Shown piece by piece: positions 1 to 64,000 of a stretch of DNA of 64,000 bases (position 1 is its first letter; every line of letters begins with the position of its first letter). Position numbers and translations under genes: made by a program. The notes beneath the pieces were generated by a model that made no database searches, had not been told where the DNA came from, and saw nothing but the letters and a program-made list of their open reading frames with translations. Source of the DNA: Cytophagaceae bacterium. GTDB taxonomy: Bacteria; Bacteroidota; Bacteroidia; Cytophagales; Cytophagaceae. The DNA lies in assembly GCA_025454925.1 (NCBI GenBank), contig JALONM010000007.1:1-64000 (forward strand), written 5' to 3'.

Positions 1-243
1 CTTTTGTACTTCAATGATAACCAAACATTGATTCCCCTGGGCAGTTTGCACCAAGGCTTTAAAATCCATTTTCAAAATTCCCGAAAAAGAATCCGAAAGA
101 CCCTCGGTAACGATTTCATTATGCAAGAGCTCACAATGCAAAATATTCATTCGTAAGAGTTCTCCTAAAAAGGTCCTGGCGCATTCTGGATCCTCCACCA
201 AATATTTGAAAGAGGCATCGTACATGGGATTTACAATTTCCAT
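1..243 (-). CDS. PD-(D/E)XK nuclease family transposase-like protein (3' part outside window)
   Basis: On the minus strand an ATG at 243 opens a frame of 81 codons that runs off the window edge, so only the N-terminus is visible. Residues 5-23 (NPMYDASFKYLVEDPECAR) match the typical start of the Bacteroidota PDDEXK_2 family, often annotated as PD-(D/E)XK nuclease family transposase. D60 in KMDF and E78-x-Q80-K81 in IIEVQK fit the D...ExQK catalytic pattern. Members are related to Rpn recombination-promoting nucleases and are usually abundant and mobile. A degenerate copy of repeat A lies about 190 bp upstream. Family recall is from the motif pattern; the C-terminus could not be checked. Confidence 0.7.
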   Translation of the reverse strand, partial: MEIVNPMYDASFKYLVEDPECARTFLGELLRMNILHCELLHNEIVTEGLSDSFSGILKMDFKALVQTAQGNQCLVIIEVQK

Positions 244-430
244 AGAAGATGATTATAGCTTCTACAGGAAGACTCGATAAATGAAAATAGTTTCAACCCG
301 GAATCTAAAAAGTTGCTGACTGATGATTTTCAAGCTAACTTCCACCGTGGACAGTGTCTGCTATATGGACAGCGGTATAAATTTTTAACAACTCAGATAT
401 AAAGAGGTAAATGAGGAGTTAAACGGCTTT

Positions 431-575
431 TCTTCATAGAAATTTTTATATGGAAAAACATCCACTAAAAACAAGGGACTCAGAAGAAATCGAACCAAAA
501 AATTCTTACCCATGCCATAGTTTTCTACGCATCGATTACTGGCTTGGATCTAGGATTCAAGATCTTTCTCAATAG
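431..575 (-). repeat. Repeat A, degenerate copy (A6)
   Basis: The gap 244-654 contains no gene. From about 431 to 575 it aligns, with many mismatches, to the better-preserved copy at 29961-30155. Shared blocks appear in the same order: a GAAATT block, CACTAAAA..CAAGGG, CAGAAG, AATTCTT, GTTTTCTA, CGATTAC.GGC, GATC and CTTTCTC. It is the most decayed of the copies. The remaining bases up to bshA show nothing recognisable. Confidence 0.5.
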
Positions 576-654
576 CACAATCATTCCTATGTGGAAAGGT
601 TGGCTGAACTTTTTTGGTGATTTTTTGTTCACCCAATTATAGAAATAAAGACGC

Positions 655-1788
655 ATGAAAATTGGTATTGTATGTTATCCGACCTATGGCGGCAGTGGTG
701 TAGTAGCCACCGAACTTGGTAAATCGCTGGCGGATTTAGGTCACGAGGTTCATTTCATTACCTATTCCCAACCACAGCGTCTCAATTTTTTGAGCGACAA
801 GTTATTTTACCACGAAGTTGGCATACGTTCCTATCCATTGTTTGAATTTGCGCCCTACGAATTAGCCTTATCAAGTAAAATGGTGGATGTAGTCAAGCAT
901 GAAAAGCTCGATCTTTTGCATGTGCATTATGCCATACCGCATGCTTCTTCAGCGTTTATGGCTAGGGAAATATTAAAGTCGCAAGGCATTCACATTCCTT
1001 TTATTACCACCTTGCATGGCACCGATATTACCTTGGTAGGCAAAGACCCCAGTTATGAACCGGTGGTTACCTTCTCCATCAATCAATCGGATGGCGTTAC
1101 CTCGGTTTCTCAGGATTTGAAGGATGAAACCTTACGTCATTTCAGCATTCATCGCGACATTCGTGTAATCCCAAATTTTATTGATGTAAGCCGCTTCAAA
1201 AAACAGAAAAAAGATCATTTTAAAACTGCCATTTGTCCGAACGGAGAAAAATTATTGGTGCATATCTCCAACTTCCGAAAAGTAAAACGGGTGGACGATG
1301 TGATCCATATGTTTGTAAAACTGAATAAACAAATACCCTGCAAACTGTTGCTGGTTGGCGATGGACCGGAACGCGACAGCATGGAACAGCTCTGCCGCTC
1401 CTATGGCGTGTGCCAGGACATTCGTTTCCTGGGGAAATTAGATGCTGTAGAGGAAGTGTTGTCAGTGGCGGATTTGTTTATTATGCCTTCAGAAAAAGAA
1501 AGTTTTGGATTGGCAGCACTGGAGGCAATGGCATGTGAAGTACCCTTGATATCGACCAATGCAGGCGGCCTGCCAGAACTGAATATTCAAGGCAAAACCG
1601 GGTTTCTGTCTGAAGTAGGGGATGTAGATGACATGGTGAAAAATGCTTTTTATATTTTACAACCGCAGAACCTACCCTATTTTAAAATGAATGCGCTTGC
1701 CAGAGCACTAGAATTTGACAGCAGTCGTGTTATTCCTAAATATGTAGAATATTATGAAGAATGTTTGAAAATGGCTACCAGCCTTTGA
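655..1788 (+). CDS. bshA: N-acetyl-alpha-D-glucosaminyl L-malate synthase BshA
   Basis: This is a GT4-family glycosyltransferase that joins GlcNAc from UDP-GlcNAc to L-malate, the first step of bacillithiol synthesis in the cytoplasm. The 377-residue length is normal. The N-terminus MKIGIVCYPTYGGSGVVATE is the BshA signature with the glycine-rich donor loop. A GT-B E-x7-E motif is visible at E282-E290 (KESFGLAALE), followed by AGGLPE. The ATG follows an A-rich stretch without a strong ribosome site, as is normal for Bacteroidota. bshB and bshC are not in the window. It converges with the RsbW-like gene, 20 bp apart. Confidence 0.95.
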   Translation: MKIGIVCYPTYGGSGVVATELGKSLADLGHEVHFITYSQPQRLNFLSDKLFYHEVGIRSYPLFEFAPYELALSSKMVDVVKHEKLDLLHVHYAIPHASSAFMAREILKSQGIHIPFITTLHGTDITLVGKDPSYEPVVTFSINQSDGVTSVSQDLKDETLRHFSIHRDIRVIPNFIDVSRFKKQKKDHFKTAICPNGEKLLVHISNFRKVKRVDDVIHMFVKLNKQIPCKLLLVGDGPERDSMEQLCRSYGVCQDIRFLGKLDAVEEVLSVADLFIMPSEKESFGLAALEAMACEVPLISTNAGGLPELNIQGKTGFLSEVGDVDDMVKNAFYILQPQNLPYFKMNALARALEFDSSRVIPKYVEYYEECLKMATSL

Positions 1789-1808
1789 GAAATACGAGCA
1801 GAAAATAA

Positions 1809-2237
1809 TTACGCTTGTTTACTGATGCGCTTGTATAGCTTAAAAGTGGTGGTTGGGTTTTCGTATTTAACTTCTATGGAATCCATGATCTTTTTTACCA
1901 ACATCAAACCAATTCCTCCTTTGCGCTTTTCCTGCACCAATTGTTCCAGGCTAGGATCCTTCCTTCCGGTCGGATCATAAAAAATACCTTGGTCGCTGAT
2001 GTTGAAGGAAACACCATCCGAAAAATCTTCAATCAATATTTCAATTTTTCTGGAGTTATCGTTTTGGTTGGAATGAATGATGCGGTTGGCGCAGATTTCA
2101 TCTACCGCCAACACCATCATATCAATATCGTGATCGGGCAAAGAAAGTTTAGAGAGGGTATGGTGCACAAACCTCCTTATTTCTTTTAGATTCTCGGTGC
2201 TACAGCCTATGTTAAGCTTTTCAATCATCCACCTCAT
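1809..2237 (-). CDS. RsbW/SpoIIAB-like anti-sigma regulatory factor (HATPase)
   Basis: This 142-residue GHKL ATPase of the serine-kinase anti-sigma type would bind a partner and phosphorylate the STAS protein encoded just upstream. Visible motifs are the N-box DEICAN (E47, N51), the G1-like SDQGIFYDP (81-89) and the G2 loop KGGIGLMLVKKIMD (106-119). The ATG at 2237 overlaps the STAS stop codon by four bases (ATGA), showing translational coupling. Residue M4 is an alternative start. No sigma factor gene is adjacent, so the target of the switch may be encoded elsewhere or may not be a sigma factor. Family assignment is firm; the regulated output is unknown. Confidence 0.85.
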   Translation of the reverse strand: MRWMIEKLNIGCSTENLKEIRRFVHHTLSKLSLPDHDIDMMVLAVDEICANRIIHSNQNDNSRKIEILIEDFSDGVSFNISDQGIFYDPTGRKDPSLEQLVQEKRKGGIGLMLVKKIMDSIEVKYENPTTTFKLYKRISKQA

Positions 2238-2572
2238 GCTAATAGCTGTTTTTTGGCCTCTTCTTTCTCTGAAACAATGGAGATAAGACTATCGAGACCT
2301 AAAACAGAAAAAACACCTTTTACTTTATCGCTCATTCGACACAATACCATACGAGTACCTTCGAGGTTAAAATCCTGCAAGTAAGACATAAACACCCCCA
2401 AGCCTGCGGAAGAGATGTAGTGCAACTGCTCGCAATCGACCAGAATGAGTTGTTCTTTGGCAGAAAGAGCGCCCTGGAGCGTTGTATCCAGCTGTATGCT
2501 GGAACTCGCGTCCAACTCGCCCTCGAGCCTGATCACGTAGATAGTTTCTTCTTTATCGGTAGAAATAGTCAT
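2234..2572 (-). CDS. STAS-domain anti-sigma factor antagonist (RsbV/SpoIIAA-like)
   Basis: The whole 112-residue protein is one STAS domain. The phosphorylation site region is HYISSAGLGVF (51-61), with S54/S55 in the position of the regulatory serine of SpoIIAA. In partner switching, the unphosphorylated form binds the RsbW-like kinase and releases the kinase's other partner. Phosphate would be added by the kinase downstream and removed by the SpoIIE-type phosphatase upstream. It lies 43 bp after the phosphatase gene and overlaps the kinase gene by four bases, so the three genes almost certainly form one operon. Confidence 0.88.
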   Translation of the reverse strand: MTISTDKEETIYVIRLEGELDASSSIQLDTTLQGALSAKEQLILVDCEQLHYISSAGLGVFMSYLQDFNLEGTRMVLCRMSDKVKGVFSVLGLDSLISIVSEKEEAKKQLLA

Positions 2573-2615
2573 ATCCGTTTATACACTTACGTTTTTGTCT
2601 GCAATAAGTTTTGAA

Positions 2616-4685
2616 TTATATGAATTTAACGATAATCAACGTGTAATCGTCGTTAATATCCCGTCTTCCATTGAACGAAAACAAGTCCTCGAGCACGGTA
2701 TCAGACAATTGTTTCGGGTTAAAGTGAATATTTTTACCCAGCACGGCGGTTAATCGCTTTATTCCATACTCTTCGCCCATTTCGTTGCTGGCTTCTATAA
2801 TACCATCAGTATATAAAATCATCATATCACCGGTTTCATAGCGCAGAGTCTCTTTTACCACATGCTTTTCATAATCATTGGTGCGAAGGATACCCAGGCC
2901 AAGCCCTTTAGCCTCTAATGGGATCAGCTTTTGTTGGCTGGCAGAGTAAAACAAAGCAGGCGGATGACCCGCGCGGGCATATTCAATTTGTTGTCTTTCT
3001 GTATCGATCAGGTATAGCGACAATGAAACAAAAGATCGTTTTTCGAGGCACGCTCCTACCGCACGGTTGGCTTGTGTCATGAACACATCGGCCCCCTGAC
3101 GCAATTGTATCAAGGACTGAAATATCCCCTTTATCTGGGCCATATTAAAAGCTGCCGTGGTGCCATGCCCCGAAACATCGCCGATGACAAGGGCCAGCTC
3201 TGTTTTATTGGCATACTCATATAAATCATAGTAATCTCCTCCTACATCATCTGCCGCTTTGGAAAATGCGTTGATTACTACATTCGGATTTACCGTCATG
3301 CCTTTGGGCAATAAACGGTTTTGAACCTCTTTAGCAATTTTTAATTCTTCTTTATAACGCTGGTTCTGCAAAGCATCAGAAATAAGAAGGTAATTTTTGA
3401 TGGCCATACTGGCCTGATTGGAAAAGTTTACCATCTGGTCAATGGTATTTTTGTCAAATCCATTTACCACATTTTTGATGACCACCAGTGAACCGTAATT
3501 TTCATTGGTGGTACCTAAAGGAAGAATAATAGCAGATTTGTACGGCAAGGTTAGTATGCGCTCTGAATGATTGTAACCCTTAAAGGTTTTAATCAGGTAC
3601 AAATCTTTGCTGGAGTAAATGTGATTTTTGCGAAATACTTTTTTGATTTCGAATACATCAATCTTGTCAATATTTTTATGTATAAAAGCTTTATAATTCC
3701 CCTTTTCATCTACAATTTCAAGCCAGGCTGCCCCTGCCGAGCCAGCGGCCATGCCCATTTGCAGAATTAAATCATAAATACTCTCTTCATTATTTCCTTC
3801 CTGAATAATGGTATTCAGTTTTTGTAATACAATCGCCTCTTCAATTTTCTTATCGTAAATGGAAGCTGTGGGCAAGTGAGTAACAATAACGAAAAGTGAA
3901 ATGAAGGCATAAAACGAAATAAATGCCAGCACTCCTACTACGAAAATGTTTTGCCATAAGCCCAATTGTATAGGACTTGTTTCTTCTGACTGCAGCCTGA
4001 GCTGTTGGGCAAAGGCCAGGGAAATAAGTAGAATTAATCCGGTGAATACAATCGCTCTCACTTTTTCTTTGTAAGAAAGTAAGGCCACCCATTTCACATT
4101 AAAACAAACCAATACCGACAGCACCAAAAACGGACTCGCATACAAATAAAATCTCAAGGAGCTTACATCAATGACCAGAAAGCTGCCTATGACACTAAAT
4201 AGTACAGCGTATTCAAATACATTCCACAGAATAAATGCGCGACTGGTTTTGTGATAGAGTATGAGCTTTTTCCAAACATAAAAAGTAGAAGCAATAAAAA
4301 TTCCCACCAGGGCCAGGATCAGGTGATGGAATATGGAATCGAGAATTACATTTTTGAACGTTTGGTTGGAAATTAAAAACTGCAAAAACAGCGACAGAAG
4401 CAAGGTGGTAATGCCTGTCATAAATACATTCCAGAGATATTCCGTTTGATTCGGCTGCCGGTGAGTACTTACCTCGATTTTAAAAAAGAGAAATAAGAAA
4501 ATGAGAAAAAGACATATCAGATTATTGGCAATAAAATCTGCATAGACTCCTTCAATACCAACGAGGTCGGTAAAAAAGGTGGTCAGATCAAATACTGTCA
4601 GGGACAGCCAGAAAAAGGCTGCCAGACTAAAATACAACAATTTATAGTTGCGAATATTCGCCATTACCGATATCAATTTCCCCAA
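2616..4685 (-). CDS. Membrane GAF-SpoIIE serine phosphatase (RsbU-like)
   Basis: This 689-residue protein has three parts. Residues about 10-275 hold roughly eight hydrophobic membrane segments. Residues about 285-430 look like a GAF sensory domain. Residues about 455-689 are a PP2C/SpoIIE phosphatase with metal-binding motifs DVGGDYYD (near 478), GDVSGHGTT (near 498), the AGHPPAL block and LYTDGIIEASN (near 624). It should dephosphorylate the STAS antagonist encoded next to it in response to a membrane or GAF-sensed signal. Transcription is away from purM. A candidate sRNA lies 156 bp upstream on the same strand, ending in a terminator, so it is probably a separate transcript. Confidence 0.87.
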   Translation of the reverse strand: MGKLISVMANIRNYKLLYFSLAAFFWLSLTVFDLTTFFTDLVGIEGVYADFIANNLICLFLIFLFLFFKIEVSTHRQPNQTEYLWNVFMTGITTLLLSLFLQFLISNQTFKNVILDSIFHHLILALVGIFIASTFYVWKKLILYHKTSRAFILWNVFEYAVLFSVIGSFLVIDVSSLRFYLYASPFLVLSVLVCFNVKWVALLSYKEKVRAIVFTGLILLISLAFAQQLRLQSEETSPIQLGLWQNIFVVGVLAFISFYAFISLFVIVTHLPTASIYDKKIEEAIVLQKLNTIIQEGNNEESIYDLILQMGMAAGSAGAAWLEIVDEKGNYKAFIHKNIDKIDVFEIKKVFRKNHIYSSKDLYLIKTFKGYNHSERILTLPYKSAIILPLGTTNENYGSLVVIKNVVNGFDKNTIDQMVNFSNQASMAIKNYLLISDALQNQRYKEELKIAKEVQNRLLPKGMTVNPNVVINAFSKAADDVGGDYYDLYEYANKTELALVIGDVSGHGTTAAFNMAQIKGIFQSLIQLRQGADVFMTQANRAVGACLEKRSFVSLSLYLIDTERQQIEYARAGHPPALFYSASQQKLIPLEAKGLGLGILRTNDYEKHVVKETLRYETGDMMILYTDGIIEASNEMGEEYGIKRLTAVLGKNIHFNPKQLSDTVLEDLFSFNGRRDINDDYTLIIVKFI

Positions 4686-4839
4686 AATCCCTGTCTTTTA
4701 TCCAAACCCCTCATTTTCTGGGATATGAAAAATAGTAAATAATGCGAGTTTACACAATAAATAGATTTTTTTGAAAAAAATATTACATCAAAATCCATTA
4801 TTTAGAGGCTTTACAGAAAATAAAAAATAAAAAAAGGAC

Positions 4840-4864
4840 AAAAAAAAAGCGCAGCAGGCTGCGC
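4840..4864 (-). terminator. Intrinsic terminator
   Basis: A perfect 7-bp GC-rich stem with a 2-nt loop (4849-4864) is followed on the minus strand by an uninterrupted T tract (A-run on the plus strand just left of the stem). It ends the candidate sRNA and leaves the RsbU-like gene about 155 bp further downstream. Confidence 0.65.
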
Positions 4865-4948
4865 AATTTCGCTTTCATAGTTTGGAGTCCTGGAATCAGG
4901 TTGTTTGGAAACCCGATTCTATGTATTAAGACTTTTTAAATTGAAATT
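4841..4948 (-). ncRNA. Candidate small RNA with own promoter motif and terminator
   Basis: This lies in the 446-bp gap between the phosphatase gene and purM. On the minus strand a TATTTTTG box (4955-4962) fits the Bacteroidota -7 consensus TAnnTTTG. About 7 bp later an RNA of roughly 108 nt could start. It contains a 7-bp stem AATCGGG/CCTGATT, an enclosing CATAG/CTATG stem, and a final GCGCAGC/GCTGCGC hairpin followed by nine T residues. No good -33 TTTG was found and no ORF is apparent. It could instead be a leader of the phosphatase gene, but the terminator argues against that. Confidence 0.45.
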
Positions 4949-5106
4949 GTAACCCAAAAATAGCGTTTTTTTTGAAACATTTTTAAAAAGTATTGATTAA
5001 CAGCATCTTATTTTATTAAAAAGATAATTTCCAAGGCTTTACACGCATCCAAATCTTGTACCCATAGCAAATGTTAGGAGGGCTTTTATATCCACTCAAA
5101 TGGATT

Positions 5107-5114
5107 TACCTTTG
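5107..5114 (+). promoter_or_regulatory. Candidate purM promoter (-7 box TACCTTTG)
   Basis: This is a perfect match to the Bacteroidota -7 consensus TAnnTTTG, 17 bp before the purM ATG, giving a very short leader. No clear TTG at -33 is visible, so the call rests on the -7 box and its position. Confidence 0.45.
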
Positions 5115-5131
5115 TCTCTTTATAATTACGT

Positions 5132-6295
5132 ATGAGCGATCGATATACCCAACGGGGCGTTTCTTCTTCTAAAGAGGATGTACATAAGGCAATCAGTAAA
5201 TTGGATAAGGGTTTATTCCCCAAGGCATTTTGCAAAATTGTTCCCGACCTGTTGAGTGGAAGCGAGGAACACTGCATTGTGATGCATGCGGATGGTGCAG
5301 GTACCAAATCTTCCCTGGCCTACTTGTACTGGAAGGAAACCGGTGATATGTCGGTTTGGAAAGGAATAGCACAGGATGCCATTGTGATGAACACCGACGA
5401 TTTGCTATGTGTTGGCGCGGTGAGCAATATTTTACTATCCTCGACCATAGGAAGAAATAAGCGTTTGATCCCTGGTGAGGTAATTAGTGCAATTATAGAA
5501 GGAACCGAAGAAGTGCTATCGATGCTGCGCAGCTACGGCATAGAGATATACAGTACCGGCGGCGAAACCGCCGACGTAGGCGACCTGGTGCGCACCATCA
5601 TTGTAGACAGCACGGTTACGGCCCGAATGAAACGTTCGGAGGTAATTAGCAATCATCGCATAGCCCCTGGGCAAGTGATTGTGGGACTTGCCTCTTTTGG
5701 AACCTCTACGTACGAGAGCAACTATAACGGAGGCATGGGCAGCAATGGCCTTACCTCGGCGCGGCACGATGTATTTGCCAACTGGCTGGCATCCAAATAT
5801 CCGGAAAGTTACGACCCTGGTGTTCCTGCGGAACTCATTTACAGCGGAACAAAGAATCTTCAGGACCCTGTTGATGGTGTCGCTGTTGATGCTGGCAAAT
5901 TGGTATTGGCTCCCACCCGCACCTATGCTCCTGTGATGAAAGCGATACTGGACGAATACCGCAGCCAGCTATATGGTGCTGTGCACTGCAGCGGAGGAGG
6001 ACAAACGAAGGTATTGCACTTCACCGACAAGGTACATATCATTAAAGATAATCTATTCGAAACGCCGCCTTTGTTCAAACTTATTCAGGAAGAAAGCAAG
6101 ACCTCCTGGCAAGAGATGTTTAAAGTTTTTAACATGGGCCATCGCATGGAATTGTATGTGGATGAAAAAATTGCCGATTCCCTGATTCAAATTTCAGAAT
6201 CGTTCGGCATTGCGGCGCAACGTATTGGCCGGGTCGAAGCCAGCGAACACAATCAGCTAAGCATACACCACCAGGGCCAGGTATTCCACTATTAG
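5132..6295 (+). CDS. purM: Phosphoribosylformylglycinamidine cyclo-ligase (AIR synthetase)
   Basis: PurM closes the imidazole ring: FGAM plus ATP gives AIR, step five of purine synthesis, in the cytosol. The 387-residue protein is of the longer type found in Bacteroidota. Visible are the N-terminal RYTQRGVS block, the ATP/metal region HADGAGTKSSLA, NTDDLLCVGA, the STGGETADVGD motif and a C-terminal AIRS_C half ending with CSGGGQTK and the FNMGHRME block. Only one purine gene is present here, so it is not in a pur operon. A HAD phosphatase follows after 13 bp and is probably co-transcribed. Confidence 0.93.
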   Translation: MSDRYTQRGVSSSKEDVHKAISKLDKGLFPKAFCKIVPDLLSGSEEHCIVMHADGAGTKSSLAYLYWKETGDMSVWKGIAQDAIVMNTDDLLCVGAVSNILLSSTIGRNKRLIPGEVISAIIEGTEEVLSMLRSYGIEIYSTGGETADVGDLVRTIIVDSTVTARMKRSEVISNHRIAPGQVIVGLASFGTSTYESNYNGGMGSNGLTSARHDVFANWLASKYPESYDPGVPAELIYSGTKNLQDPVDGVAVDAGKLVLAPTRTYAPVMKAILDEYRSQLYGAVHCSGGGQTKVLHFTDKVHIIKDNLFETPPLFKLIQEESKTSWQEMFKVFNMGHRMELYVDEKIADSLIQISESFGIAAQRIGRVEASEHNQLSIHHQGQVFHY

Positions 6296-6308
6296 TCATT
6301 TCCTCCAC

Positions 6309-6965
6309 ATGCAGTCACCTGTTAAAAAATACAAAGCGCTGCTGTTCGACATGGACGGAGTGCTGGTGAATAACAACGAGTATCATTACAAAGCCTTTGC
6401 TGCTTTTTGCGAACGATATTCGTTGCCCATGAATCCGGATATATACAATCATTCCATTACCGGGCGCACCAATGAAATGATCATGGAGTTTCTGTTTGGA
6501 CCAATACCCGCCAGCCAAATAGAAGCCTATGCTCAGGAGAAAGAAGCCATGTACCGGGAGTTATTCAGGCCTCACCTGAAGCCTGCCGAAGGATTGATTG
6601 CTTTTTTGCAATTGGCACAGTCCAAAGGCATACACGCGGCGGTGGCCAGCAACGGGCCCATGGAAAACATTGATTTTATATTGGATGAAACCGGCATACG
6701 CCCCTACTTTAAAGCCGTGGTAAATGCCCGCATGGTAGCCCAGGGCAAGCCAGCCCCCGATATTTACTTAAAAGCTGCCTCATTGCTATCGGCAGACCCC
6801 GCCGATTGTGTGATATTCGAAGACTCCCCCACCGGAATACTGGCCGGAAACCGGGCAGGCATTGACGTGGTAGGATTGTTGACTACGCACGAGGAACACG
6901 AACTTTCGGGAGTTCGTTTTACCTGTGAAGATTTTACGGATTCCCGGATAGCCAGCCTTGTTTAA
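6309..6965 (+). CDS. HAD-superfamily phosphatase, beta-phosphoglucomutase-like
   Basis: This 218-residue soluble HAD hydrolase has all four HAD motifs: FDMDGVLVNN (I, nucleophile D in DMDG), ASNG (II), the lysine of GKPAPDIYLKA (III) and FEDSPTGILAG (IV). The cap insert after motif I and the spacing fit the beta-phosphoglucomutase/phosphatase-like subfamily. Substrate cannot be read from sequence; sugar phosphates or a nucleotide-related phosphate are possible. It starts 13 bp after purM on the same strand. The region downstream is filled with repeat elements. Confidence 0.85.
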   Translation: MQSPVKKYKALLFDMDGVLVNNNEYHYKAFAAFCERYSLPMNPDIYNHSITGRTNEMIMEFLFGPIPASQIEAYAQEKEAMYRELFRPHLKPAEGLIAFLQLAQSKGIHAAVASNGPMENIDFILDETGIRPYFKAVVNARMVAQGKPAPDIYLKAASLLSADPADCVIFEDSPTGILAGNRAGIDVVGLLTTHEEHELSGVRFTCEDFTDSRIASLV

Positions 6966-6991
6966 GCCAGCCAGTCTGCCCAGAAAACGTC

Positions 6992-7060
6992 AAGGATCTG
7001 CGATCCATCCATGGCCGGTACTCCTGGCTCAAAAAATCATGGGCTTCCAAAAGAATTTTT
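6992..7060 (+). repeat. Repeat A, partial copy (A4)
   Basis: This segment aligns to the middle of repeat A: GATC..GATCCAT, GGCCGGTA, an AAAATCATGGGCTT block and AAAAGAATTT. Both ends seen in the full copies are missing. Confidence 0.6.
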
Positions 7061-7075
7061 AAGCGCAATAAGACA

Positions 7076-7224
7076 GTAGAAATTGTAACGAGAGCCGAAA
7101 GCTCTTTACCAGAGCAAGTTCCCGCAAGAATTTACGAGGAAGGAATACTAACCCGTATTTCGATGAGGAAATGCTAGGAAACACGCTCTGATAAAGAGCT
7201 TTCGACTCGTCGTAAATGTACTAC
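7076..7224. repeat. Long inverted repeat (about 40-bp arms)
   Basis: The left arm 7076-7115 and right arm 7184-7224 are imperfect reverse complements. The best part is CGAAAGCTCTTTA.CAGAGC against its complement. The 68-bp loop between them shows no ORF. The whole could form a long hairpin or be a small miniature element. It sits between repeat A4 and repeat B1. Confidence 0.65.
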
Positions 7225-7255
7225 GGTCTAATGGCGGTTTAAGGATCGAATTTTT

Positions 7256-7366
7256 GCGTGAGGGATAGCAGCGGGGCGCCGCAGGCGCCAAAGCGAATAG
7301 CCCGACCCGTAGTAGTGGCGCTCATAACGCCACGCCACGAAGGGGCTCGCCCAAAACAACGTCTTG
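7256..7366 (+). repeat. Repeat B, copy 1: two-hairpin GC-rich element
   Basis: The element starts GCGTGAGGGATAG and has a first hairpin (GGCGCC GCA GGCGCC). It then has the conserved block GCGAATAGCCCGACCC and a second hairpin (GTGGCG..CGCCAC), and ends near GGGGCTCGCCC. It matches copies at 29785 and 52171 in the conserved blocks but not in the hairpin sequences. Confidence 0.7.
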
Positions 7367-7397
7367 ATTTTGAGTAGGGAGTTTGAAAACTAATTTC

Positions 7398-7550
7398 CTA
7401 TAGAAGCGCTTCCATGAAGAAACCTACACGAACATCATGGGCCTGAGAAGGCTTGTATAGTCCGTTTTCAACGCTTTGCTGCACGTAATGAATGAAACCG
7501 GAAATGTAAATTTCTTTTATTTCTTCCGCCAAAGAATCGTAACTTAGGCC
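7398..7550 (-). pseudogene. Possible gene remnant
   Basis: The minus strand encodes a protein-like C-terminal segment of about 50 residues containing LSYDSLAEEIKEIYISGF and ending in GFFMEALL. Upstream, coding-like sequence appears to continue only in another frame across a run of five G. No family is recognised. It lies in the repeat-filled gap before ileS, so decay of a former gene is plausible; a chance ORF cannot be excluded. Confidence 0.25.
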
Positions 7551-7705
7551 CCCTGTTGACGAGGTATTTTTTGCCCTGGCGCAAATTCGCCAGGCCGGAA
7601 AATGCTGCAAGGCTTTGTTTAACTTGCCATTGTATTATTTTAAAGCGAGTTGGCAAGCCAGACTGCAAGAGCCCCGAGCAACAGTATGGTTTTATTTATC
7701 TTTTG

Positions 7706-10700
7706 ATGACCGTGAGCAAGAAATATCCTGAGCACAAAAATGTTGAATTGTCGCAAGTAAGCACCGAGATTTTAGACTTCTGGAAAAAGAATTCCATTTT
7801 CGAAAAGTCGATCTCTTCTCGCGAAGGCCAACCATCGTTTACATTTTTTGAAGGCCCACCTTCGGCCAATGGTACGCCTGGTATACACCACGTAATGGCG
7901 CGCACGGTGAAGGATATTTTTTGCCGTTATAAAACCTTAAAAGGCTTTCAGGTAAAGCGAAAAGGTGGCTGGGATACGCATGGACTGCCGGTAGAGCTTC
8001 AGGTAGAAAAAGAACTGGGCATTACCAAGGATGATATCGGTAAAAAAATATCGGTGGAAGAGTACAATCAGAAGTGTCGTGAAGCGGTGATGAAATATAA
8101 ATCACAGTGGGATGACTTAACTGAAAAGATGGGATATTGGGTGGACCTCGAACATCCTTACATTACGTTTGAAAACGATTACATAGAAACTTGCTGGTAC
8201 CTTTTAAAGCAACTGTACGAAAAAGGCTTGCTGTACAAAGGGTATACCATACAGCCTTATTCGCCGGCAGCCGGCACCGGACTCAGTTCTCATGAATTGA
8301 ACCAACCAGGCTGTTACCGCGATGTGAAAGACACGACGGTGGTAGCGCAATTTAAAGCCGTAGATTTTAATTCTCCGCAGGAAGGCAAGGTATATTTTCT
8401 GGCCTGGACTACTACTCCCTGGACGCTTCCTTCGAATGCGGCCCTTGCGGTAGGAGAAAAGATTGAGTACGCGCTGGTAAAAACGCTTAATCCATATACC
8501 CATCAGCCGGTGCAGGTGATTCTGGCCAAGGCCTTGCTTGGTAAGTATTTTCAGGAGAAAGGAAAAGACGGAGATTTTGACAGCTATCGTGCAGGTGATA
8601 AAGTTATTCCATGGACCGTGGTGGCAGAGTATAAAGGTGCCGAACTGGTTGGTAAGAAATACGAACAGCTGCTTCCGTATGTGCAGCCTGAAGCGCCTGC
8701 ATTTCGTGTAATTCCGGGGGATTTTGTAAGTACGGAAGACGGCACCGGTATTGTGCATATTGCGCCAACGTTTGGTGCCGATGATGCCCGGGTAGCCAAA
8801 GCCGCAGGCATTCCGGCAATACTGGTAGATGGTGAACCATTGGTTGACAAACGCGGCCGCTTTTTACCGCAGGTACAGGACGAAGTGTTTGGTTTGGGTG
8901 GTGAATTTGTAAAAGAAGAATATCTCAGCGACGCTGAAAAAGCGGAGGCCCTTGAGCTCCAAAAAGAAAAACTTGCAGGCATCATTGCCAAGCTCGATAA
9001 GTACATGAGTGTGGACGAGCGTATCGCATTAAAACTAAAGCTGGGTAACCAGGCTTTCAAAGTAGAAAAATACGAACACAGCTATCCTCATTGCTGGCGT
9101 ACTGACAAACCAGTGCTCTACTATCCGCTTGATTCGTGGTTCATACGCACGACGGCGCTGAAAGGAAGAATGTCGGAACTTAACAAAACCATTAACTGGA
9201 AACCGGAATCTACAGGCACCGGGCGCTTTGGGCATTGGCTCGAAAACCTGGTGGATTGGAATCTTTCTCGTTCCCGCTATTGGGGAACTCCACTACCCAT
9301 CTGGCGCACCGAAGACGCTTCGGAAGAACGATGCATAGGATCGGTGAGTGAGCTGAAAGAAGAAATTAAAAAGTCGCTTGCGCTGCTCGATTCTTTCGAT
9401 CTGCCGGCCGAGCGGAAAGCACAGGCGCGTGAATACATGAGTGAGGCCTTGAAAAAAGGCATACACGACTTACACCGTCCTTATGTGGATTACATTATTT
9501 TGGTTTCGCCGGATGGCAAACCGATGTTCCGGGAGAGCGACCTGATCGACGTTTGGTTTGACTCGGGTGCCATGCCTTACGCACAATGGCACTACATGGG
9601 CGATTCGAAGGCACTTCCTTTTAACGGAGGAAATACGCCCGCTTTCCCTGCTGATTTTATTTCGGAAGGGGTAGACCAAACCCGAGGATGGTTCTTTACG
9701 CTGCATGCCTTATCTACGTTGTTGTTTGATTCGGTGGCGTTTAAAAACGTGGTGTCTACCGGATTGGTACTGGATAAAAATGGAGTGAAAATGTCCAAGC
9801 GTTTGGGCAATGTGATTAATCCATTTGAAACGATTGGTCAATATGGTCCCGATGCCACGCGTTGGTATATGATCGGAAATGCTCCTCCCTGGGATAATCT
9901 CAAATTTAACCTCGATGGCGTAACGGAAGTGCTTAGACGCTTTTTCGGCACTTTGCAGAATACCTATTCCTTCTTTGCTTTGTACGCAAACCTGGATGGC
10001 TTTACCTATGCAGAAAAAGATGTACCGTTGGAAAAGCGCACAGAGAGCGACCGCTGGATATTGTCGCGCCTGCATTCGCTGATACAACTGACGGATAAAG
10101 CCTACGCGGACTATGACGCAACCGTGGCCGTTCGGGCAATTGAAAGTTTTGTGTGCGACGACCTCAGCAATTGGTATGTGCGCTTGAATCGTAAACGTTT
10201 TTGGAAAGGGGAATACAGTAGCGATAAAATGGCTGCGTATCAAACCTTATATACGTGTTTAGAAACCGTAGCGAAACTGGCATCGCCGGTGGCACCGTTT
10301 TATACCGAACGTCTTTTCCAGGACTTAAATGGCGTAAGCAAAAAGGATCGTTCTGCCTCAATACACCTGGCAGATATGCCGGTTGCCGATACCCGCTGCA
10401 TCGACACGGATCTGGAGCAGCGCATGGCATACGCACAGCAATTGACTTCCCTGATTCACTCGCTGCGGAAAGGAAACAGCCTGCGCGTGCGACAGCCACT
10501 CTCCAAAATGCTGGTGCCTGTTCTGAACGAGAATTTCCGCAAACAAATTGCCGCCGTTCAGGATCTTATTTTGTCGGAGGTAAACATCAAAGTGCTGGAG
10601 TTTGTTGATGATTCTTCGGGTATATTAGTGAAAAAAGTTAAACCTAATTTCAAAAAATTAGGAAAAGAATACGGTGCTAAACTTAAAGAAGTAGGAGCGA

Positions 10701-11656
10701 TTATCCAGGCATTTACCCAGGCCGATATTCTTACTCTCGAGCGTGAAGGCCGCTTCCAGACGAAGTTGTCGGATGGAACACCTGTTTCGCTGAGCCCGGA
10801 AGATGTAGAGATTTCTTTTGAAGATATTCCCGGATGGTTGGTAGCCAGTGCCGGTTCCCTCACGGTAGCCCTGGACATCACCTTAACGGAGGAGTTGAAG
10901 CAGGAAGGTGTGGCCCGCGATTTCGTAAACCGCATACAGAACCTGCGGAAAGACATGGGGCTGGAGGTGCAAGACAAAATCGAATTGCAAGTAGTGCGTC
11001 ATTCCGAATCGGTATCGCAAGCCTTGATTCAACACCAGGCTTATATTTGCGCCGAAGTACAAGCGCTTTCCCTCGAACTTGTAAACGATTCGCGCACCGC
11101 GGACCTCATTGAAATGGAAGATTTTCAATTGGCAGTGGATGTGCAAGTAATAAAAACAGCTCCTGCTCCTGGCAAAAAATCGGTTACGAAAAAAGAAAGC
11201 TCGTTGGCAACCAAGAAGAGTAAGGCTAAAACTCCTTCCAAAAGCAAGTACAAAACAGCGAGCTCCAGTCAAAAGAAAACAGTCAAAAAAGCTACGAAAT
11301 CCGCTAGCAAGGCGGGTTCTGTTACGAAAAAGAAAACCGAGGCTAAAAAGAAAACGGCAGTAAAAAAAGCAAGCGTAGCGAAAAAGCAAGCGGCAAAACC
11401 TATTAAGAAAGCAGGCAAAAAAACGCAAGTAGAAAAAGGCAAGAAAAAAATAGCGAGTCCAGTAAAAAAGAAAAGCACTAAAAAAGTGGTTGCCAAAAAA
11501 AGTACTACCAAAAAAGTAGCCGCAAAAAAAGTAAGGACTAAGAAGGCAACAACAGTAAAAAAGAAATCCAATACAAAAACTGTTTCTAAAAAAGCAGTGG
11601 CCAGGACTACCGTTAAAAAATCCACGAAGAAAAAAACAGCGAAAAAAGTTAACTAA
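7706..11656 (+). CDS. ileS: Isoleucyl-tRNA synthetase (type 2) with lysine-rich C-terminal tail
   Basis: IleRS charges tRNA-Ile with isoleucine in the cytosol. The ATG at 7706 is preferred over an in-frame ATG at 7556, because homologues begin just before the GPPSANGTPGIHHVMA signature and the upstream 50 residues look non-coding. Visible are the HIGH-region variant GIHHVMA, the CP1 editing block TTTPWTLPSNAAL, DVWFDSGA, GVDQTRGWFFTLH and KMSKRLGN (KMSKR variant). These fit the eukaryote-like type 2 enzymes associated with mupirocin tolerance. The core ends near residue 1150. A further ~165 residues are almost only K, A, T, S and V with repeated KKxxxKK and AKK units, like histone H1 or AlgP tails. 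lspA follows 60 bp later. Confidence 0.95.
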   Translation: MTVSKKYPEHKNVELSQVSTEILDFWKKNSIFEKSISSREGQPSFTFFEGPPSANGTPGIHHVMARTVKDIFCRYKTLKGFQVKRKGGWDTHGLPVELQVEKELGITKDDIGKKISVEEYNQKCREAVMKYKSQWDDLTEKMGYWVDLEHPYITFENDYIETCWYLLKQLYEKGLLYKGYTIQPYSPAAGTGLSSHELNQPGCYRDVKDTTVVAQFKAVDFNSPQEGKVYFLAWTTTPWTLPSNAALAVGEKIEYALVKTLNPYTHQPVQVILAKALLGKYFQEKGKDGDFDSYRAGDKVIPWTVVAEYKGAELVGKKYEQLLPYVQPEAPAFRVIPGDFVSTEDGTGIVHIAPTFGADDARVAKAAGIPAILVDGEPLVDKRGRFLPQVQDEVFGLGGEFVKEEYLSDAEKAEALELQKEKLAGIIAKLDKYMSVDERIALKLKLGNQAFKVEKYEHSYPHCWRTDKPVLYYPLDSWFIRTTALKGRMSELNKTINWKPESTGTGRFGHWLENLVDWNLSRSRYWGTPLPIWRTEDASEERCIGSVSELKEEIKKSLALLDSFDLPAERKAQAREYMSEALKKGIHDLHRPYVDYIILVSPDGKPMFRESDLIDVWFDSGAMPYAQWHYMGDSKALPFNGGNTPAFPADFISEGVDQTRGWFFTLHALSTLLFDSVAFKNVVSTGLVLDKNGVKMSKRLGNVINPFETIGQYGPDATRWYMIGNAPPWDNLKFNLDGVTEVLRRFFGTLQNTYSFFALYANLDGFTYAEKDVPLEKRTESDRWILSRLHSLIQLTDKAYADYDATVAVRAIESFVCDDLSNWYVRLNRKRFWKGEYSSDKMAAYQTLYTCLETVAKLASPVAPFYTERLFQDLNGVSKKDRSASIHLADMPVADTRCIDTDLEQRMAYAQQLTSLIHSLRKGNSLRVRQPLSKMLVPVLNENFRKQIAAVQDLILSEVNIKVLEFVDDSSGILVKKVKPNFKKLGKEYGAKLKEVGAIIQAFTQADILTLEREGRFQTKLSDGTPVSLSPEDVEISFEDIPGWLVASAGSLTVALDITLTEELKQEGVARDFVNRIQNLRKDMGLEVQDKIELQVVRHSESVSQALIQHQAYICAEVQALSLELVNDSRTADLIEMEDFQLAVDVQVIKTAPAPGKKSVTKKESSLATKKSKAKTPSKSKYKTASSSQKKTVKKATKSASKAGSVTKKKTEAKKKTAVKKASVAKKQAAKPIKKAGKKTQVEKGKKKIASPVKKKSTKKVVAKKSTTKKVAAKKVRTKKATTVKKKSNTKTVSKKAVARTTVKKSTKKKTAKKVN

Positions 11657-11716
11657 CAGCGAACGAGGCACTAGAGAAGGAAAGCTCCGGTGCCACGTTC
11701 CTTTTGCACCATTTGT

Positions 11717-12340
11717 ATGAAATACACCAAATATTACCTTCTTACCATTGCCTTGATTCTAATTGACCAGGTAATCAAATTAGCCACCTATTATCATTTC
11801 CAAATTGAGGGCAATTACCAGCCTGTATTTGGAGATTGGTTTAAGCTCTACTACATCACCAATCCTGGTATGGCCTTCGGTATTGAATTAGGAGGATCCT
11901 ACGGTAAAATTGCGCTCAGCGTATTCCGTTTATTTGCGATGGGAGGAATTGCCTGGTATTTGTACGCACTTGCCAAACGCAATATGCATCCGGGTTTACT
12001 TTGGTGTGTGGCAGCCATTTTGGGCGGTGCCATGGGCAATGTGGTGGATAGCACCTTTTATGGAGTTACGCTGGATCTCGTGGCAGAAGGCGCTCCTACC
12101 CCATGGTTTCATGGCAAAGTAATAGACATGTTTTATTTCGACATTTGCAATTGCTATATCCCGAGTTGGGTGCCTTTTTTAGGTGGTGACTATTATCCTC
12201 TTTGGCCTATTTTTAACTTTGCGGATGCTTCTATTTTTGTCAGCGTTTGCATCATTCTGATTTATCAGAAAAAGTTTTTCGCAGAAAAAGAAGAGGAAAA
12301 AAATGTAGAGAAAGAGTCTGGACTTGCTGAAAATTCTTAA
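11717..12340 (+). CDS. lspA: Lipoprotein signal peptidase (signal peptidase II)
   Basis: LspA cleaves signal peptides of diacylglyceryl-modified prolipoproteins in the inner membrane. The ATG at 11717 (MKYTKYYLLT) places the first membrane segment at the N-terminus; an upstream in-frame start at 11690 adds nine unlikely residues. Four hydrophobic segments are visible. The catalytic aspartates are D111 in GNVVDSTF and D170 in NFADASI. The long periplasmic loop between them (about 50 residues) is typical of Bacteroidota. The charged KEEEKN tail is probably cytosolic. The stop codon lies inside a TTAA that also contains the stop of the convergent radical SAM gene. Confidence 0.93.
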   Translation: MKYTKYYLLTIALILIDQVIKLATYYHFQIEGNYQPVFGDWFKLYYITNPGMAFGIELGGSYGKIALSVFRLFAMGGIAWYLYALAKRNMHPGLLWCVAAILGGAMGNVVDSTFYGVTLDLVAEGAPTPWFHGKVIDMFYFDICNCYIPSWVPFLGGDYYPLWPIFNFADASIFVSVCIILIYQKKFFAEKEEEKNVEKESGLAENS

Positions 12341-13359
12341 GCCCAGATTTTAGTACCCTCCGTGCAATTGCGACACATTTCAATGTTGGTTCTTGAACTC
12401 AGGAGCTGCTGACGAAAATTCATATATCCTGTACTTTTCCAAATGGTAGAGAAGCTTAGTTCCTTTGTGCTGCCCATGGAGTGATGAGCATCTTTATCAA
12501 AACAGCACGGTACTACTTTGCCATCCCAGGTAATTACCGCGGAATGCCACATTTTCCAACATTGATTAAGCAATTTACTTTTGATGGAATACGTTCCGTC
12601 TTTATTTTTTGTATACCTGGAATATTGGTCAAGATCGGTCATGAGTGCCGAGCCATTTTTATAATCATAAATCTGGGCGGTTTTGAGTCCCACTTCGTCT
12701 ACGCCCAATTCTTCTGCCAGTCGATACACTTCATCGATTTGATGTTGGTTGGGCTTGACTACTAAAAACTGAAACAGAATATGTGGAGTGGAAGATTTTA
12801 AATCGCGTTTCCACTTAACCAGATTCCGGGTGCCTTCCAGCACTTTTTCAAGCTTCCCTCCTACACGGTACGATTCATAAGTTTCCTGGGTAGTGCCATC
12901 AATGGAAATAATAATTCTGTCTAACCCGGAACGCACGGTTTTTTGAGCCATTTCATCATCGAGGTAATGCGCATTCGTAGACGTAGCCACGTACAAGCCT
13001 TTTTGATGGGCATACCGGACCAAATCCAGAAATTGTTTGTGCAAATAAGGCTCACCCTGAAAATACATCAACAAATACCAGGTATGTGCGCTTACCTGGT
13101 CGACGACCTGATGAAAATGAGAGGCTTCAAGCATCCCCGTGGCTCGTGTAAACGAGCGCAAACCACTTGGGCATTCCGGACAACGTAAATTGCAGGAGGT
13201 AGTGGGTTCAATAGAAATACTAAAAGGCTTGCCCCATACAATGGGCTTTTGAAGCCATCGGGAAATATGATAACTAATCACCAATAACAGAAAATTCCAA
13301 GCTCTCCGGAAGGTAAGTTTTGAAAAAAAATTCACTCCATCTCGAAAATTTCCTGTCAT
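12337..13359 (-). CDS. Radical SAM/SPASM domain protein
   Basis: This 340-residue protein has a radical SAM cluster motif C56-x3-C60-x2-C63 (TTSCNLRCPECPSG), a GEP-type motif (FQGEPYLH) and a C-terminal SPASM region with C267, C285/C286, C329 and C332. SPASM proteins carry auxiliary Fe-S clusters and modify peptides, proteins or small molecules. No peptide precursor gene was seen nearby. It starts 30 bp after the outer-membrane barrel gene on the same strand, so it may belong to that transcript, but function cannot be inferred from this. The first 40 residues are hydrophobic and basic, perhaps membrane-associated. Confidence 0.85.
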   Translation of the reverse strand: MTGNFRDGVNFFSKLTFRRAWNFLLLVISYHISRWLQKPIVWGKPFSISIEPTTSCNLRCPECPSGLRSFTRATGMLEASHFHQVVDQVSAHTWYLLMYFQGEPYLHKQFLDLVRYAHQKGLYVATSTNAHYLDDEMAQKTVRSGLDRIIISIDGTTQETYESYRVGGKLEKVLEGTRNLVKWKRDLKSSTPHILFQFLVVKPNQHQIDEVYRLAEELGVDEVGLKTAQIYDYKNGSALMTDLDQYSRYTKNKDGTYSIKSKLLNQCWKMWHSAVITWDGKVVPCCFDKDAHHSMGSTKELSFSTIWKSTGYMNFRQQLLSSRTNIEMCRNCTEGTKIWA

Positions 13360-13389
13360 ATCTGACGCTTAGGATACCGTAACCAAAAT

Positions 13390-14637
13390 TTAGAAAGTAG
13401 CCACCAAGGCTGCGCGCAGCGCATGTCCAGAGGTTATTCTGGGTGCTATTAAATATTCCAGGGCCTGAGTTTGCAGCGTAAAAACATATTTTTTACGAAT
13501 CTGCACCAGAGCTCCGATTTCATGATCCAGTCTGCCAAATCCGCCTATTGAAATGGTATTGGCCAGTTGCACTGCTTTACCCAAGCGATACAGATTCCGA
13601 TATTGCAATTGAGGTAAATAGCCAGGACCTAACATATAGCGCAAAGACACATAATGATTCAACTTTCCTGTTGAAACGATTCGATACCCTGCCTGTAAAA
13701 AAACGGGCAAGCGCATGGAAAGTTTTTTATTCTGGAGGGATACACCGCTTCGCGCAATGATGGAATCAGCGGTAGGGGCTGTACTGATAGTAGCCTCCGG
13801 AGAAATGATGTCGGTGATGACAATGCCTTCATAGCGATAGGTACCATCGGCTTCGTAGGTTTTAGCTGTGTTGTAAAAGAGAGCTCCAAGGTCGCCTAAG
13901 GTAAGCTCCAGGATATTTTTGCCTATACGCATTCTGCTGTATAAATCCAGTGCGAATCCTGTTCCCTGATGTTCGAGTGTTTTTGAAGTATCGTTGATGG
14001 TGTGTTGTAACTTCAGCGATCCATTGTATTCCAGGTATTCCCCATTGGCTTCGGTGAAAAGGGATCCGGCACTTTGCATGCGAATGCCTCTGCCAGCCCT
14101 GAGTATTCGGGCCTGAGCGCCCAAGCGCCAGGTATCACGTATATTTTTTTCTGCCCCTACTTGAAAAAATTGATAATTAAAGGAACGGACATTTACCTTA
14201 TCCAGAGAAGCCTTTTGTCCGGCAAACCTGGAGTTCCCTTCAAAAATAAGTCGAAAAACGTCATCGGTATACGACATGGCGAAAAACTCCCGATGCCCTG
14301 CAGCAAGGGAATATCGAATGTCTTTTGATTGCCAGGAGAATGCCAAGGATGCTTGGGCATCTAGCCCTAGACGATTGTTTGCACGAAGACGATTAAATGC
14401 TGTGTTTTTTATTTCGTCATCTAAAAAAGATGCCTGATACACTTGGCCAATAAAGTAATTCGGCAAACTGGAAGCATTCTGAATAAAATCTCCTTGGAAT
14501 AGAATTCTTCGCTCCTTCCCCCCTTCGAGGCTGGAGTCCGGGTACAGCCAGGCATCCGCTAGGCTTCCTTGTTGGGCGAATAATGAAACGGAACAGAGAA
14601 CAATCCCGCATACAAATAATAAAAGTTGGCGCAACAT
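13390..14637 (-). CDS. Outer-membrane beta-barrel protein, DUF5723-like
   Basis: This 415-residue protein has a signal peptide (LLLFVCGIVLCSVSLFAQQ, cleavage after about residue 21). Its body is rich in alternating hydrophobic and polar strands and it ends in phenylalanine (LVATF), as expected of an outer-membrane barrel. The pattern GDFIQNASSLPNYF near residues 48-61 and the overall length resemble the DUF5723 family of Bacteroidota. It follows the large lipoprotein gene by 9 bp, a pairing seen in this phylum. The DUF assignment is from memory and is moderately sure; the localisation is well supported. Confidence 0.7.
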   Translation of the reverse strand: MLRQLLLFVCGIVLCSVSLFAQQGSLADAWLYPDSSLEGGKERRILFQGDFIQNASSLPNYFIGQVYQASFLDDEIKNTAFNRLRANNRLGLDAQASLAFSWQSKDIRYSLAAGHREFFAMSYTDDVFRLIFEGNSRFAGQKASLDKVNVRSFNYQFFQVGAEKNIRDTWRLGAQARILRAGRGIRMQSAGSLFTEANGEYLEYNGSLKLQHTINDTSKTLEHQGTGFALDLYSRMRIGKNILELTLGDLGALFYNTAKTYEADGTYRYEGIVITDIISPEATISTAPTADSIIARSGVSLQNKKLSMRLPVFLQAGYRIVSTGKLNHYVSLRYMLGPGYLPQLQYRNLYRLGKAVQLANTISIGGFGRLDHEIGALVQIRKKYVFTLQTQALEYLIAPRITSGHALRAALVATF

Positions 14638-14646
14638 GATGTCTAC

Positions 14647-16680
14647 TTAAAACCTATACTGAAGATCTCCGATAATTTGGAAATCGATGGAATAAGTGCT
14701 GTAAATTTTTAAAAACTGAGCTTGTGGCTTTGTAGTAAAAGAAACTTTAAACGCTACGTAAGCCGCGTTGTACAAATGTTGCATGGCCGCTTCATCAGTA
14801 GGAAATTCCAGCACACTATGTGCTCTTTCTTTCACTTTCATGGCCGCATCCAGCGAAGCCGCGGAAGCCGATGAATTGGCCGACAAAGTGTCGGTAATAA
14901 ACTGATTCGCATCCATTAAATACATTTCTACCGAAGCGTCCAGTGGGAAGCCATTGTAAGTTGCCACTTTTATACTTCCGGAACTCGCATTTCTGTTCTT
15001 AAATCCTGAAGCACTGAGCGCTACTGTATCCATCAAGGTGAGCTGATTGGCGAGAATAGACAACGGAATGGAAACATCCAGACTAGCTTTAAATGCTTTA
15101 TCTGTAAAGGCAAATTGATTCATATTCCCCGTAAAGCCTGCAGGATTGGTTACCACCGTTACTTGGTAGGTAAATTCATCGGGCAATACATTGAGAAGAT
15201 CTTGCGTGTTGTGGCCCGAAGCAGTATTCAGCACGATTTCGGCATTGCCCGTGGTGTATGGAATCTCTACGGCAGCAGGGATCATTTGGTCGACTCCAAT
15301 AACAGGACCTGTGAGCAAGGCCGAAGCGCCTGTGCGCGTATTGCTGGCCCTGACCTGATTAATTTTTACTGCGGCAGGTAATCCCATGCCATTTTCGATG
15401 GAAATGCGGAGATCTGCCTCTTCAAAATTCAGCGTGCCGTTTTGGATGTTCCGGAAGAGATCCATGCGGACTGTTTCCGGACCTAATGATATTGTATCCC
15501 TTCCCAGGTATCCACGCACAAAAGACGGCGTAAGGTTTTGCGTGGAAATTCTCATCCGCAGTGAATCGGTGAGTGACAAGGAAATCAGATTTCCCGAATA
15601 TTTCATGTTGCCGATCAACTGATTGACAAAGGTGTTAAAGGTATCCTGGCTTAGTCCGGTAAGGTCCAGCTCATAACCACTGAAATCGTAACGATAGGTT
15701 TTATTTCCATTGGGAGGAACCGCTTCTTTTGTTGAAAAGGCTACACCATTTTTCTTGGCCCCAGGAATAAGGTAGTCGAAAAATAAAGAATCGTTGATCG
15801 TGCTGATGGCCTCTGCCACTACATCGCCCGACTTGATGGTAGCATGTGTAAGTCGTATATCGTCAAGCCCTTCGAGGACAACGACATCGGTATTGTTTAC
15901 TACTTCCTGAGCCGGGAACACAGCGGTGGCACTGTTTACTTTAACTCCCGTGACTCTTATCGTAATCTGAACCTGATCGCTGTAATCGACAACAAAGGAT
16001 GAACTGGAGCTTATATTCAAATTTATATTTCCCAAGAGATTTCCTTCCACCTGTTTTCCCGCCAGACTTTCTGATATGGAAGTAGAGGTGTTTTTGGGAA
16101 CGGAGGCAATAGTGCGTTGCACAATGATGGCGCTGTTACCAGAATTTCTAAGGGTGAGATTAACATTGGTTAGATCCAGCGGAAGGCCATTGTTTATGGT
16201 AAGTTCGAGAGTACCTGTTTTAATATCGGCAGAGGTAAAAATATTGCTGATATCGATGGCCACATTGCTAACAGGAATAGGTCCATACGTAATAGGAAAA
16301 GGAACGGTGGACCCATCGGTGATTAAGGTGGTAAGTCCTGCGCTTTGCAATAATTGCTGAAAGCTAACCGAGCTGGTTTGAGATCGTTCGTCCAAAACAA
16401 TCTGGTCAAGTTTCCTTGTTTGTTCGAAAGCGGGAGTATTCAAGGCTACCAGAGTATCCAGCGAAATGCCGGCTATGCTGTCGCGGTTAACGATGGTAAT
16501 ACTTTTATCGGCAGCAATTTTAACTTTGGTTGTATCGCGTAGAATGTTTTCGAGGGTTAAACTGGTTTTGATGATAGGTGCTACTACCTTGGAATCCCAG
16601 CCTAAATTATCGAAATTTTTACGGCAGGCTACCAGAAGCAGCACTGCCGACAATACTATTAGAATGCTTTTTATTTTCAT
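14647..16680 (-). CDS. Large cell-surface or periplasmic lipoprotein, unknown function
   Basis: The protein has about 677 residues from the ATG at 16680; an in-frame ATG at 16698 would add six residues and has an AGGGAG upstream. A lipoprotein signal with lipobox LVAC is followed by RKNFDNLGWD. The rest is beta-rich, with repeated 'L.NTL.LTI.N.LP' type stretches and no recognised enzyme motif. It precedes the DUF5723-like barrel by 9 bp, so the two are probably co-translated and may work together at the outer membrane. No specific function is proposed. Confidence 0.7.
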   Translation of the reverse strand: MKIKSILIVLSAVLLLVACRKNFDNLGWDSKVVAPIIKTSLTLENILRDTTKVKIAADKSITIVNRDSIAGISLDTLVALNTPAFEQTRKLDQIVLDERSQTSSVSFQQLLQSAGLTTLITDGSTVPFPITYGPIPVSNVAIDISNIFTSADIKTGTLELTINNGLPLDLTNVNLTLRNSGNSAIIVQRTIASVPKNTSTSISESLAGKQVEGNLLGNINLNISSSSSFVVDYSDQVQITIRVTGVKVNSATAVFPAQEVVNNTDVVVLEGLDDIRLTHATIKSGDVVAEAISTINDSLFFDYLIPGAKKNGVAFSTKEAVPPNGNKTYRYDFSGYELDLTGLSQDTFNTFVNQLIGNMKYSGNLISLSLTDSLRMRISTQNLTPSFVRGYLGRDTISLGPETVRMDLFRNIQNGTLNFEEADLRISIENGMGLPAAVKINQVRASNTRTGASALLTGPVIGVDQMIPAAVEIPYTTGNAEIVLNTASGHNTQDLLNVLPDEFTYQVTVVTNPAGFTGNMNQFAFTDKAFKASLDVSIPLSILANQLTLMDTVALSASGFKNRNASSGSIKVATYNGFPLDASVEMYLMDANQFITDTLSANSSASAASLDAAMKVKERAHSVLEFPTDEAAMQHLYNAAYVAFKVSFTTKPQAQFLKIYSTYSIDFQIIGDLQYRF

Positions 16681-16786
16681 ACCCAGGGGCTTAAACATGC
16701 TTGCTCCCTATTTTGGAAAGCCTCTGTTTATGAGGATTGTGTGGAAAAAGTAACCTCCGGAACGAACAGAAAAACCGCAATTATCA

Positions 16787-17167
16787 TTATTCTTCCAGCA
16801 ATTCACGGATTGGTTCAAAATACGCATAAGACCAACCCTCACTGATATTTTCAAATGCCTCCTCCGGAATATTGTTTTGACGGATTTCAACCGAAGTCCG
16901 GTTCTTTTCCGCATGAAACAACATGGTCACCTCCGAAGGGTTACTTTCATCCCCAAAATACCAGTGCTGTACAATTTTTTTCTCTTTCTCCAACGATATG
17001 TTTTTGCCAACGATATTTCCTCCATACAAAGAAAATTCCGTGCCCGGCTGATCGTCCATGAAAGCTTCTTCACCGGTCCAGAGTTCAATCATGTCGGGGT
17101 TTACAATAGCATTGTAAACATCCTGCACTTCTGCTTTTATTTTGAAATATTTTTTAAACTCTTTCAT
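16787..17167 (-). CDS. START-like/AHSA1-type SRPBCC domain protein
   Basis: This 126-residue single-domain protein has the helix-grip pattern of the AHSA1/SRPBCC family: an N-terminal strand, the helix VQDVYNAIVNPDMIELWTG, glycine-rich strands (GTEFSLYGGNIVGKN), KKIVQHWYFGDE and a C-terminal helix ending in EPIRELLEE. Bacterial members are small-molecule or client-binding proteins of mostly unknown role. It starts 2 bp after the lepA stop, so it is very likely co-transcribed with lepA. Confidence 0.8.
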   Translation of the reverse strand: MKEFKKYFKIKAEVQDVYNAIVNPDMIELWTGEEAFMDDQPGTEFSLYGGNIVGKNISLEKEKKIVQHWYFGDESNPSEVTMLFHAEKNRTSVEIRQNNIPEEAFENISEGWSYAYFEPIRELLEE

Positions 17168-17169
17168 GC

Positions 17170-18960
17170 TTAATCATTCAACTTTAACACTGCCATAAAC
17201 GCTTCCTGAGGGATCTCTACGTTTCCAACCTGGCGCATGCGCTTTTTACCCTTCTTCTGCTTTTCGAGAAGTTTACGCTTACGCGAAATATCACCACCAT
17301 AACATTTGGCTAGTACGTCTTTCCGCATGGCTTTCACTGTTTCGCGTGAAATAATTTTTGCCCCGATGGCCGCCTGAATCGCGATTTCAAATTGCTGACG
17401 CGGCAATAACTCCCGGAGTTTTTCGCATAATTTTTTACCCCACTCGTAGGCCTTATCGCGGTGCACGATGGCACTGAGGGCATCCACCTTTTCTCCATTA
17501 AGCAGAATGTCCAACTTCACCATGTTCGATTCACGGTAGCCGATCAGTTCATAATCCAGCGATGCATATCCTCGTGAGATGGACTTCAGCTTATCGAAGA
17601 AATCAAATACCATTTCAGAAAGCGGCATTTCAAAATTCATTTCTACACGATCGGTAGTCAGATAGGTTTGATTTTTCAATACCCCACGCTTATCCATGCA
17701 TAAGCCCATGATTGGACCTATGTAGTCGCTTTTGGTGATGATTTGCGCTTTGATGAAAGGTTCTTCGATGTGCTCCAGCTTATTGGGATCCAGCATTTCA
17801 GAAGGAGCGTTCACAATATGCTTTTCACCATTGGTATCGAACGCCCAGAATTGTACCGAAGGAACGGTAGTAATAACGGTTTGATCGAATTCGCGTTCAA
17901 GGCGTTCCTGCACAATTTCCATGTGCAACATCCCCAGGAAGCCGCAACGGAAGCCAAAGCCAAGAGCAGCCGATGTTTCTGGCTCCCAAACCAGCGAAGC
18001 ATCGTTAAGCTGTAATTTTTCAATCGATTCACGCAGGTCTTCAAAATCAGAAGTATCTACCGGATATACTCCCGCAAATACCATGGGCTTTACTTCTGTA
18101 AAACCTTTGATCGCCTGCTGACAGGGTTTATCGAAATGGGTAATGGTATCGCCTACTTTTACTTCTTTAGCGGTTTTGATTCCGGAAATGAGGTAGCCTA
18201 CATCGCCTGCCTCTACTACGTCACGAGGCTCCTTGGTCAAACGAAGGATCCCGATTTCGTCGGCAAAATATTCTTTCCCGGTCGCTACGAATTTTACTTT
18301 ATCGCCTTTCCGGATGCTGCCGTTGTAACAACGGAATATTACTTCGATGCCACGGAAAGAATTGTATACTGAATCAAAAATCAATGCTTGGAGGGCGGCA
18401 TCTTTATTCCCTTTAGGAGCAGGTATACGCTCCACTATGGCTTCCAGCAACTCCGGCACACCAGTACCTTCTTTGCCCGAGGCCGATAAAATACCATTTC
18501 GATCGCAACCCAATAAATCTACCATTTGGTCTTTTACCTCTTCAGGCATGGCGCCAGGTAAATCTATTTTATTCAACACCGGAATAATTTCCAGGTTGTT
18601 TTCCATCGCCAGGTATAAATTGGAAATGGTTTGAGCTTGTATTCCTTGCGAGGCATCCACCAAAAGCAAGGCCCCTTCACAGGCCGCAATAGATCGAGAC
18701 ACTTCGTAAGAAAAATCCACGTGTCCTGGAGTATCTATCAGGTTTAGAATGTACTTCTCCCCCTTATAAATATAATCCATTTGTATCGCGTGGCTCTTGA
18801 TGGTGATACCACGCTCTTTCTCCAGGTCCATGTCGTCGAGTACCTGCGCTTGCATTTGTCTCTTGTTCACAGTGGCTGTGACCTCTAAAAGACGATCGGC
18901 AAGTGTACTTTTCCCGTGATCGATGTGGGCAATTATGCAAAAGTTCCGGATCCGCTCCAT
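17170..18960 (-). CDS. lepA: Elongation factor 4 (LepA)
   Basis: This ribosome-bound GTPase acts in back-translocation and in initiation or assembly quality control. The start at 18960 ([19 protein letters not shown]) is the conserved one; an upstream in-frame ATG at 18990 adds ten atypical residues. Motifs are G1 [10 protein letters not shown]2 RGITIKS, G3 DTPGHVDF and G4 NKIDLP. The LepA-specific C-terminal domain ends with the basic [15 protein letters not shown]-type segment. The 596-residue length is normal. It leads an operon with the SRPBCC gene. Confidence 0.96.
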
Positions 18961-19461
18961 GCTTACAATATTCAAGTAAATAGCCTGCAATTTACCTTTT
19001 TTTGAGCAGAGTTGAAATAGCTTACGGTGGAGTCTCTGATTTTTATTTTTCTGAATGTCAAACGATTAACTCTTTTCAAGGAATACCTGTCTCCCTTTTT
19101 ATTTTGGAGATTTCGCCACAAGTCAATCCACTGCTGCCGCAGAGCAACCAACCTTTCCCGGTTGGGTCATAACTTCCTAAAGATCCTTACACGGAAATGG
19201 GAACATAAACCAACATGGCTATGGGAGAAGATACGCACCTTCCCGAGCTTTTAGAAGCTGGCCTATTCGATTCAACCTTTGTAAAAGCTTATGAATCGTA
19301 CTGCCTGTTCCAGCCAACGAAAAGACTCGGAACTCTCCAAAAAAATTTTGGTAGATGCCTGAGCACAATGCAATGGTCCTTGCATCACCATGGATTCCAT
19401 TTTCTGCCATCCAAGCCTTTCGCAAGAATCAGGATAGCAAATTACGGGCCGTGCGAAAGTT
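18961..19461. other. Intergenic region without a convincing gene
   Basis: Short frames exist on both strands. The most protein-like is a 42-codon minus-strand frame (19272-19400) containing SSESFRWLEQAVRFISFYKG. It overlaps nothing known, lacks a recognisable family and could be a relic or chance. No hairpin, repeat copy or promoter match stood out. Confidence 0.4.
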
Positions 19462-19878
19462 TTAATGTTTCTCCGTGTAGGATTTAAAATTATCTAAGAT
19501 TTGTTGCCACCCTTGTTGTTGCATTTCCACTGGGTTTTCAGATTCGGCTTCAAAAATAATTACCACTTCCGTTTGAGGGCCTTGGGCTATAAAAGCAGCC
19601 TCCAACTTCCTGGAATCTGACATCGTATACGAAAATTTTTCGCCCGGAATTATTTCGTCATACACGGCTTCAAAGTCAAAACCAAAACTTCCATCCTTGG
19701 CTTCCATTCTGGCGGAGTATGTGCCTCCCACCCTCATATCGTTGGATGCTGAGGGACAATGCCAGGAATCCACTGCAAAATTCCATTTGGTAATGTGTTC
19801 CGGCTTGGTATAATAATCCCAAACTTTAGCTCTTTCCGCCGCTACCAAGGCGCTGATAGTAATTTTTGTTTTATTCAT
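19462..19878 (-). CDS. SRPBCC (AHSA1-like) domain protein
   Basis: The 138-residue protein has the KITISALVAAERAKVWDYYT start, followed by PEHITKWNFA, a GGTYSARMEAKDGSFGFDF strand pair and a C-terminal helix (GWQQILDNFKSYTEKH), typical of AHSA1-type proteins. It is of the same superfamily as the protein downstream of lepA but not a close copy. These proteins bind hydrophobic ligands or clients; the role here is unknown. It stands alone, with over 200 bp free on each side. Confidence 0.8.
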   Translation of the reverse strand: MNKTKITISALVAAERAKVWDYYTKPEHITKWNFAVDSWHCPSASNDMRVGGTYSARMEAKDGSFGFDFEAVYDEIIPGEKFSYTMSDSRKLEAAFIAQGPQTEVVIIFEAESENPVEMQQQGWQQILDNFKSYTEKH

Positions 19879-20086
19879 TTTGTACAGTGTATAGTTCCTT
19901 CAGAAAATAATTGCCGCTCTTTATGAAGCCATATTTTGGTTAACGCCATTAATCACGCGAGAAAGTTCTTAGAAAATTTAATTTCTTTTGATTGTTCTTT
20001 AAAACATGGTACCGGCAAATATACGCAACCATTTGGTTTCTCAAAAAAATCAGGAAACTTTCCTCGGCAACTACTCTTCGAAAATG

Positions 20087-20863
20087 TTATTGTAATTTTT
20101 TTGCTTGCAATACCGGCCTGCCGCACAGCGCTTGAACCAGTGTAGCCACAGACAACAGAGCGTACAAAATCGCTAAGGCTACCGTGAAGCTTGTGCTTTT
20201 TAAAATGTAAAACGAAACCAAGGGAAGCACCTGCATGGCATGCATGCCAATAAAATGGGAAACTCTTAAATCTCCGACCGTCTTACTCCAACCCAAAATA
20301 AACCAATTCGAGTTGTCGTTGAGCCCTCCAACACTATGATTCAAGCGGGATCCCATAGCAAAGCCTTCAAATGAAAAAATAACAAACAACACTATTCCCA
20401 ATCGGATTGCCCATACATAATGCGAGGGTAAGTCAGGGAATTCCTGTATAAAAAAGAGGTATCCGATATACGCGGTATATACCGTAACCACCGTCGCCGC
20501 AATCGCCATGCAAGTGTATAGCAGGGTGTATACAGGAGTAGAAATATTGTAGTGAGAAAGTTGTCCTTTACTGGCTTGCAGGGCAATGTATATAATTTCA
20601 AAACTCCACAAGAAAACTACTGTCCAATTAAACAGTGACACATTAAAACCAGATAAATAATAACAATACCAAGCCATGGTCCAGGAATAAATACCTAAGG
20701 ATACCGCAAACTTAAAAGGCTTAAACCAAGCGTTGACTTGATGGACATAAACGGCATGTATTCTGGTAAGGATCAGAAAAATTATTGATAGAATAAAACA
20801 AAACGAACCAAAAAAGAATAATATTTCGTTCCGGTTTTTAAGTTCTTGAATAAAGTACATCAT
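20087..20863 (-). CDS. Multi-pass membrane protein of unknown function
   Basis: The 258-residue protein has about seven hydrophobic helices. Conserved-looking polar residues lie near the end of helix 5 and the loop after it (SKTVGDLRVSHFIGMHAMQ), with two histidines spaced HFIGMH. This suggests a metal- or haem-binding or otherwise functional site. The motif is reminiscent of an uncharacterised membrane family in several phyla. No enzyme family was recognised and no neighbour suggests a pathway. Confidence 0.65.
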   Translation of the reverse strand: MMYFIQELKNRNEILFFFGSFCFILSIIFLILTRIHAVYVHQVNAWFKPFKFAVSLGIYSWTMAWYCYYLSGFNVSLFNWTVVFLWSFEIIYIALQASKGQLSHYNISTPVYTLLYTCMAIAATVVTVYTAYIGYLFFIQEFPDLPSHYVWAIRLGIVLFVIFSFEGFAMGSRLNHSVGGLNDNSNWFILGWSKTVGDLRVSHFIGMHAMQVLPLVSFYILKSTSFTVALAILYALLSVATLVQALCGRPVLQAKKLQ

Positions 20864-21010
20864 GTCCTGGGAAATGCTAGGTTCAATGCTATTTTAGTAT
20901 TATTTGCTGAAACAATTCATGTCGTCTACCATTGCGTCCCATCAGGTTTTCACGGTTTTTGTTTTTCTATTCAAGAATAATCAACATGTGCTATTTCATC
21001 TTTACCACCG

Positions 21011-21460
21011 TTATCCCATCGCCACCATGCCCTGCCGCATCCTGAAAGCTGTCAATCTCTTTGTATTTTTTTGTTCATGTCGCACGGTTGTTTTAATTAC
21101 TCCGGTGCCGCGACCATGCAGAATATTGAATTCCTTTATTCCGAGCAAAATGGCATCGTCTAGTTGCTTTTGTAATTCATACAATACCTCATCTTTCATC
21201 TTTCCACGCAGGTCAAGCTGAAACTGAAAATTCATCAGTTTATCCTTCGTGTCAAATGCCGACTGTTGTTGCATTTCGCCTGTGTTTTCGATTGCTCCGT
21301 ACTCCTCCTCTTCCTCTTCTACCAATTCAAGCCTATTGAGCTTAACCGTAGATTTCATCAATCCAAATACAACCTCTGCTTCTTTACCCCTGATGAGCAG
21401 TATTTCGCCAACGGTTTCTTGTCCTGAAATTTTCACCCTATCGCCGATTTGAAAATCCAT
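21011..21460 (-). CDS. Stand-alone Smr-domain protein (MutS2 C-terminus-like), frameshifted at its end
   Basis: The 149-residue reading has a KOW-like N-terminal domain (IGDRVKISGQETVGEILLIR), an acidic linker (EEEEEEYG) and an Smr domain with DLRG (near 90) and LHGRGTG (near 120). This is the same order as the C-terminus of MutS2, but no MutS core precedes it. Smr domains are nucleases or nucleic-acid-binding domains. The last 19 residues look wrong. Adding one base in the seven-T run at 21066-21072 (A7 on the coding strand) restores QKKYKEIDSFQDAAGHGGDG and an ITVVKMK end stopping at 20991, exactly the Smr family ending. Confidence 0.8.
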   Translation of the reverse strand: MDFQIGDRVKISGQETVGEILLIRGKEAEVVFGLMKSTVKLNRLELVEEEEEEYGAIENTGEMQQQSAFDTKDKLMNFQFQLDLRGKMKDEVLYELQKQLDDAILLGIKEFNILHGRGTGVIKTTVRHEQKNTKRLTAFRMRQGMVAMG

Positions 21461-21549
21461 AGTTTGCTATTCCTTTCGTTTTAGGTTTCGTTTCTTATGA
21501 GTAATTTTTATGCAGGCTTCCCCAATGCTCGAATGCGAATTGGTTAGAA

Positions 21550-21568
21550 TCCTACCGATAAGGTAGGA
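21550..21568. repeat. Short perfect hairpin
   Basis: A 7-bp stem TCCTACC/GGTAGGA with loop GATAA lies in the 190-bp gap between the Smr gene and the small membrane protein gene. It has no T tract on either side, so it is not an obvious terminator. No second copy was seen in the window. Confidence 0.4.
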
Positions 21569-21650
21569 ACTGCGAATCAGAATTTCAACAAATACTGGCA
21601 GAGTATTTAATGGAACGCTGCGTTCATGGAAAAATCTCATTAAAGCCTTT

Positions 21651-22043
21651 TTATGGCTGTTTGTTTTTCCGATAGGTATGCAAAAGGATGATAAAAAAGA
21701 AAGGAAGCCAGATGAGGTCGTTAAATACGTTGATCCAAAAGAAACAAGGCTCCAGCTTACCTTGTGCGATGTTCCACAGCGCTCCTATGGGGCCGAAAAG
21801 CTTTCCTAAAAATCCCACCAGCAACAGCGGCCATTGCTGATCGGGCTGATCTCCGGCAATCCAATATCCTATGCCGTAGACGCCAACAATCATACCTACT
21901 GATTGCCATATTTCGGGATAATTGATAAGTGGAATGCCACACAGTGAGAAGAAAGATTGCGGGAAAAACAGCACCCACATGCCCCAGACCACGTTGTAAA
22001 CGCCTGCAGCTTTCAGCAGGTATTTTTTCCAGGAGGCTGCCAT
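21651..22043 (-). CDS. Small four-helix membrane protein, unknown function
   Basis: The 130-residue protein has four hydrophobic segments and short loops, with conserved-looking motifs GVYNVVWGMWVLFFP (14-28), KLFGPIGALW (81-90) and FNDLIWLPFF (107-116). Similar proteins are found beside unrelated genes in Bacteroidota. It begins directly after the pyrB stop without a gap and is therefore probably the last gene of the pyrR-pyrB operon. No function is proposed. Confidence 0.65.
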   Translation of the reverse strand: MAASWKKYLLKAAGVYNVVWGMWVLFFPQSFFSLCGIPLINYPEIWQSVGMIVGVYGIGYWIAGDQPDQQWPLLLVGFLGKLFGPIGALWNIAQGKLEPCFFWINVFNDLIWLPFFFIILLHTYRKNKQP

Positions 22044-22970
22044 TTATTTTTTTTGAGAAAGGAGATACAACACTGCCATTCTCACGGCTACCCCGTTTTC
22101 AACCTGATCGAGAATTATGGAATGCGCGGAATCGGCCACATCGCTGGTAATTTCAACTCCCCGGTTGATTGGTCCTGGATGCATGATCACAATTTCTTTG
22201 TTAAGGCTATCCAGAAGGGCTTTATTGATTCCATAATAGAGTGAATATTCCCGAAGACTGGGAAAATATTTTATGGTTTGCCTTTCCAGTTGAATGCGCA
22301 ATACGTTGGCTACATCGCACCATTCCAATGCTTTCCGGAGGTTCAGTTCTACCTTTACTCCGAGGTCGCGGATATGCCGTGGCAACAAAGTACTGGGTCC
22401 GCATACCATTACTTCTGCTCCCATTTTCTGTAAGCAGAAAATATTTGACAATGCCACTCTGGAATGCAGGATGTCTCCAAAAATACACACTTTCTTTCCT
22501 TCCAAACTACCTAGTTTTTCACGGATGGAAAATGCATCGAGTAAAGCCTGGGTAGGGTGTTCGTGCGTACCATCGCCGGCATTTACAATATTGGCCTGTA
22601 TATGACGGGAAAGAAAATGTGGTGAGCCTACGGAAGCATGGCGCATTACCACCATATCCACTTTCATAGCCAGGATATTATTTACCGTATCGAGCAGGGT
22701 TTCTCCTTTTTTTACGGAGCTTCCGGAAGCGGAAAAATTTACTACATCTGCCGATAATCTTTTTTCAGCCAACTCAAAAGAGAGACGAGTGCGGGTAGAG
22801 TTTTCAAAGAAGATATTCGCTATGGTGATGTCGCGGAGGGAAGGCACTTTCTTAATAGGCCTGTTCAGTACCTCTTTAAAATTGTCGGCCGTATCCAATA
22901 TCAGTTGAATATCTTGAGCCTTCAAGTCTTTGATACCTAGCAGATGCCGGACACTCAATTGTTGCTCCAT
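22044..22970 (-). CDS. pyrB: Aspartate carbamoyltransferase catalytic subunit
   Basis: PyrB condenses carbamoyl phosphate and aspartate to carbamoyl aspartate, the committed step of pyrimidine synthesis. The 308-residue length is normal. The carbamoyl-phosphate loop FFENSTRTRLSFE (54-66), the HEHPTQALLDAF block and the HPGPINRGVEI signature are all present. No pyrI regulatory subunit gene is nearby, as in PyrR-associated systems. It starts 3 bp after pyrR, on the same transcript. Confidence 0.95.
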   Translation of the reverse strand: MEQQLSVRHLLGIKDLKAQDIQLILDTADNFKEVLNRPIKKVPSLRDITIANIFFENSTRTRLSFELAEKRLSADVVNFSASGSSVKKGETLLDTVNNILAMKVDMVVMRHASVGSPHFLSRHIQANIVNAGDGTHEHPTQALLDAFSIREKLGSLEGKKVCIFGDILHSRVALSNIFCLQKMGAEVMVCGPSTLLPRHIRDLGVKVELNLRKALEWCDVANVLRIQLERQTIKYFPSLREYSLYYGINKALLDSLNKEIVIMHPGPINRGVEITSDVADSAHSIILDQVENGVAVRMAVLYLLSQKK

Positions 22971-22973
22971 ACC

Positions 22974-23528
22974 CTATGCTTCTTTATTTTTTTTATCGAT
23001 CAACCAGATATTATCTTCTGCTACTCCTTGTTCACGCAACTCCACCAGCACGCGTTCTGTATCCAGACAATTCACTCCCAAACCAACGTAGTTGGCTTGT
23101 ATGGGTAAATCACGACTGTATTTCCGGTTTATCAAAGCCAGCAATTCCACCTTGGCAGGTCGGCCAAAAGCAATCATGGCATCCAGGGCAGCACGCACCG
23201 AACGACCGGTATACAATACATCGTCGATGAGAATTACTTTTTTATTTTCAATATGAAAAGGAATATGGGTGGTATTAGCCACCAAGGGTTTCCCCGATTT
23301 CCGAAAATCGTCTCTAAAGAAGGTGGAATCCAGACAACCCAAAGGAATGGGGAAGCCTAGGGTTTCACTTAATTTTTTGCAGATCCTCTCAGACAAATAG
23401 ATTCCCTTCGGTTGCAAGCCTAATAGCACGGTGTCTTTAAAATCATCATGGTTTTCTATTAATTGACTGCAAAGCCGGTCTATGGTGATCTGAAGTAAGG
23501 TATGATCGATGATAAGACGTTTCTCCAT
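22974..23528 (-). CDS. pyrR: Bifunctional PyrR: pyrimidine operon regulator / uracil phosphoribosyltransferase
   Basis: The 184-residue protein (ATG at 23528; a TTG three codons upstream is unlikely) carries the PRPP loop VILIDDVLYTGRSV (98-111) and the PyrR N-terminal block with LLGLQPKGIYLSERI. In Bacillus, PyrR binds leader RNA and controls attenuation; it also has UPRT activity. Here the promoter match lies so close to the ATG that little or no leader RNA would exist. Regulation through this operon's own leader is therefore doubtful. It is first in pyrR-pyrB-membrane protein. Confidence 0.92.
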   Translation of the reverse strand: MEKRLIIDHTLLQITIDRLCSQLIENHDDFKDTVLLGLQPKGIYLSERICKKLSETLGFPIPLGCLDSTFFRDDFRKSGKPLVANTTHIPFHIENKKVILIDDVLYTGRSVRAALDAMIAFGRPAKVELLALINRKYSRDLPIQANYVGLGVNCLDTERVLVELREQGVAEDNIWLIDKKNKEA

Positions 23529-23534
23529 GGGACA

Positions 23535-23566
23535 CAAAAATAATACGCTGACTTCGCTTTAACAAA
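23535..23566 (-). promoter_or_regulatory. Promoter of pyrR (TTTG-N20-TATTTTTG)
   Basis: On the minus strand a TTTG (23563-23566) is separated by 20 bp from TATTTTTG (23535-23542). Both boxes and the spacing fit the Bacteroidota vegetative promoter. Only 6 bp separate the -7 box from the pyrR ATG, so transcription should begin at or next to the start codon. Confidence 0.6.
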
Positions 23567-23933
23567 CTGATTGTATGAATTTTAAAAGAACATTTCGCAA
23601 GTGTTGGAAAGTAGTGAGCAATAGCCTTCAGAAGAGTTGGTTATTCTTTTAAAGCGTTCAAAGAAGGTCAGCGCTTGGCATCTCAATGTAAACTTACCTT
23701 TCTACCGGAATAACAGAAAGAAGATTTTCATCGATAATACCGACACCATTCTAAAATTATGTATCTTACCCTCTTATTCGCGGCAAATACGATGGTGTCT
23801 TGGTAAGGTAGCAATCACAATGAAGATTGCCCTCTTTCCGCTCTCCGGTTGCATTACCAGGAAAATGCGTCTGACAAAGGCCAGGCATTCGTGGCTGTGA
23901 ATACAAAATTACGAACAAAGAATAACTCCCAAT
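23567..23933. other. Intergenic region between divergent pyrR and yicC
   Basis: Apart from the pyrR promoter at its left edge, no gene, repeat copy or stable hairpin was identified. A plus-strand frame of 87 codons (23637-23900) has no protein-like features. Confidence 0.4.
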
Positions 23934-24809
23934 ATGATCAAATCCATGACCGGATACGGTGTAAGCGTTTCGGAAAACGAAAGACTCGCAGTATCTGTTG
24001 AGATCAAATCTCTCAATTCAAAATTTTTAGATTTAAATCTCCGGCTTCCAAAAGAATACGCAGACCGAGAACTCGATGTGCGCAATCTTCTAAATACTGC
24101 GGTAGAACGGGGCAAAATTTCCCTGAGTTTTGACATTCGCCAAAAGGGAGAGGTTAAACCCAAGGTAAGTATCAACCGCGAACTGGTAGCCTTTTACTAC
24201 CAGGAGTTGCAGCAGGCAGCCAGCATGGCCAATGCCAAAGCGGATAATTTATTTCAAACGGCCTTACAATTACCAGGCGCCCTGGACTCGGAAGTGGCTC
24301 TCAACGATAATGATGAAGAGTGGAAATTTATTTTCGGCGTACTGCAGGAAGCCATCAAAAAATTTGATGTATTCCGCTTGGATGAAGGAAAAACCATTGC
24401 TCAAAAATTTTCTGAGTACTTAGACATTATTGAAAATCGCCTGAACAAGGTGATGGAATTTGATCCTATCCGTATTCAAACCATCAAAGAACGTATACGC
24501 AATAGCCTGGCGGATTTGCAAATGGAGAATGTGGACCAGGGACGATTTGAACAGGAACTTATCTACTACATCGAAAAACTCGATATCAGCGAAGAAAAAC
24601 TCCGTTTAAAAACACACCTGGATTATTTCCGTGAAACCATGAAAAACAAAGAATCCAATGGGAAAAAACTTGGTTTTATTGCTCAGGAAATCGGAAGAGA
24701 AATCAATACCATTGGCTCCAAATCCAACGATGCCAACATTCAGAAATGCGTGGTGGAAATGAAAGATGAATTGGAAAAGATCAAAGAGCAGGTTTTAAAT
24801 ATTTTATAA
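23934..24809 (+). CDS. YicC/YloC family endoribonuclease
   Basis: This 291-residue protein has the family's conserved ends: MIKSMTGYG at the N-terminus with EIKSLNSKFLDLNLRLP, and a C-terminal DUF1732 part with RLKTHLDYFRETM, GKKLGFIAQEIGREINTIGS and KDELEKIKEQVLNIL. E. coli YicC has been described as an endoribonuclease that influences sRNA stability. It is cytosolic, with a coiled C-terminal region. The ceramidase-like gene follows closely on the same strand. Confidence 0.93.
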   Translation: MIKSMTGYGVSVSENERLAVSVEIKSLNSKFLDLNLRLPKEYADRELDVRNLLNTAVERGKISLSFDIRQKGEVKPKVSINRELVAFYYQELQQAASMANAKADNLFQTALQLPGALDSEVALNDNDEEWKFIFGVLQEAIKKFDVFRLDEGKTIAQKFSEYLDIIENRLNKVMEFDPIRIQTIKERIRNSLADLQMENVDQGRFEQELIYYIEKLDISEEKLRLKTHLDYFRETMKNKESNGKKLGFIAQEIGREINTIGSKSNDANIQKCVVEMKDELEKIKEQVLNIL

Positions 24810-24833
24810 TTTTTTAACCACGTGAATCGCGGG

Positions 24834-26195
24834 ATGAAAATTCTTCGGTGGCTTGCCTATTCCTTGTTGGGTATTATAGTGTTGTTGCTCTTGTTGGCTT
24901 CCATTTCCATCACTGGTGTAGACCGCAGCCCTTATCAGCAGCAGGAGTATTATCAGGAGATGTCGGCGCGCATAGACTCGCTCCAACTTTCCCAAAACGA
25001 TACCGCGTCCGAATCAGACTTCCAGGCTGGTTGGGCACGCACCTCCATTACCCCGCACAAAACCTTGGATTTATGTGGGTATGGGCTACGGGGTGAATTT
25101 TCCGGAATTGCAGATTCTTTGTATGCACGTGCTTTTGCGCTGGAATGGAAAAACAAGCAGGTGTATCTTCTTTCGGCCGATTTATTAATCATGCCGCCGT
25201 TAGTAGTAAAACGCTTGAATGACTCACTGGCGTCTCATGGCATCTCCCCTGAACAGCTTTATTTTTCGGCTACACATACACACAACGCTCCCGGTGGTTG
25301 GGCCGGAGGTTGGGCGAGTCGGTTTATTGCAGGTCGTTACGATCAGGAGTATGTAGATACACTCTGCTCTAAATTTTTGAAATGCATTTTGCTGGCCCGT
25401 GCATCCAAGGAGCAGGCAACTGTTTCCTACGGCCGCTGGGATGCCACACCTTACGTGCGTAACCGCCTCAATTACGAGGACAGTAAAATTGATGGCTGGC
25501 TGCGCGCACTCCAATTTACCAAACGCAGCGGAGACAAAGCACTTCTGGTCACTTATGCGGCACACGCCAATTGCCTGGCCATTGCCAACCACTCCATATC
25601 GGCCGATTACCCGGGAGTGCTGGTACACCATCTTGAAAAATCCAATGCGGCCTCCATGGTGTGTTTCATGGCAGGCGCCGTAGGAAGCCATTCTCCGGCC
25701 ACTTACGAAAAAGGCCGTGATGCATTGCAAGCTCGTTATATTGGCGATAGTCTGGCTGCCATCATCGCCAATGGGATACCGTCTATGAAGACCGTAGCCG
25801 TTCAACGCCTGGATTGCAGTCACATTCCTTTGTCGTTGCGAGAACCCCATTTAAAAATCAGTCGCGATTATAGAATTCGACCCTGGCTGTTTAAACTTCT
25901 GTTTGGCGATTGGTCTTGCTCCATCAAGGTGCTTCAAATAGGCGATGTATTGATGTTGGGCATGCCTTGTGATTTCTCAGGAGAACTGATGCCGGACCTG
26001 GAGCCACTAGCCCTGGAAAAAGGAACGCCTTTGCTGGTGACCAGTTTTAACGGAGGCTACATAGGCTACGTGAATGTAGACAAATACTACGACGAAGACC
26101 GCATGGAAACCCGTGATATGAACTGGTTCGGCCCATACAATCAGGCTTATTTTACCGAAATAAGCCAGCGAATCATTCGCAAGCATGGAAGATAG
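24834..26195 (+). CDS. Neutral/alkaline ceramidase-like secreted or membrane-anchored protein
   Basis: The protein has about 453 residues from ATG 24834 (a GTG four codons upstream is possible). An N-terminal membrane anchor (SLLGIIVLLLLLASISITG) is followed by a neutral/alkaline non-lysosomal ceramidase N-terminal domain. Family marks are AGWARTSITPHKTLDLCGYG, the ARAFALEW..LLSADLL block and SATHTHNAPGG with the zinc-type HxH. A later part of the domain has FMAGAVGSHSP. The substrate need not be ceramide; many bacterial members are of unknown specificity. The C-terminal Ig-like domain of true ceramidases is absent, as the protein is shorter. Confidence 0.8.
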   Translation: MKILRWLAYSLLGIIVLLLLLASISITGVDRSPYQQQEYYQEMSARIDSLQLSQNDTASESDFQAGWARTSITPHKTLDLCGYGLRGEFSGIADSLYARAFALEWKNKQVYLLSADLLIMPPLVVKRLNDSLASHGISPEQLYFSATHTHNAPGGWAGGWASRFIAGRYDQEYVDTLCSKFLKCILLARASKEQATVSYGRWDATPYVRNRLNYEDSKIDGWLRALQFTKRSGDKALLVTYAAHANCLAIANHSISADYPGVLVHHLEKSNAASMVCFMAGAVGSHSPATYEKGRDALQARYIGDSLAAIIANGIPSMKTVAVQRLDCSHIPLSLREPHLKISRDYRIRPWLFKLLFGDWSCSIKVLQIGDVLMLGMPCDFSGELMPDLEPLALEKGTPLLVTSFNGGYIGYVNVDKYYDEDRMETRDMNWFGPYNQAYFTEISQRIIRKHGR

Positions 26196-26326
26196 GAGAT
26201 GTATAAACCTGAAAAATATTAAAAATAATACCAAGAATCCTTCCAGACTGATTTCTATTTTCCTTGATGGGGTATCATCTATCCGGGCAATTTTGTAAAT
26301 TCACGACCTAATTTTTGCACTACAGT

Positions 26327-27037
26327 ATGGGACGTATATTTGAAAAACGGAAACATAAAATGTTTGCCCGCTACGACAAAATGGCGAAAGCCTTTACACG
26401 TATCGGGAAAGAGATTGTAATGGCGGTAAAAGCCAGTGGGCCAAATCCCGACAGCAATCCGCGTTTGCGTCTTGCCATGCAGAACGCCAAAGGGGTAAAC
26501 ATGCCCAAAGACCGCGTGGAAGCTGCCATCAAACGAGCGGTAAGCAAGGAAGAAAAGGACCTGGAAGAAATTGTATACGAAGGATATGGTCCGAATGGTG
26601 TGGCCATTGTTATAGAGTGTGCCACCGATAACAGCACCCGTACAGTTGCCACGGTACGTATGCACCTCACCCGCTCCGAAGGATCGCTGGGCAAAACAGG
26701 TTCCCTCGATTTCCTTTTTTCCCGCAAAGGGGTGTTTAAGTTCAAAGCAGAAGGCCACAATATGGAAGAGCTGGAACTTGAACTCATCGATTTTGGTTTA
26801 GAGGATATTGCACTCTCCGATGATGGAGAACTCTATGTGTATACCTCTTACCAAGACTTCGGAAGCATGTCTAAAGCCCTCGAAGATAAAGGCATTGAGG
26901 TGATCAGTTCTGAATTACAGCGTTTGCCCAATACCACCGTGGAATTAAGCGGTGAGGCGGAAGATGCAATTCTTGAACTGATTGATAAACTGGAAGCGGA
27001 AGACGATGTGCAAGCCGTTTACCATAATATGAAATAA
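26327..27037 (+). CDS. YebC/PmpR family protein (transcription/translation factor)
   Basis: The protein has 236 residues from ATG 26327; an upstream TTG adds four residues and is unlikely. The start MGRIFEKRKHKMFARYDKMA is a Bacteroidota variant of the usual 'AGHSKW' N-terminus. It is followed by NPDSNPRLRLAMQNAKGVNM, the EIVYEGYGPNG block and the acidic C-terminal domain. YebC proteins were long called transcription regulators (PmpR); some members have been reported to relieve ribosome stalling. It is monocistronic or leads into cysS 44 bp later. Confidence 0.92.
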   Translation: MGRIFEKRKHKMFARYDKMAKAFTRIGKEIVMAVKASGPNPDSNPRLRLAMQNAKGVNMPKDRVEAAIKRAVSKEEKDLEEIVYEGYGPNGVAIVIECATDNSTRTVATVRMHLTRSEGSLGKTGSLDFLFSRKGVFKFKAEGHNMEELELELIDFGLEDIALSDDGELYVYTSYQDFGSMSKALEDKGIEVISSELQRLPNTTVELSGEAEDAILELIDKLEAEDDVQAVYHNMK

Positions 27038-27081
27038 TTCTTTACTGCTGTGCACCTGGTGCTTTGTAGGCAGGAAAAATC

Positions 27082-28572
27082 ATGAGCGAAAAACCAAGCA
27101 TAAAAATTTACAATACCTACACCCGGGAAAAGGAAGTATTTACTCCTTTACTTGAGGAGCATGTAGGCATGTACGTGTGCGGCCCCACTGTGTATGGGGA
27201 AGCCCACCTGGGCAATGCCCGTCCTGCCATCACCTTCGATGTGGTATTCCGTTACCTTCAATACCTGGGGTATAAAGTTCGGTATGTTCGCAACATTACA
27301 GACGTTGGACATTTGGAGCAGGATTCGGACGATGGAGAAGATAAAATTGCCAAACGCGCCAAGCTGGAAAAGCTGGAGCCTATGGAAATTGTAAAACTCT
27401 ATACCGAAGCCTACCACTCCGTGATGAAGAAACTCAACGTGAAATCTCCTTCCATTGAGCCTACCGCTACCGGTCACATCACCGAACAGATTGAAATGGT
27501 AGAATCGATCCTTCGCAATGGCTACGCCTACGAAAGCAATGGATCGGTGTACTTTGACGTAGAAAAATATGCGGGTTCAAATCCATACGGTAAACTCTCC
27601 GGAAGGGTACTCGAAGAATTACTTGAAGCCACACGCAACCTCGAAGGACAAGGCGACAAGCGTAAGTCTTCCGATTTCGCACTTTGGAAAAAAGCAGCTC
27701 CTGAGCATATCATGCGCTGGAACTCGCCATGGGGAGCCGGTTTTCCGGGCTGGCACCTGGAATGTTCGGCGATGAGCACCAAATACCTTGGTAAAAAATT
27801 TGATATTCACGGAGGTGGCATGGATCTTATGTTTCCGCACCACGAAAGTGAAATCGCACAGTCCGTAGCCTGCAATGCCTGTTTGCCTGCCAACTACTGG
27901 ATGCACAATAACATGGTCACCATCAATGGCCAAAAAATGGCAAAGTCACTGGGCAACTTTGTTACCATGAATCAATTATTCACTGGTTCCAATCCTTTAC
28001 TCGATCGCCCCTACAGTCCTATGGCTGTGAGGTATTTCATTCTTCAAGCACACTATCGCTCAACCCTCGACTTCTCCAACGAGGCATTGCTGGGTGCAGC
28101 CAAAGCGTACAAAAAAGTAATCAACGGCTTACGCATCGTAAAGAAATTTACTTCGCCGGAAAGCTGGCAAACGGATGATGCCCTATGCCAGGAAATTCAT
28201 AAACTATGCGATGCTTGCTTTGACGGCCTTAACGATGACTTTAATACCGCGATTACCATCGGGCATGTCTTTAATTTATTAAAGAAAATAAATTCATTCT
28301 ATACCAATACCCTATCGCTTACTCATCTCAACGAGCCAACCTTCCTGCGCATGCAGCAAACATATGTGGATGTGGTAGAACACATTTTGGGACTGCAGGA
28401 AGAGCCGGTTGAAAAAGTCGATACCTTCGTAGAAGGATTGCTGGATTTGTACAAAGATGCAAAGGCTCAAAAACAATACGATAAAGTAGATAAAATACGC
28501 ACGTACTTTAAGTCCGAAGGTATTGTAATCAAGGATATGAAAACCGGAGTGGACTGGGCCTATGAAGAATAA
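27082..28572 (+). CDS. cysS: Cysteinyl-tRNA synthetase
   Basis: CysRS charges tRNA-Cys. The 496-residue class I enzyme shows the zinc ligand CGPTVYGEAHLGNARP with the HIGH-type HLGN, the GWHLECSAMS motif (zinc cysteine), GGGMDLMFPHHESE and the KMSKS variant KMAKSLGNF. It ends with the helical anticodon-binding domain. The following M28 peptidase gene overlaps its 3' end by 11 bp in another frame. Confidence 0.95.
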   Translation: MSEKPSIKIYNTYTREKEVFTPLLEEHVGMYVCGPTVYGEAHLGNARPAITFDVVFRYLQYLGYKVRYVRNITDVGHLEQDSDDGEDKIAKRAKLEKLEPMEIVKLYTEAYHSVMKKLNVKSPSIEPTATGHITEQIEMVESILRNGYAYESNGSVYFDVEKYAGSNPYGKLSGRVLEELLEATRNLEGQGDKRKSSDFALWKKAAPEHIMRWNSPWGAGFPGWHLECSAMSTKYLGKKFDIHGGGMDLMFPHHESEIAQSVACNACLPANYWMHNNMVTINGQKMAKSLGNFVTMNQLFTGSNPLLDRPYSPMAVRYFILQAHYRSTLDFSNEALLGAAKAYKKVINGLRIVKKFTSPESWQTDDALCQEIHKLCDACFDGLNDDFNTAITIGHVFNLLKKINSFYTNTLSLTHLNEPTFLRMQQTYVDVVEHILGLQEEPVEKVDTFVEGLLDLYKDAKAQKQYDKVDKIRTYFKSEGIVIKDMKTGVDWAYEE

Positions 28573-29539
28573 AATTTTCCTTCTGTTGTTGCTGGTGTTT
28601 GTTTGTGCCTGTGAAGAAAAAGGCACCAAACCTATCAAAAATATAGATAGCACCCAGGCTGCAAAGCCCGATTACAGTAAGTTTCCGGCATTCAATGCCG
28701 ACTCTGCCTATTCGTATATTCAACAGCAGGTAAATTTCGGTCCACGGATTCCAAACACCAAGTCTCACAAAGCCTGCGGTGCCTTTCTGGCTGCTCGCTT
28801 TAAAGCCTGGGGGATCCCGGTAATAGAGCAGGACTTTAGCGTAAAAGCGCACGATGGCGTAGTACTGAAAGGCAAAAACATAATTGCTTCCTTGGCGCCT
28901 ACCGCTCCTCGCAGAATTATTCTGGCCGCGCATTGGGATACTCGTCCCTGGGCTGACGAAGATCCTGCTAATCCCAAGGCCACCCTGGACGGGGCTAACG
29001 ACGGGGCCTCTGGCGTAGGTGTAATACTTGAATTGGCCCGACTGTTTCAAACCTCCTCCTCCAAACCAACAGTAGGCATCGACTGTATCTTGTTCGATGT
29101 GGAAGATTATGGTAAACCTGCTGTAGAAGATTCGTATTGTTTGGGAAGCCAGCATTGGGCTAAAAACAAGCATTTACCCAATTACTCTGCTTACTATGGC
29201 ATTCTGCTCGACATGGTAGGAGCCAAAGGAGCGCGCTTCAACAAAGAGTCACACAGCATGAATGCCGCTCCCAGCATTATGAACCGTGTGTGGGAAGTTG
29301 CCGGACAAAGTGGTTATGGAGAATTTTTTATCCATCAAATGGGAGGCATGATTACCGACGATCACTATTATGTGATCAAAGATGCTAATATTCCTATGAT
29401 CGACATCATTGAGTACGATCCGCACCAGGGCTTCGGAGCTTACTGGCATACGCAACAAGACAATATGAATGTGATCGACCGCCGCACCTTAAAGGCCGTG
29501 GGACAAACGCTGGTGAATGTATTGTATACGGAAAAGTAA
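28562..29539 (+). CDS. M28 family zinc peptidase / glutaminyl-peptide cyclotransferase-like lipoprotein
   Basis: The 325-residue protein starts with a lipoprotein signal (LLLLVFVCAC, then EEKGTK). The M28 metal ligands are visible in order: AAHWDTRPW, GANDGASGVGV, DVEDYG, the EYD of DIIEYDPHQ and YWHTQQD. The tryptophan-rich surroundings and single-domain size resemble bacterial glutaminyl cyclases, which close N-terminal Gln of exported proteins. An aminopeptidase role is equally possible. It overlaps the cysS 3' end by 11 bp. Confidence 0.85.
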   Translation: MKNKIFLLLLLVFVCACEEKGTKPIKNIDSTQAAKPDYSKFPAFNADSAYSYIQQQVNFGPRIPNTKSHKACGAFLAARFKAWGIPVIEQDFSVKAHDGVVLKGKNIIASLAPTAPRRIILAAHWDTRPWADEDPANPKATLDGANDGASGVGVILELARLFQTSSSKPTVGIDCILFDVEDYGKPAVEDSYCLGSQHWAKNKHLPNYSAYYGILLDMVGAKGARFNKESHSMNAAPSIMNRVWEVAGQSGYGEFFIHQMGGMITDDHYYVIKDANIPMIDIIEYDPHQGFGAYWHTQQDNMNVIDRRTLKAVGQTLVNVLYTEK

Positions 29540-29629
29540 AAAATTTCCTGATCTTTCCTCTCTTTTTGCGAATGCCTCTTATGAGGAAGTGATATTCCCT
29601 TTTATTCTAATATGAGAAGTGCCCCCTTC

Positions 29630-29759
29630 AAACGGCTTCTCTCAATAGAAGTGAAGCGCAGAAGGAAAACGCTTCGATATCGTAAATCCATGGCTGGTAA
29701 TCACGGTATGGAAAATCATGAGCCTCGAATAAAATTTATTGTTTTCGATTCCTTCTGAA
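29630..29759 (+). repeat. Repeat A, degenerate copy (A3)
   Basis: This copy aligns to the left two thirds of repeat A, from AACGGCTTCTCTCAATAGAA through AAATCCATGG, GGTAATCACGG and AAAATCATG to GATTCCTTCTG. It lies upstream of B copy 2 in the same relative order as at 7.0 kb. Confidence 0.6.
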
Positions 29760-29784
29760 TCATTTATTTTAGCTGGCTGGTTTT

Positions 29785-29930
29785 GCGTGAGGGATAGAGT
29801 GTAAAGCCATGGTGGTGGCGCCTGTAGCGCCACCACCATGGGCTTGCAGCGATAGCCCGGCCCAAGTGACGTGGCGCCTAAGGCGCCACCACGACGGGAC
29901 ACGCCCAAAATAAAATCTTGAGTTTGAATT
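29785..29930 (+). repeat. Repeat B, copy 2: two-hairpin GC-rich element
   Basis: The conserved 5' block GCGTGAGGGATAG is followed by a very stable hairpin: a 13-bp stem ATGGTGGTGGCGC with loop CTGTA, extended by AAGCC/GGCTT. Then come the conserved block GCGATAGCCCGGCCC, a second hairpin (GTGGCGCC TAA GGCGCCAC) and the closing GGGACACGCCC. The terminal GCGTG can pair with CACGC. No ORF is inside. Confidence 0.8.
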
Positions 29931-29960
29931 CTACATAAAGGCAACGTAGTGTTTGGAGAC

Positions 29961-30155
29961 TTAACCCTAATTTTTCAATAGAAATTCTTCTATTGAAAAA
30001 CGACTACTAAAATCAAGGGCTTCAGAAGGAATTGAATAGAAGAATTTCTTTTCTAAGCCCGTGATTTTCTAAGTCGGGATTACCGGCCATGGATCAACGA
30101 TCCATGAGCTTTCTCCATAGTGCGCTTCGCTTTTATTGAGAAAAGCCGGTTTAAT
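29961..30155 (-). repeat. Repeat A, near-complete copy (A1)
   Basis: This copy of about 195 bp is nearly identical over most of its length to the copy at 51868-52050 in opposite orientation. It contains two palindromes: CAATAGAA..TTCTATTG at one end and ATGGATC..GATCCAT in the middle. With A3 and B2 it forms an A-B-A inverted arrangement filling the 656-bp gap between the M28 peptidase and the TPR gene. Confidence 0.85.
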
Positions 30156-30195
30156 TGCATAACCAACAGTTATCAACTTCATGAAAATTTAGGGT

Positions 30196-31341
30196 TCAAA
30201 AAAACCAATAATAAAACTGATCTGGCTCCAACGGTTCCGGGTGTGGATCAAAACCCTGAGTACCGCTCCAGTAAAGAATTTCCAGCACGATCCTGCCATC
30301 CTTTATACTAAAAATTTTACACACCGGATACGAAAGTTTTCCCTCCAGGCTGCGCTCCGGAAATAAAATTTTTCCTGCTTTCAAATCCTGGCTTTGTTTG
30401 GTTCTTCTATACTTTTTCTTAGAAGTCTTCTCAAGTTGAAACTCTATTCGAGACGTGCTGTATTGAATTACTTTTCCATAACAATGGAATCGGAATACAG
30501 GAATAGAAATATGCTGACAATAAAAATGGTGGTAATTGCGAAAGGCAAAATTTTCTCCGGCCAGTGTTAGCAGAGCGTTGGAGTGTTCACACCGGCGTTC
30601 GGGCTCCTGAAGGGAATCGAGTAATTGCACTTGCAATTTATGCAATTGAATAAGCGAACTTTTGTTTTTATCTGCTTGCATATCCAATAAAGCCGAGTCG
30701 ATGTCTGCACTTGCCATGGCATAGTTGCGCAAACCAATTCGCGCAAACGCCCGCAGAGCATAGGTTTGGCTTTTTCTTTCTCTTTTTAACACAAGACTAC
30801 AAAGAGAATCTGCTTGCAGAAATTGTTCTTTCTTTAAACATAATCTGGCTTTTGAAATCCAAAGAGAGGGATGCTCTGGATACACGATGGCGAGCGAATC
30901 CAGCAGCAACCCAGCCCGGTCCCATTGCCTGAATTGAATCATCTCTTCCACCTGATCCAGGGCTGTTGTAAGGTTGTGTATTGGCACTCCACTGCCATTC
31001 CATTTTAAGCGAACCAGCATCGGTACTTCCAAGGTCTGCCCGGATTCAGGAATGGGTGCCATCCAGGAGCCATATACCAACACCACTTTAATACGCACAC
31101 GTTGGGAAGTAGCCAGCAAAATATGCCCGCGACCGATGTGATACTCGGCCGCTAATCCTGTATTTTCAAATGTGGTATATACATCTACTCGCTGACCTAT
31201 CGCAGGCAAGGAACCTTTCAGTTCGTGCAGCTCCAGGATGGTATCTTTCTGAAGAGTCAGTAACGTGCCGCTGCACAGCCCTGCTTGCAGAAAATGGGTA
31301 AGCACGATACCCAGCAGCGCCAACCATCGAAAAAGATTCAT
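30196..31341 (-). CDS. Secreted tetratricopeptide-like protein, unknown function
   Basis: The frame is open further upstream, but the ATG at 31341 (MNLFRWLALLGIVLTH, then FLQAG) gives a proper signal peptide and starts 14 bp after the aroE stop. The protein is about 381 residues. After the signal comes a beta-rich part (60-140), then helical TPR-like repeats (about 150-260; WISKARLCLKKEQFLQADSL). A basic, beta-rich C-terminus contains LEGKLSYPVCKIF and ends in FYYWFF. Probably periplasmic or outer-membrane associated. Last gene of the OmpA-DedA-aroE run. Confidence 0.65.
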   Translation of the reverse strand: MNLFRWLALLGIVLTHFLQAGLCSGTLLTLQKDTILELHELKGSLPAIGQRVDVYTTFENTGLAAEYHIGRGHILLATSQRVRIKVVLVYGSWMAPIPESGQTLEVPMLVRLKWNGSGVPIHNLTTALDQVEEMIQFRQWDRAGLLLDSLAIVYPEHPSLWISKARLCLKKEQFLQADSLCSLVLKRERKSQTYALRAFARIGLRNYAMASADIDSALLDMQADKNKSSLIQLHKLQVQLLDSLQEPERRCEHSNALLTLAGENFAFRNYHHFYCQHISIPVFRFHCYGKVIQYSTSRIEFQLEKTSKKKYRRTKQSQDLKAGKILFPERSLEGKLSYPVCKIFSIKDGRIVLEILYWSGTQGFDPHPEPLEPDQFYYWFF

Positions 31342-31354
31342 GAAGTGTATCTGA

Positions 31355-32089
31355 TTAGGCATTCCAAATTTCCCAAGCCTTTTCAGCCTGCAAATGCAGC
31401 ATCTCCAATCCATTGGCGACCTGAGCTCCCCGTGCGGCTGCCAACCGCATGAACGTTGTCTCCAAAGGATTATACACCAGGTCAAATGCAAAATGCGAAG
31501 AAGTAATAGCCTCGTAAGGCAACTGAGGAAAGGTTTCTCCCTTAGGGTACATGCCTAAGGGAGTAGTGTTGATGAGCAAACGATGTTCCCCAATCACCGA
31601 TTCGGTTAGTTGGTCGTACGAAAGCGCAGCTTTCCCCGAACTGGAAACTTCAGTGTAGGAAATGCCCAAGGCTTCCAGGGCAGCCTTTACCGCTTTGGAA
31701 GCCCCGCCTGTGCCCAGTATGAGCGCTTTCTCAGGCATTGTTCCACCCAATAAATTTTCCAGGCTTTTTTTAAATCCGAAGAAATCTGAGTTATACCCTT
31801 TTAAATGTCCTCCGGAAATTTTAATCACGTTCACCGCACCCATTTTTTGTGCGGCAGGATCAATTTCATCCAAAAGCTCAAGTACTTTCTCTTTATGAGG
31901 AATGGTTACGTTCAAACCTCTTAAATCCGGATGCTCCGAAATAAGTGATTTGAGTCCCTCTAAGGTTTTCATTTCAAAAAGCTCATAGCGATGTCCGGAG
32001 ATTTGTTCCCGCTCAAACTTTTCTGTAAAATATTTTTTTGAAAAAGAATGTGTCAGTGGAAATCCGATCAATCCATACAAGGCTTCCAT
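31355..32089 (-). CDS. aroE: Shikimate dehydrogenase
   Basis: AroE reduces 3-dehydroshikimate with NADPH in the chorismate pathway. The 244-residue protein is slightly short but complete. Shikimate-binding residues are seen in GFPLTHSFS (9-17), NVTIPHK (catalytic K66) and YNSDFFGF (catalytic D102). The NADP loop is LGTGGASKAV. C-terminal NTTPLGMYP and GLEMLHLQAEKAWEIW are typical. It starts 1 bp after the DedA gene stop. Confidence 0.94.
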   Translation of the reverse strand: MEALYGLIGFPLTHSFSKKYFTEKFEREQISGHRYELFEMKTLEGLKSLISEHPDLRGLNVTIPHKEKVLELLDEIDPAAQKMGAVNVIKISGGHLKGYNSDFFGFKKSLENLLGGTMPEKALILGTGGASKAVKAALEALGISYTEVSSSGKAALSYDQLTESVIGEHRLLINTTPLGMYPKGETFPQLPYEAITSSHFAFDLVYNPLETTFMRLAAARGAQVANGLEMLHLQAEKAWEIWNA

Positions 32090-32090
32090 A

Positions 32091-32723
32091 TTACGATAAT
32101 TTTTCTTTCAGAAAAGCAAATACAATGGGTAATAAGGACAGGCCAATAATTCCGAAGATCACCAGTTCGAAATTGTTTTTTACAATGGGAATATTTCCAA
32201 AGAGAAAGCCCAACATGGTTAAGCCTACCACCCATACAAATGCCCCGAGGATGTTGAATAATAAAAAACGCTGATAATTCATTTTACCAATACCCGCTAC
32301 AAAAGGAGCAAACGTACGAACGATGGGCACGAAGCGGGCAATAATAATGGCTTTGCCGCCGTGTTTCTCATAAAATTCCTGCGCCTGAATAAGGTATTTC
32401 TTTTTTATAAACCGGTAGTCCTTCTCAAATACCACAGGCCCCATGGATCGACCGATGCTATAATTGAGCGTGTCGCCCAGAACGGCGGCAATGAACAACA
32501 ATACCATGGACAGCATTAAATTGAGAGAATCGATGGCGCAAAGACTACCCACAGCAAACAAGAGGCTATCGCCGGGCAGCAGCGGCATGATAACCAGACC
32601 GGTCTCTACAAAGACAATAGCAAAAATGATGGCATACGTCCAATTACCGTAGAGTGCAATGTATTCAATGAGTTTTTCATCGAGGTGAAGAAAAAAATGC
32701 AGAATTTGCTTGAGTTGTTCCAT
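32091..32723 (-). CDS. DedA family membrane protein
   Basis: This 210-residue inner-membrane protein of the DedA/VTT superfamily is proposed to flip or transport phospholipids such as undecaprenyl phosphate or PE. It shows the family motifs FVETGLVIMPLLPGDSLLF, a G-x-x-x-G-type GRSMG block, the KYLIQAQEFYEKHGGKAI segment and IARFVPIVRTFAPFVAGIG. It is followed by aroE after 1 bp and preceded by the OmpA/PD40 gene 52 bp upstream. Confidence 0.92.
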   Translation of the reverse strand: MEQLKQILHFFLHLDEKLIEYIALYGNWTYAIIFAIVFVETGLVIMPLLPGDSLLFAVGSLCAIDSLNLMLSMVLLFIAAVLGDTLNYSIGRSMGPVVFEKDYRFIKKKYLIQAQEFYEKHGGKAIIIARFVPIVRTFAPFVAGIGKMNYQRFLLFNILGAFVWVVGLTMLGFLFGNIPIVKNNFELVIFGIIGLSLLPIVFAFLKEKLS

Positions 32724-32775
32724 GATTCACAATTTGACTGCGAACTTACGGAAAAATATACATTCTTGCTTTGAA

Positions 32776-35172
32776 TTAATTCAGTACTATAAACTCCACC
32801 GTCCTTGATTTTTGGTCATAGAGAGAAGGAGGCGTTTCGGCAGGAACCGGAACAAAATATTCAATCTTAATTCTGGATTTTTCAACACCCATTTCTATCA
32901 ATTTTTTAAATACGGTCTCCGAGCGACGGGCGGAAACTCGCTTATTATATTCTTTATTTCCGTTAAAATTTCCATACACTCTCATTTCGATGCGCAACGA
33001 AGGAAGCATTCTCATCATATCGGCAATCTCCTCCAGTTTATGAGTTGAATATTCCGTAAGCGATTCGGTGGCATTCTGAATAAAGGTAACACGTTGTGCC
33101 AGCACGGTACCCTTAGCAGGTCGACGCACTGTTTTTATTCCATTTTTGTTTTGGTAAGAAGAATCAATATTGAACTTAATCTTATTTTCGAAACTTATGT
33201 CCATGTTCTTAGCTTTCTCCACCAAGGCATTTTGTTCATCCAGAATTTTAAATTCTGTGCGACGATTCAATTGTCTTCCCTCCTCCGTTTCGAGTTGTGA
33301 AAGTGGCAGGGCTTCTCCATAGCCTTTGGCTTGCAATCGTTTTTTGGAAATTCCTTTCTTAATAAGCCAGTGCATAACGGCTTGTGCTCTACGCTCGGAA
33401 AGCTTCTGATTGTAATCGGCCGAACCACGTGCATCGGTATGTCCTGCCACTTCAATATGGAATTCGGGATATTGAAGAAGAAATTGATACATCTTTTCCA
33501 GATCTTCCTCCGATTCCTTTTTAATTTTTGATTTATCGAAATCGAAAAAGATATTATTGAAAACAATCACCGAACCTATTTTCAACTTTTGTAGAGAAAC
33601 ATCTTTTTTTACTTCAAAAAAAGGATTGCGCTTATGACCAGCAATTACTTCTTCTCTTTTTTCGTATCCATCGGTCTCAAAACTAGCCTTCAATTTTTTC
33701 TGTAGAGGCAAAACCATTGCATACCTTCCCGAAGAGCTGTTGGAACTCAATTTCCCTACAACTTCATTTGTCTCAATATCATACACAGTAATACTGGCAC
33801 TCAAAGGCTGCTTGGTTTCTTTGTCGGTAACTTTTCCTTTCACCACTACCACACTGTGTGTAGCCTCCGGACGATGAATTACATAAATATCCTTTTCTCC
33901 GTAGCTATCTTCCCTCCAACTGGAAAAATATCCCTTCGAACCATCGGCAGACCAAACAAAATAGATATCATCATCGGCTGTATTAATGGGATAGCCCGCG
34001 TTCTCCGGCTTGCTCCATTGCTTGGTACTATCATCGTATACGGTAGTAAAAATATCAAAGCCCCCCATGGTTTGGTGTCCCCGAGAACTGAAGAACAACG
34101 TTTTGTTATCAGGGTGAATATATGGTGCATCCTCGTTGTATGCGGTATTTATGTCAGGACCCATGTTAATTGGGGTAGCCCATTGTCCGTCAGGTTGCAG
34201 GGTAGAATAATAAATATCGGTACCACCGTATCCGCCCGGTCGATCGCTGGAAAAGAAAATAGTTTTTTCATCTACAGATACCGAAGCACTAGGATCCCAG
34301 CTTTCCGAATTGATGGTAGTACTTAACAATATCGGTGAAGACCAGGTCGTGCCCTCCAAGGTGGAAGCCATAATATCGCCCGATTTTCTTCTTCCTACTG
34401 TTGAGCGATATAAAAAGAGTTTTTGTCCATCCGGAGAGAGGCCAACACAAGCATCATGCCCCGGACTGTTGATATGCCTACCCATGTTTTGGGGAGGCCC
34501 CCATTGATTGGTAGCACTGTCTTTGTGTGTGATATAAATGTCTTCGTAAAATTTATTATCGTTGATATCGCGCTTTCCTCCGGTGGAATTATCGCGCCGA
34601 GAAGTAAAAATCATTACATTCTGGTCAGCAGACACTACGGGCACATAATCAGGGTATTTGCTATTTATGACAGGACCAAGATTTTCAATCGTGAGAAACA
34701 ACGAATCCTCCACCAGCTTTTTTCCATAATGACACATTTCAATGTAGCGGTCCAGATTTTTGGCCACCATGTGATTCTCCCTGATTTCTTCATTTTGATC
34801 CGATTGCTGTAATAACAACGTATCTACTTTGAGGGATTTAAATCGTTCGTAGTGACTTATAGCCTTATCCCACTGGTGATTAAGGTGATAAGCCCTTCCC
34901 AGAAAAATATCCATTTCCCTGTTTTGGTAGCCTAATTTCACTGCTTTCTCAAAATAGTTAAGCGATTTATTCTTTAGGTGAGAGTTAAAGAGACAAATCC
35001 CGATTTTGAAATTATATTCTGGATGGTTGGGTTTAAGACTGTCTAGTTTTAAAAAATAGGGCAATGCCTCCGAGTATTCATTTACGCGGAAGTATGAATT
35101 GGCCCTGTGCTCGAGTTTAAATACTTGGGCTATACAAGACGTGCATAAAAAAAATGTTGCAAAAAATTTCAT
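32776..35172 (-). CDS. OmpA family outer-membrane protein with TPR, PD40 and two OmpA-like domains
   Basis: The protein has about 798 residues from ATG 35172 (MKFFATFFLCTSCIAQ signal); an in-frame ATG at 35211 is possible. Domains in order are: TPR-like repeats (25-110), PD40/WD40-like beta-propeller blades (about 175-430; repeated FFSSDRPGG and FFSSRGH motifs), a carboxypeptidase-regulatory-like fold (VKGKVTDKETKQPL) and an OmpA peptidoglycan-binding domain (FDFDKSKIK ... GHTDARGS, SERRAQAV). A second, degenerate OmpA-like domain at the C-terminus has NKRVSARRSETVF. This architecture is common in Bacteroidota and near T9SS genes (PorE-like); the second OmpA-like module is less usual. Confidence 0.85.
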   Translation of the reverse strand: MKFFATFFLCTSCIAQVFKLEHRANSYFRVNEYSEALPYFLKLDSLKPNHPEYNFKIGICLFNSHLKNKSLNYFEKAVKLGYQNREMDIFLGRAYHLNHQWDKAISHYERFKSLKVDTLLLQQSDQNEEIRENHMVAKNLDRYIEMCHYGKKLVEDSLFLTIENLGPVINSKYPDYVPVVSADQNVMIFTSRRDNSTGGKRDINDNKFYEDIYITHKDSATNQWGPPQNMGRHINSPGHDACVGLSPDGQKLFLYRSTVGRRKSGDIMASTLEGTTWSSPILLSTTINSESWDPSASVSVDEKTIFFSSDRPGGYGGTDIYYSTLQPDGQWATPINMGPDINTAYNEDAPYIHPDNKTLFFSSRGHQTMGGFDIFTTVYDDSTKQWSKPENAGYPINTADDDIYFVWSADGSKGYFSSWREDSYGEKDIYVIHRPEATHSVVVVKGKVTDKETKQPLSASITVYDIETNEVVGKLSSNSSSGRYAMVLPLQKKLKASFETDGYEKREEVIAGHKRNPFFEVKKDVSLQKLKIGSVIVFNNIFFDFDKSKIKKESEEDLEKMYQFLLQYPEFHIEVAGHTDARGSADYNQKLSERRAQAVMHWLIKKGISKKRLQAKGYGEALPLSQLETEEGRQLNRRTEFKILDEQNALVEKAKNMDISFENKIKFNIDSSYQNKNGIKTVRRPAKGTVLAQRVTFIQNATESLTEYSTHKLEEIADMMRMLPSLRIEMRVYGNFNGNKEYNKRVSARRSETVFKKLIEMGVEKSRIKIEYFVPVPAETPPSLYDQKSRTVEFIVLN

Positions 35173-35307
35173 TAAACATCTGATAGGCTGATCTTTATGT
35201 AAAAAATTCACAACCAGTAACGCTATCTTTATTGGTTTACAAACAAATTGTTAAACGAATTCGATTAATAATTGGTTGTAATTCTATGTGGATAAGTCAG
35301 AATGGCT

Positions 35308-35315
35308 TACTTTTG
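35308..35315 (+). promoter_or_regulatory. Candidate nfu promoter (-7 box TACTTTTG)
   Basis: Perfect TAnnTTTG match about 95 bp upstream of the NifU-like gene. A TTG exists further upstream but at too long a spacing, so only the -7 box supports the call. Confidence 0.35.
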
Positions 35316-35409
35316 CCGGCATGGCATAGCCTTGGCAACACCTGTCTTCGCATTAAGTGGGTCTTTTTGAGCAAAAGTGAGTGTAGAGGTTACTAAAATC
35401 GTCTGAAGT

Positions 35410-35979
35410 ATGGAGAATAATAGAATAGTACAAGTACATACCGAATCCAGCCCCAATCCAAATTCATTAAAATTTGTAGTGGATCAGGTACTTACCAACG
35501 AAACCGTCGATTTCCCGGATCCTGCGAGCGCATCCCATTGCGAACTGGCCAAGGATCTTTTTAAGTTTAGCTTCGTTAAGCGGGTGTTTATCTCCAATAA
35601 CTTTATTACTGTTACCAAAGCCGAAGACATCGAATGGTCAGATACCATTCCTATGCTGAAAGCTCTGATCAAAAGCAGTCTGGAAGAGGGGAAACCGCTA
35701 TTCACCCAAAGCATGAGCAATGCTACTTCTGTAGATGAAAATGATCCGGAAATAGTTCAAAAGATAAAAGTAATTTTGGATGAATACATTCGTCCTGCGG
35801 TAGAGCAAGACGGAGGTGCTATTAATTTCAGTTCTTACGAAGAAGGAATAGTGAAGGTCTTGCTGCAAGGATCCTGCAGCGGTTGTCCTTCTTCCACTAT
35901 TACCCTAAAGGCTGGAATCGAAAATTTATTGAAGCGCATGATTCCGGAAGTCAAAGAAGTAATCGCTGTTGGAGTGTAA
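35410..35979 (+). CDS. NifU-like/Nfu iron-sulfur cluster carrier protein
   Basis: The 189-residue protein has an N-terminal Nfu_N domain (ESSPNPNSLKFVVDQ at 12-26) and a C-terminal NifU domain with the cluster-binding C156-x2-C159 (GSCSGCPSS). Preceding this are IRPAVEQDGG and GIVKVLLQG, both typical. Nfu proteins carry Fe-S clusters to target enzymes. It is followed by thrC, which appears to have its own promoter. Confidence 0.93.
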   Translation: MENNRIVQVHTESSPNPNSLKFVVDQVLTNETVDFPDPASASHCELAKDLFKFSFVKRVFISNNFITVTKAEDIEWSDTIPMLKALIKSSLEEGKPLFTQSMSNATSVDENDPEIVQKIKVILDEYIRPAVEQDGGAINFSSYEEGIVKVLLQGSCSGCPSSTITLKAGIENLLKRMIPEVKEVIAVGV

Positions 35980-35994
35980 GTTTTTTTACCTTTG
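35969..35994 (+). promoter_or_regulatory. Candidate thrC promoter (TACCTTTG, weak -33 TTG)
   Basis: A perfect -7 box TACCTTTG (35987-35994) directly follows the nfu stop. A TTG at 35969-35971 is 15 bp upstream, somewhat close. Transcription would start near 36001, 22 bp before the thrC ATG. Confidence 0.45.
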
Positions 35995-36022
35995 CATTCC
36001 TTATATACATTGAATTTTATAC

Positions 36023-37327
36023 ATGCAACTGTACAGTACCAAAAACAAAGCTTCCCGTGTGAGTCTGGAGGAAGCTGTATTCAAAGGCCTTCCACCCGAC
36101 AATGGTTTATATATGCCCGAAGCTATTCCAGCGCTTCCGGCTTCTTTCTTTGAGCAGATTGAACATTTGAGTTTCCAGGAAATTGCTTTCCGGGTTTGCC
36201 AGGCCTTAATAGGAAGCGAAATCCCGGATGAGGAATTAAAATCTATCGTAAGCGATGTACTTACTTTTGATGCTCCAGTGATCAAGGTGGAAGAAGGCAT
36301 GCACGTGTTGGAATTATTTCATGGGCCCTCCTTCGCCTTCAAAGATTTTGGTGCGCGCTTTATGGCCCGCCTGATGTCTTATTTCTTGCAAAAAGAAAAA
36401 AAGGAAATCACCATTCTGGTAGCTACCTCCGGAGATACCGGCAGCGCCGTGGCTCAGGGATTCTACAACATGCCGGGAATTCGCGTAGTTATTCTTTATC
36501 CTTCCGGTAAAGTTTCCGAAATTCAGGAAAAGCAACTCACCACGCTGGGCGGCAACGTAACAGCATTGGAAGTAGCTGGCACTTTCGATGATTGTCAGCG
36601 CATGGTAAAAGAAGCTTTTTTAGATGCCTCGCTTACCAGTCAGATGATGCTGAGCTCGGCCAATTCCATCAACATAAGCCGATTAATCCCTCAATCGTTT
36701 TATTATTTCTATGCGTACGCACAACTAAAACCTCTAGGAAAGCCTGTCGTATTCTGTACACCTAGTGGAAATTTTGGTAACCTTTGCGGAGGATTGTTTG
36801 CTCAACGCATGGGCCTTCCCGTTCATGCGTTTATTGCCAGCACCAATGCCAACGACATTGTTCCTGCCTATCTGAAAAGTGGCGTATTTCATCCCAAACC
36901 ATCCGTAGCCACCATATCCAATGCAATGGATGTGGGCAACCCAAGTAATTTTGCCCGCATTCAGGATTTGTATGACGGAGACCTGGAAAAAACGAAAGCT
37001 CATATTAGCGGATATAGTTTCAACGATGCCCAAACACGCGAAGCCATGCGCTCGGTATACCGGCAATCCGGCTACATCATGTGTCCGCATACAGCCGTGG
37101 CCTACCTGGGCTTAAAACAATACCAGTCCGAAAATCCTACTGCTGTAAATGGAGTATTCCTGGCCACTGCACACCCTGCCAAATTTGTAGATATAGTTGA
37201 AGAAACAATAGAGTCCCGCATTCAAATCCCTGTCAAATTGCAAGAGGCCATGAATAAACCGAAGCAATCGATTCCTTTAGCCAATAAATTCGAAGATCTG
37301 AAAAATTATTTGCTCCAAAGGAAGTAA
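36023..37327 (+). CDS. thrC: Threonine synthase
   Basis: ThrC converts O-phosphohomoserine to threonine with PLP. The 434-residue protein is of the longer ThrC type. The Schiff-base lysine is K107 in GPSFAFKDFG. The phosphate-binding TSGDTGSAVAQ block and CTPSGNFGNLCGG are present, as are the N-terminal YSTKN and a C-terminal domain ending LPLANKF-like. No hom or thrB gene is in the window. Confidence 0.94.
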   Translation: MQLYSTKNKASRVSLEEAVFKGLPPDNGLYMPEAIPALPASFFEQIEHLSFQEIAFRVCQALIGSEIPDEELKSIVSDVLTFDAPVIKVEEGMHVLELFHGPSFAFKDFGARFMARLMSYFLQKEKKEITILVATSGDTGSAVAQGFYNMPGIRVVILYPSGKVSEIQEKQLTTLGGNVTALEVAGTFDDCQRMVKEAFLDASLTSQMMLSSANSINISRLIPQSFYYFYAYAQLKPLGKPVVFCTPSGNFGNLCGGLFAQRMGLPVHAFIASTNANDIVPAYLKSGVFHPKPSVATISNAMDVGNPSNFARIQDLYDGDLEKTKAHISGYSFNDAQTREAMRSVYRQSGYIMCPHTAVAYLGLKQYQSENPTAVNGVFLATAHPAKFVDIVEETIESRIQIPVKLQEAMNKPKQSIPLANKFEDLKNYLLQRK

Positions 37328-37487
37328 AAGTCAGGAAAAGGATTAATTTGCATATAAATATTACAGCCCGAGTGGAGGTAGTATGTCTAATGCATACAAA
37401 GTCTTGCTGCGTTAAGGTTTGCGGTTCGAAGCTGGAAAGCTCCTTGTCATGCATTCTCAGAGTTCAGTAATTTCAATGTTATAAATT

Positions 37488-37682
37488 ATGCATACCGGAG
37501 TAATTAAGTTCTTTAATGAAAGCAAGGGATTTGGCTTTATTAAGGAAGATGGAACAGATCGTGAAGTTTTTGTACATGTAACCGGATTGAAAGAGAAGGT
37601 TCGTCAGAATGACCGGGTTTCGTTTAATGTAAAAGATGGCAAAAAAGGTCTTAACGCAGTCGACGTTAAAAAGATCGCCTAA
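37488..37682 (+). CDS. Cold-shock-domain protein (CspA-like)
   Basis: The 64-residue single cold-shock domain has RNP1 KGFGFI (13-18) and RNP2 VFVHVTGL, which bind single-stranded RNA or DNA. The F-to-V change in RNP2 (VFVHV for VFVHF) is common in Bacteroidota. A roughly 160-bp region separates it from thrC and may hold a long leader, as is usual for csp genes. A terminator follows 30 bp after the stop. Confidence 0.92.
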   Translation: MHTGVIKFFNESKGFGFIKEDGTDREVFVHVTGLKEKVRQNDRVSFNVKDGKKGLNAVDVKKIA

Positions 37683-37710
37683 TCCATATTCATTGTATCA
37701 ATTGACCTAA

Positions 37711-37743
37711 AACCTTACTTCCTGATAAGGTTCGTGGTTTTTT
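37711..37743 (+). terminator. Intrinsic terminator of csp gene
   Basis: Stem AACCTTA/TAAGGTT (7 bp, 8-nt loop) followed by CGTGG and seven T residues. The stem is AU-rich, so strength is moderate. Confidence 0.55.
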
Positions 37744-37762
37744 CATTTCCAATTCCAGTTAG

Positions 37763-37860
37763 TACCTTTGATTCGACAATGGTATAGTTGTTTTCCGTTG
37801 TTTAAAATAAGGTAAGGTTTATTAGTCCAAAAACTGCCCTGGCGCCCGCCAGGGCTTTTT
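37763..37860 (+). ncRNA. Candidate small RNA unit between csp and dut
   Basis: A perfect -7 box TACCTTTG (37763-37770) lies after the csp terminator. The putative RNA of about 84 nt (from ~37777) folds into a hairpin ACAATGG/CCGTTGT, then an A-rich linker, and ends in a strong GCCCTGGC/GCCAGGGC terminator with five T. There is no ORF. No -33 box was found. It could alternatively be trailing csp transcript. Confidence 0.4.
37836..37860 (+). terminator. Strong intrinsic terminator
   Basis: Perfect 8-bp GC-rich stem GCCCTGGC/GCCAGGGC with a GCCC loop, followed directly by TTTTT. Confidence 0.8.
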
Positions 37861-37978
37861 GGTTTTATAAACTTCGCTCCAGAAATTTCGGCCATTCTTC
37901 TAAAAATGGAATGAGAACAATCCCTTAAAAATCACTTCCCCAACAGACAGGTAATTTTTCGCATCCATGTGCATCCTA

Positions 37979-38010
37979 TTGAAAAAAGCCGGTTTAATTT
38001 ACTATTTTTG
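37979..38010 (+). promoter_or_regulatory. Candidate dut operon promoter (TTG-N21-TATTTTTG)
   Basis: TTG at 37979-37981 and TATTTTTG at 38003-38010 are separated by 21 bp, a good Bacteroidota promoter. The -33 end and most of the spacer coincide with a 22-bp relic of the end of repeat A (TTGAAAAAAGCCGGTTTAAT), so the repeat seems to supply part of the promoter. Confidence 0.5.
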
Positions 38011-38065
38011 AGAAGGTTCCTGTATTTTTTGATGCTTGAGCCTTGGTAATAAGCAGAATGAACCT

Positions 38066-38497
38066 GTGAAAATTAAAATCGTAAATACCTCCGGACATGC
38101 TTTGCCGGAATACCAAACAGCACAATCCGCCGGAGTTGATTTGAGAGCCAAGCTGGAAGCTCCGTTGAGCCTTTCTCCAATGAACAGGATCTTGGTGCCT
38201 ACTGGTTTATTTCTGGAATTACCCGTGGGATTCGAAGCTCAAATAAGACCTAGAAGCGGACTGGCTTTTAAACACGGCATCACTGTGTTAAACAGTCCTG
38301 GTACTATCGATGCCGACTATAGAGGCGAAATCAAAGTGCTGCTGATAAATCTTTCCAACGAAACGTTTGTCATACAGAATGGTGAGCGCATTGCACAAAT
38401 GGTGATTGCAGCACACGAACGCGCAGAATGGGAATTAAGTGCATCCTTGAATGATACCGAGAGAGGCGCCGGTGGTTTCGGAAGCACAGGTAAATAA
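38066..38497 (+). CDS. dut: Deoxyuridine 5'-triphosphate nucleotidohydrolase (dUTPase)
   Basis: Dut hydrolyses dUTP to dUMP, keeping uracil out of DNA and feeding dTMP synthesis. GTG at 38066 gives the usual 144 residues; a TTG at 38036 would add ten. All five trimeric-dUTPase motifs are present: [40 protein letters not shown] and the C-terminal [10 protein letters not shown]. It heads a tight run of five genes. Confidence 0.94.
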
Positions 38498-38547
38498 CAC
38501 ACTTCTTATTTTATAACAACAAAAGAAAAAACTAAACAACAGAGTAT

Positions 38548-39552
38548 ATGAAAATCATCGTTCCGATGGCGGGTATGGGAAAAAGAATGCGCCCGCATAC
38601 ACTTACCGTTCCAAAACCTTTGGTACCTATTGCCGGAAAACCAATCGTACAGCGATTAGTGGAAGACATCGCCAAAGTATGTGGTCAGAAAGTGGACGAA
38701 GTGGCGTTTATCATTGGTAATTTTGGAAAAGAAGTAGAAGCTCAACTAATTAAAATTGCTGAGTCTGTAGGCGCCAAGGGCTCTATATACTATCAGGATA
38801 AACCCCTGGGAACTGCACATGCCATCTTATGCGCAGAGCCTTCGCTCGATGGAAACCTTGTAGTGGCCTTTGCAGATACTCTCTTCAAAGCTGATTTTAC
38901 TCTTGATACCACTCCGGACGGAACCATCTGGGTGCAAAAAGTAGAAGATCCCCGTCCCTTTGGCGTTGTTACTCTCGATGGACAAGGTGTGATTAACAAA
39001 TTCGTAGAAAAGCCGGAAACTTTTGTATCTGATCTGGCCATCATTGGTATCTATTATTTCAAAGACGGCGCATACCTGAAAAAAGAATTACAATACCTGA
39101 TCGACAACGACATCAAGGACAAAGGCGAGTATCAACTCACCAATGCCCTGGATAATATGAAAAATAAAGGCAGCAAATTTAAGCCTGGACAGGTTTCTGA
39201 GTGGTTGGATTGCGGTAACAAAGATTCTACTGTTCAAACCAACGAGCGCTACCTGGAATACATCAAAGACCAGGACTTAATCGCTAAATCTGCGAAAATT
39301 ATTAATTCTGTAATTATTCCTCCTGTTTATATCGGCGACGATGCTGAGATCGTTAACTCTGTGGTAGGTCCACACGTATCGGTAGGCAAGAAAACAAAAG
39401 TGAAAGACTCTGTACTGAAAAAATCAATCGTACAGGAGCAGTCCCTGATTCAGGATTCCAACATCACGAACTCTATGGTCGGCAGTTTTGCCGCGGTACA
39501 GGGTACACCGATGGACCTAAGTGTGGGTGATTACAATGTAATAAAACATTAA
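38548..39552 (+). CDS. NDP-sugar nucleotidyltransferase (sugar-1-phosphate nucleotidylyltransferase)
   Basis: The 334-residue protein has an N-terminal nucleotidyltransferase domain with MAGMGKRMRPHTLTVPKPLV, the signature for nucleotide binding with catalytic R and K. A C-terminal left-handed beta-helix (about 240-330; repeated INSVI and VNSVVG hexapeptides) follows. It makes an NDP-sugar; the sugar (glucose, mannose or other) cannot be told from sequence. In Bacteroidota it is commonly found in this dut-to-EnvC gene order. Its stop overlaps the next start (TAATG). Confidence 0.88.
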   Translation: MKIIVPMAGMGKRMRPHTLTVPKPLVPIAGKPIVQRLVEDIAKVCGQKVDEVAFIIGNFGKEVEAQLIKIAESVGAKGSIYYQDKPLGTAHAILCAEPSLDGNLVVAFADTLFKADFTLDTTPDGTIWVQKVEDPRPFGVVTLDGQGVINKFVEKPETFVSDLAIIGIYYFKDGAYLKKELQYLIDNDIKDKGEYQLTNALDNMKNKGSKFKPGQVSEWLDCGNKDSTVQTNERYLEYIKDQDLIAKSAKIINSVIIPPVYIGDDAEIVNSVVGPHVSVGKKTKVKDSVLKKSIVQEQSLIQDSNITNSMVGSFAAVQGTPMDLSVGDYNVIKH

Positions 39553-41261
39553 TGGGTATACAGCGACTCTTACTACTTACCGGTGTGCTTTTGATGCTGG
39601 CTTGCCAGCGGAAAAGCATGCCGGTTTCTGTGGTTTCGGAGCAAAAAAGAACGCTCTTCGAAGGTTACTTTATTGAAGCCAATAAACACTTCATCAACGG
39701 AAAGTATGGCGAAGCACAAGGTAACTTTGAGAAAGCCGCCTCTTTGATGCCCGAAGATGGCGCTACTAATTTCATGCTGTGCCGGCTGGCACTGGGAAGA
39801 AACGAATTAAATAAAGCCGTTGAATACGGCAAAGTTGCTGTTAAAGCAGATGATAAAAATAAATACTACTACCTGATGCTCGCCAAAGCCTATGAGCAGA
39901 AAATGGAAGTAGATGAAGCCATTAAAGTTTATAAAAAATTATTAGAGAAGTCTCCAGGCTCAGAAGAATATCTATACGACTTGGCAGGCTTGTACGTGTA
40001 CCAGCGCAACTACGCGGAAGCCATCCGGTCCTATAAAAAAATTGAAGAGTACTTTGGACGAAATTTAGAGACCACGCGCAGCATCCAACAGATTTATTTA
40101 AGAGAAAACAAGTTGGAAGAAGCCTTTCAGGAAGGTGAATCTCTAATGAAAGCCTACCCGGATGACAATGAAATAAAAATTGCTCAGGCAGAATTACTGC
40201 TTAACAATAAGCGCGAAGACGATGCCATTCGTCTGTTGATGGAAGTTATAAAGGAAGAGCCTGAAAATCCGCGCTCCCATCTTATCCTTGCCGATGTATA
40301 TCAAATGAAGGGAGAGTCAATCAAGGCAGAAGAAGAAATGCGGATTGTATTCTCAAATCCGGATATGGACCTGGATACCAAACTCAAAATTCTGGAGGAT
40401 AAAATGCAGGGTCAGAAATCGGAACAGAATAAACAAAACTGCATTATTCTGGGAGAAAAAATTTTGAAGGTGCACAACAGCGATGCCCGCGCCCATGCTG
40501 CCATGGGAGAGGTGTGGTTGTTTAACAACCAAAAAAAGGAGGCCATAGACGAATTCGTAAAAGCCAAAAATATCGATAAAGCTAATTTTAACCTTTGGCT
40601 AAAACTGCTTCAACTGGACGCTGAACTCAACCGGTCCGATAGTTTGATTACTCACAGTGAACAAGCTCTGGAACTGTTTCCGAATCAGGCAGTCTTATGG
40701 CTTTATAACGGCATGGGGTATTCCCAGAAGAAAAGTTACCAAACTGCTGTGGACGCTTTTGAAGAAGGTCGCAAGCTTGCTGGCAACAATCAGGAACTGA
40801 AAAACTATTTCAATATACACTTAGGCGATACTTACCACTACACCAAAGAATACACCAAATCGGATGAGGCATACGAAGAGGTGTTGAAGGTGGACAAAAA
40901 CAACGACCATGTGTTAAATAATTACAGCTATTTCTTATCGCTTCGTAAGGAAAAACTCAACGACGCCAAATCCATGAGTGAACGTTTGGTGAAAAAATAT
41001 CCCAGTGAAGCTACTTACCTGGACACACATGCCTGGGTATTATATATGCTGAAAGAATACGAGCAAGCAAAGAAATACCTGGAAGTAGCCTTGGAAAACA
41101 ACGGCGCCAATAACGGAACAATCGTAGAACATTACGGAGATGTATTATATCAGCTTGGAGAAAAAAACAAGGCCCTCGAACAATGGAAGAAAGCACAAAA
41201 ACTCGGAGATGCCTCTGAGTTTATTGACAAGAAAGTGGCCGATGGTAAGTTATATGAGTAA
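39552..41261 (+). CDS. TPR-repeat lipoprotein
   Basis: The 569-residue protein starts with a lipoprotein signal, LLLLTGVLLMLAC then QRKSMP. The rest is a long array of about a dozen TPR helix pairs, for example YYYLMLAKAYEQKMEVDEAI and YLYDLAGLYVYQRNYAEAI. It should be membrane-anchored and act as a protein scaffold, perhaps for the envelope genes around it. It overlaps its upstream neighbour by 1 bp and the DUF4292 gene by 8 bp. Confidence 0.88.
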   Translation: MGIQRLLLLTGVLLMLACQRKSMPVSVVSEQKRTLFEGYFIEANKHFINGKYGEAQGNFEKAASLMPEDGATNFMLCRLALGRNELNKAVEYGKVAVKADDKNKYYYLMLAKAYEQKMEVDEAIKVYKKLLEKSPGSEEYLYDLAGLYVYQRNYAEAIRSYKKIEEYFGRNLETTRSIQQIYLRENKLEEAFQEGESLMKAYPDDNEIKIAQAELLLNNKREDDAIRLLMEVIKEEPENPRSHLILADVYQMKGESIKAEEEMRIVFSNPDMDLDTKLKILEDKMQGQKSEQNKQNCIILGEKILKVHNSDARAHAAMGEVWLFNNQKKEAIDEFVKAKNIDKANFNLWLKLLQLDAELNRSDSLITHSEQALELFPNQAVLWLYNGMGYSQKKSYQTAVDAFEEGRKLAGNNQELKNYFNIHLGDTYHYTKEYTKSDEAYEEVLKVDKNNDHVLNNYSYFLSLRKEKLNDAKSMSERLVKKYPSEATYLDTHAWVLYMLKEYEQAKKYLEVALENNGANNGTIVEHYGDVLYQLGEKNKALEQWKKAQKLGDASEFIDKKVADGKLYE

Positions 41262-42045
41262 AACCTTGGCCTGGCTCAGCCTGAGCTTGATGATCTTTTT
41301 TGTACAGTGTACCCGCAAGCCGGTGGTCAACACCAACCTGCACCCCTCAGAGGATTCCATAAAACTTTCTGAACTTAAGAAATTTGCCAGCAAAGATTTC
41401 CTGCCCGAATATTTTCAGTTTAAATGTAAGGTGGATTTCAATAGCCCTAAAATGAATGAGAATTTTTCCATTCACGGAAGGCTTAAACGCGACAGCATCA
41501 TTTGGCTATCGATAACACCCGGTCTGGGCATAGAGGTGGTACGCTGCCTTATACGCAAAGATTCCGTGTTTGTACTCGATCGCATCAATAATGGATTTAC
41601 GGCGTATAGCTTCGATTACATCAATAAGATGTTTCAAACACAATTATCCTACAACCACCTCGAAGCCTTATTGCTCGGTAATGTTCCTTATGCTAAAGAG
41701 CTCACGGATAAATTGGTAAAGCAGGAAAAAGAAGATTACTACTTACTTCGTCAACTAAGAGGCGTACAAAAAATAGATAATTATATTCTGGCTACTCCCT
41801 TGCGCCTGAGAAACCTTGAAGCATTGAATACCGGTGATCGAACTTTTTTGTCGGTTAGCTATGAAAACTTCAGCCCATTAGATTCTGTGATGTTTGCTAA
41901 CACGGTTAAAACGGTGATCAAAACAATCGATGCCGCGCAGTCTGAAAAGACTATTACACTAGACCTTCAGTTTACCAAAACAGAAATATCTGCTAAACCT
42001 TTAAACTTCCCTTTTAATGTTCCCAGGAGGTTTGAAAATAAATAA
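41254..42045 (+). CDS. DUF4292 family lipoprotein
   Basis: The true start is ATG 41254 (MSKTLAWLSLSLMIFFVQC), which gives a lipoprotein signal with the lipid-modified C at residue 19. An upstream frame extension is shadow sequence inside the TPR gene. The 263-residue beta-rich domain (FKCKVDFNSPKMNENFSIHG, IIWLSITPGLGIEVVR) is the DUF4292 pattern, whose fold resembles LolA/LolB-type lipoprotein carriers; a role in lipoprotein handling is an inference. It overlaps both neighbours. Confidence 0.82.
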   Translation: MSKTLAWLSLSLMIFFVQCTRKPVVNTNLHPSEDSIKLSELKKFASKDFLPEYFQFKCKVDFNSPKMNENFSIHGRLKRDSIIWLSITPGLGIEVVRCLIRKDSVFVLDRINNGFTAYSFDYINKMFQTQLSYNHLEALLLGNVPYAKELTDKLVKQEKEDYYLLRQLRGVQKIDNYILATPLRLRNLEALNTGDRTFLSVSYENFSPLDSVMFANTVKTVIKTIDAAQSEKTITLDLQFTKTEISAKPLNFPFNVPRRFENK

Positions 42046-43306
42046 ACTTGTTTTTGGCTTATTCTTGTTGCTTTGCTTATCGGCATGGGCACAGAAGAAA
42101 AGTCGTGCGCAACTCGAAAAAGAGAAGAGAGAAAATCAACGGCGCATTGAAGAAGCCAATAAGATTTTATTGGAAACTAAAAACAAGAAGAAAGCCAGCC
42201 TGGGTCAGTTGCAGGCGTTAAAGCAAAAAATTAAAGTCCGCAACGAATACATTCAACTGATTAGCGAAGAAGTCGAAGTCTTGGAGGAAGAAATTTCACG
42301 CACCCAAAGTAAAATAAATTTTCAGCAATCGCGAATCGACAGTCTAAAGCGAGAATACGCGGATATGGTGGTAGCCGCTAACCGCATCAGCAATGGCATG
42401 GATCGGTTGGTATATATATTTTCTTCTGAAAGTATTGCTCAGATGACCAACCGCATCAAATATTTTCAGCATTATTCGGAAAACAGAAAAAAACAGCTCG
42501 CCGAAATAGAAAAAGCCAAACTTGAATTGGTTCGACAACAGGAGAATCTACAACTACGACTTAAAGAAAAAAATGATCTTCTTGGAGTAAAAACTGAAGA
42601 AACCAAATTACTCGACAAAGAAAAAGAGGAACAACGTAAAACCATTGCCAGCTTAAGTCAGCAGGAAAAAAAGCTACGATCGGAGCTGGCGTTGCGCAAA
42701 GAATCTTCCAAAAAGCTCGACAAGCTCATCAGCGATTTAATCGCCATCGAGCGGGAAAAGGCCATCAGAGCGGCTAAGCGGGCGGCAGAACGCAAAAAAG
42801 CTGCTCAACAAAAAAGTACCTCCACTCCCAAAACCAATAAAGAAAAAGAACCGGAATATAAACTGGAACTTACCCCGGAGGCTCAATCTTTATCCAATTC
42901 ATTTGCTGAAAATAAAGGAAAACTACCCTGGCCCGTTTTGAAAGGCAGCATTGTACTTGGTTTTGGAAAACAACCTCATCCGTCCTTAAAAAATGTCTAC
43001 ATCGACAATCTCGGCGTCGACATACAAACCAGCAAAAACGAAAATGTGCGAGCTGTATTCCATGGAAAAGTAATTACTGTAGCCGAAGTACCCGGACTTA
43101 ATAAAGTAGTGATGATTCAGCACGGCGAATTTTTTACCGTATATGCAAAATTAAAATCCGTTTCTGTAAAAAATGGCGAAGAGGTAACCAGCAAGCAAAC
43201 CATCGGAGTGCTCTACACAGATTCCGACGATGACACCGTTTTGCAATTTCAAATTTGGAAAAATAATACCAAACTCGATCCTGAAGATTGGTTGTACAAA
43301 CGCTAA
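42017..43306 (+). CDS. EnvC-like murein hydrolase activator with degenerate LytM domain
   Basis: The 429-residue protein has a signal peptide (LVFGLFLLLCLSAWAQ), a long coiled coil (about 27-260) and a C-terminal M23/LytM domain (about 300-425). The zinc ligands of active M23 enzymes are missing: H-x3-D reads N-x3-D (IDNLGVD) and the HxH reads QFQ (VLQFQIW). As in EnvC, it is therefore probably an activator of amidases in cell separation, not an enzyme. It overlaps the DUF4292 gene by 29 bp. Confidence 0.9.
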   Translation: MFPGGLKINKLVFGLFLLLCLSAWAQKKSRAQLEKEKRENQRRIEEANKILLETKNKKKASLGQLQALKQKIKVRNEYIQLISEEVEVLEEEISRTQSKINFQQSRIDSLKREYADMVVAANRISNGMDRLVYIFSSESIAQMTNRIKYFQHYSENRKKQLAEIEKAKLELVRQQENLQLRLKEKNDLLGVKTEETKLLDKEKEEQRKTIASLSQQEKKLRSELALRKESSKKLDKLISDLIAIEREKAIRAAKRAAERKKAAQQKSTSTPKTNKEKEPEYKLELTPEAQSLSNSFAENKGKLPWPVLKGSIVLGFGKQPHPSLKNVYIDNLGVDIQTSKNENVRAVFHGKVITVAEVPGLNKVVMIQHGEFFTVYAKLKSVSVKNGEEVTSKQTIGVLYTDSDDDTVLQFQIWKNNTKLDPEDWLYKR

Positions 43307-43309
43307 CCT

Positions 43310-43336
43310 AACTTTTGCTTCCGGAAGTTAAAAAGT
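43310..43336. terminator. Possible bidirectional terminator
   Basis: ACTTTT, palindrome CTTCCGGAAG and TTAAAAAGT lie between two convergent genes (EnvC-like and yifB). The near-symmetrical stem could stop both transcripts, but the T tracts are short. Confidence 0.35.
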
Positions 43337-43357
43337 GAATAGGACGTTCATTTCCAT

Positions 43358-44920
43358 TCAGCCTGCCCAACCTTCCCGGTCCAGGCTTCGGTATTGTATC
43401 GCTTCGGAAAGATGATCAATGGTAATGTGTTCGCTGCCATCCAAATCGGCAATTGTTCTGGCGACTTTTAATATTCTATCGTACGCTCTGGCCGAGAGTC
43501 CCAACCGTTCCATGGCGCTTCTCAGCAACTTTTTTCCGTCTTCCTTAATCACGCATACTTGCTTTACCTGTGAAGAGCTCATCATAGCGTTGCAGTAAAC
43601 GGCCGATTGCTGCTGATTTTTTTCCAGATTAAATGTTTCAAAACGCTGGGATTGTATGCTGCGCGCACGCATCACGCGTTCACGAATAGAGGCGCTAGAC
43701 TCCGCTTTGCGAACAGCCGTCATTTCATCAAACGATACCGGAGTTACTTCAATATGCAGGTCTATGCGATCAAGCAATGGCCCACTAACCTTGTTCAGGT
43801 AACGCTGTACTACGCCTGGCCCGCATACACATTCCTTTTCCGGATGATTGTAGTAGCCACAAGGGCACGGATTCATGCTGGCAATTAACATGAAACTGGA
43901 AGGGAAATCTACCGAAATGCGTGCACGGCTTATGGTAACTTTGCGCTCTTCCAAGGGCTGACGCATTACTTCCAGTACGGTGCGTTTAAATTCCGGCAAT
44001 TCATCCAGAAACAAAACTCCATTGTGTGAAAGCGAAATTTCACCAGGTTGCGGAAATCCCCCACCTCCTACCAATGCCACATCGCTGATGGTATGATGCG
44101 GGGAACGGAAAGGCCGCTGTGCCAGCAGCGAAGTAGAGCGGCCCAGCTTGCCTGCTACAGAATGAATTTTAGTAGTCTCCAATGCTTCTTGCAGGGTGAG
44201 TGGCGGAAGAATGGAAGGGAGACGTTTCGCCAGCATGGTCTTTCCTGCTCCGGGAGGTCCGATCATAATTACATTGTGTCCACCGGCAGCGGCAATTTCC
44301 AGGGCTCGTTTGATATTCTCCTGGCCTTGTACTTCTGAAAAATCGGAAGGATATTGATTGAGCGATTGGAAAAAAATTTCCTTGGTTTGACATGGGCTGG
44401 GCTGAAGTTCCAACTTACCTTCTAAAAAATCGATAACCTCTTGCAAGGAATGAAAACCATATACATCGAGGTTATTGACAATGGAGGCTTCGGTTTCATT
44501 TTCTTTAGGCACTAGGATTCCTTTAAAACCAAGCCTTCGGGCTTCTATGGCAATGGGCAAAACCCCTTTCACCGGGCGAAGGCTTCCGTCCAGCGAAAGT
44601 TCTCCCAACATCATAAACTGCTCCAGATCGTTTACCTTGATTTGTTCTGAAGCGGCTAAAATTCCAATAGATATGGGAAGGTCGTAGGAAGAACCTTCTT
44701 TGCGTACGTCTGCCGGGGCCAGATTCACAACGACCTTCTGACGCGGCATATAATAACCCAGTTCCTTGATGGCGGCTTCTACCCGTTGCTCACTTTCCTT
44801 CACCGCACTATCGGGAAGGCCCACCACAATGATTTTGGTTCCTTGAGAAATGGTAACTTCTATAGTTACCACAAATGCATTTACTCCATGTATTGCACTA
44901 CCGTAAGTTTTCGCCAGCAT
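43358..44920 (-). CDS. YifB/ComM family Mg-chelatase-like AAA+ ATPase
   Basis: The 520-residue protein has an N-terminal ChlI-like domain ([18 protein letters not shown]), the AAA+ core with Walker [14 protein letters not shown], Walker [10 protein letters not shown], and the C-terminal Mg_chelatase_C domain ([19 protein letters not shown]). A zinc-like cysteine cluster [16 protein letters not shown] is typical. ComM is a branch-migration helicase in natural transformation; YifB in Bacteroidota is assumed to act in recombination. Its first 23 bp overlap the gmhA 3' end. Confidence 0.94.
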
Positions 44921-45494
44921 TTACAGAAAGATACTTTTCGATCATAAAAATCAGAATGTGAATGATCTTAATATGTACTTCCTGGATTCTGTCGGAATAG
45001 CCAAAGTGCGGTACATTGAGATGTACATCGCAAAGTTCTGCCAGCGCACCACCATTTTTTCCGGTTAGCCCTACCAGCAGCATGCCACGCTGCCTGGCTG
45101 CCTCAGCAGCTTTCAACACATTTTCCGAATTTCCACTGGTGCTGATGGCCAACAATACATCGCCCTTTTTCCCTAAGGCTTTTACATACCTGGAAAATAC
45201 ATGGCCGTAGCCATAATCGTTGGAGGTACAGGTAAGGTAAGCCGGATCGGAAATCGCTATGGCCGCAATGGGTTCGCGCTCGTCGCGGAATTTACCCGTG
45301 AGTTCTTCCGCAAAATGCATGGCATCGCAAGCCGAGCCTCCGTTGCCGCAACTAAACAAAGTGCCTCCCTGTTGCACAGATTGGTACATGAGTTTGGCCG
45401 CTGCCTCTATTCGCTCGAGCGTACTCTCCTGAGACATAAACTTTTCAAGTACTTCTGCTGCTTCTTCCAGCTCTTTCTTTATTAAGTCGCGCAT
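44898..45494 (-). CDS. gmhA: D-sedoheptulose 7-phosphate isomerase (GmhA)
   Basis: The 198-residue SIS-domain protein has [21 protein letters not shown] (split over residues ~48-68), [10 protein letters not shown] and the C-terminal [10 protein letters not shown] helix with the conserved E-H pair. GmhA starts ADP-heptose synthesis for the lipopolysaccharide core. A -7 box TATTTTTG lies at 45510-45517, just upstream. It overlaps yifB by 23 bp. Confidence 0.92.
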
Positions 45495-45674
45495 AGTTTT
45501 CTAAAACGCCAAAAATAAGAATTCCAGGTTTAATTAAGACCATTTTATTTCTAGACTCGGCTTTTGCTAAAAAGTTTCGGGCTTAATTGAACATTTTTAA
45601 CTTTAAAGTGTTACTATTAACAATGAAAGTCATATTACTTTTTTTTGTAGCTTTACTTGCTAATTTACGCTAAC

Positions 45675-46352
45675 ATGGATCGTACCATACTGAAAATCAG
45701 GATCAACGAAAGTTTGTACCTACGCGACCCCCAGGAAACAGAACTGGGAAGAAAAATATTTTCACAAGGCATCCGAATGATTGAAGAGTTGGGCCTGGAA
45801 AAATTTACCTTTAAAAAACTGGCCGAACGCATCGAATCTACGGAAGCTTCCATTTACCGGTACTTCGAAAACAAAAATATGTTTTTGCTCTACCTCACCT
45901 CTTGGTTCTGGGTATGGATGGATTTTAAAGTTCAATTTGCAATCCAGAATATTTCTGACCCAAAACAACAATTAAAATTGATTTTAAGAACGCTGGTAGA
46001 ATCACATAAGGAAAAAGATACCAATTCTCCGGATGAGCAAGTATTGCACCGCATCATCCTTATTGAATCTCCTAAATCCTATTTGATTAAAGAAGTAGAT
46101 GAGTTCAATAAAGAAGGCGGATACCGGGAATTCAAAAAGTTTTGTCTTCGAATTTCTGATTTGTTGCAGCAGATCAATCCGGAATATGCCTACCCCAATT
46201 CTTTGGCTAGCTCCGTTGTGGAAATGTCCATGCAGCAAGAATATTTTTCGAACCATTTACCATCCTTGTCCAGCCTGGCTCCCAATAATACACAGCACTT
46301 GCTCGACTATCTCGAACATGTGGTATTTGGATTACTGGAAAGTAAAAACTAA
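45675..46352 (+). CDS. TetR/AcrR family transcriptional regulator
   Basis: The 225-residue protein (ATG 45675) has an N-terminal TetR-like HTH (about 20-70: KIFSQGIRMIEELGLEKFT, STEASIYRYFENKN). A helical ligand or dimer domain follows. The recognition helix is of the standard TetR type. It is immediately followed, 27 bp later, by the ABC transporter gene, so it most likely controls this export operon, perhaps by autoregulation. Confidence 0.87.
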   Translation: MDRTILKIRINESLYLRDPQETELGRKIFSQGIRMIEELGLEKFTFKKLAERIESTEASIYRYFENKNMFLLYLTSWFWVWMDFKVQFAIQNISDPKQQLKLILRTLVESHKEKDTNSPDEQVLHRIILIESPKSYLIKEVDEFNKEGGYREFKKFCLRISDLLQQINPEYAYPNSLASSVVEMSMQQEYFSNHLPSLSSLAPNNTQHLLDYLEHVVFGLLESKN

Positions 46353-46379
46353 TTCGTTCGTATTTTTATAGCATCCACC

Positions 46380-48575
46380 ATGATTAGAATCATTTCAAAA
46401 ATTCATCAACTTTACCTGGATCATTATCAATACGGTGTTGACCAGGAGCTTTTGAATCACCAGCGTGGTTTTGTATCCAACTCGTACGATCTGAATTCCT
46501 TCATTCAGGAATTAACCGATACCGGTACTTCTCTCGATCTCGGATACCTTACCAGTGGGCAGGACGAGGAAGGCATTATGGAAATCCTTTCCAATGCACA
46601 AGTACCTGTTATTATGTTTTTGAAAGAAGACAACATGCCGATTCCTGTAATCGTTACGTTGGATAACCGCAAACTTCGTATTAAAAAATATAAAATGGTT
46701 TCGGGAGTTGATGAAACGCGCATTGACCTCGATGACTTTACTAAACAAGCTTGGCTTACGTATCCGGAATTGTTTCCTTCGGAGAACAGCACCTTGGGGC
46801 AATACCTGCTCATCACCTGCTTTCCTTTATACCACACCAACCAATCCGAAGAAAATCAGGTTAAGCATGATGTAAGTCCATGGAAGCGCCTCTGGAATAT
46901 TTTACACTCCGAACGACAAGAAGTTCTATACATTTATCTTTATTCCATCCTTGGGAGTATACTCGGATTAACACTGCCCCTGGGAGTTCAGGCGATAATA
47001 GGACTAGTATCCAGTGGAGAAATTCCCACATCGGTCCTGGTGCTCATTGGAATCATAGTTACCGGTTTACTTTTTACCGGCATGATTCAACTGATGCAGA
47101 TTAAACTGGTGGAGCATATTCAACAAAAAATCTTCGCTAAAACGGCTTTTGAATTTGCCTATCGAATTCCTAAACTCTACATAGAGTCTGTTATTCGGCA
47201 GTATACCCCTGAATTAATGAATCGCTTTTTTGATATCATTACGTTGCAGAAAGGACTTGCCAAACTATTGGTAGACTTTACAGTAGTGGTAGTACAAATC
47301 ATACTGGGCATATTACTCCTCTCTCTTTATCACTCTGCTTTTTTATTCTTCGGAATCATACTGGTGGCACTATTATATCTGCTGATTCGTCTTACCGCGC
47401 AGAAGGCGTTTTATACCAGTTTAAAAGAATCGAAGTACAAATACATGGTCGCCAACTGGCTGGAGGAAATTGCCCGTGCCCTAAGTACCTTTAAGTTGGC
47501 TGGATATTCTCCCTTGCCCCTGTCGAAAACAGACTACCTCGTAAGCCATTACCTTTACGCCCGCAAAGCGCATTTCAAAATCATCACACTCCAATACATC
47601 AGTTTCATCTTATTCAAAACCATTGTTACCGGTGGCTTGCTGATTCTGGGATGTGTGCTGGTGATCCGGCAAGAAATCAACATCGGACAATTTGTAGCGT
47701 CTGAAATCGTAATCATTCTTGTGATGAGTGGGGTTGAAAAACTTATCGTTCAACTTGATACCATTTACGATTTACTAACCAGTTTGGAAAAAATTGGTGG
47801 TGTCATGGATCTTCCGATTGAAATGGCCCAGGGCCTGAATATGTCCTCACTCATCAACCAGAACGGAATGCAGCTTACGGTGAAACAGCTTAAATACAAA
47901 TATCCTTCCGAACCCAATTATATACTGAAAGGTATAGACCTCGACATACAAGCCGGAGAGCGAATATGCATAACGGGCTATAGTGCAAGCGGAAAAACAA
48001 CACTTATTAATATCTTACTGGGCTTTTTGAGTCGCTACGAAGGTATGGTTTCTGTAAACGGAGTAAGCATGAAACAGCTAAACCGGAATAGTTTCATCGA
48101 TCACGTGGGAGACAACATCTCTCAGGAAGATCTGTTTGATGGCACACTCATGGAAAACATTACCCTGGGCCGGGCAGGAATTACCATGACCGACATCGAA
48201 TGGGCTTCTGAAAGTGTCGGCCTTCAGGATTACATTCACAGCCAGCCGCTCGGACTCAATACCTACCTACCCGCAGGGAATCTTACCATTTCCGAAAGCA
48301 TTGCGCATAAAATCATCCTGGCGCGAAGCATCGTAAAACGCCCTAAACTATTGGTACTGGAAGATTTCCTACTCGGTTTTGAAAACGAACAAAAAATAAA
48401 TTTCTTACGCACCATTTTTCATCCCGATAATAAGTGGACGGTATTACTCGTTTCCAACGACCCGGAAATCATGCGTTGGTGCGACAGAACGATATTCCTG
48501 AAAAGTGGCGCTATTGCCGCAACGCTTTCACGAGACGAAATGCAAGACAAAAACGATATTCTTGATCTAATTTAA
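46380..48575 (+). CDS. Type I secretion-like ABC transporter with non-canonical ATPase motifs
   Basis: The 731-residue half-transporter has three parts. Residues 1-165 look like a degenerate C39-like domain: the VPVIMFLKEDNMPIPVIVTL stretch sits where peptidase C39 has its second half, and the catalytic Cys and His are absent. Residues about 180-460 form the transmembrane domain. Residues about 500-731 are the nucleotide-binding domain. Walker A (GYSASGKTT, 533-541) and a Q-loop glutamine (NISQEDLFDG) are normal. The LSGGQ signature reads ISESI (637-641), Walker B ends LED (E661-D662 instead of D-E), and the H-loop histidine is N693. HlyD and TolC partners follow. Confidence 0.88.
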   Translation: MIRIISKIHQLYLDHYQYGVDQELLNHQRGFVSNSYDLNSFIQELTDTGTSLDLGYLTSGQDEEGIMEILSNAQVPVIMFLKEDNMPIPVIVTLDNRKLRIKKYKMVSGVDETRIDLDDFTKQAWLTYPELFPSENSTLGQYLLITCFPLYHTNQSEENQVKHDVSPWKRLWNILHSERQEVLYIYLYSILGSILGLTLPLGVQAIIGLVSSGEIPTSVLVLIGIIVTGLLFTGMIQLMQIKLVEHIQQKIFAKTAFEFAYRIPKLYIESVIRQYTPELMNRFFDIITLQKGLAKLLVDFTVVVVQIILGILLLSLYHSAFLFFGIILVALLYLLIRLTAQKAFYTSLKESKYKYMVANWLEEIARALSTFKLAGYSPLPLSKTDYLVSHYLYARKAHFKIITLQYISFILFKTIVTGGLLILGCVLVIRQEINIGQFVASEIVIILVMSGVEKLIVQLDTIYDLLTSLEKIGGVMDLPIEMAQGLNMSSLINQNGMQLTVKQLKYKYPSEPNYILKGIDLDIQAGERICITGYSASGKTTLINILLGFLSRYEGMVSVNGVSMKQLNRNSFIDHVGDNISQEDLFDGTLMENITLGRAGITMTDIEWASESVGLQDYIHSQPLGLNTYLPAGNLTISESIAHKIILARSIVKRPKLLVLEDFLLGFENEQKINFLRTIFHPDNKWTVLLVSNDPEIMRWCDRTIFLKSGAIAATLSRDEMQDKNDILDLI

Positions 48576-48586
48576 TATTCACGACT

Positions 48587-49912
48587 ATGCAAGAAGAAAA
48601 CATTCACTACCACGCGTTGGAGATCTTAACACCTCCTTCTCTGGCCAAGCCCCTGGCACGCTGGCTGATTGGCTTATTCATAGCGATCATTATTCTCTTG
48701 TTTCTTCCCTGGACTCAAAACGTGGAAGGATATGGAAAAGTAACCGCCTTCAATCCGATCAACCGCCCTCAGGAAGTACAAACAATTATTGCAGGAAAAA
48801 TTGCTCAATGGAGTGTTACCGAAGGACAGTTTGTGCGCGAAGGCGATACCTTACTGGTGCTGACGGAGATCAAAGATAAATTTTTAGACCCTGCTACCCT
48901 GGAGCGCACCAAAGAACAGCTAGATGCTAAAAAGCAATCGCTGAGCGCACTCGAAGAAAAAGTGCTCGCCCAACAATCTCAACTCAGTGCCTTGAGATCC
49001 GCCCGACTCGTATCCTTGCAAAAAGCAGAAAATAAAATACGTCAGTCACGCTTAAAATTAATGAACGACAGCATGGAAAACGTGGCGGTGCGCGTCGAAG
49101 CACAAATTGCCGAAGAACAATTCCAACGTCAGAAAAAATTATACGACCAGGGATTAAAATCGCTAACCGAGTTGGAACAACGCAGAATTAAAATGCAAGA
49201 GACTTCGGCTAAGCTGCAAATGTCGGACAATAAAATTATGATCAGCCGTCAGGAACTTCAAAATTCCATGATGGAGTTAAATTCCATAGAAGCAGAATAC
49301 GGCGACAAAATTGCCAAAACACTTTCCGAACTCAGCTCTACGGCTTCCTATCAGGCCACTACGCGCTCCGAAGTTTCCAAGATGCAAAACGAAGTAAGTG
49401 GATTGGAAATTAGAAATGGATTTTACACCATTCGCGCTCCGCAAGACGGCTACGTGCAAAGTATTTACAAAGCCGGAGTAGGTGAAATGCTGAAAGAGAA
49501 CGAAACCATACTCATACTTTCCAATACCGTAAATACCGACATTGCCGCTGAAATTTTTGTTCGTCCGGTAGATTTGCCTTTGCTGCAATACAATTCCCAT
49601 GTGCGTTTGCAATTCGATGGCTGGCCTTCCCTCGTATTTTCCGGATGGCCTGGCACCAGTGTAGGCACCTTTGGGGGCAGAGTAAAAGTCATTAACAACA
49701 CCGCTGAAAATGGAAAATTCCGAATACTGGTGGTGCCCGACTCTGCCGATGTTCCATGGCCTGTACTACCCATAGGTTCCGGCGTAAAAGGTTGGGGCTT
49801 GCTCAACGATGTTCCCGTATGGTACGAAGTGTGGCGCGAACTGAACGGATTCCCACCCGACTTCCCTTCTTACTACAGTCCAAAAAGTGACGCTGACAAA
49901 AAGAAAAAATAA
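48587..49912 (+). CDS. HlyD-family membrane fusion protein
   Basis: The 441-residue protein has one N-terminal membrane segment (ARWLIGLFIAIIILLFLPW), a biotinyl-lipoyl-like hairpin (AGKIAQWSVTEGQFVREGDT), a long alpha-helical hairpin (about 100-280) and the beta-barrel with RAPQDGYVQSI. It is the periplasmic adaptor linking the ABC protein to the outer-membrane channel. It starts 12 bp after the ABC gene and ends 2 bp before the TolC-like gene. Confidence 0.9.
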   Translation: MQEENIHYHALEILTPPSLAKPLARWLIGLFIAIIILLFLPWTQNVEGYGKVTAFNPINRPQEVQTIIAGKIAQWSVTEGQFVREGDTLLVLTEIKDKFLDPATLERTKEQLDAKKQSLSALEEKVLAQQSQLSALRSARLVSLQKAENKIRQSRLKLMNDSMENVAVRVEAQIAEEQFQRQKKLYDQGLKSLTELEQRRIKMQETSAKLQMSDNKIMISRQELQNSMMELNSIEAEYGDKIAKTLSELSSTASYQATTRSEVSKMQNEVSGLEIRNGFYTIRAPQDGYVQSIYKAGVGEMLKENETILILSNTVNTDIAAEIFVRPVDLPLLQYNSHVRLQFDGWPSLVFSGWPGTSVGTFGGRVKVINNTAENGKFRILVVPDSADVPWPVLPIGSGVKGWGLLNDVPVWYEVWRELNGFPPDFPSYYSPKSDADKKKK

Positions 49913-49914
49913 GT

Positions 49915-51324
49915 ATGATAAAGGTAGCATTTCAAGTACTGGTCATCCTCTTTTTCCTGAGCAGCCAGGCCCAAGACAGCCTGAAGGTGATGCCTGTAAA
50001 AGACTTTGTGCAATTGGTACGTGAGCATCATCCCATGATGCAGCAAGCCGATTTGATGCAGGAATACGCGAGGCGCGAAGTAGGGGTAGCACGTGGTAAT
50101 TTTGACCCGAAGTACGATTTCGATTTTACACGAAAAGTATTTAAAGGCACTACGTATTATGATTACCTCGATCATGGTTTAAAAATTCCGACCTGGATTG
50201 GTGCCGACATTAAAGCAGGCTTCGAGAAAAACTCAGGGGTCTTTGTAAACCCCACTAACTTTACACCTCCCAGTGGTTTGTTGTATTTCGGAGTCGATAT
50301 TCCTATTGGGAAAGGCCTTTGGATGGACGAACGCCGCGCGTTGGTGCGCCAGGCGCAAGCCGCTGCACAACTCACCGAAGGCGAGCGCAGAAAATTACAA
50401 ATCAAATTCATGAGCAGCGCCATCAAAGATTACCTCGACTGGGCGCTGTTATTCCAACGTGTACAATTGCTCGACGAAAGCATACGCCTTGCCGAAATAC
50501 GCAAGCAAGGCATCTGCGAACGGGTAATACAGGGCGACTTGCCTTCCATCGACAGTGTCGAAGCCATTACCTTGCTCAACGATCGCCTGAACGAATGGAC
50601 CTTGTTGAAAAATGCGCTCGACATGCAACGTAATAAAATGGAACTATACCTCTGGTCACCCGATGGTTTGCCCCTTGAGCTCGAGAGCCGCGTGGTACCT
50701 CAAGCTGTTTCTTCCGTAGTACAGGAGCCTAACACGGTGGTGCTCCGCGATTCCATAAAAGAGCAACACCCGGAAATTATTAAACTGCGTGCCAAAGTAA
50801 GTCATTATAAAATCGAACAAGCCTGGAGAAGAAATGAAGTGTTGCCCGGAGTTATTTTTTCCGCCAGATATTTAAATACTCCCGATCATTCTTTTCGCAA
50901 TGATTTTAACTATGCCTATACGCAAAACAATTATAAGATTATGGTAGGATTGGCTCAGCCTCTTTTTATTCGTAAAGAGATAAACAAAATGAAATTATCG
51001 GCGGTAAAATACGCCATGGCCCAAAACGACCTTACCATGGCCGCGCGCGAGCTTAACACTGAATTTGAAAATGCTTTGTTGGGAATGAAAACCTGGGAAA
51101 CCTACCAGAGCCGTCAAACCCAAAACGCGGCCTTACTGCGCCAATTACTCGACGGTGAACAGTCGCGGTTCCAGAATGGAGAAAGTACCGTATTCCTGAT
51201 AAACAGTCGTGAGACAAAGTGGTTAGAAGGAGCTTCCAAGCAATTGGAATCAAAAGTGAAATACGAAAAAGCCCTGTTAGAAGTATATACCAGCGCAGGA
51301 GTATTTCCGGCACTTGTACCCTAA
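49915..51324 (+). CDS. TolC-family outer-membrane efflux protein
   Basis: The 469-residue protein has a signal peptide (MIKVAFQVLVILFFLSSQAQ). Long amphipathic helices in two related halves carry the TolC/OEP motifs: the GVARGNFDPKYDFDF block near 60 and VGLAQPLFIRKEINKMK near 345-361. It completes a tripartite exporter with the ABC and HlyD proteins. The next small gene begins about 46 bp after its stop. Confidence 0.9.
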   Translation: MIKVAFQVLVILFFLSSQAQDSLKVMPVKDFVQLVREHHPMMQQADLMQEYARREVGVARGNFDPKYDFDFTRKVFKGTTYYDYLDHGLKIPTWIGADIKAGFEKNSGVFVNPTNFTPPSGLLYFGVDIPIGKGLWMDERRALVRQAQAAAQLTEGERRKLQIKFMSSAIKDYLDWALLFQRVQLLDESIRLAEIRKQGICERVIQGDLPSIDSVEAITLLNDRLNEWTLLKNALDMQRNKMELYLWSPDGLPLELESRVVPQAVSSVVQEPNTVVLRDSIKEQHPEIIKLRAKVSHYKIEQAWRRNEVLPGVIFSARYLNTPDHSFRNDFNYAYTQNNYKIMVGLAQPLFIRKEINKMKLSAVKYAMAQNDLTMAARELNTEFENALLGMKTWETYQSRQTQNAALLRQLLDGEQSRFQNGESTVFLINSRETKWLEGASKQLESKVKYEKALLEVYTSAGVFPALVP

Positions 51325-51370
51325 CAGAATATTATGTACGTTGCAGCGTTCATGCAACCTACAACGCTTT

Positions 51371-51823
51371 ATGCTACCAACAATTAAAAGCGAAAAACTT
51401 ACCCATCGATCTACGGCTGTTCTGCTACTATCCGTATGCATGGCAGCCGCTACCGCATTTACTTTTTCCTGGCAGTTGCAAGGAAAAACCTGCTATGCAC
51501 AATTCAAAGGATTGCGCAGCGATGGCAAAGCCCTCGGAACCACTTATTCCCTTAAAGACAGTGTGCGCATCTATTTTGAAGATGTAAATGCCTGCCGATG
51601 CCAATTGCGAGAGGCCCAGGCAACTGTAGTGCGACAGCGACGACCTGTAGCCTCCATCGTCCTTACTCAGGGCATATCCCTATTTGCCAAGTCGCCCTTG
51701 CTAAGCGCCGCACAGCCCGGAGACGTCCTCGCCATTACCCTGCAAAAAGCGGAGGATGCCCAAGGCAATGCCTGCATGATTGCTTCTAAAACAAAAAATT
51801 TCATGCTTACCATAACGCCCTAA
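51371..51823 (+). CDS. Small exported protein of unknown function
   Basis: The protein has about 150 residues from ATG 51371 (upstream in-frame starts overlap the TolC-like gene). An N-terminal hydrophobic segment (TAVLLLSVCMAAATAFTF) acts as signal or anchor. The rest is beta-rich with two close cysteines (NACRCQL). No family was recognised. Its position right after the tripartite exporter makes it a candidate accessory protein or cargo, which is only an inference. Confidence 0.55.
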   Translation: MLPTIKSEKLTHRSTAVLLLSVCMAAATAFTFSWQLQGKTCYAQFKGLRSDGKALGTTYSLKDSVRIYFEDVNACRCQLREAQATVVRQRRPVASIVLTQGISLFAKSPLLSAAQPGDVLAITLQKAEDAQGNACMIASKTKNFMLTITP

Positions 51824-51867
51824 GCGGGCTTGATATTGAGAGGAAACATAGCCCGCAACCATCGCTG

Positions 51868-52050
51868 TTAAACCGGCTTTTCTCAATAGAAGCGAAGCAC
51901 AATATGGAGAAAGCTCATGGATCGTAGATCCAGGACCGGTAATCCCGACTTAGAAAATCATGGGCTTAGAAAAGAATTTCGTCTATTCGATTCCTTGATT
52001 TTAGTAGTCGTTTTTCAATAGAAGAATTTCTATGGAGAAATTAGGGTTCA
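51868..52050 (+). repeat. Repeat A, near-complete copy (A2)
   Basis: About 183 bp, nearly identical to the reverse complement of 29961-30155, with one 10-15 bp internal deletion. It carries the same two palindromes and the same end blocks (AAACCGGCTTTTCTCAATA and AAATTAGGGTT). Confidence 0.85.
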
Positions 52051-52170
52051 ATTATACTTCCGGCCAAAGTGTTGGTCGTTAATTCCATTTGCCAGGAGCC
52101 AAGGAAAGGGCTATGCTACGCTCCTGCTCATCACCCCATTCATATTTTAATTTTGCACGCGTGGATTCAG

Positions 52171-52278
52171 GGCGTGTCCCTGCGCTTCGCTGGGGCCGGG
52201 CTATCGCTCCAAGGCCACGAAAGCGTATGTTTCATTTTTTTATTTTCATGCGTGGGCTTTACGCTCTATCCCTCACGC
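52171..52278 (-). repeat. Repeat B, copy 3: two-hairpin GC-rich element
   Basis: On the minus strand the copy reads GCGTGAGGGATAGAGCGTAA, a long hairpin (CCACG..CGTGG and GCATG..CATAC pairings around an A-rich loop), the conserved block GCGATAGCCCGGCCC, a short second hairpin (GCG AAG CGC) and GGGACACGCCC. Conserved blocks match copies 1 and 2; hairpin sequences differ. Confidence 0.75.
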
Positions 52279-52405
52279 AACAATCCATGCAGGGTTTGAG
52301 TCTTGGGCTCGTATATACCCATCACCCGATCCTGGAGTTTAGTAAATTGGATCACAACATCAGCCAGGAAGAAATCACACCCAATTGCATAATGTATCCT
52401 CTCTA

Positions 52406-53083
52406 CTACAATATTCCCATCCTAATGGAAAGCGACCAATAAGCATCTCGTTCAGAACTAAATGAAAAGGCCTTGCGATAATTTAAATCTACCTGATTGG
52501 AAAAGCTGAAATTGTAAATCAACTCGGTGCTGAGATTTACACCCTTGCCTAATTTAATCCGTAAACCAGGCCCAATGGGCAATACAAAAGCACGTTTCGA
52601 ATACCTAATTCCTGTAATGGAAGAAACCGTTTGTTTGGAATTTTCAATTCCTTGCTGATAGAAATGTTTCATCTTTATCCAACCAATCGCCATAAAAACA
52701 TAAGGAACTACCGCTGGCCGCTTTTGAGGACTTCCTTTATGTTTAATAAAATCCACCATCAGAAAAAAACTAAAATTATGAATTCGATTTTTAAAATAAG
52801 CATAATCAATTTCAACAGAATCCGATAGAAACATAGACCGTGAGGTAGGAACATGTAATGAATATAAAAATCCATTATTGACACGAGCCCATTGTTTGGT
52901 ATATACCGCACATGCCAAACCTGGCGAAACAACGCGGTTCCTTCGAATAGACAAATCGTTGCCTGCAAACCAGGAATTTGAATATCCCAATTCTGCGGAA
53001 GAATAAATATATTTTTTCCGTATCCGTTGGCCCCAAAGCACTACTTGCAGCATTACCAGCAACAATATCAAAAAATTTCTCAT
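52406..53083 (-). CDS. Small outer-membrane beta-barrel protein
   Basis: The 225-residue protein has a signal peptide (FLILLLVMLQVVLWGQ). About eight predicted amphipathic strands (ELGYSNSWFAG, LPIGPGLRIKLGKGVNLSTE, WSLSIRMGIL end) fit the outer-membrane protein beta-barrel superfamily (PorT/DUF6089-like). It starts 6 bp after the DUF4139 gene and is probably co-transcribed with it. Function unknown. Confidence 0.72.
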   Translation of the reverse strand: MRNFLILLLVMLQVVLWGQRIRKKYIYSSAELGYSNSWFAGNDLSIRRNRVVSPGLACAVYTKQWARVNNGFLYSLHVPTSRSMFLSDSVEIDYAYFKNRIHNFSFFLMVDFIKHKGSPQKRPAVVPYVFMAIGWIKMKHFYQQGIENSKQTVSSITGIRYSKRAFVLPIGPGLRIKLGKGVNLSTELIYNFSFSNQVDLNYRKAFSFSSERDAYWSLSIRMGIL

Positions 53084-53089
53084 AGCAGG

Positions 53090-54712
53090 CTATCTGAATT
53101 TTGGACAGACTACTTTCTGTCTACCAAAACGAAAAAGTGTAAAATTTAAACTTTGACTTTTGCTTTTAGGAAATTTAACCGTAAAAGACACGATAAGAGA
53201 TTTCTGTTCGGAAGGTTTCATTTCCAAATTCCAGACGAGCCTGCCATTCGTTACATCGTGTCCAGCGCCGCTCAGCTCTTCCACATTAATTTCGATATCC
53301 GAATCTCCTGAAATAGGCACCTGATCGGTAATCTGCAATGCAATAGGGATGTTTTTGTTATTGCGGACATCAATCTGATAGGTTAGCTTCACCACTCTGT
53401 TGGTTCCAATAGTTTTCTCCGATTCAGTATCCTGCTTTTTAACTTTTGTTAGCTTAATTTGATTATCAATACCCAGCGATAATTCTAAGGATTCACTGGA
53501 ATATCGGGTATTGATATACGAATTTCCTAAAAACGTCCCGTTATAATAAACACTGCTTTCTCCTTCAATTAAATTTAATTTCTGCCAATTTTTAACATAC
53601 GCTATGAGATAAACATCATCATCGATTTTAGGCACCGAAAAATATTTATACTCCACAGGCAATACAAAATCTCCAATGCTTACCAAATGCGGTTTATTGT
53701 TGGAGAGAATATCGTAGGTAACCGGCAAAGGCATATAAAAAGTCAGTTCAGGTGCATCAATAGCAACATATTCCACCTGCTCATTCTTTAATTGCTTATC
53801 GCTCAAATTTCCTTCTCCTTGCGCATGAACACCATTTAATTGTTGTGCATCCGACCTAAGATCTAAGGACCAAGCATAGCCCAACTCTGGCTTCAGCAAT
53901 TTAGTTTCAGTATTTGAAGAGGAAAGCGCGATGCCTACCTGCTTCCAGTTAATGCCTGAGTTGTTGTATACTTGTGCACGATATTCCAAGGTGATTTTTT
54001 CAGAATCTGTTTCTGCACGCACATTATACTTGGGCGACCAGCCTGCATCTTTTACCAGGTATGACATTTCAATTAAGTACGCAGATTCGGATGGGGCCTC
54101 TACCTCAACAACCATTTGTCGCTTTTTAATTCCTTTGAGATTCACCGATTGATCGGCCAATAACATTGACTTCTGCATGGTTAACGATTCTTTTGTCGCC
54201 AACCATTTTAATTTATCTCTTCGTAAATTAAATTCAATGTTATCCAACTCTTTCAACTTTTCACGAAACAATTTTGTCGCATTCATTAATTCAGCAACAG
54301 GTACATTTTCACTCTGTCCAAGCCTGTTTATATTTTCTGTTAAAATTCTTTTCTCTATATCCAAAGAGGCCTTATCCATGTCTATACGCAATATGGCATC
54401 TTCTGCCAATACCAACGAATCACCTTTTTGTTTGATTTCTGCAGAATAATTTAATTCCACATTTTCCAGCGTAACAGCTATGATTTTTAAACCACTATTT
54501 ACTTTTACCCGAATACTGTTATCGGCTATGTCAGAAGAAATATTTTCATACAACAACTTCGTTCTCCCTTTCGGAATATTGGTTTTGGCTGTATGATGCA
54601 ATTCAGCACCCACTAAAAATACGGTTACATTTTGCAGTTTGAAATCGATTTTTACCTGAGCCGATACTAAAACACTTGTGAGCAAAATGAGAATAGAGCA
54701 AATACGAAACAT
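53090..54712 (-). CDS. DUF4139 (mucoidy inhibitor MuiA-like) secreted protein
   Basis: The 540-residue protein has a signal peptide (MFRICSILILLTSVLVSAQ). A DUF4140-like N-terminal domain (NVTVFLVGAELHHTAK, about 28-125) is followed by a helical coiled segment (about 130-185). A large DUF4139 beta domain (SYLVKDAGWSPKYNVRAE, then VYNNSGINWKQV, to the end) completes it. The family is named after a mucoidy phenotype of MuiA but its biochemical role is unknown. It is probably periplasmic and lies in an operon with the barrel gene. Confidence 0.87.
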   Translation of the reverse strand: MFRICSILILLTSVLVSAQVKIDFKLQNVTVFLVGAELHHTAKTNIPKGRTKLLYENISSDIADNSIRVKVNSGLKIIAVTLENVELNYSAEIKQKGDSLVLAEDAILRIDMDKASLDIEKRILTENINRLGQSENVPVAELMNATKLFREKLKELDNIEFNLRRDKLKWLATKESLTMQKSMLLADQSVNLKGIKKRQMVVEVEAPSESAYLIEMSYLVKDAGWSPKYNVRAETDSEKITLEYRAQVYNNSGINWKQVGIALSSSNTETKLLKPELGYAWSLDLRSDAQQLNGVHAQGEGNLSDKQLKNEQVEYVAIDAPELTFYMPLPVTYDILSNNKPHLVSIGDFVLPVEYKYFSVPKIDDDVYLIAYVKNWQKLNLIEGESSVYYNGTFLGNSYINTRYSSESLELSLGIDNQIKLTKVKKQDTESEKTIGTNRVVKLTYQIDVRNNKNIPIALQITDQVPISGDSDIEINVEELSGAGHDVTNGRLVWNLEMKPSEQKSLIVSFTVKFPKSKSQSLNFTLFRFGRQKVVCPKFR

Positions 54713-55028
54713 ATGTTAGGAAAATAAAGACGTTAATTCAGTATTAGAATAAAAAGTAACTTCCTACTTATGTTAAGCACTGTGTGCCATGTTACTAATC
54801 TGAAACACGATGCGCGATTCCCTCTGTCATGCCCCTTTCTGTATGCTTACTGGGACCAGAAACTAAGAAATATATACCCAAAAAAACTCTGGCTTGTTGT
54901 CGATTTTTTCTAGCTTGTATCGTAGCTGTGTCCTTCGCTTGCTCACGAACTTCCAAGCAGCACGCCGAAAGCTAATTTCAAGTTCACGCAAAACGGATAC
55001 ATTCATCCACACGCATTCAATACAATAC
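54713..55028. other. Divergent intergenic region
   Basis: This lies between DUF4139 (minus) and the WYL regulator (plus). No gene, repeat copy or stable hairpin was seen. An upstream in-frame extension of the regulator from 54894 exists but reads unlike protein. Confidence 0.4.
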
Positions 55029-55721
55029 ATGAGCCACAACGATACCAAAAGACTTTCCCGGTTGATTGCAGTCCTTATTCAATTGCAAACCAAACGTCTC
55101 ATAACTTCTACTGCACTTGCCGATAAATTTAAAGTCAGTATCAGGACCATATACAGAGATATAAGAACCTTGGAACAAGCAGGCGTTCCAATACTAACAG
55201 AAGACGGGAAAGGTTACTCGCTAATGGAAGGTTATAAAATTCCACCCATTATGTTTTCTGAAACTCAAGCCAACGCATTAATCCTAGCAGAACAACTCGT
55301 TTTAAAAAACAAAGACACTTCATTTATCAAAGACTATTCAGAGGCAGTAGACAAAATAAAAGCAGTACTAAAACAATCGGATAGAGATCAGGTTAATTTA
55401 CTTGCGAACAGAACCAGATTTGAACAAAATGTAAACAGAATGCGAAACAGTAACAATATTTCGCAATTACAACAAGCACTTACGCATTTTACCTTAGTAA
55501 GTATTGAGTATAGCAACGAACAAGGTAAAACAACAAGAAGAAAGGTAGAGCCATTTGCGTTAATAAGCACCACAGAAAATTGGTTGCTTATAGCTTGGTG
55601 TCGATTACGAAATGAATTTAGATATTTCCGTCTAGACCGGATTGCTTCCTTACGCATCCTGGAAGAAAAATTTAAACCGCACCCAATGACCTTACAAGAA
55701 TATTTTGATAAATATTCATAG
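55029..55721 (+). CDS. WYL-domain transcriptional regulator (YafY-like)
   Basis: The 230-residue protein starts at ATG 55029 (MSHNDTKRLSRLIAVLIQLQ), the usual beginning of the family. An HTH_11 winged helix (residues 5-60, VSIRTIYRDIRTLEQAGVPI) is followed by the WYL domain (about 135-215; VEPFALISTTENWLLIAWCR, FRYFRLDRI). Such regulators bind ligands through WYL. A candidate operator with an inverted repeat CTGACA..TGTCAG overlaps the promoter of ridA just downstream. Confidence 0.9.
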   Translation: MSHNDTKRLSRLIAVLIQLQTKRLITSTALADKFKVSIRTIYRDIRTLEQAGVPILTEDGKGYSLMEGYKIPPIMFSETQANALILAEQLVLKNKDTSFIKDYSEAVDKIKAVLKQSDRDQVNLLANRTRFEQNVNRMRNSNNISQLQQALTHFTLVSIEYSNEQGKTTRRKVEPFALISTTENWLLIAWCRLRNEFRYFRLDRIASLRILEEKFKPHPMTLQEYFDKYS

Positions 55722-55735
55722 TGAAATACCAACCC

Positions 55736-55771
55736 CTGACATAAGGCTGTCAGCACCACTCTGTACTTTTG
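55736..55771 (+). promoter_or_regulatory. ridA promoter with candidate WYL-regulator operator
   Basis: A perfect -7 box TACTTTTG (55764-55771) lies 33 bp before the ridA ATG. The -33 area (55736-55753) is occupied by an inverted repeat CTGACA-N6-TGTCAG. Its position over the -33 element and next to the WYL regulator gene suggests it is the regulator's binding site. Confidence 0.5.
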
Positions 55772-55804
55772 CCATGTCCAAAATAAAACTTTAAAAAAAA
55801 GAAC

Positions 55805-56197
55805 ATGCAAAAAACAACCTTCGACCCATGGGCTTGGGGCAAAAACACACATTCTATGCAAGCCGTAGAAGTAAAAAACGTGGAAGCTACTCTATATTGT
55901 TCCGGACAAGTCGCCATGAATTCTATGGGTGTACCCAGTAGTGCCGATATGCGCAGCCAGCTCATTCAAAGCATTGCCAATTTAGAGCAATTAATCCGCG
56001 AATCTGGTTACGAATGTAAAAACATTGTTCGACTAAATGTATATACAACCAATACCGAAGTGTTTTTTAGCACCTGCATGGACGTATACATTCCCTTTAT
56101 TTCAAAGCACAACATTCAACAAGCCACCACGTTGCTGGAAGTCAAAGGACTCTTTGCAAACCTCAACATTGAACTAGAAGCCACAGCAGTTAAGTAA
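55805..56197 (+). CDS. RidA/YjgF family protein
   Basis: The 130-residue protein has the Rid fold: YCSGQVAMNSMGVP, MRSQLIQSIANLEQLI, NIVRLNVYTTN and a C-terminal LEVKGLFANLNIELEATA. The arginine found in deaminating RidA members (usually in an R-x-x-x-E-V segment) is not at its place (QQATTLLEV). The enamine/imine deaminase activity is therefore doubtful and a binding role is possible. It is paired with the WYL regulator upstream and followed after 1 bp by the YdeI gene. Confidence 0.87.
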   Translation: MQKTTFDPWAWGKNTHSMQAVEVKNVEATLYCSGQVAMNSMGVPSSADMRSQLIQSIANLEQLIRESGYECKNIVRLNVYTTNTEVFFSTCMDVYIPFISKHNIQQATTLLEVKGLFANLNIELEATAVK

Positions 56198-56198
56198 T

Positions 56199-56780
56199 TT
56201 GAAGAAAAAGAAAATTAAAATAGTGTATCCTAAAAGCCCTGCAGCTTGGCGAAGGTGGTTAGAAAAAAACCATCAAACCGAACAGGCTGTTTGGCTTGTT
56301 TTCTATTCAAAAAAATCAGGAAAGCCTTCCCTTACCTGGAGTGTGTCGGTAGATATTGCCTTATGCTTCGGTTGGATAGACAGTAAAAAAATAAAAATAG
56401 ATGAAGAAACGATACATCACTATTTCAGCCAACGAAAACCCAAAAGTACCTGGTCAAAAGTCAATAAAGAAAAGGTAGAAAAACTAGCAGAACAAGGACT
56501 CTTAAACGAAGCTGGGCTAAGAAGCATTGAAATGGCAAAAGAAAACGGATCCTGGTCATTGTTAGAGGAGGTGGAAAATTTAATAGTACCACCAGACCTG
56601 GAAGAAGCGTTTGCCGGTAATCCCAAGGCAAAAGAATTCTATTTGAGTTTAAGTAAGTCAAACAAAAAAATAATTTTAACATGGTTGGTTTTTGCCAAAA
56701 CAATTCCAACCAGGCGCAATCGAATTACAGAAATTATTGAACGTGGAAATCAACAACTTAAACCAACACACATTCGATAG
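56199..56780 (+). CDS. YdeI/OmpD-associated family protein
   Basis: The 193-residue protein begins with TTG (no early ATG; the codon lies 1 bp after the ridA stop). The family pattern is visible: SPAAWRRWLEKNHQ, AVWLVFYSKKSGKPS, VDIALCFGWIDSKK, YFSQRKPKSTWSKVNKEK and a C-terminal TRRNRITEI helix. Members are small cytosolic proteins linked to bacteriocin or stress protection; the molecular role is unknown. It is in one operon with ridA. Confidence 0.88.
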   Translation: MKKKKIKIVYPKSPAAWRRWLEKNHQTEQAVWLVFYSKKSGKPSLTWSVSVDIALCFGWIDSKKIKIDEETIHHYFSQRKPKSTWSKVNKEKVEKLAEQGLLNEAGLRSIEMAKENGSWSLLEEVENLIVPPDLEEAFAGNPKAKEFYLSLSKSNKKIILTWLVFAKTIPTRRNRITEIIERGNQQLKPTHIR

Positions 56781-57219
56781 AAAAAACGCTTCCAGGGCTG
56801 GGCAAGCATAGAATTATATACTCAAGCTAAAAACATACTCCTGCCCATATTCCTAAGACCAACCATAGTTGCTGCACAAGGGTTGGCGGCATCTATCCGG
56901 CGCCTTTGTCGTCAAACCTCCAAGGATAAGAATTTCGTAAGATTGGATACGGTTTTAACACTGGAATCCCTGGTGATTGGAAGTAGAACTACCATTTCAG
57001 GAAATAAAGCCTTTTTTGAATATATTGGAAGACAAGCTACATTTAGAAATTAATACGTTACATTGACCCCGAACATCGTATTGAAAATAGAAGACTGAGT
57101 GCACCGGACGCAATCGTTGAAATTCTATTGAACACAGTGCTAACGCCAGTCTGTTGTATTGACAAGGCCCACGCTCGCAGACGCAAGCGTTATAAACCGA
57201 CAATAAATCAACGTTCAAA
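56781..57219. other. Intergenic region before the AraC cassette
   Basis: No gene was found. Near 57140-57195 AACGCC and AAGCGTTA blocks face each other about 40 bp apart, faintly like an integron attC site, but the core consensus is not met. Otherwise featureless. Confidence 0.35.
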
Positions 57220-58098
57220 ATGACAACGGATATTTTAGAGGTCAACAACTTCATCGTTTTAATTGAGCAATCCAACTCAGATAAAACCATAGTGCAAACC
57301 TGCGCTATTGATGGAGAGGCAGTAGGATTTGCATTTTATAGTTCTGGTGATGTTGAACTGGAAATCAAACATCAAAACCAAACCAAAGTAGTGACGAATA
57401 CAACAGGCATTGCTATTTCCTTTTTTGGTAACCACAAAGTAGAGTTTTCGCACAAAATAGGACCAAACAAACCATTACAATCCATTAGTATTTTTTCAAA
57501 ACTTAAAAGCCTTCAAAATTTACCCAAAGAAGAACTGGAAATTTTTAGCGATTTTTTACCTGAATTGATTACGCCAAAAGCAGACTTTGTAGAAGGGCCA
57601 AGATTCTACATGAGTCCACATATGCAAAATGCTGTTCAAAAAATATTGACTACGAATTACAAAGGTAATACCAGACGAATGTTCTTAAAGAGCCAGGTAA
57701 CGGAACTACTCTCTCATTTTTTCGCCTTTTTGGCTTCCGATATCAAAGAAAGTATGTCCAATGAAGATATGGAAAAACTTTTCAAGGCTAAGGAAATAAT
57801 TACCAATAGTATCGCCAGTCCGCCATCTTTAAACGAACTATCAAAACTTATCGGACTTAATAACAACAAACTCAAAAGGAATTTTAAAGAACTTTTTGGT
57901 GTTCCGGTTTTTAAATTTTTGCAGGAAGAGCGACTTAATAAAGCCTATGAGTTGCTAAGCTCCACCAATGCCAGTGTGCAAGAGGTGGCTTGGCATGTAG
58001 GCTATGAAAGTCTAAGCTCATTCTCCAATGCATTTCAAAATAAATTTGGAGTCCGGCCAAATGAAATCAAACAACAATCCTTTTCAAACAAATCATAA
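57220..58098 (+). CDS. AraC-family transcriptional regulator
   Basis: The 292-residue protein has an N-terminal sensory part (about 1-185) and a C-terminal AraC double HTH: LNELSKLIGLNNNKLKRNFK is the first motif and VQEVAWHVGYESLSSFSNAF with FGVRPNEIK the second. It is followed by an NmrA-like reductase and a DUF5367 membrane protein on the same strand, probably its targets. Confidence 0.88.
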   Translation: MTTDILEVNNFIVLIEQSNSDKTIVQTCAIDGEAVGFAFYSSGDVELEIKHQNQTKVVTNTTGIAISFFGNHKVEFSHKIGPNKPLQSISIFSKLKSLQNLPKEELEIFSDFLPELITPKADFVEGPRFYMSPHMQNAVQKILTTNYKGNTRRMFLKSQVTELLSHFFAFLASDIKESMSNEDMEKLFKAKEIITNSIASPPSLNELSKLIGLNNNKLKRNFKELFGVPVFKFLQEERLNKAYELLSSTNASVQEVAWHVGYESLSSFSNAFQNKFGVRPNEIKQQSFSNKS

Positions 58099-58173
58099 TT
58101 CTTTTTGAACAAACGCTAAAACGAAATTTCCTGCACCTTTGCTTCATCAGTAATTCAAAAAAAAGAATTCACT

Positions 58174-58812
58174 ATGAAAGTACTCATTATTGGAGCAAGC
58201 GGTGGAACAGGACAATATGTTATCGAGCAGGCCCTTGCCCTTGGACATCAGGTAACAGCATTTGTTCGGAATCCTGCCAAACTTAAATTTTCCCACGCTC
58301 ATCTAAATGTGATGCAAGGAGATGTCATGGTGCTATCCACCTTGCAAACGGCAATGCAACATCAGGAAGCCGTGATTTGTTGCCTTGGTGCACCCGCTCT
58401 CAAAGCGGGAAAGTTGCGTTCTATTGGAACACAACATATCATCAAAGCCATGAACGAAAATAATGTATCCCGTTTAATATGCCAATCGTCGTTAGGATTT
58501 GGAGATAGTGCAGTCCTGTTGGACAATGCATCATTTTTTACAAAAAATTTTATCGTTCCATTTATTCTCCGCAAAACATTTGAAGAGCATGCCATTCAGG
58601 AGAAACTTATACAGCAAAGTAATTTAAACTGGACAATTGTAAGGCCCGCTACCATGGACAACGGAAAATATACAGGTGTCTATAAACATGGTTTCCCCTA
58701 TACAGACAAAAGTTTAACTCTTAAAATTTCTAAAGCAGATGTGGCGAATTTCTTAGTAGCTCAACTGTCCTCTGCTACTTATCAAGGCAAAATTACAGGC
58801 ATTTCCTACTAA
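58174..58812 (+). CDS. NAD(P)-binding NmrA/SDR-like protein
   Basis: The 212-residue Rossmann protein has the dinucleotide loop IIGASGGTGQYV (5-16), the acidic GDVMVLSTLQTA block, ICCLGAPALK and the WTIVRPATMDNG segment typical of atypical SDR (NmrA-like, SDR_a5) members. The catalytic YxxxK of classic SDRs is not seen, as is common in this subgroup. It may be a quinone- or redox-sensing oxidoreductase; the substrate is unknown. It follows the AraC gene by 75 bp. Confidence 0.87.
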   Translation: MKVLIIGASGGTGQYVIEQALALGHQVTAFVRNPAKLKFSHAHLNVMQGDVMVLSTLQTAMQHQEAVICCLGAPALKAGKLRSIGTQHIIKAMNENNVSRLICQSSLGFGDSAVLLDNASFFTKNFIVPFILRKTFEEHAIQEKLIQQSNLNWTIVRPATMDNGKYTGVYKHGFPYTDKSLTLKISKADVANFLVAQLSSATYQGKITGISY

Positions 58813-58831
58813 CCTAAAACCAACAGAAAAG

Positions 58832-59242
58832 ATGAACAACATACGAGCAATTTCGACAGGAGCCATGATATGGCTATTTATTTTTATCACATTTTCCATT
58901 TTAAGTTATGTGCCATCGATAAAAGATTCGCTGCACATTCAAACCCTCATAGTAGCCATATTCATTATTCCTTTTGCAGCATTCGGGGCTTATGTTTTCT
59001 ACAAAAATGGCAATAACTTAAATGGTCTTATGGCTGGCACAATCATGAGTGCAACGGCAATAGTGCTTGACGCAGTTATTACCGTTCCTTTGGTAGAACT
59101 GCCTAAAGGAGGCAGCTATGAAAGCTTTTTTACATTTCCATTGTTTTGGCTATTGGTGGCCATAAACACAACAACTATCTACTTTTACTGGATGTTATCA
59201 ATAAAAGCGAAGCGCACTATTGAGGGATCTCATGGATCGTAG
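58832..59242 (+). CDS. DUF5367 family four-helix membrane protein with repeat-derived tail
   Basis: The 136-residue protein has four membrane helices (TGAMIWLFIFITFSILSYVP, LIVAIFIIPFAAFGAY, SATAIVLDAVITVPLVEL, FFTFPLFWLLVAIN), matching DUF5367-type proteins. The last about 14 residues (SIKAKRTIEGSHGS) are encoded by a repeat A segment, so the repeat has replaced the natural end. It follows the NmrA-like gene by 19 bp. Confidence 0.75.
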   Translation: MNNIRAISTGAMIWLFIFITFSILSYVPSIKDSLHIQTLIVAIFIIPFAAFGAYVFYKNGNNLNGLMAGTIMSATAIVLDAVITVPLVELPKGGSYESFFTFPLFWLLVAINTTTIYFYWMLSIKAKRTIEGSHGS

Positions 59243-59287
59243 ATCCATAAGCTCTCTCCGTCCTGCGTTTCACTTCTATCAGAAAAG
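59197..59287. repeat. Repeat A fold-back copy (A5)
   Basis: The left half of repeat A (AATAAAAGCGAAGCGCACTA ... CATGGATC) is followed immediately by the same half inverted (GATCCATAAGCT ... CACTTCTATC). The result is an imperfect palindrome of about 90 bp centred near 59241 and running into the end of the DUF5367 gene. Confidence 0.7.
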
Positions 59288-59296
59288 TCGTACAAC

Positions 59297-59329
59297 AAAA
59301 AAAGAGCGCTTGTTACAGCGCTCTTTTTT
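59297..59329. terminator. Bidirectional intrinsic terminator
   Basis: Perfect stem GAGCGCT/AGCGCTC with loop TGTTAC, with seven A before and six T after. It works for both the plus-strand DUF5367 cassette and the minus-strand giant protein gene. Confidence 0.85.
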
Positions 59330-59351
59330 CTTGTTTCGGATCTTAGCAGGA

Positions 59352-62300
59352 TTACTGCTTCACGATCTTTTTCACTGCTTTATTTTCTCCTTGTAAAATC
59401 TCGAGGCTGTAAACTCCCTGAGCATACTCGGAAATATTTAATTCCAATTGACCCATGCCTTTGGCAGTTTGCAGCAAGCGGCCGTTCAGGTCTCTCAACA
59501 TAACCGTTGTTTCCTGACCTTCGTTCAACTGAATCATCACTTGATCTACGGCTGGGTTTGGACTTACCTGAATCTGCGAAGCAAATGCTTCGGACACATC
59601 GGTGGTTCCGTTACCGTTCAAGTTGATAACGAAGGAAGGTTCGTCGCTATCATCGCTATTGATCTGGATATTGCCAGTTTTAAAGCCTGTGCTAAGCGGA
59701 CTGAAGCTCACGGTAAAGCTTACTGGCGTACCGGATGGAGCAATAAAGAAAGGTGCGCTTACGCCGGCAATTGCGAAGTCTACACCACTCAAGGTTATTG
59801 AAGTGATGACCAGATTTGCTGAGCCAGTATTGCTGATCGTAACTGTTACCGGAGCACTCGATTCGCCAATCTGCTGATTGTTGGTGAAGGCATAGGTGTT
59901 CGTATTCGACCAGGCGTTACCTCCTACTGTTATCGAGATATTCGGTGCTGGAGCCGTTGTAACCGTTACAGTCATGTTATCTGAACTTGCTGCACAAGGT
60001 CCGTTGGCAGCTACAGTCCAGGTGAATGTATAAGGAGAACCTGCTACTGTAAGTCCATCCGCTACGACTGAAGCAGAGCTTGCATTTGGACTGAAGCTCA
60101 CGCCTCCGGAAGTAGTAGACCATGAGCCTGAAGCCGGACTTGCAGACAAGTTTACGCTTCCAGGAGTGATGGCCTGATCGGCGCCAGCATTGGCGGCAGC
60201 AAAGGTGGTAACGTTTACTTGCACGGCATCGGAGGATGGAGGACATACACCGTTGCTGATCGTCCAGGTATACACGTTCACTGACGCTGCTCCGCTAACC
60301 AAGGTATTGGCGGAACTTGCATCTGCAAAAGTACCCGCACCGGAAGTCACTGTCCATGCGCCGGTTCCTATGCTTGGTGTATTGGAAGCCAACACCAGGT
60401 TGTTGTTGGAACAAATTGAAATATCCGCCCCTGCATTGGCTGCTGTTGGAGCCTCTGAGCTGTTGATGGTGACATCGTCGGTAGAAGGTGTACACACCCC
60501 ATTGCTTATGGTCCAGCGAAGTGTTACAGAAGTACCAGCGGTGAAGGTCACCGAAGAACTTGGACTATTACCATTGGCAATCGTAGCGGATCCGCTTACT
60601 ACAGACCAGGTACCGGTGTTGCCAGAACCAGCAGCGTTGGCTGACAAGGTTGCTGAGCCACCGCATACATTTTGATCGGCACCGGCATCGGCAGTAGTCA
60701 AGCCGCCGCTATTGGTTATTACCACATCGTCAATAGAAGGAGAACATACCCCGTTGCTAATGGTCCAGCGAAGTGTGACAGAACCAACGCCCAAACCTGT
60801 TACGGAAGAAGTAGCGCTAGAAGCATTGGTGATGGTGGCCGTTCCAGTCACTACAGACCAGGCGCCTGTACCAACGGTTGGCACATTGGCCGATAAATTA
60901 GCCGAGCTGGAACATACCGATTGATCAGGACCTGCATTGGAAGTAGTGGGTGTTTCCGCGCGTGTAATCACCACATCGTCGGTGGATGGTGTGCATACGC
61001 CGTTGCTGATCGTCCAACGCAAGGTAACAGATCCTACTCCGATACCGGTTACACTGGAAGTAGCACTCGATGAAGTTACTACGGTAGCAGTGCCGCTCAC
61101 TACGGACCAGGATCCTGTTCCTACGGTAGGAGCATTGCCTGACAAGGTAGCGGTAGTACCACAAATGGCTTGGTCTGCACCAGCATTCGCCATGGTAGGA
61201 ACTGCCTGACCTGTAATCACTACATCGTCGGTAGAAGCTACGCAGGGAGCGTTGCTGATGGTCCAGCGTAAGGTTACAGCACCGGTGCCAATTCCTGTTA
61301 CAGTAGAGGTGGCGCTGGAAGCTGAAGTAATTGTTGCGGTGCCACTCACCACCGACCAGGCTCCGGTTCCAATGGTTGGAACGTTAGCGGCCAGCGTAGT
61401 AGTGGTTGCACATATAGTTTGATCGGCACCTGCATTCGCTGTTGTAGGTGCAGCAGCACTATTGATGGTGACTTCGTCAGTGGAAGGTGTACACACGCCG
61501 TTGCTGATGGTCCAGCGAAGCGTTACGGAAGTACCAGCGGTGAAGCTCACCGAGGAACTTGGACTGTTGACATTGGTAATCGTAGCGGATCCACTTACTA
61601 CAGACCAGGTACCGGTGTTGCCGGAACCTGCAGCGTTGGCCGACAAGGTAGCGGTACTACCGCACACATTCTGATCGGTGCCAGCATTCGCTGTAGTGAG
61701 CCCTCCTGTATTAGTAATCACAACATCGTCGGTAGAGGCCACGCAAGGAGCGTTGCTGATGGTCCAACGCAAGGTTACAGAACCAATTCCCAGGCCTGTT
61801 ACCGAAGTGGTAGCACTGGAAGCATTCGCAATGGTAGCTGTGCCTGTTACCACAGACCACGATCCGGTACCCACGGCAGGCACATTCGCCGATACATTCG
61901 CCGAGCTGGAACATACCGATTGATCGGCTCCCGCATTGGCTACCGTAGGTGCAGCGTTGCGTGTAATTACTACATCGTCGGTAGAAGGCGTACATACGCC
62001 GTTGCTTACTGTCCAACGAAGTGTTACAGACCCTACCCCGATTCCGGTTACAGTAGAAGTAGCGCTGGAAGCAGTAGTAATGGTTGCTGTACCGCTCACT
62101 ACGGACCATGCACCGGTTCCTACCGTTGGAATGTTTCCATCCAGGGTGGTAGTAGCGGCACATATCGTTTGATCAGCTCCTGCATTGGCAGTGCTTGGTG
62201 CTGCCTGACGAGTAATGATTACATCATCGGTAGAAGCCACGCATGGAGCGTTGCTGATGGTCCAACGTAAAGTCACAGCACCGGTACCAATTCCTGTTAC

Positions 62301-64000
62301 GGTAGATGCAGCGCTGGTAGCCGTTGTAATGGTAGCCGTTCCGCTTACTACGGACCAGGAACCAGTTCCTACGGAAGGAACATTGGCAGCCAAGGTAGCC
62401 GTAGCAGCACAAATGGTTTGATCGGCACCCGCATTAGATACAGATGGCGCACTAACGCCTGTAATAACTACATCATCGGTGGAAGGCGTACACACTCCAT
62501 TGCTTACGGTCCAACGTAAAGTAGCGGTGGTACCAGTGGTAATGGTTACGGTAGAGCTTGCGCTGCTGGCATTGCTAAAGGTAGCTGCGCCCGTCACAAC
62601 AGACCAGGCACCGGTTCCAACGGTAGGCGTATTTCCTGAAAGTGTTGCCGTAAGTCCGCAAACGGTTTGATCAGCACCGGCATTGGCGGTGGTAGGGGCA
62701 GCCAGGCGCGTAATAACAACATCGTCGGTAGAAGGAGTAGAACACACTGCTCCTGTAATTGTCCAACGGAGGGTTACAGCTCCAGTGCCGATTCCTGTAA
62801 CGGTTGTTCCAGGTAGTGAGGTGTTGGTAATGGTAGCTGTTCCGCTTACAACAGACCATGCACCGGTTCCAACGGTTGGAGTATTTCCAGCCAGAGTAGC
62901 CGTAGCCGAGCAAATGGTTTGATCAGCACCGGCGTTCGCCACGGTTGGTGCAGGACAATTTCCTGTACCGCTTAATACAATGATGTATGGATCTTCTGCA
63001 CCTGTTTTGTCATCGTTGGCGATAGACAGCTGGGCTGTTTTCGCACCTACGGATGATGGATTGAAGGATACTGTAAAAGAAGTCGTTCCCAATGCTGCTA
63101 CCGTACCTGCCAGCGGCTGAACGATGCTGAACTCTGCTGCATTGGCTCCTGATATGGCTACCCTTGGAGTTCCGGTTAAGGTTAACAAGGAATTACCCTG
63201 GTTTTCAATTACGAAGGTAACAGCAGAACTGCTGGTGGATACCAACTGCGTTCCAAAATTATAGGATCCACCGCTTAAGATCGTAGTGGCAGATTGTGTT
63301 ACGTTAATTTCAGGCGATAATCCCAATCCTTTCAGATTGATGTAATAAGGATTTTCGTTCGCATCTGTATTGGCAATTTCTATGGCCGATAATTTTACGC
63401 CAGCAGAAAGTGGTTTGAATATTACGGAGAAACCAACTGCAGATCCACCGGTTACAGTAGTGCTGAAAGAAGGTGATTGAACAATTCTGTAATGAACCGC
63501 ATCGGCTCCTAATAGTTTCAACGCAGGTGTTCCATTCAAACTCAAGTCTCCGGATCCGTTGTTAATCAGCGTAAGTGGAATGACTAAGCTATCGCCCACC
63601 TGAGTATTAGCAAAGAAAATTGTATCTCCGGATAAAACATTGGTTGAACCGTTTCTGACATTGATTTCAGGGGCAGCGGAATAACGGATGTTATCGATAT
63701 AATACGTACGTGCTGCCGCTGTGGCCAGGTTGGTACCATTCGGATCAAGGATGATATCCATGAAAGCCGCTTCTGTGTTTCCGATATATTCAGAAAAATC
63801 AAAGTTTAATTCCGTCCAGGTATTGGCAGCGGTAGTTTTGCCATACGCCTGTGCTACTTCCGCAGTGCCATTGGCCTTTTTCAAAGAAACAATAACTTCT
63901 GCATTCGCATTGCTGGAACGAACCATCAACGACACCACGGATTTACCAGGAGTCAGATTGAAATTAGGTCCGCAAGCTTTGTAACGAATTACGTCTGGCA
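59352..64000 (-). CDS. Giant secreted T9SS protein with about 83-residue Ig/PKD-like repeats (N-terminus outside window)
   Basis: The frame is open to the window edge (reading ...PDVIRYKACGPNFNLTPG back from residue one of any internal start), so the protein is longer than the 1549 codons seen. Order from the edge: a jelly-roll/carbohydrate-binding-like segment, two choice-of-anchor D-type domains (PEINVRN.., SPEINVTQ..), eleven repeats each beginning ANAGADQ-x-I/V-C with a second cysteine near NGVC or NAPC, and a twelfth variant. Another anchor D domain (NISITVGGNAWSN) follows, then a type A T9SS sorting domain (VSPNPAVDQV ... GVYSLEILQGE ... KKIVKQ). Likely a cell-surface adhesin. Export would need T9SS, not encoded here. 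Confidence 0.9.
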   Translation of the reverse strand, partial: PDVIRYKACGPNFNLTPGKSVVSLMVRSSNANAEVIVSLKKANGTAEVAQAYGKTTAANTWTELNFDFSEYIGNTEAAFMDIILDPNGTNLATAAARTYYIDNIRYSAAPEINVRNGSTNVLSGDTIFFANTQVGDSLVIPLTLINNGSGDLSLNGTPALKLLGADAVHYRIVQSPSFSTTVTGGSAVGFSVIFKPLSAGVKLSAIEIANTDANENPYYINLKGLGLSPEINVTQSATTILSGGSYNFGTQLVSTSSSAVTFVIENQGNSLLTLTGTPRVAISGANAAEFSIVQPLAGTVAALGTTSFTVSFNPSSVGAKTAQLSIANDDKTGAEDPYIIVLSGTGNCPAPTVANAGADQTICSATATLAGNTPTVGTGAWSVVSGTATITNTSLPGTTVTGIGTGAVTLRWTITGAVCSTPSTDDVVITRLAAPTTANAGADQTVCGLTATLSGNTPTVGTGAWSVVTGAATFSNASSASSTVTITTGTTATLRWTVSNGVCTPSTDDVVITGVSAPSVSNAGADQTICAATATLAANVPSVGTGSWSVVSGTATITTATSAASTVTGIGTGAVTLRWTISNAPCVASTDDVIITRQAAPSTANAGADQTICAATTTLDGNIPTVGTGAWSVVSGTATITTASSATSTVTGIGVGSVTLRWTVSNGVCTPSTDDVVITRNAAPTVANAGADQSVCSSSANVSANVPAVGTGSWSVVTGTATIANASSATTSVTGLGIGSVTLRWTISNAPCVASTDDVVITNTGGLTTANAGTDQNVCGSTATLSANAAGSGNTGTWSVVSGSATITNVNSPSSSVSFTAGTSVTLRWTISNGVCTPSTDEVTINSAAAPTTANAGADQTICATTTTLAANVPTIGTGAWSVVSGTATITSASSATSTVTGIGTGAVTLRWTISNAPCVASTDDVVITGQAVPTMANAGADQAICGTTATLSGNAPTVGTGSWSVVSGTATVVTSSSATSSVTGIGVGSVTLRWTISNGVCTPSTDDVVITRAETPTTSNAGPDQSVCSSSANLSANVPTVGTGAWSVVTGTATITNASSATSSVTGLGVGSVTLRWTISNGVCSPSIDDVVITNSGGLTTADAGADQNVCGGSATLSANAAGSGNTGTWSVVSGSATIANGNSPSSSVTFTAGTSVTLRWTISNGVCTPSTDDVTINSSEAPTAANAGADISICSNNNLVLASNTPSIGTGAWTVTSGAGTFADASSANTLVSGAASVNVYTWTISNGVCPPSSDAVQVNVTTFAAANAGADQAITPGSVNLSASPASGSWSTTSGGVSFSPNASSASVVADGLTVAGSPYTFTWTVAANGPCAASSDNMTVTVTTAPAPNISITVGGNAWSNTNTYAFTNNQQIGESSAPVTVTISNTGSANLVITSITLSGVDFAIAGVSAPFFIAPSGTPVSFTVSFSPLSTGFKTGNIQINSDDSDEPSFVINLNGNGTTDVSEAFASQIQVSPNPAVDQVMIQLNEGQETTVMLRDLNGRLLQTAKGMGQLELNISEYAQGVYSLEILQGENKAVKKIVKQ
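60160..62950 (-). repeat. Tandem coding repeats, period about 250 bp, with nested four-unit duplication
   Basis: Unit starts (ANAGADQ) fall near 62947, 62696, 62447, 62195, 61948, 61697, 61447, 61198, 60948, 60700, 60450 and 60195, a spacing of about 250 bp. Units 3-6 and 7-10 match pairwise (3 with 7, 5 with 9, 6 with 10, including the odd TTG-GLTT linker after 5 and 9), indicating a duplicated block of about 1 kb. Confidence 0.85.

Follow-up and report, generated by a model that had tools for sequence, protein, structure and literature searches.

A lysine-rich, H1-like C-terminal tail on a bacterial isoleucyl-tRNA synthetase

The isoleucyl-tRNA synthetase (IleRS) gene of this Cytophagaceae genome encodes a lysine-rich C-terminal tail, which is a real feature of the assembly and, most likely, a genuine part of the enzyme. 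On balance, the tail is probably a gain on the genome's own branch, forming a disordered polybasic arm that would bind polyanions; it is one of several H1-like extensions in the genome and very unlikely to be a remnant of dksA. What stands out most is that a single genome holds a whole group of tailed proteins.

The ileS reading frame and the character of its tail

The ileS frame starts at ATG 7706 and stops at TAA 11654-11656, with TTG 7556 likewise in the open frame. The product was identified as IleRS by the equivalog model TIGR00392, whose cut-off of 621.4 it clearly exceeds (Table 1), and its closest sequence matches in the PDB are isoleucine--tRNA ligases such as 8c8w. Pfam places tRNA-synt_1 at residues 22-733, Anticodon_1 at 782-934 and DUF5915 at 952-1148. 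The frame then runs unbroken through the tail. When the tail DNA was put through 20,000 dinucleotide shuffles, only 1 came out free of in-frame stops (mean 8.4), and chance is no explanation for the open frame. The initial annotation had described an H1-like tail of about 165 residues fused to IleRS. The continuous frame of 166 residues bears this out, except for the start given, nucleotide 11155, which falls one base too soon and in another frame (nine stops); the tail begins at nucleotide 11156. Its further statement that lspA comes directly after ileS is correct, as the open reading frame and its PF01252 match place lspA next to ileS. ARAGORN found no tRNA or tmRNA genes in the window (the whole stretch analysed, positions 1-64000).

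Table 1. Features of the ileS region in the window and lysine-rich proteins elsewhere in the same genome (G008 is a near relative)
Feature	Position	Strand	Basis or source
ileS, isoleucyl-tRNA synthetase, 1316 aa + stop	7706..11656	+	ORF; TIGR00392, 957 bits
IleRS body, residues 1-1150: class I catalytic core, anticodon-binding domain, C-terminal DUF5915	7706..11155	+	Pfam; ends of 17 family relatives' frames
Lysine-rich H1-like C-terminal tail, residues 1151-1316	11156..11653	+	Frame, Pfam, composition
lspA, signal peptidase II, directly 3' of ileS; alternative start GTG 11690	11720..12340	+	Pfam PF01252, ORF
RsfS (PF02410), 167-residue H1-like C-terminal tail, 56 Lys	L186:1051-1989, contig C81		Same genome
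PurA (PF00709), adenylosuccinate synthetase, 72-residue H1-like tail, 26 Lys	L271:1-1542, contig C28		Same genome
TopA, DNA topoisomerase I, 66-residue C-terminal tail, 24 Lys	L253:3-2528, contig C2		Same genome
Free HC2-like Lys/Ala repeat protein, ~131 residues	L307:1252-1662, contig C84		Same genome; counterpart L278 in G008
362-aa protein, ~200-residue lysine-rich N-terminus	L180:1480-2568, contig C40		Same genome; C-terminal part common to G008 (L282)
Ribosomal protein uL22 (PF00237), short K/E-rich C-terminal tail	L259:220-747, contig C6		Same genome

The tail is an irregular mixture of Lys (62 residues), Thr (23), Ala (23), Ser (19) and Val (16), with two Arg, three acidic residues and five Pro; Ile, Leu, Phe, Trp, Met and Tyr together make up 4 of its 166 residues. 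It carries a net charge of +61, compared with -18 for the IleRS body. The calculated mass of IleRS is 148 kDa with the tail and 130 kDa without it. Lysine density peaks at 26 per 60 residues, and no other frame of at least 80 codons in the window reaches 15 Lys in 60. A sample of 20 stretches of 20 kb (400 kb) from the same genome holds 623 frames of at least 100 aa, with a maximum of 16 Lys per 60. No Pfam family matches the tail by itself at E<=1, neither the PF01258 zinc finger nor HC2 (PF07382).

Several sequence criteria bear on what such a segment might bind. As a polybasic low-complexity segment outside the synthetase core, the tail has the form of an appended tRNA-binding domain. It also has the lysine pattern associated with lysine polyphosphate modification (KPM; at least three consecutive Lys and about nine Lys in 20 residues), with up to 10 Lys in 20 and a longest run of three. 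A PASK motif, which takes at least 75% D/E/S/K in 20 residues including a Lys, is absent from the tail, where the highest value is 70%.

Two explanations would detach the tail from the synthetase. The first, that an assembly or sequencing error fused a separate lysine-rich gene to ileS, is scarcely credible. The genome is a draft in 135 contigs, and no genome of the same genus was among those returned for comparison. However, the tail is found 11 kb into a contig of 122 kb, lspA is at its usual place, and the ratio of AAA to AAG lysine codons carries on from the body (66/24) into the tail (46/16). The second is that the tail doubles as a separate H1-like protein, released by cleavage or made by internal initiation at the in-frame ATG 11114, 14 codons 5' of the tail. 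The same Met is present in tail-less relatives and therefore belongs to IleRS, and a separate product is highly improbable.

Distribution of the tail and the dksA question

Among the genomes examined, the tail is unique to this one. A search of the family with a C-terminal IleRS query matched 18 of 19 genomes (G013 gave no match), and none except this genome matched beyond query position 205 of 365. The frames of 17 family relatives stop near residue 1148, having run 196-198 residues from the position that aligns with residue 952, compared with 365 residues here, and their final 60 residues hold at most eight Lys. The same query matched 377 of 390 genomes in the order and 389 of 395 in the phylum. 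Among the matches listed (about the best 150 of each), only this genome crosses the tail without a stop, and the others that extend past about position 203 carry at least one. When 30 order and phylum rows with unusually long frames were read (5 + 25), all 30 stopped at the end of the body without a tail. A tail should give a higher score, which suggests that genomes beyond the matches listed are tail-less as well. Among 80 named Bacteroidota loci, 79 of them parsable, the final 100 residues of IleRS never hold over 11 Lys (contig ends truncate L040 and L051).

In a maximum-likelihood tree built from 41 IleRS bodies, the window genome (G000) groups with G008 (96/89), which entered as a partial fragment of 906 residues, and then with G003 (100/99); the surrounding family includes Cytophaga aurantiaca. 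Both nearest relatives have a plain IleRS end followed by lspA (loci L144 and L154). Because all 17 readable family relatives, these two included, are without the tail, it appears to have been gained on the genome's own last branch, after the split from the nearest sampled relatives.

The initial annotation suggested a source for the tail, namely the lysine-rich N-terminus of a former dksA gene between ileS and lspA, fused to ileS with loss of the DksA domain. The premise is well founded. In a tblastn census of gene order at 110 loci (80 named Bacteroidota and 30 from this genome, its family and its order), dksA is next to ileS at 33 of the 80 named loci, or 35 with two near contig ends. The remaining named loci have lspA next without dksA (21), lspA farther away (4), neither gene (18) or a contig end (4, two of which show a dksA start). 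The lysine-rich N-terminus ascribed to such dksA genes was seen in L054, L058, L081, L085 and L095. At two of these, the Chitinophaga loci L081 and L085, the lysine-rich dksA frame opens in frame just past the ileS stop, so that a single stop separates the genes. A stop-loss fusion of ileS and dksA is plausible in other lineages; no actual fusion was seen among the loci read. Rows G634, G580 and G464 also have lysine-rich sequence soon after the ileS stop, as candidate dksA genes.

The local evidence points the other way. None of the 30 loci from this genome, its family and its order has dksA at ileS: lspA is next at 18, neither gene lies within about 1.5 kb at 11, and at one the contig stops short. 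Another count, made at 18 family loci that overlap with that set and covering 1.5 kb 3' of ileS, likewise found no dksA; lspA is next at 17, and G009 has neither. The family relatives read thus show neither a tail nor a separate dksA at this locus, whereas the initial annotation had named the presence of both in all relatives as grounds for rejecting its proposal. In this genome the single PF01258 match is a complete DksA of 285 aa with its own lysine-rich N-terminus, encoded directly before scpB. Judged by motif, scpB stands beside dksA at 21 of 30 dksA loci read and at 15 of 16 in the family, where only one short copy departs from the pattern; it belongs to G002, which has another copy that precedes scpB. 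Most likely, dksA had already left ileS in this lineage by the time the tail appeared, so that some other source for the tail would be needed.

Comparison of the tail with DksA N-termini, proposed at the outset as a check, gives a similar answer. Scores against plain codon shuffles look high: in 300 shuffles, the observed protein score was reached 0 times for the DksA extension of G010, 5 times for that of G007, 3 times for the L180 protein and 8 times for RsfS, and the DNA score twice for G010 and once for G007. More demanding protein local-score tests used 500 shuffles with either Lys positions fixed or Lys runs permuted as tokens. The DksA extension of this genome is no closer to the tail than such shuffles (96 fixed, 71 permuted), and a reversed target scores higher. 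Corresponding counts for other DksA extensions are 70 and 16 for G010, 114 and 176 for G007, 295 and 354 for G008, 483 and 483 for G003, and 190 and 266 for Chitinophaga. With an intact dksA elsewhere, none at ileS in the family and no Pfam match in the tail, a dksA remnant is very unlikely. An independent nucleic-acid-binding extension, the other alternative raised in the initial annotation, fits better, with the binding itself putative.

The tail could also have been copied from another lysine-rich gene of this genome, such as those for the HC2-like protein, RsfS or TopA. DNA local scores exceed most codon shuffles (reached in 5 of 300 for the HC2-like gene and 11 of 300 for TopA), the longest exact DNA match is 16 bases with RsfS, equalled in 6 of 300 shuffles, and the RsfS protein score is reached in 28 of 500 shuffles with Lys runs permuted. 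With Lys positions fixed, however, the counts rise to 250 of 500 for the HC2-like protein, 402 for TopA, 190 for PurA and 36 for RsfS, which makes copying improbable; among so many comparisons, a few low values are to be expected. Permuting the runs gave 78, 346 and 59 for the first three. Among the remaining comparisons, the L180 protein gave 136 fixed and 186 permuted, RsfS of G008 452 and 182, and the HC2-like protein of G008 268 and 138. Searched against its own genome, the tail returned only itself, perhaps since low-complexity matches are discounted. The likeness between the tail and other lysine-rich extensions would seem to reflect shared composition, and homology is not claimed.

Similar extensions in the same genome

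Other H1-like extensions were sought in this genome with DNA patterns for KK[AV]xKK and KK[ASTP]xKK. The patterns gave 25 and 76 hits, compared with 58 and 92 for reversed-pattern controls. Because these counts fall below the controls, a hit alone is meaningless, and the analysis kept only those that fall within lysine-rich frames. The first pattern's 25 hits were all read, and of the 76 of the second, 30 loci and 18 further stretches, so the proteins in Table 1 represent a lower bound. The same search in G008 and G003 had 30 of 43 hits read as loci.

The extensions of RsfS, PurA, TopA, DksA, the L180 protein and the HC2-like protein reach 21-28 Lys per 60 residues, compared with the sampled maximum of 16. 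The HC2-like protein scores 32.2 bits against PF07382, under the cut-off of 40, and ends in FVSSLLS in both this genome and G008. The L180 protein has no significant match in Pfam, NCBIfam or the PDB; its C-terminus looks Gre-like by eye. One further frame, L262, holds 21 Lys in 60.

The tails differ in how they are shared. RsfS also bears a lysine-rich tail, though a shorter one, in G003, G008, G009 and G013. PurA turned up in 36 of 39 genomes; the motif expressions for PurA and RsfS missed some rows, and the PurA of G036 was left out because of masked letters. In the 21 relatives whose PurA end was read (19 + 2), G003 and G008 included, the PurA tail is absent; where the end was judged by the GPxR motif, no more than 13 residues come after it. 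Two unrelated enzymes, IleRS and PurA, bear tails that are absent from both nearest relatives, and the RsfS tail of this genome is longer than theirs. By frame length, a long DksA N-terminus is suggested for 12 of 19 family genomes, and nine proved lysine-rich on reading.

This patchiness is also what non-adaptive growth would produce, in which A-rich lysine codons slip or recombine into a tolerated low-complexity tail and the enzyme would be unaffected by its removal. Such growth is possible, with a likelihood that is appreciable but clearly the lesser. The scattered long DksA frames, the varying length of the RsfS tail among G000, G003, G008, G009 and G013, and the restriction of the IleRS and PurA tails to G000 among those read are consistent with it. 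So are the internal repeats of the IleRS tail, three of them according to TRF, all short and weak and 14-18 bases in period, and a report that the length of Chlamydia Hc2 varies via repeat duplication and deletion (PMC2848022). Fresh slippage should leave purer repeats, however, whereas the tail mixes AAA and AAG at the ratio of the body, and its longest run of A is seven. Comparable stretches are also rare in the sampled proteome. Counting against a selected arm, neither the position nor the sequence of the tails is conserved across relatives, as neutral low-complexity growth also predicts.

Possible roles and known systems

In the preferred reading, a gained polybasic arm, the tail would be disordered and would bind polyanions electrostatically and without sequence specificity, be they tRNA, rRNA, DNA or polyphosphate. 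Such an arm may raise the local concentration of tRNA at IleRS. Alternatively, it may tether IleRS to the ribosome or nucleoid. A tail of this kind also occurs on the metabolic enzyme PurA, which makes a tRNA-specific role less attractive and argues for a general polyanion arm. Either use might benefit the cell.

RsfS, DksA, IleRS and PurA all have links with starvation and the stringent response. A speculative and rather unlikely extension of the arm hypothesis is that H1-like arms let a shared polyanion, such as polyphosphate or the compacted nucleoid, gather or release these four jointly at nutrient depletion. Co-localisation would then be coded by composition, with no conserved domain. It was unexpected that unrelated enzymes of one genome, PurA included, have H1-like tails that are missing in close relatives. 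With such a set one can ask whether tails multiply through chance or serve to assemble proteins on a common polyanion, and a bacterial IleRS with a lysine-rich arm offers a clean way to learn what these arms do, by comparing the enzyme with its tail and without it.

Literature on bacterial proteins provides several precedents for polyanion binding. In AlgP, the H1-like domain is described as acting on both DNA and polyphosphate granules (PMC9239181). Of four lysine-rich Pseudomonas proteins assayed in one study, two bound polyphosphate, both with nine Lys in 20 and runs of four (PMC12077175), and seven E. coli polyphosphate binders have been linked with ribosome biogenesis and translation (PMC12345225). 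Low-complexity regions are reported to be frequent in bacterial translation proteins and, in ribosomal proteins, mostly C-terminal (PMC6821194). The open-access literature searched yielded no relevant report of a lysine-rich extension on bacterial IleRS or on DksA.

Among known systems, the nearest synthetase parallels are eukaryotic. Lysine-rich extensions of human LysRS and yeast synthetases are described as binding tRNA non-specifically (PMC6213541, PMC3306390) and as occurring at either end of the protein (PMC6213541); the lysine-rich appendages in these sources are eukaryotic. The RID of human LysRS, the extension of yeast AspRS and the insertion of yeast GlyRS1 resemble the tail as polybasic additions outside the synthetase core. 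Those segments are N-terminal or internal, whereas this one is C-terminal, 166 residues long and bacterial, with tRNA binding putative. Against a tRNA arm, the C-termini of human IleRS and LeuRS are described as appended domains for protein-protein contacts and complex assembly (PMC4394549). The ValRS model NF011492 (PRK14900) aligns as far as residue 1244, inside the tail, and profile position 1036 of 1044, although its score of 174.7 is far under the cut-off of 1783 and the model is for ValRS, not IleRS. This alignment suggests a ValRS group with a lysine-rich C-terminus.

Other comparisons concern composition. Bacteroidota DksA N-termini are lysine-rich like the tail; this genome encodes one, and in other lineages such a gene directly follows ileS. 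They are N-terminal rather than C-terminal, with no convincing homology past composition. HC2 (PF07382) resembles the tail in overall composition, although the tail has no Pfam match. The KPAA domain of Pseudomonas AlgP and PhaF is of similar length (154-195 aa), and the AlgP protein has a net charge of +55 (PMC9239181), near that of the tail; AlgP uses regular KPAA repeats, in contrast to the irregular sequence seen here.

Streptomyces TopA is reported to depend on its H1-like repeats for remaining on DNA, with similar repeats in HrdB, Ku and HupS (PMC7398561). As in the tail, the TopA repeats of Streptomyces and other actinobacteria are C-terminal, degenerate and lysine-rich and sit on a housekeeping enzyme; the carriers here, in Bacteroidota, include IleRS, RsfS and PurA. 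By analogy, the tail most likely works like this TopA or like the lysine-rich appendages of eukaryotic synthetases. The H1-like polybasic arm is thus a known kind, and what is new is its placement on a bacterial IleRS.
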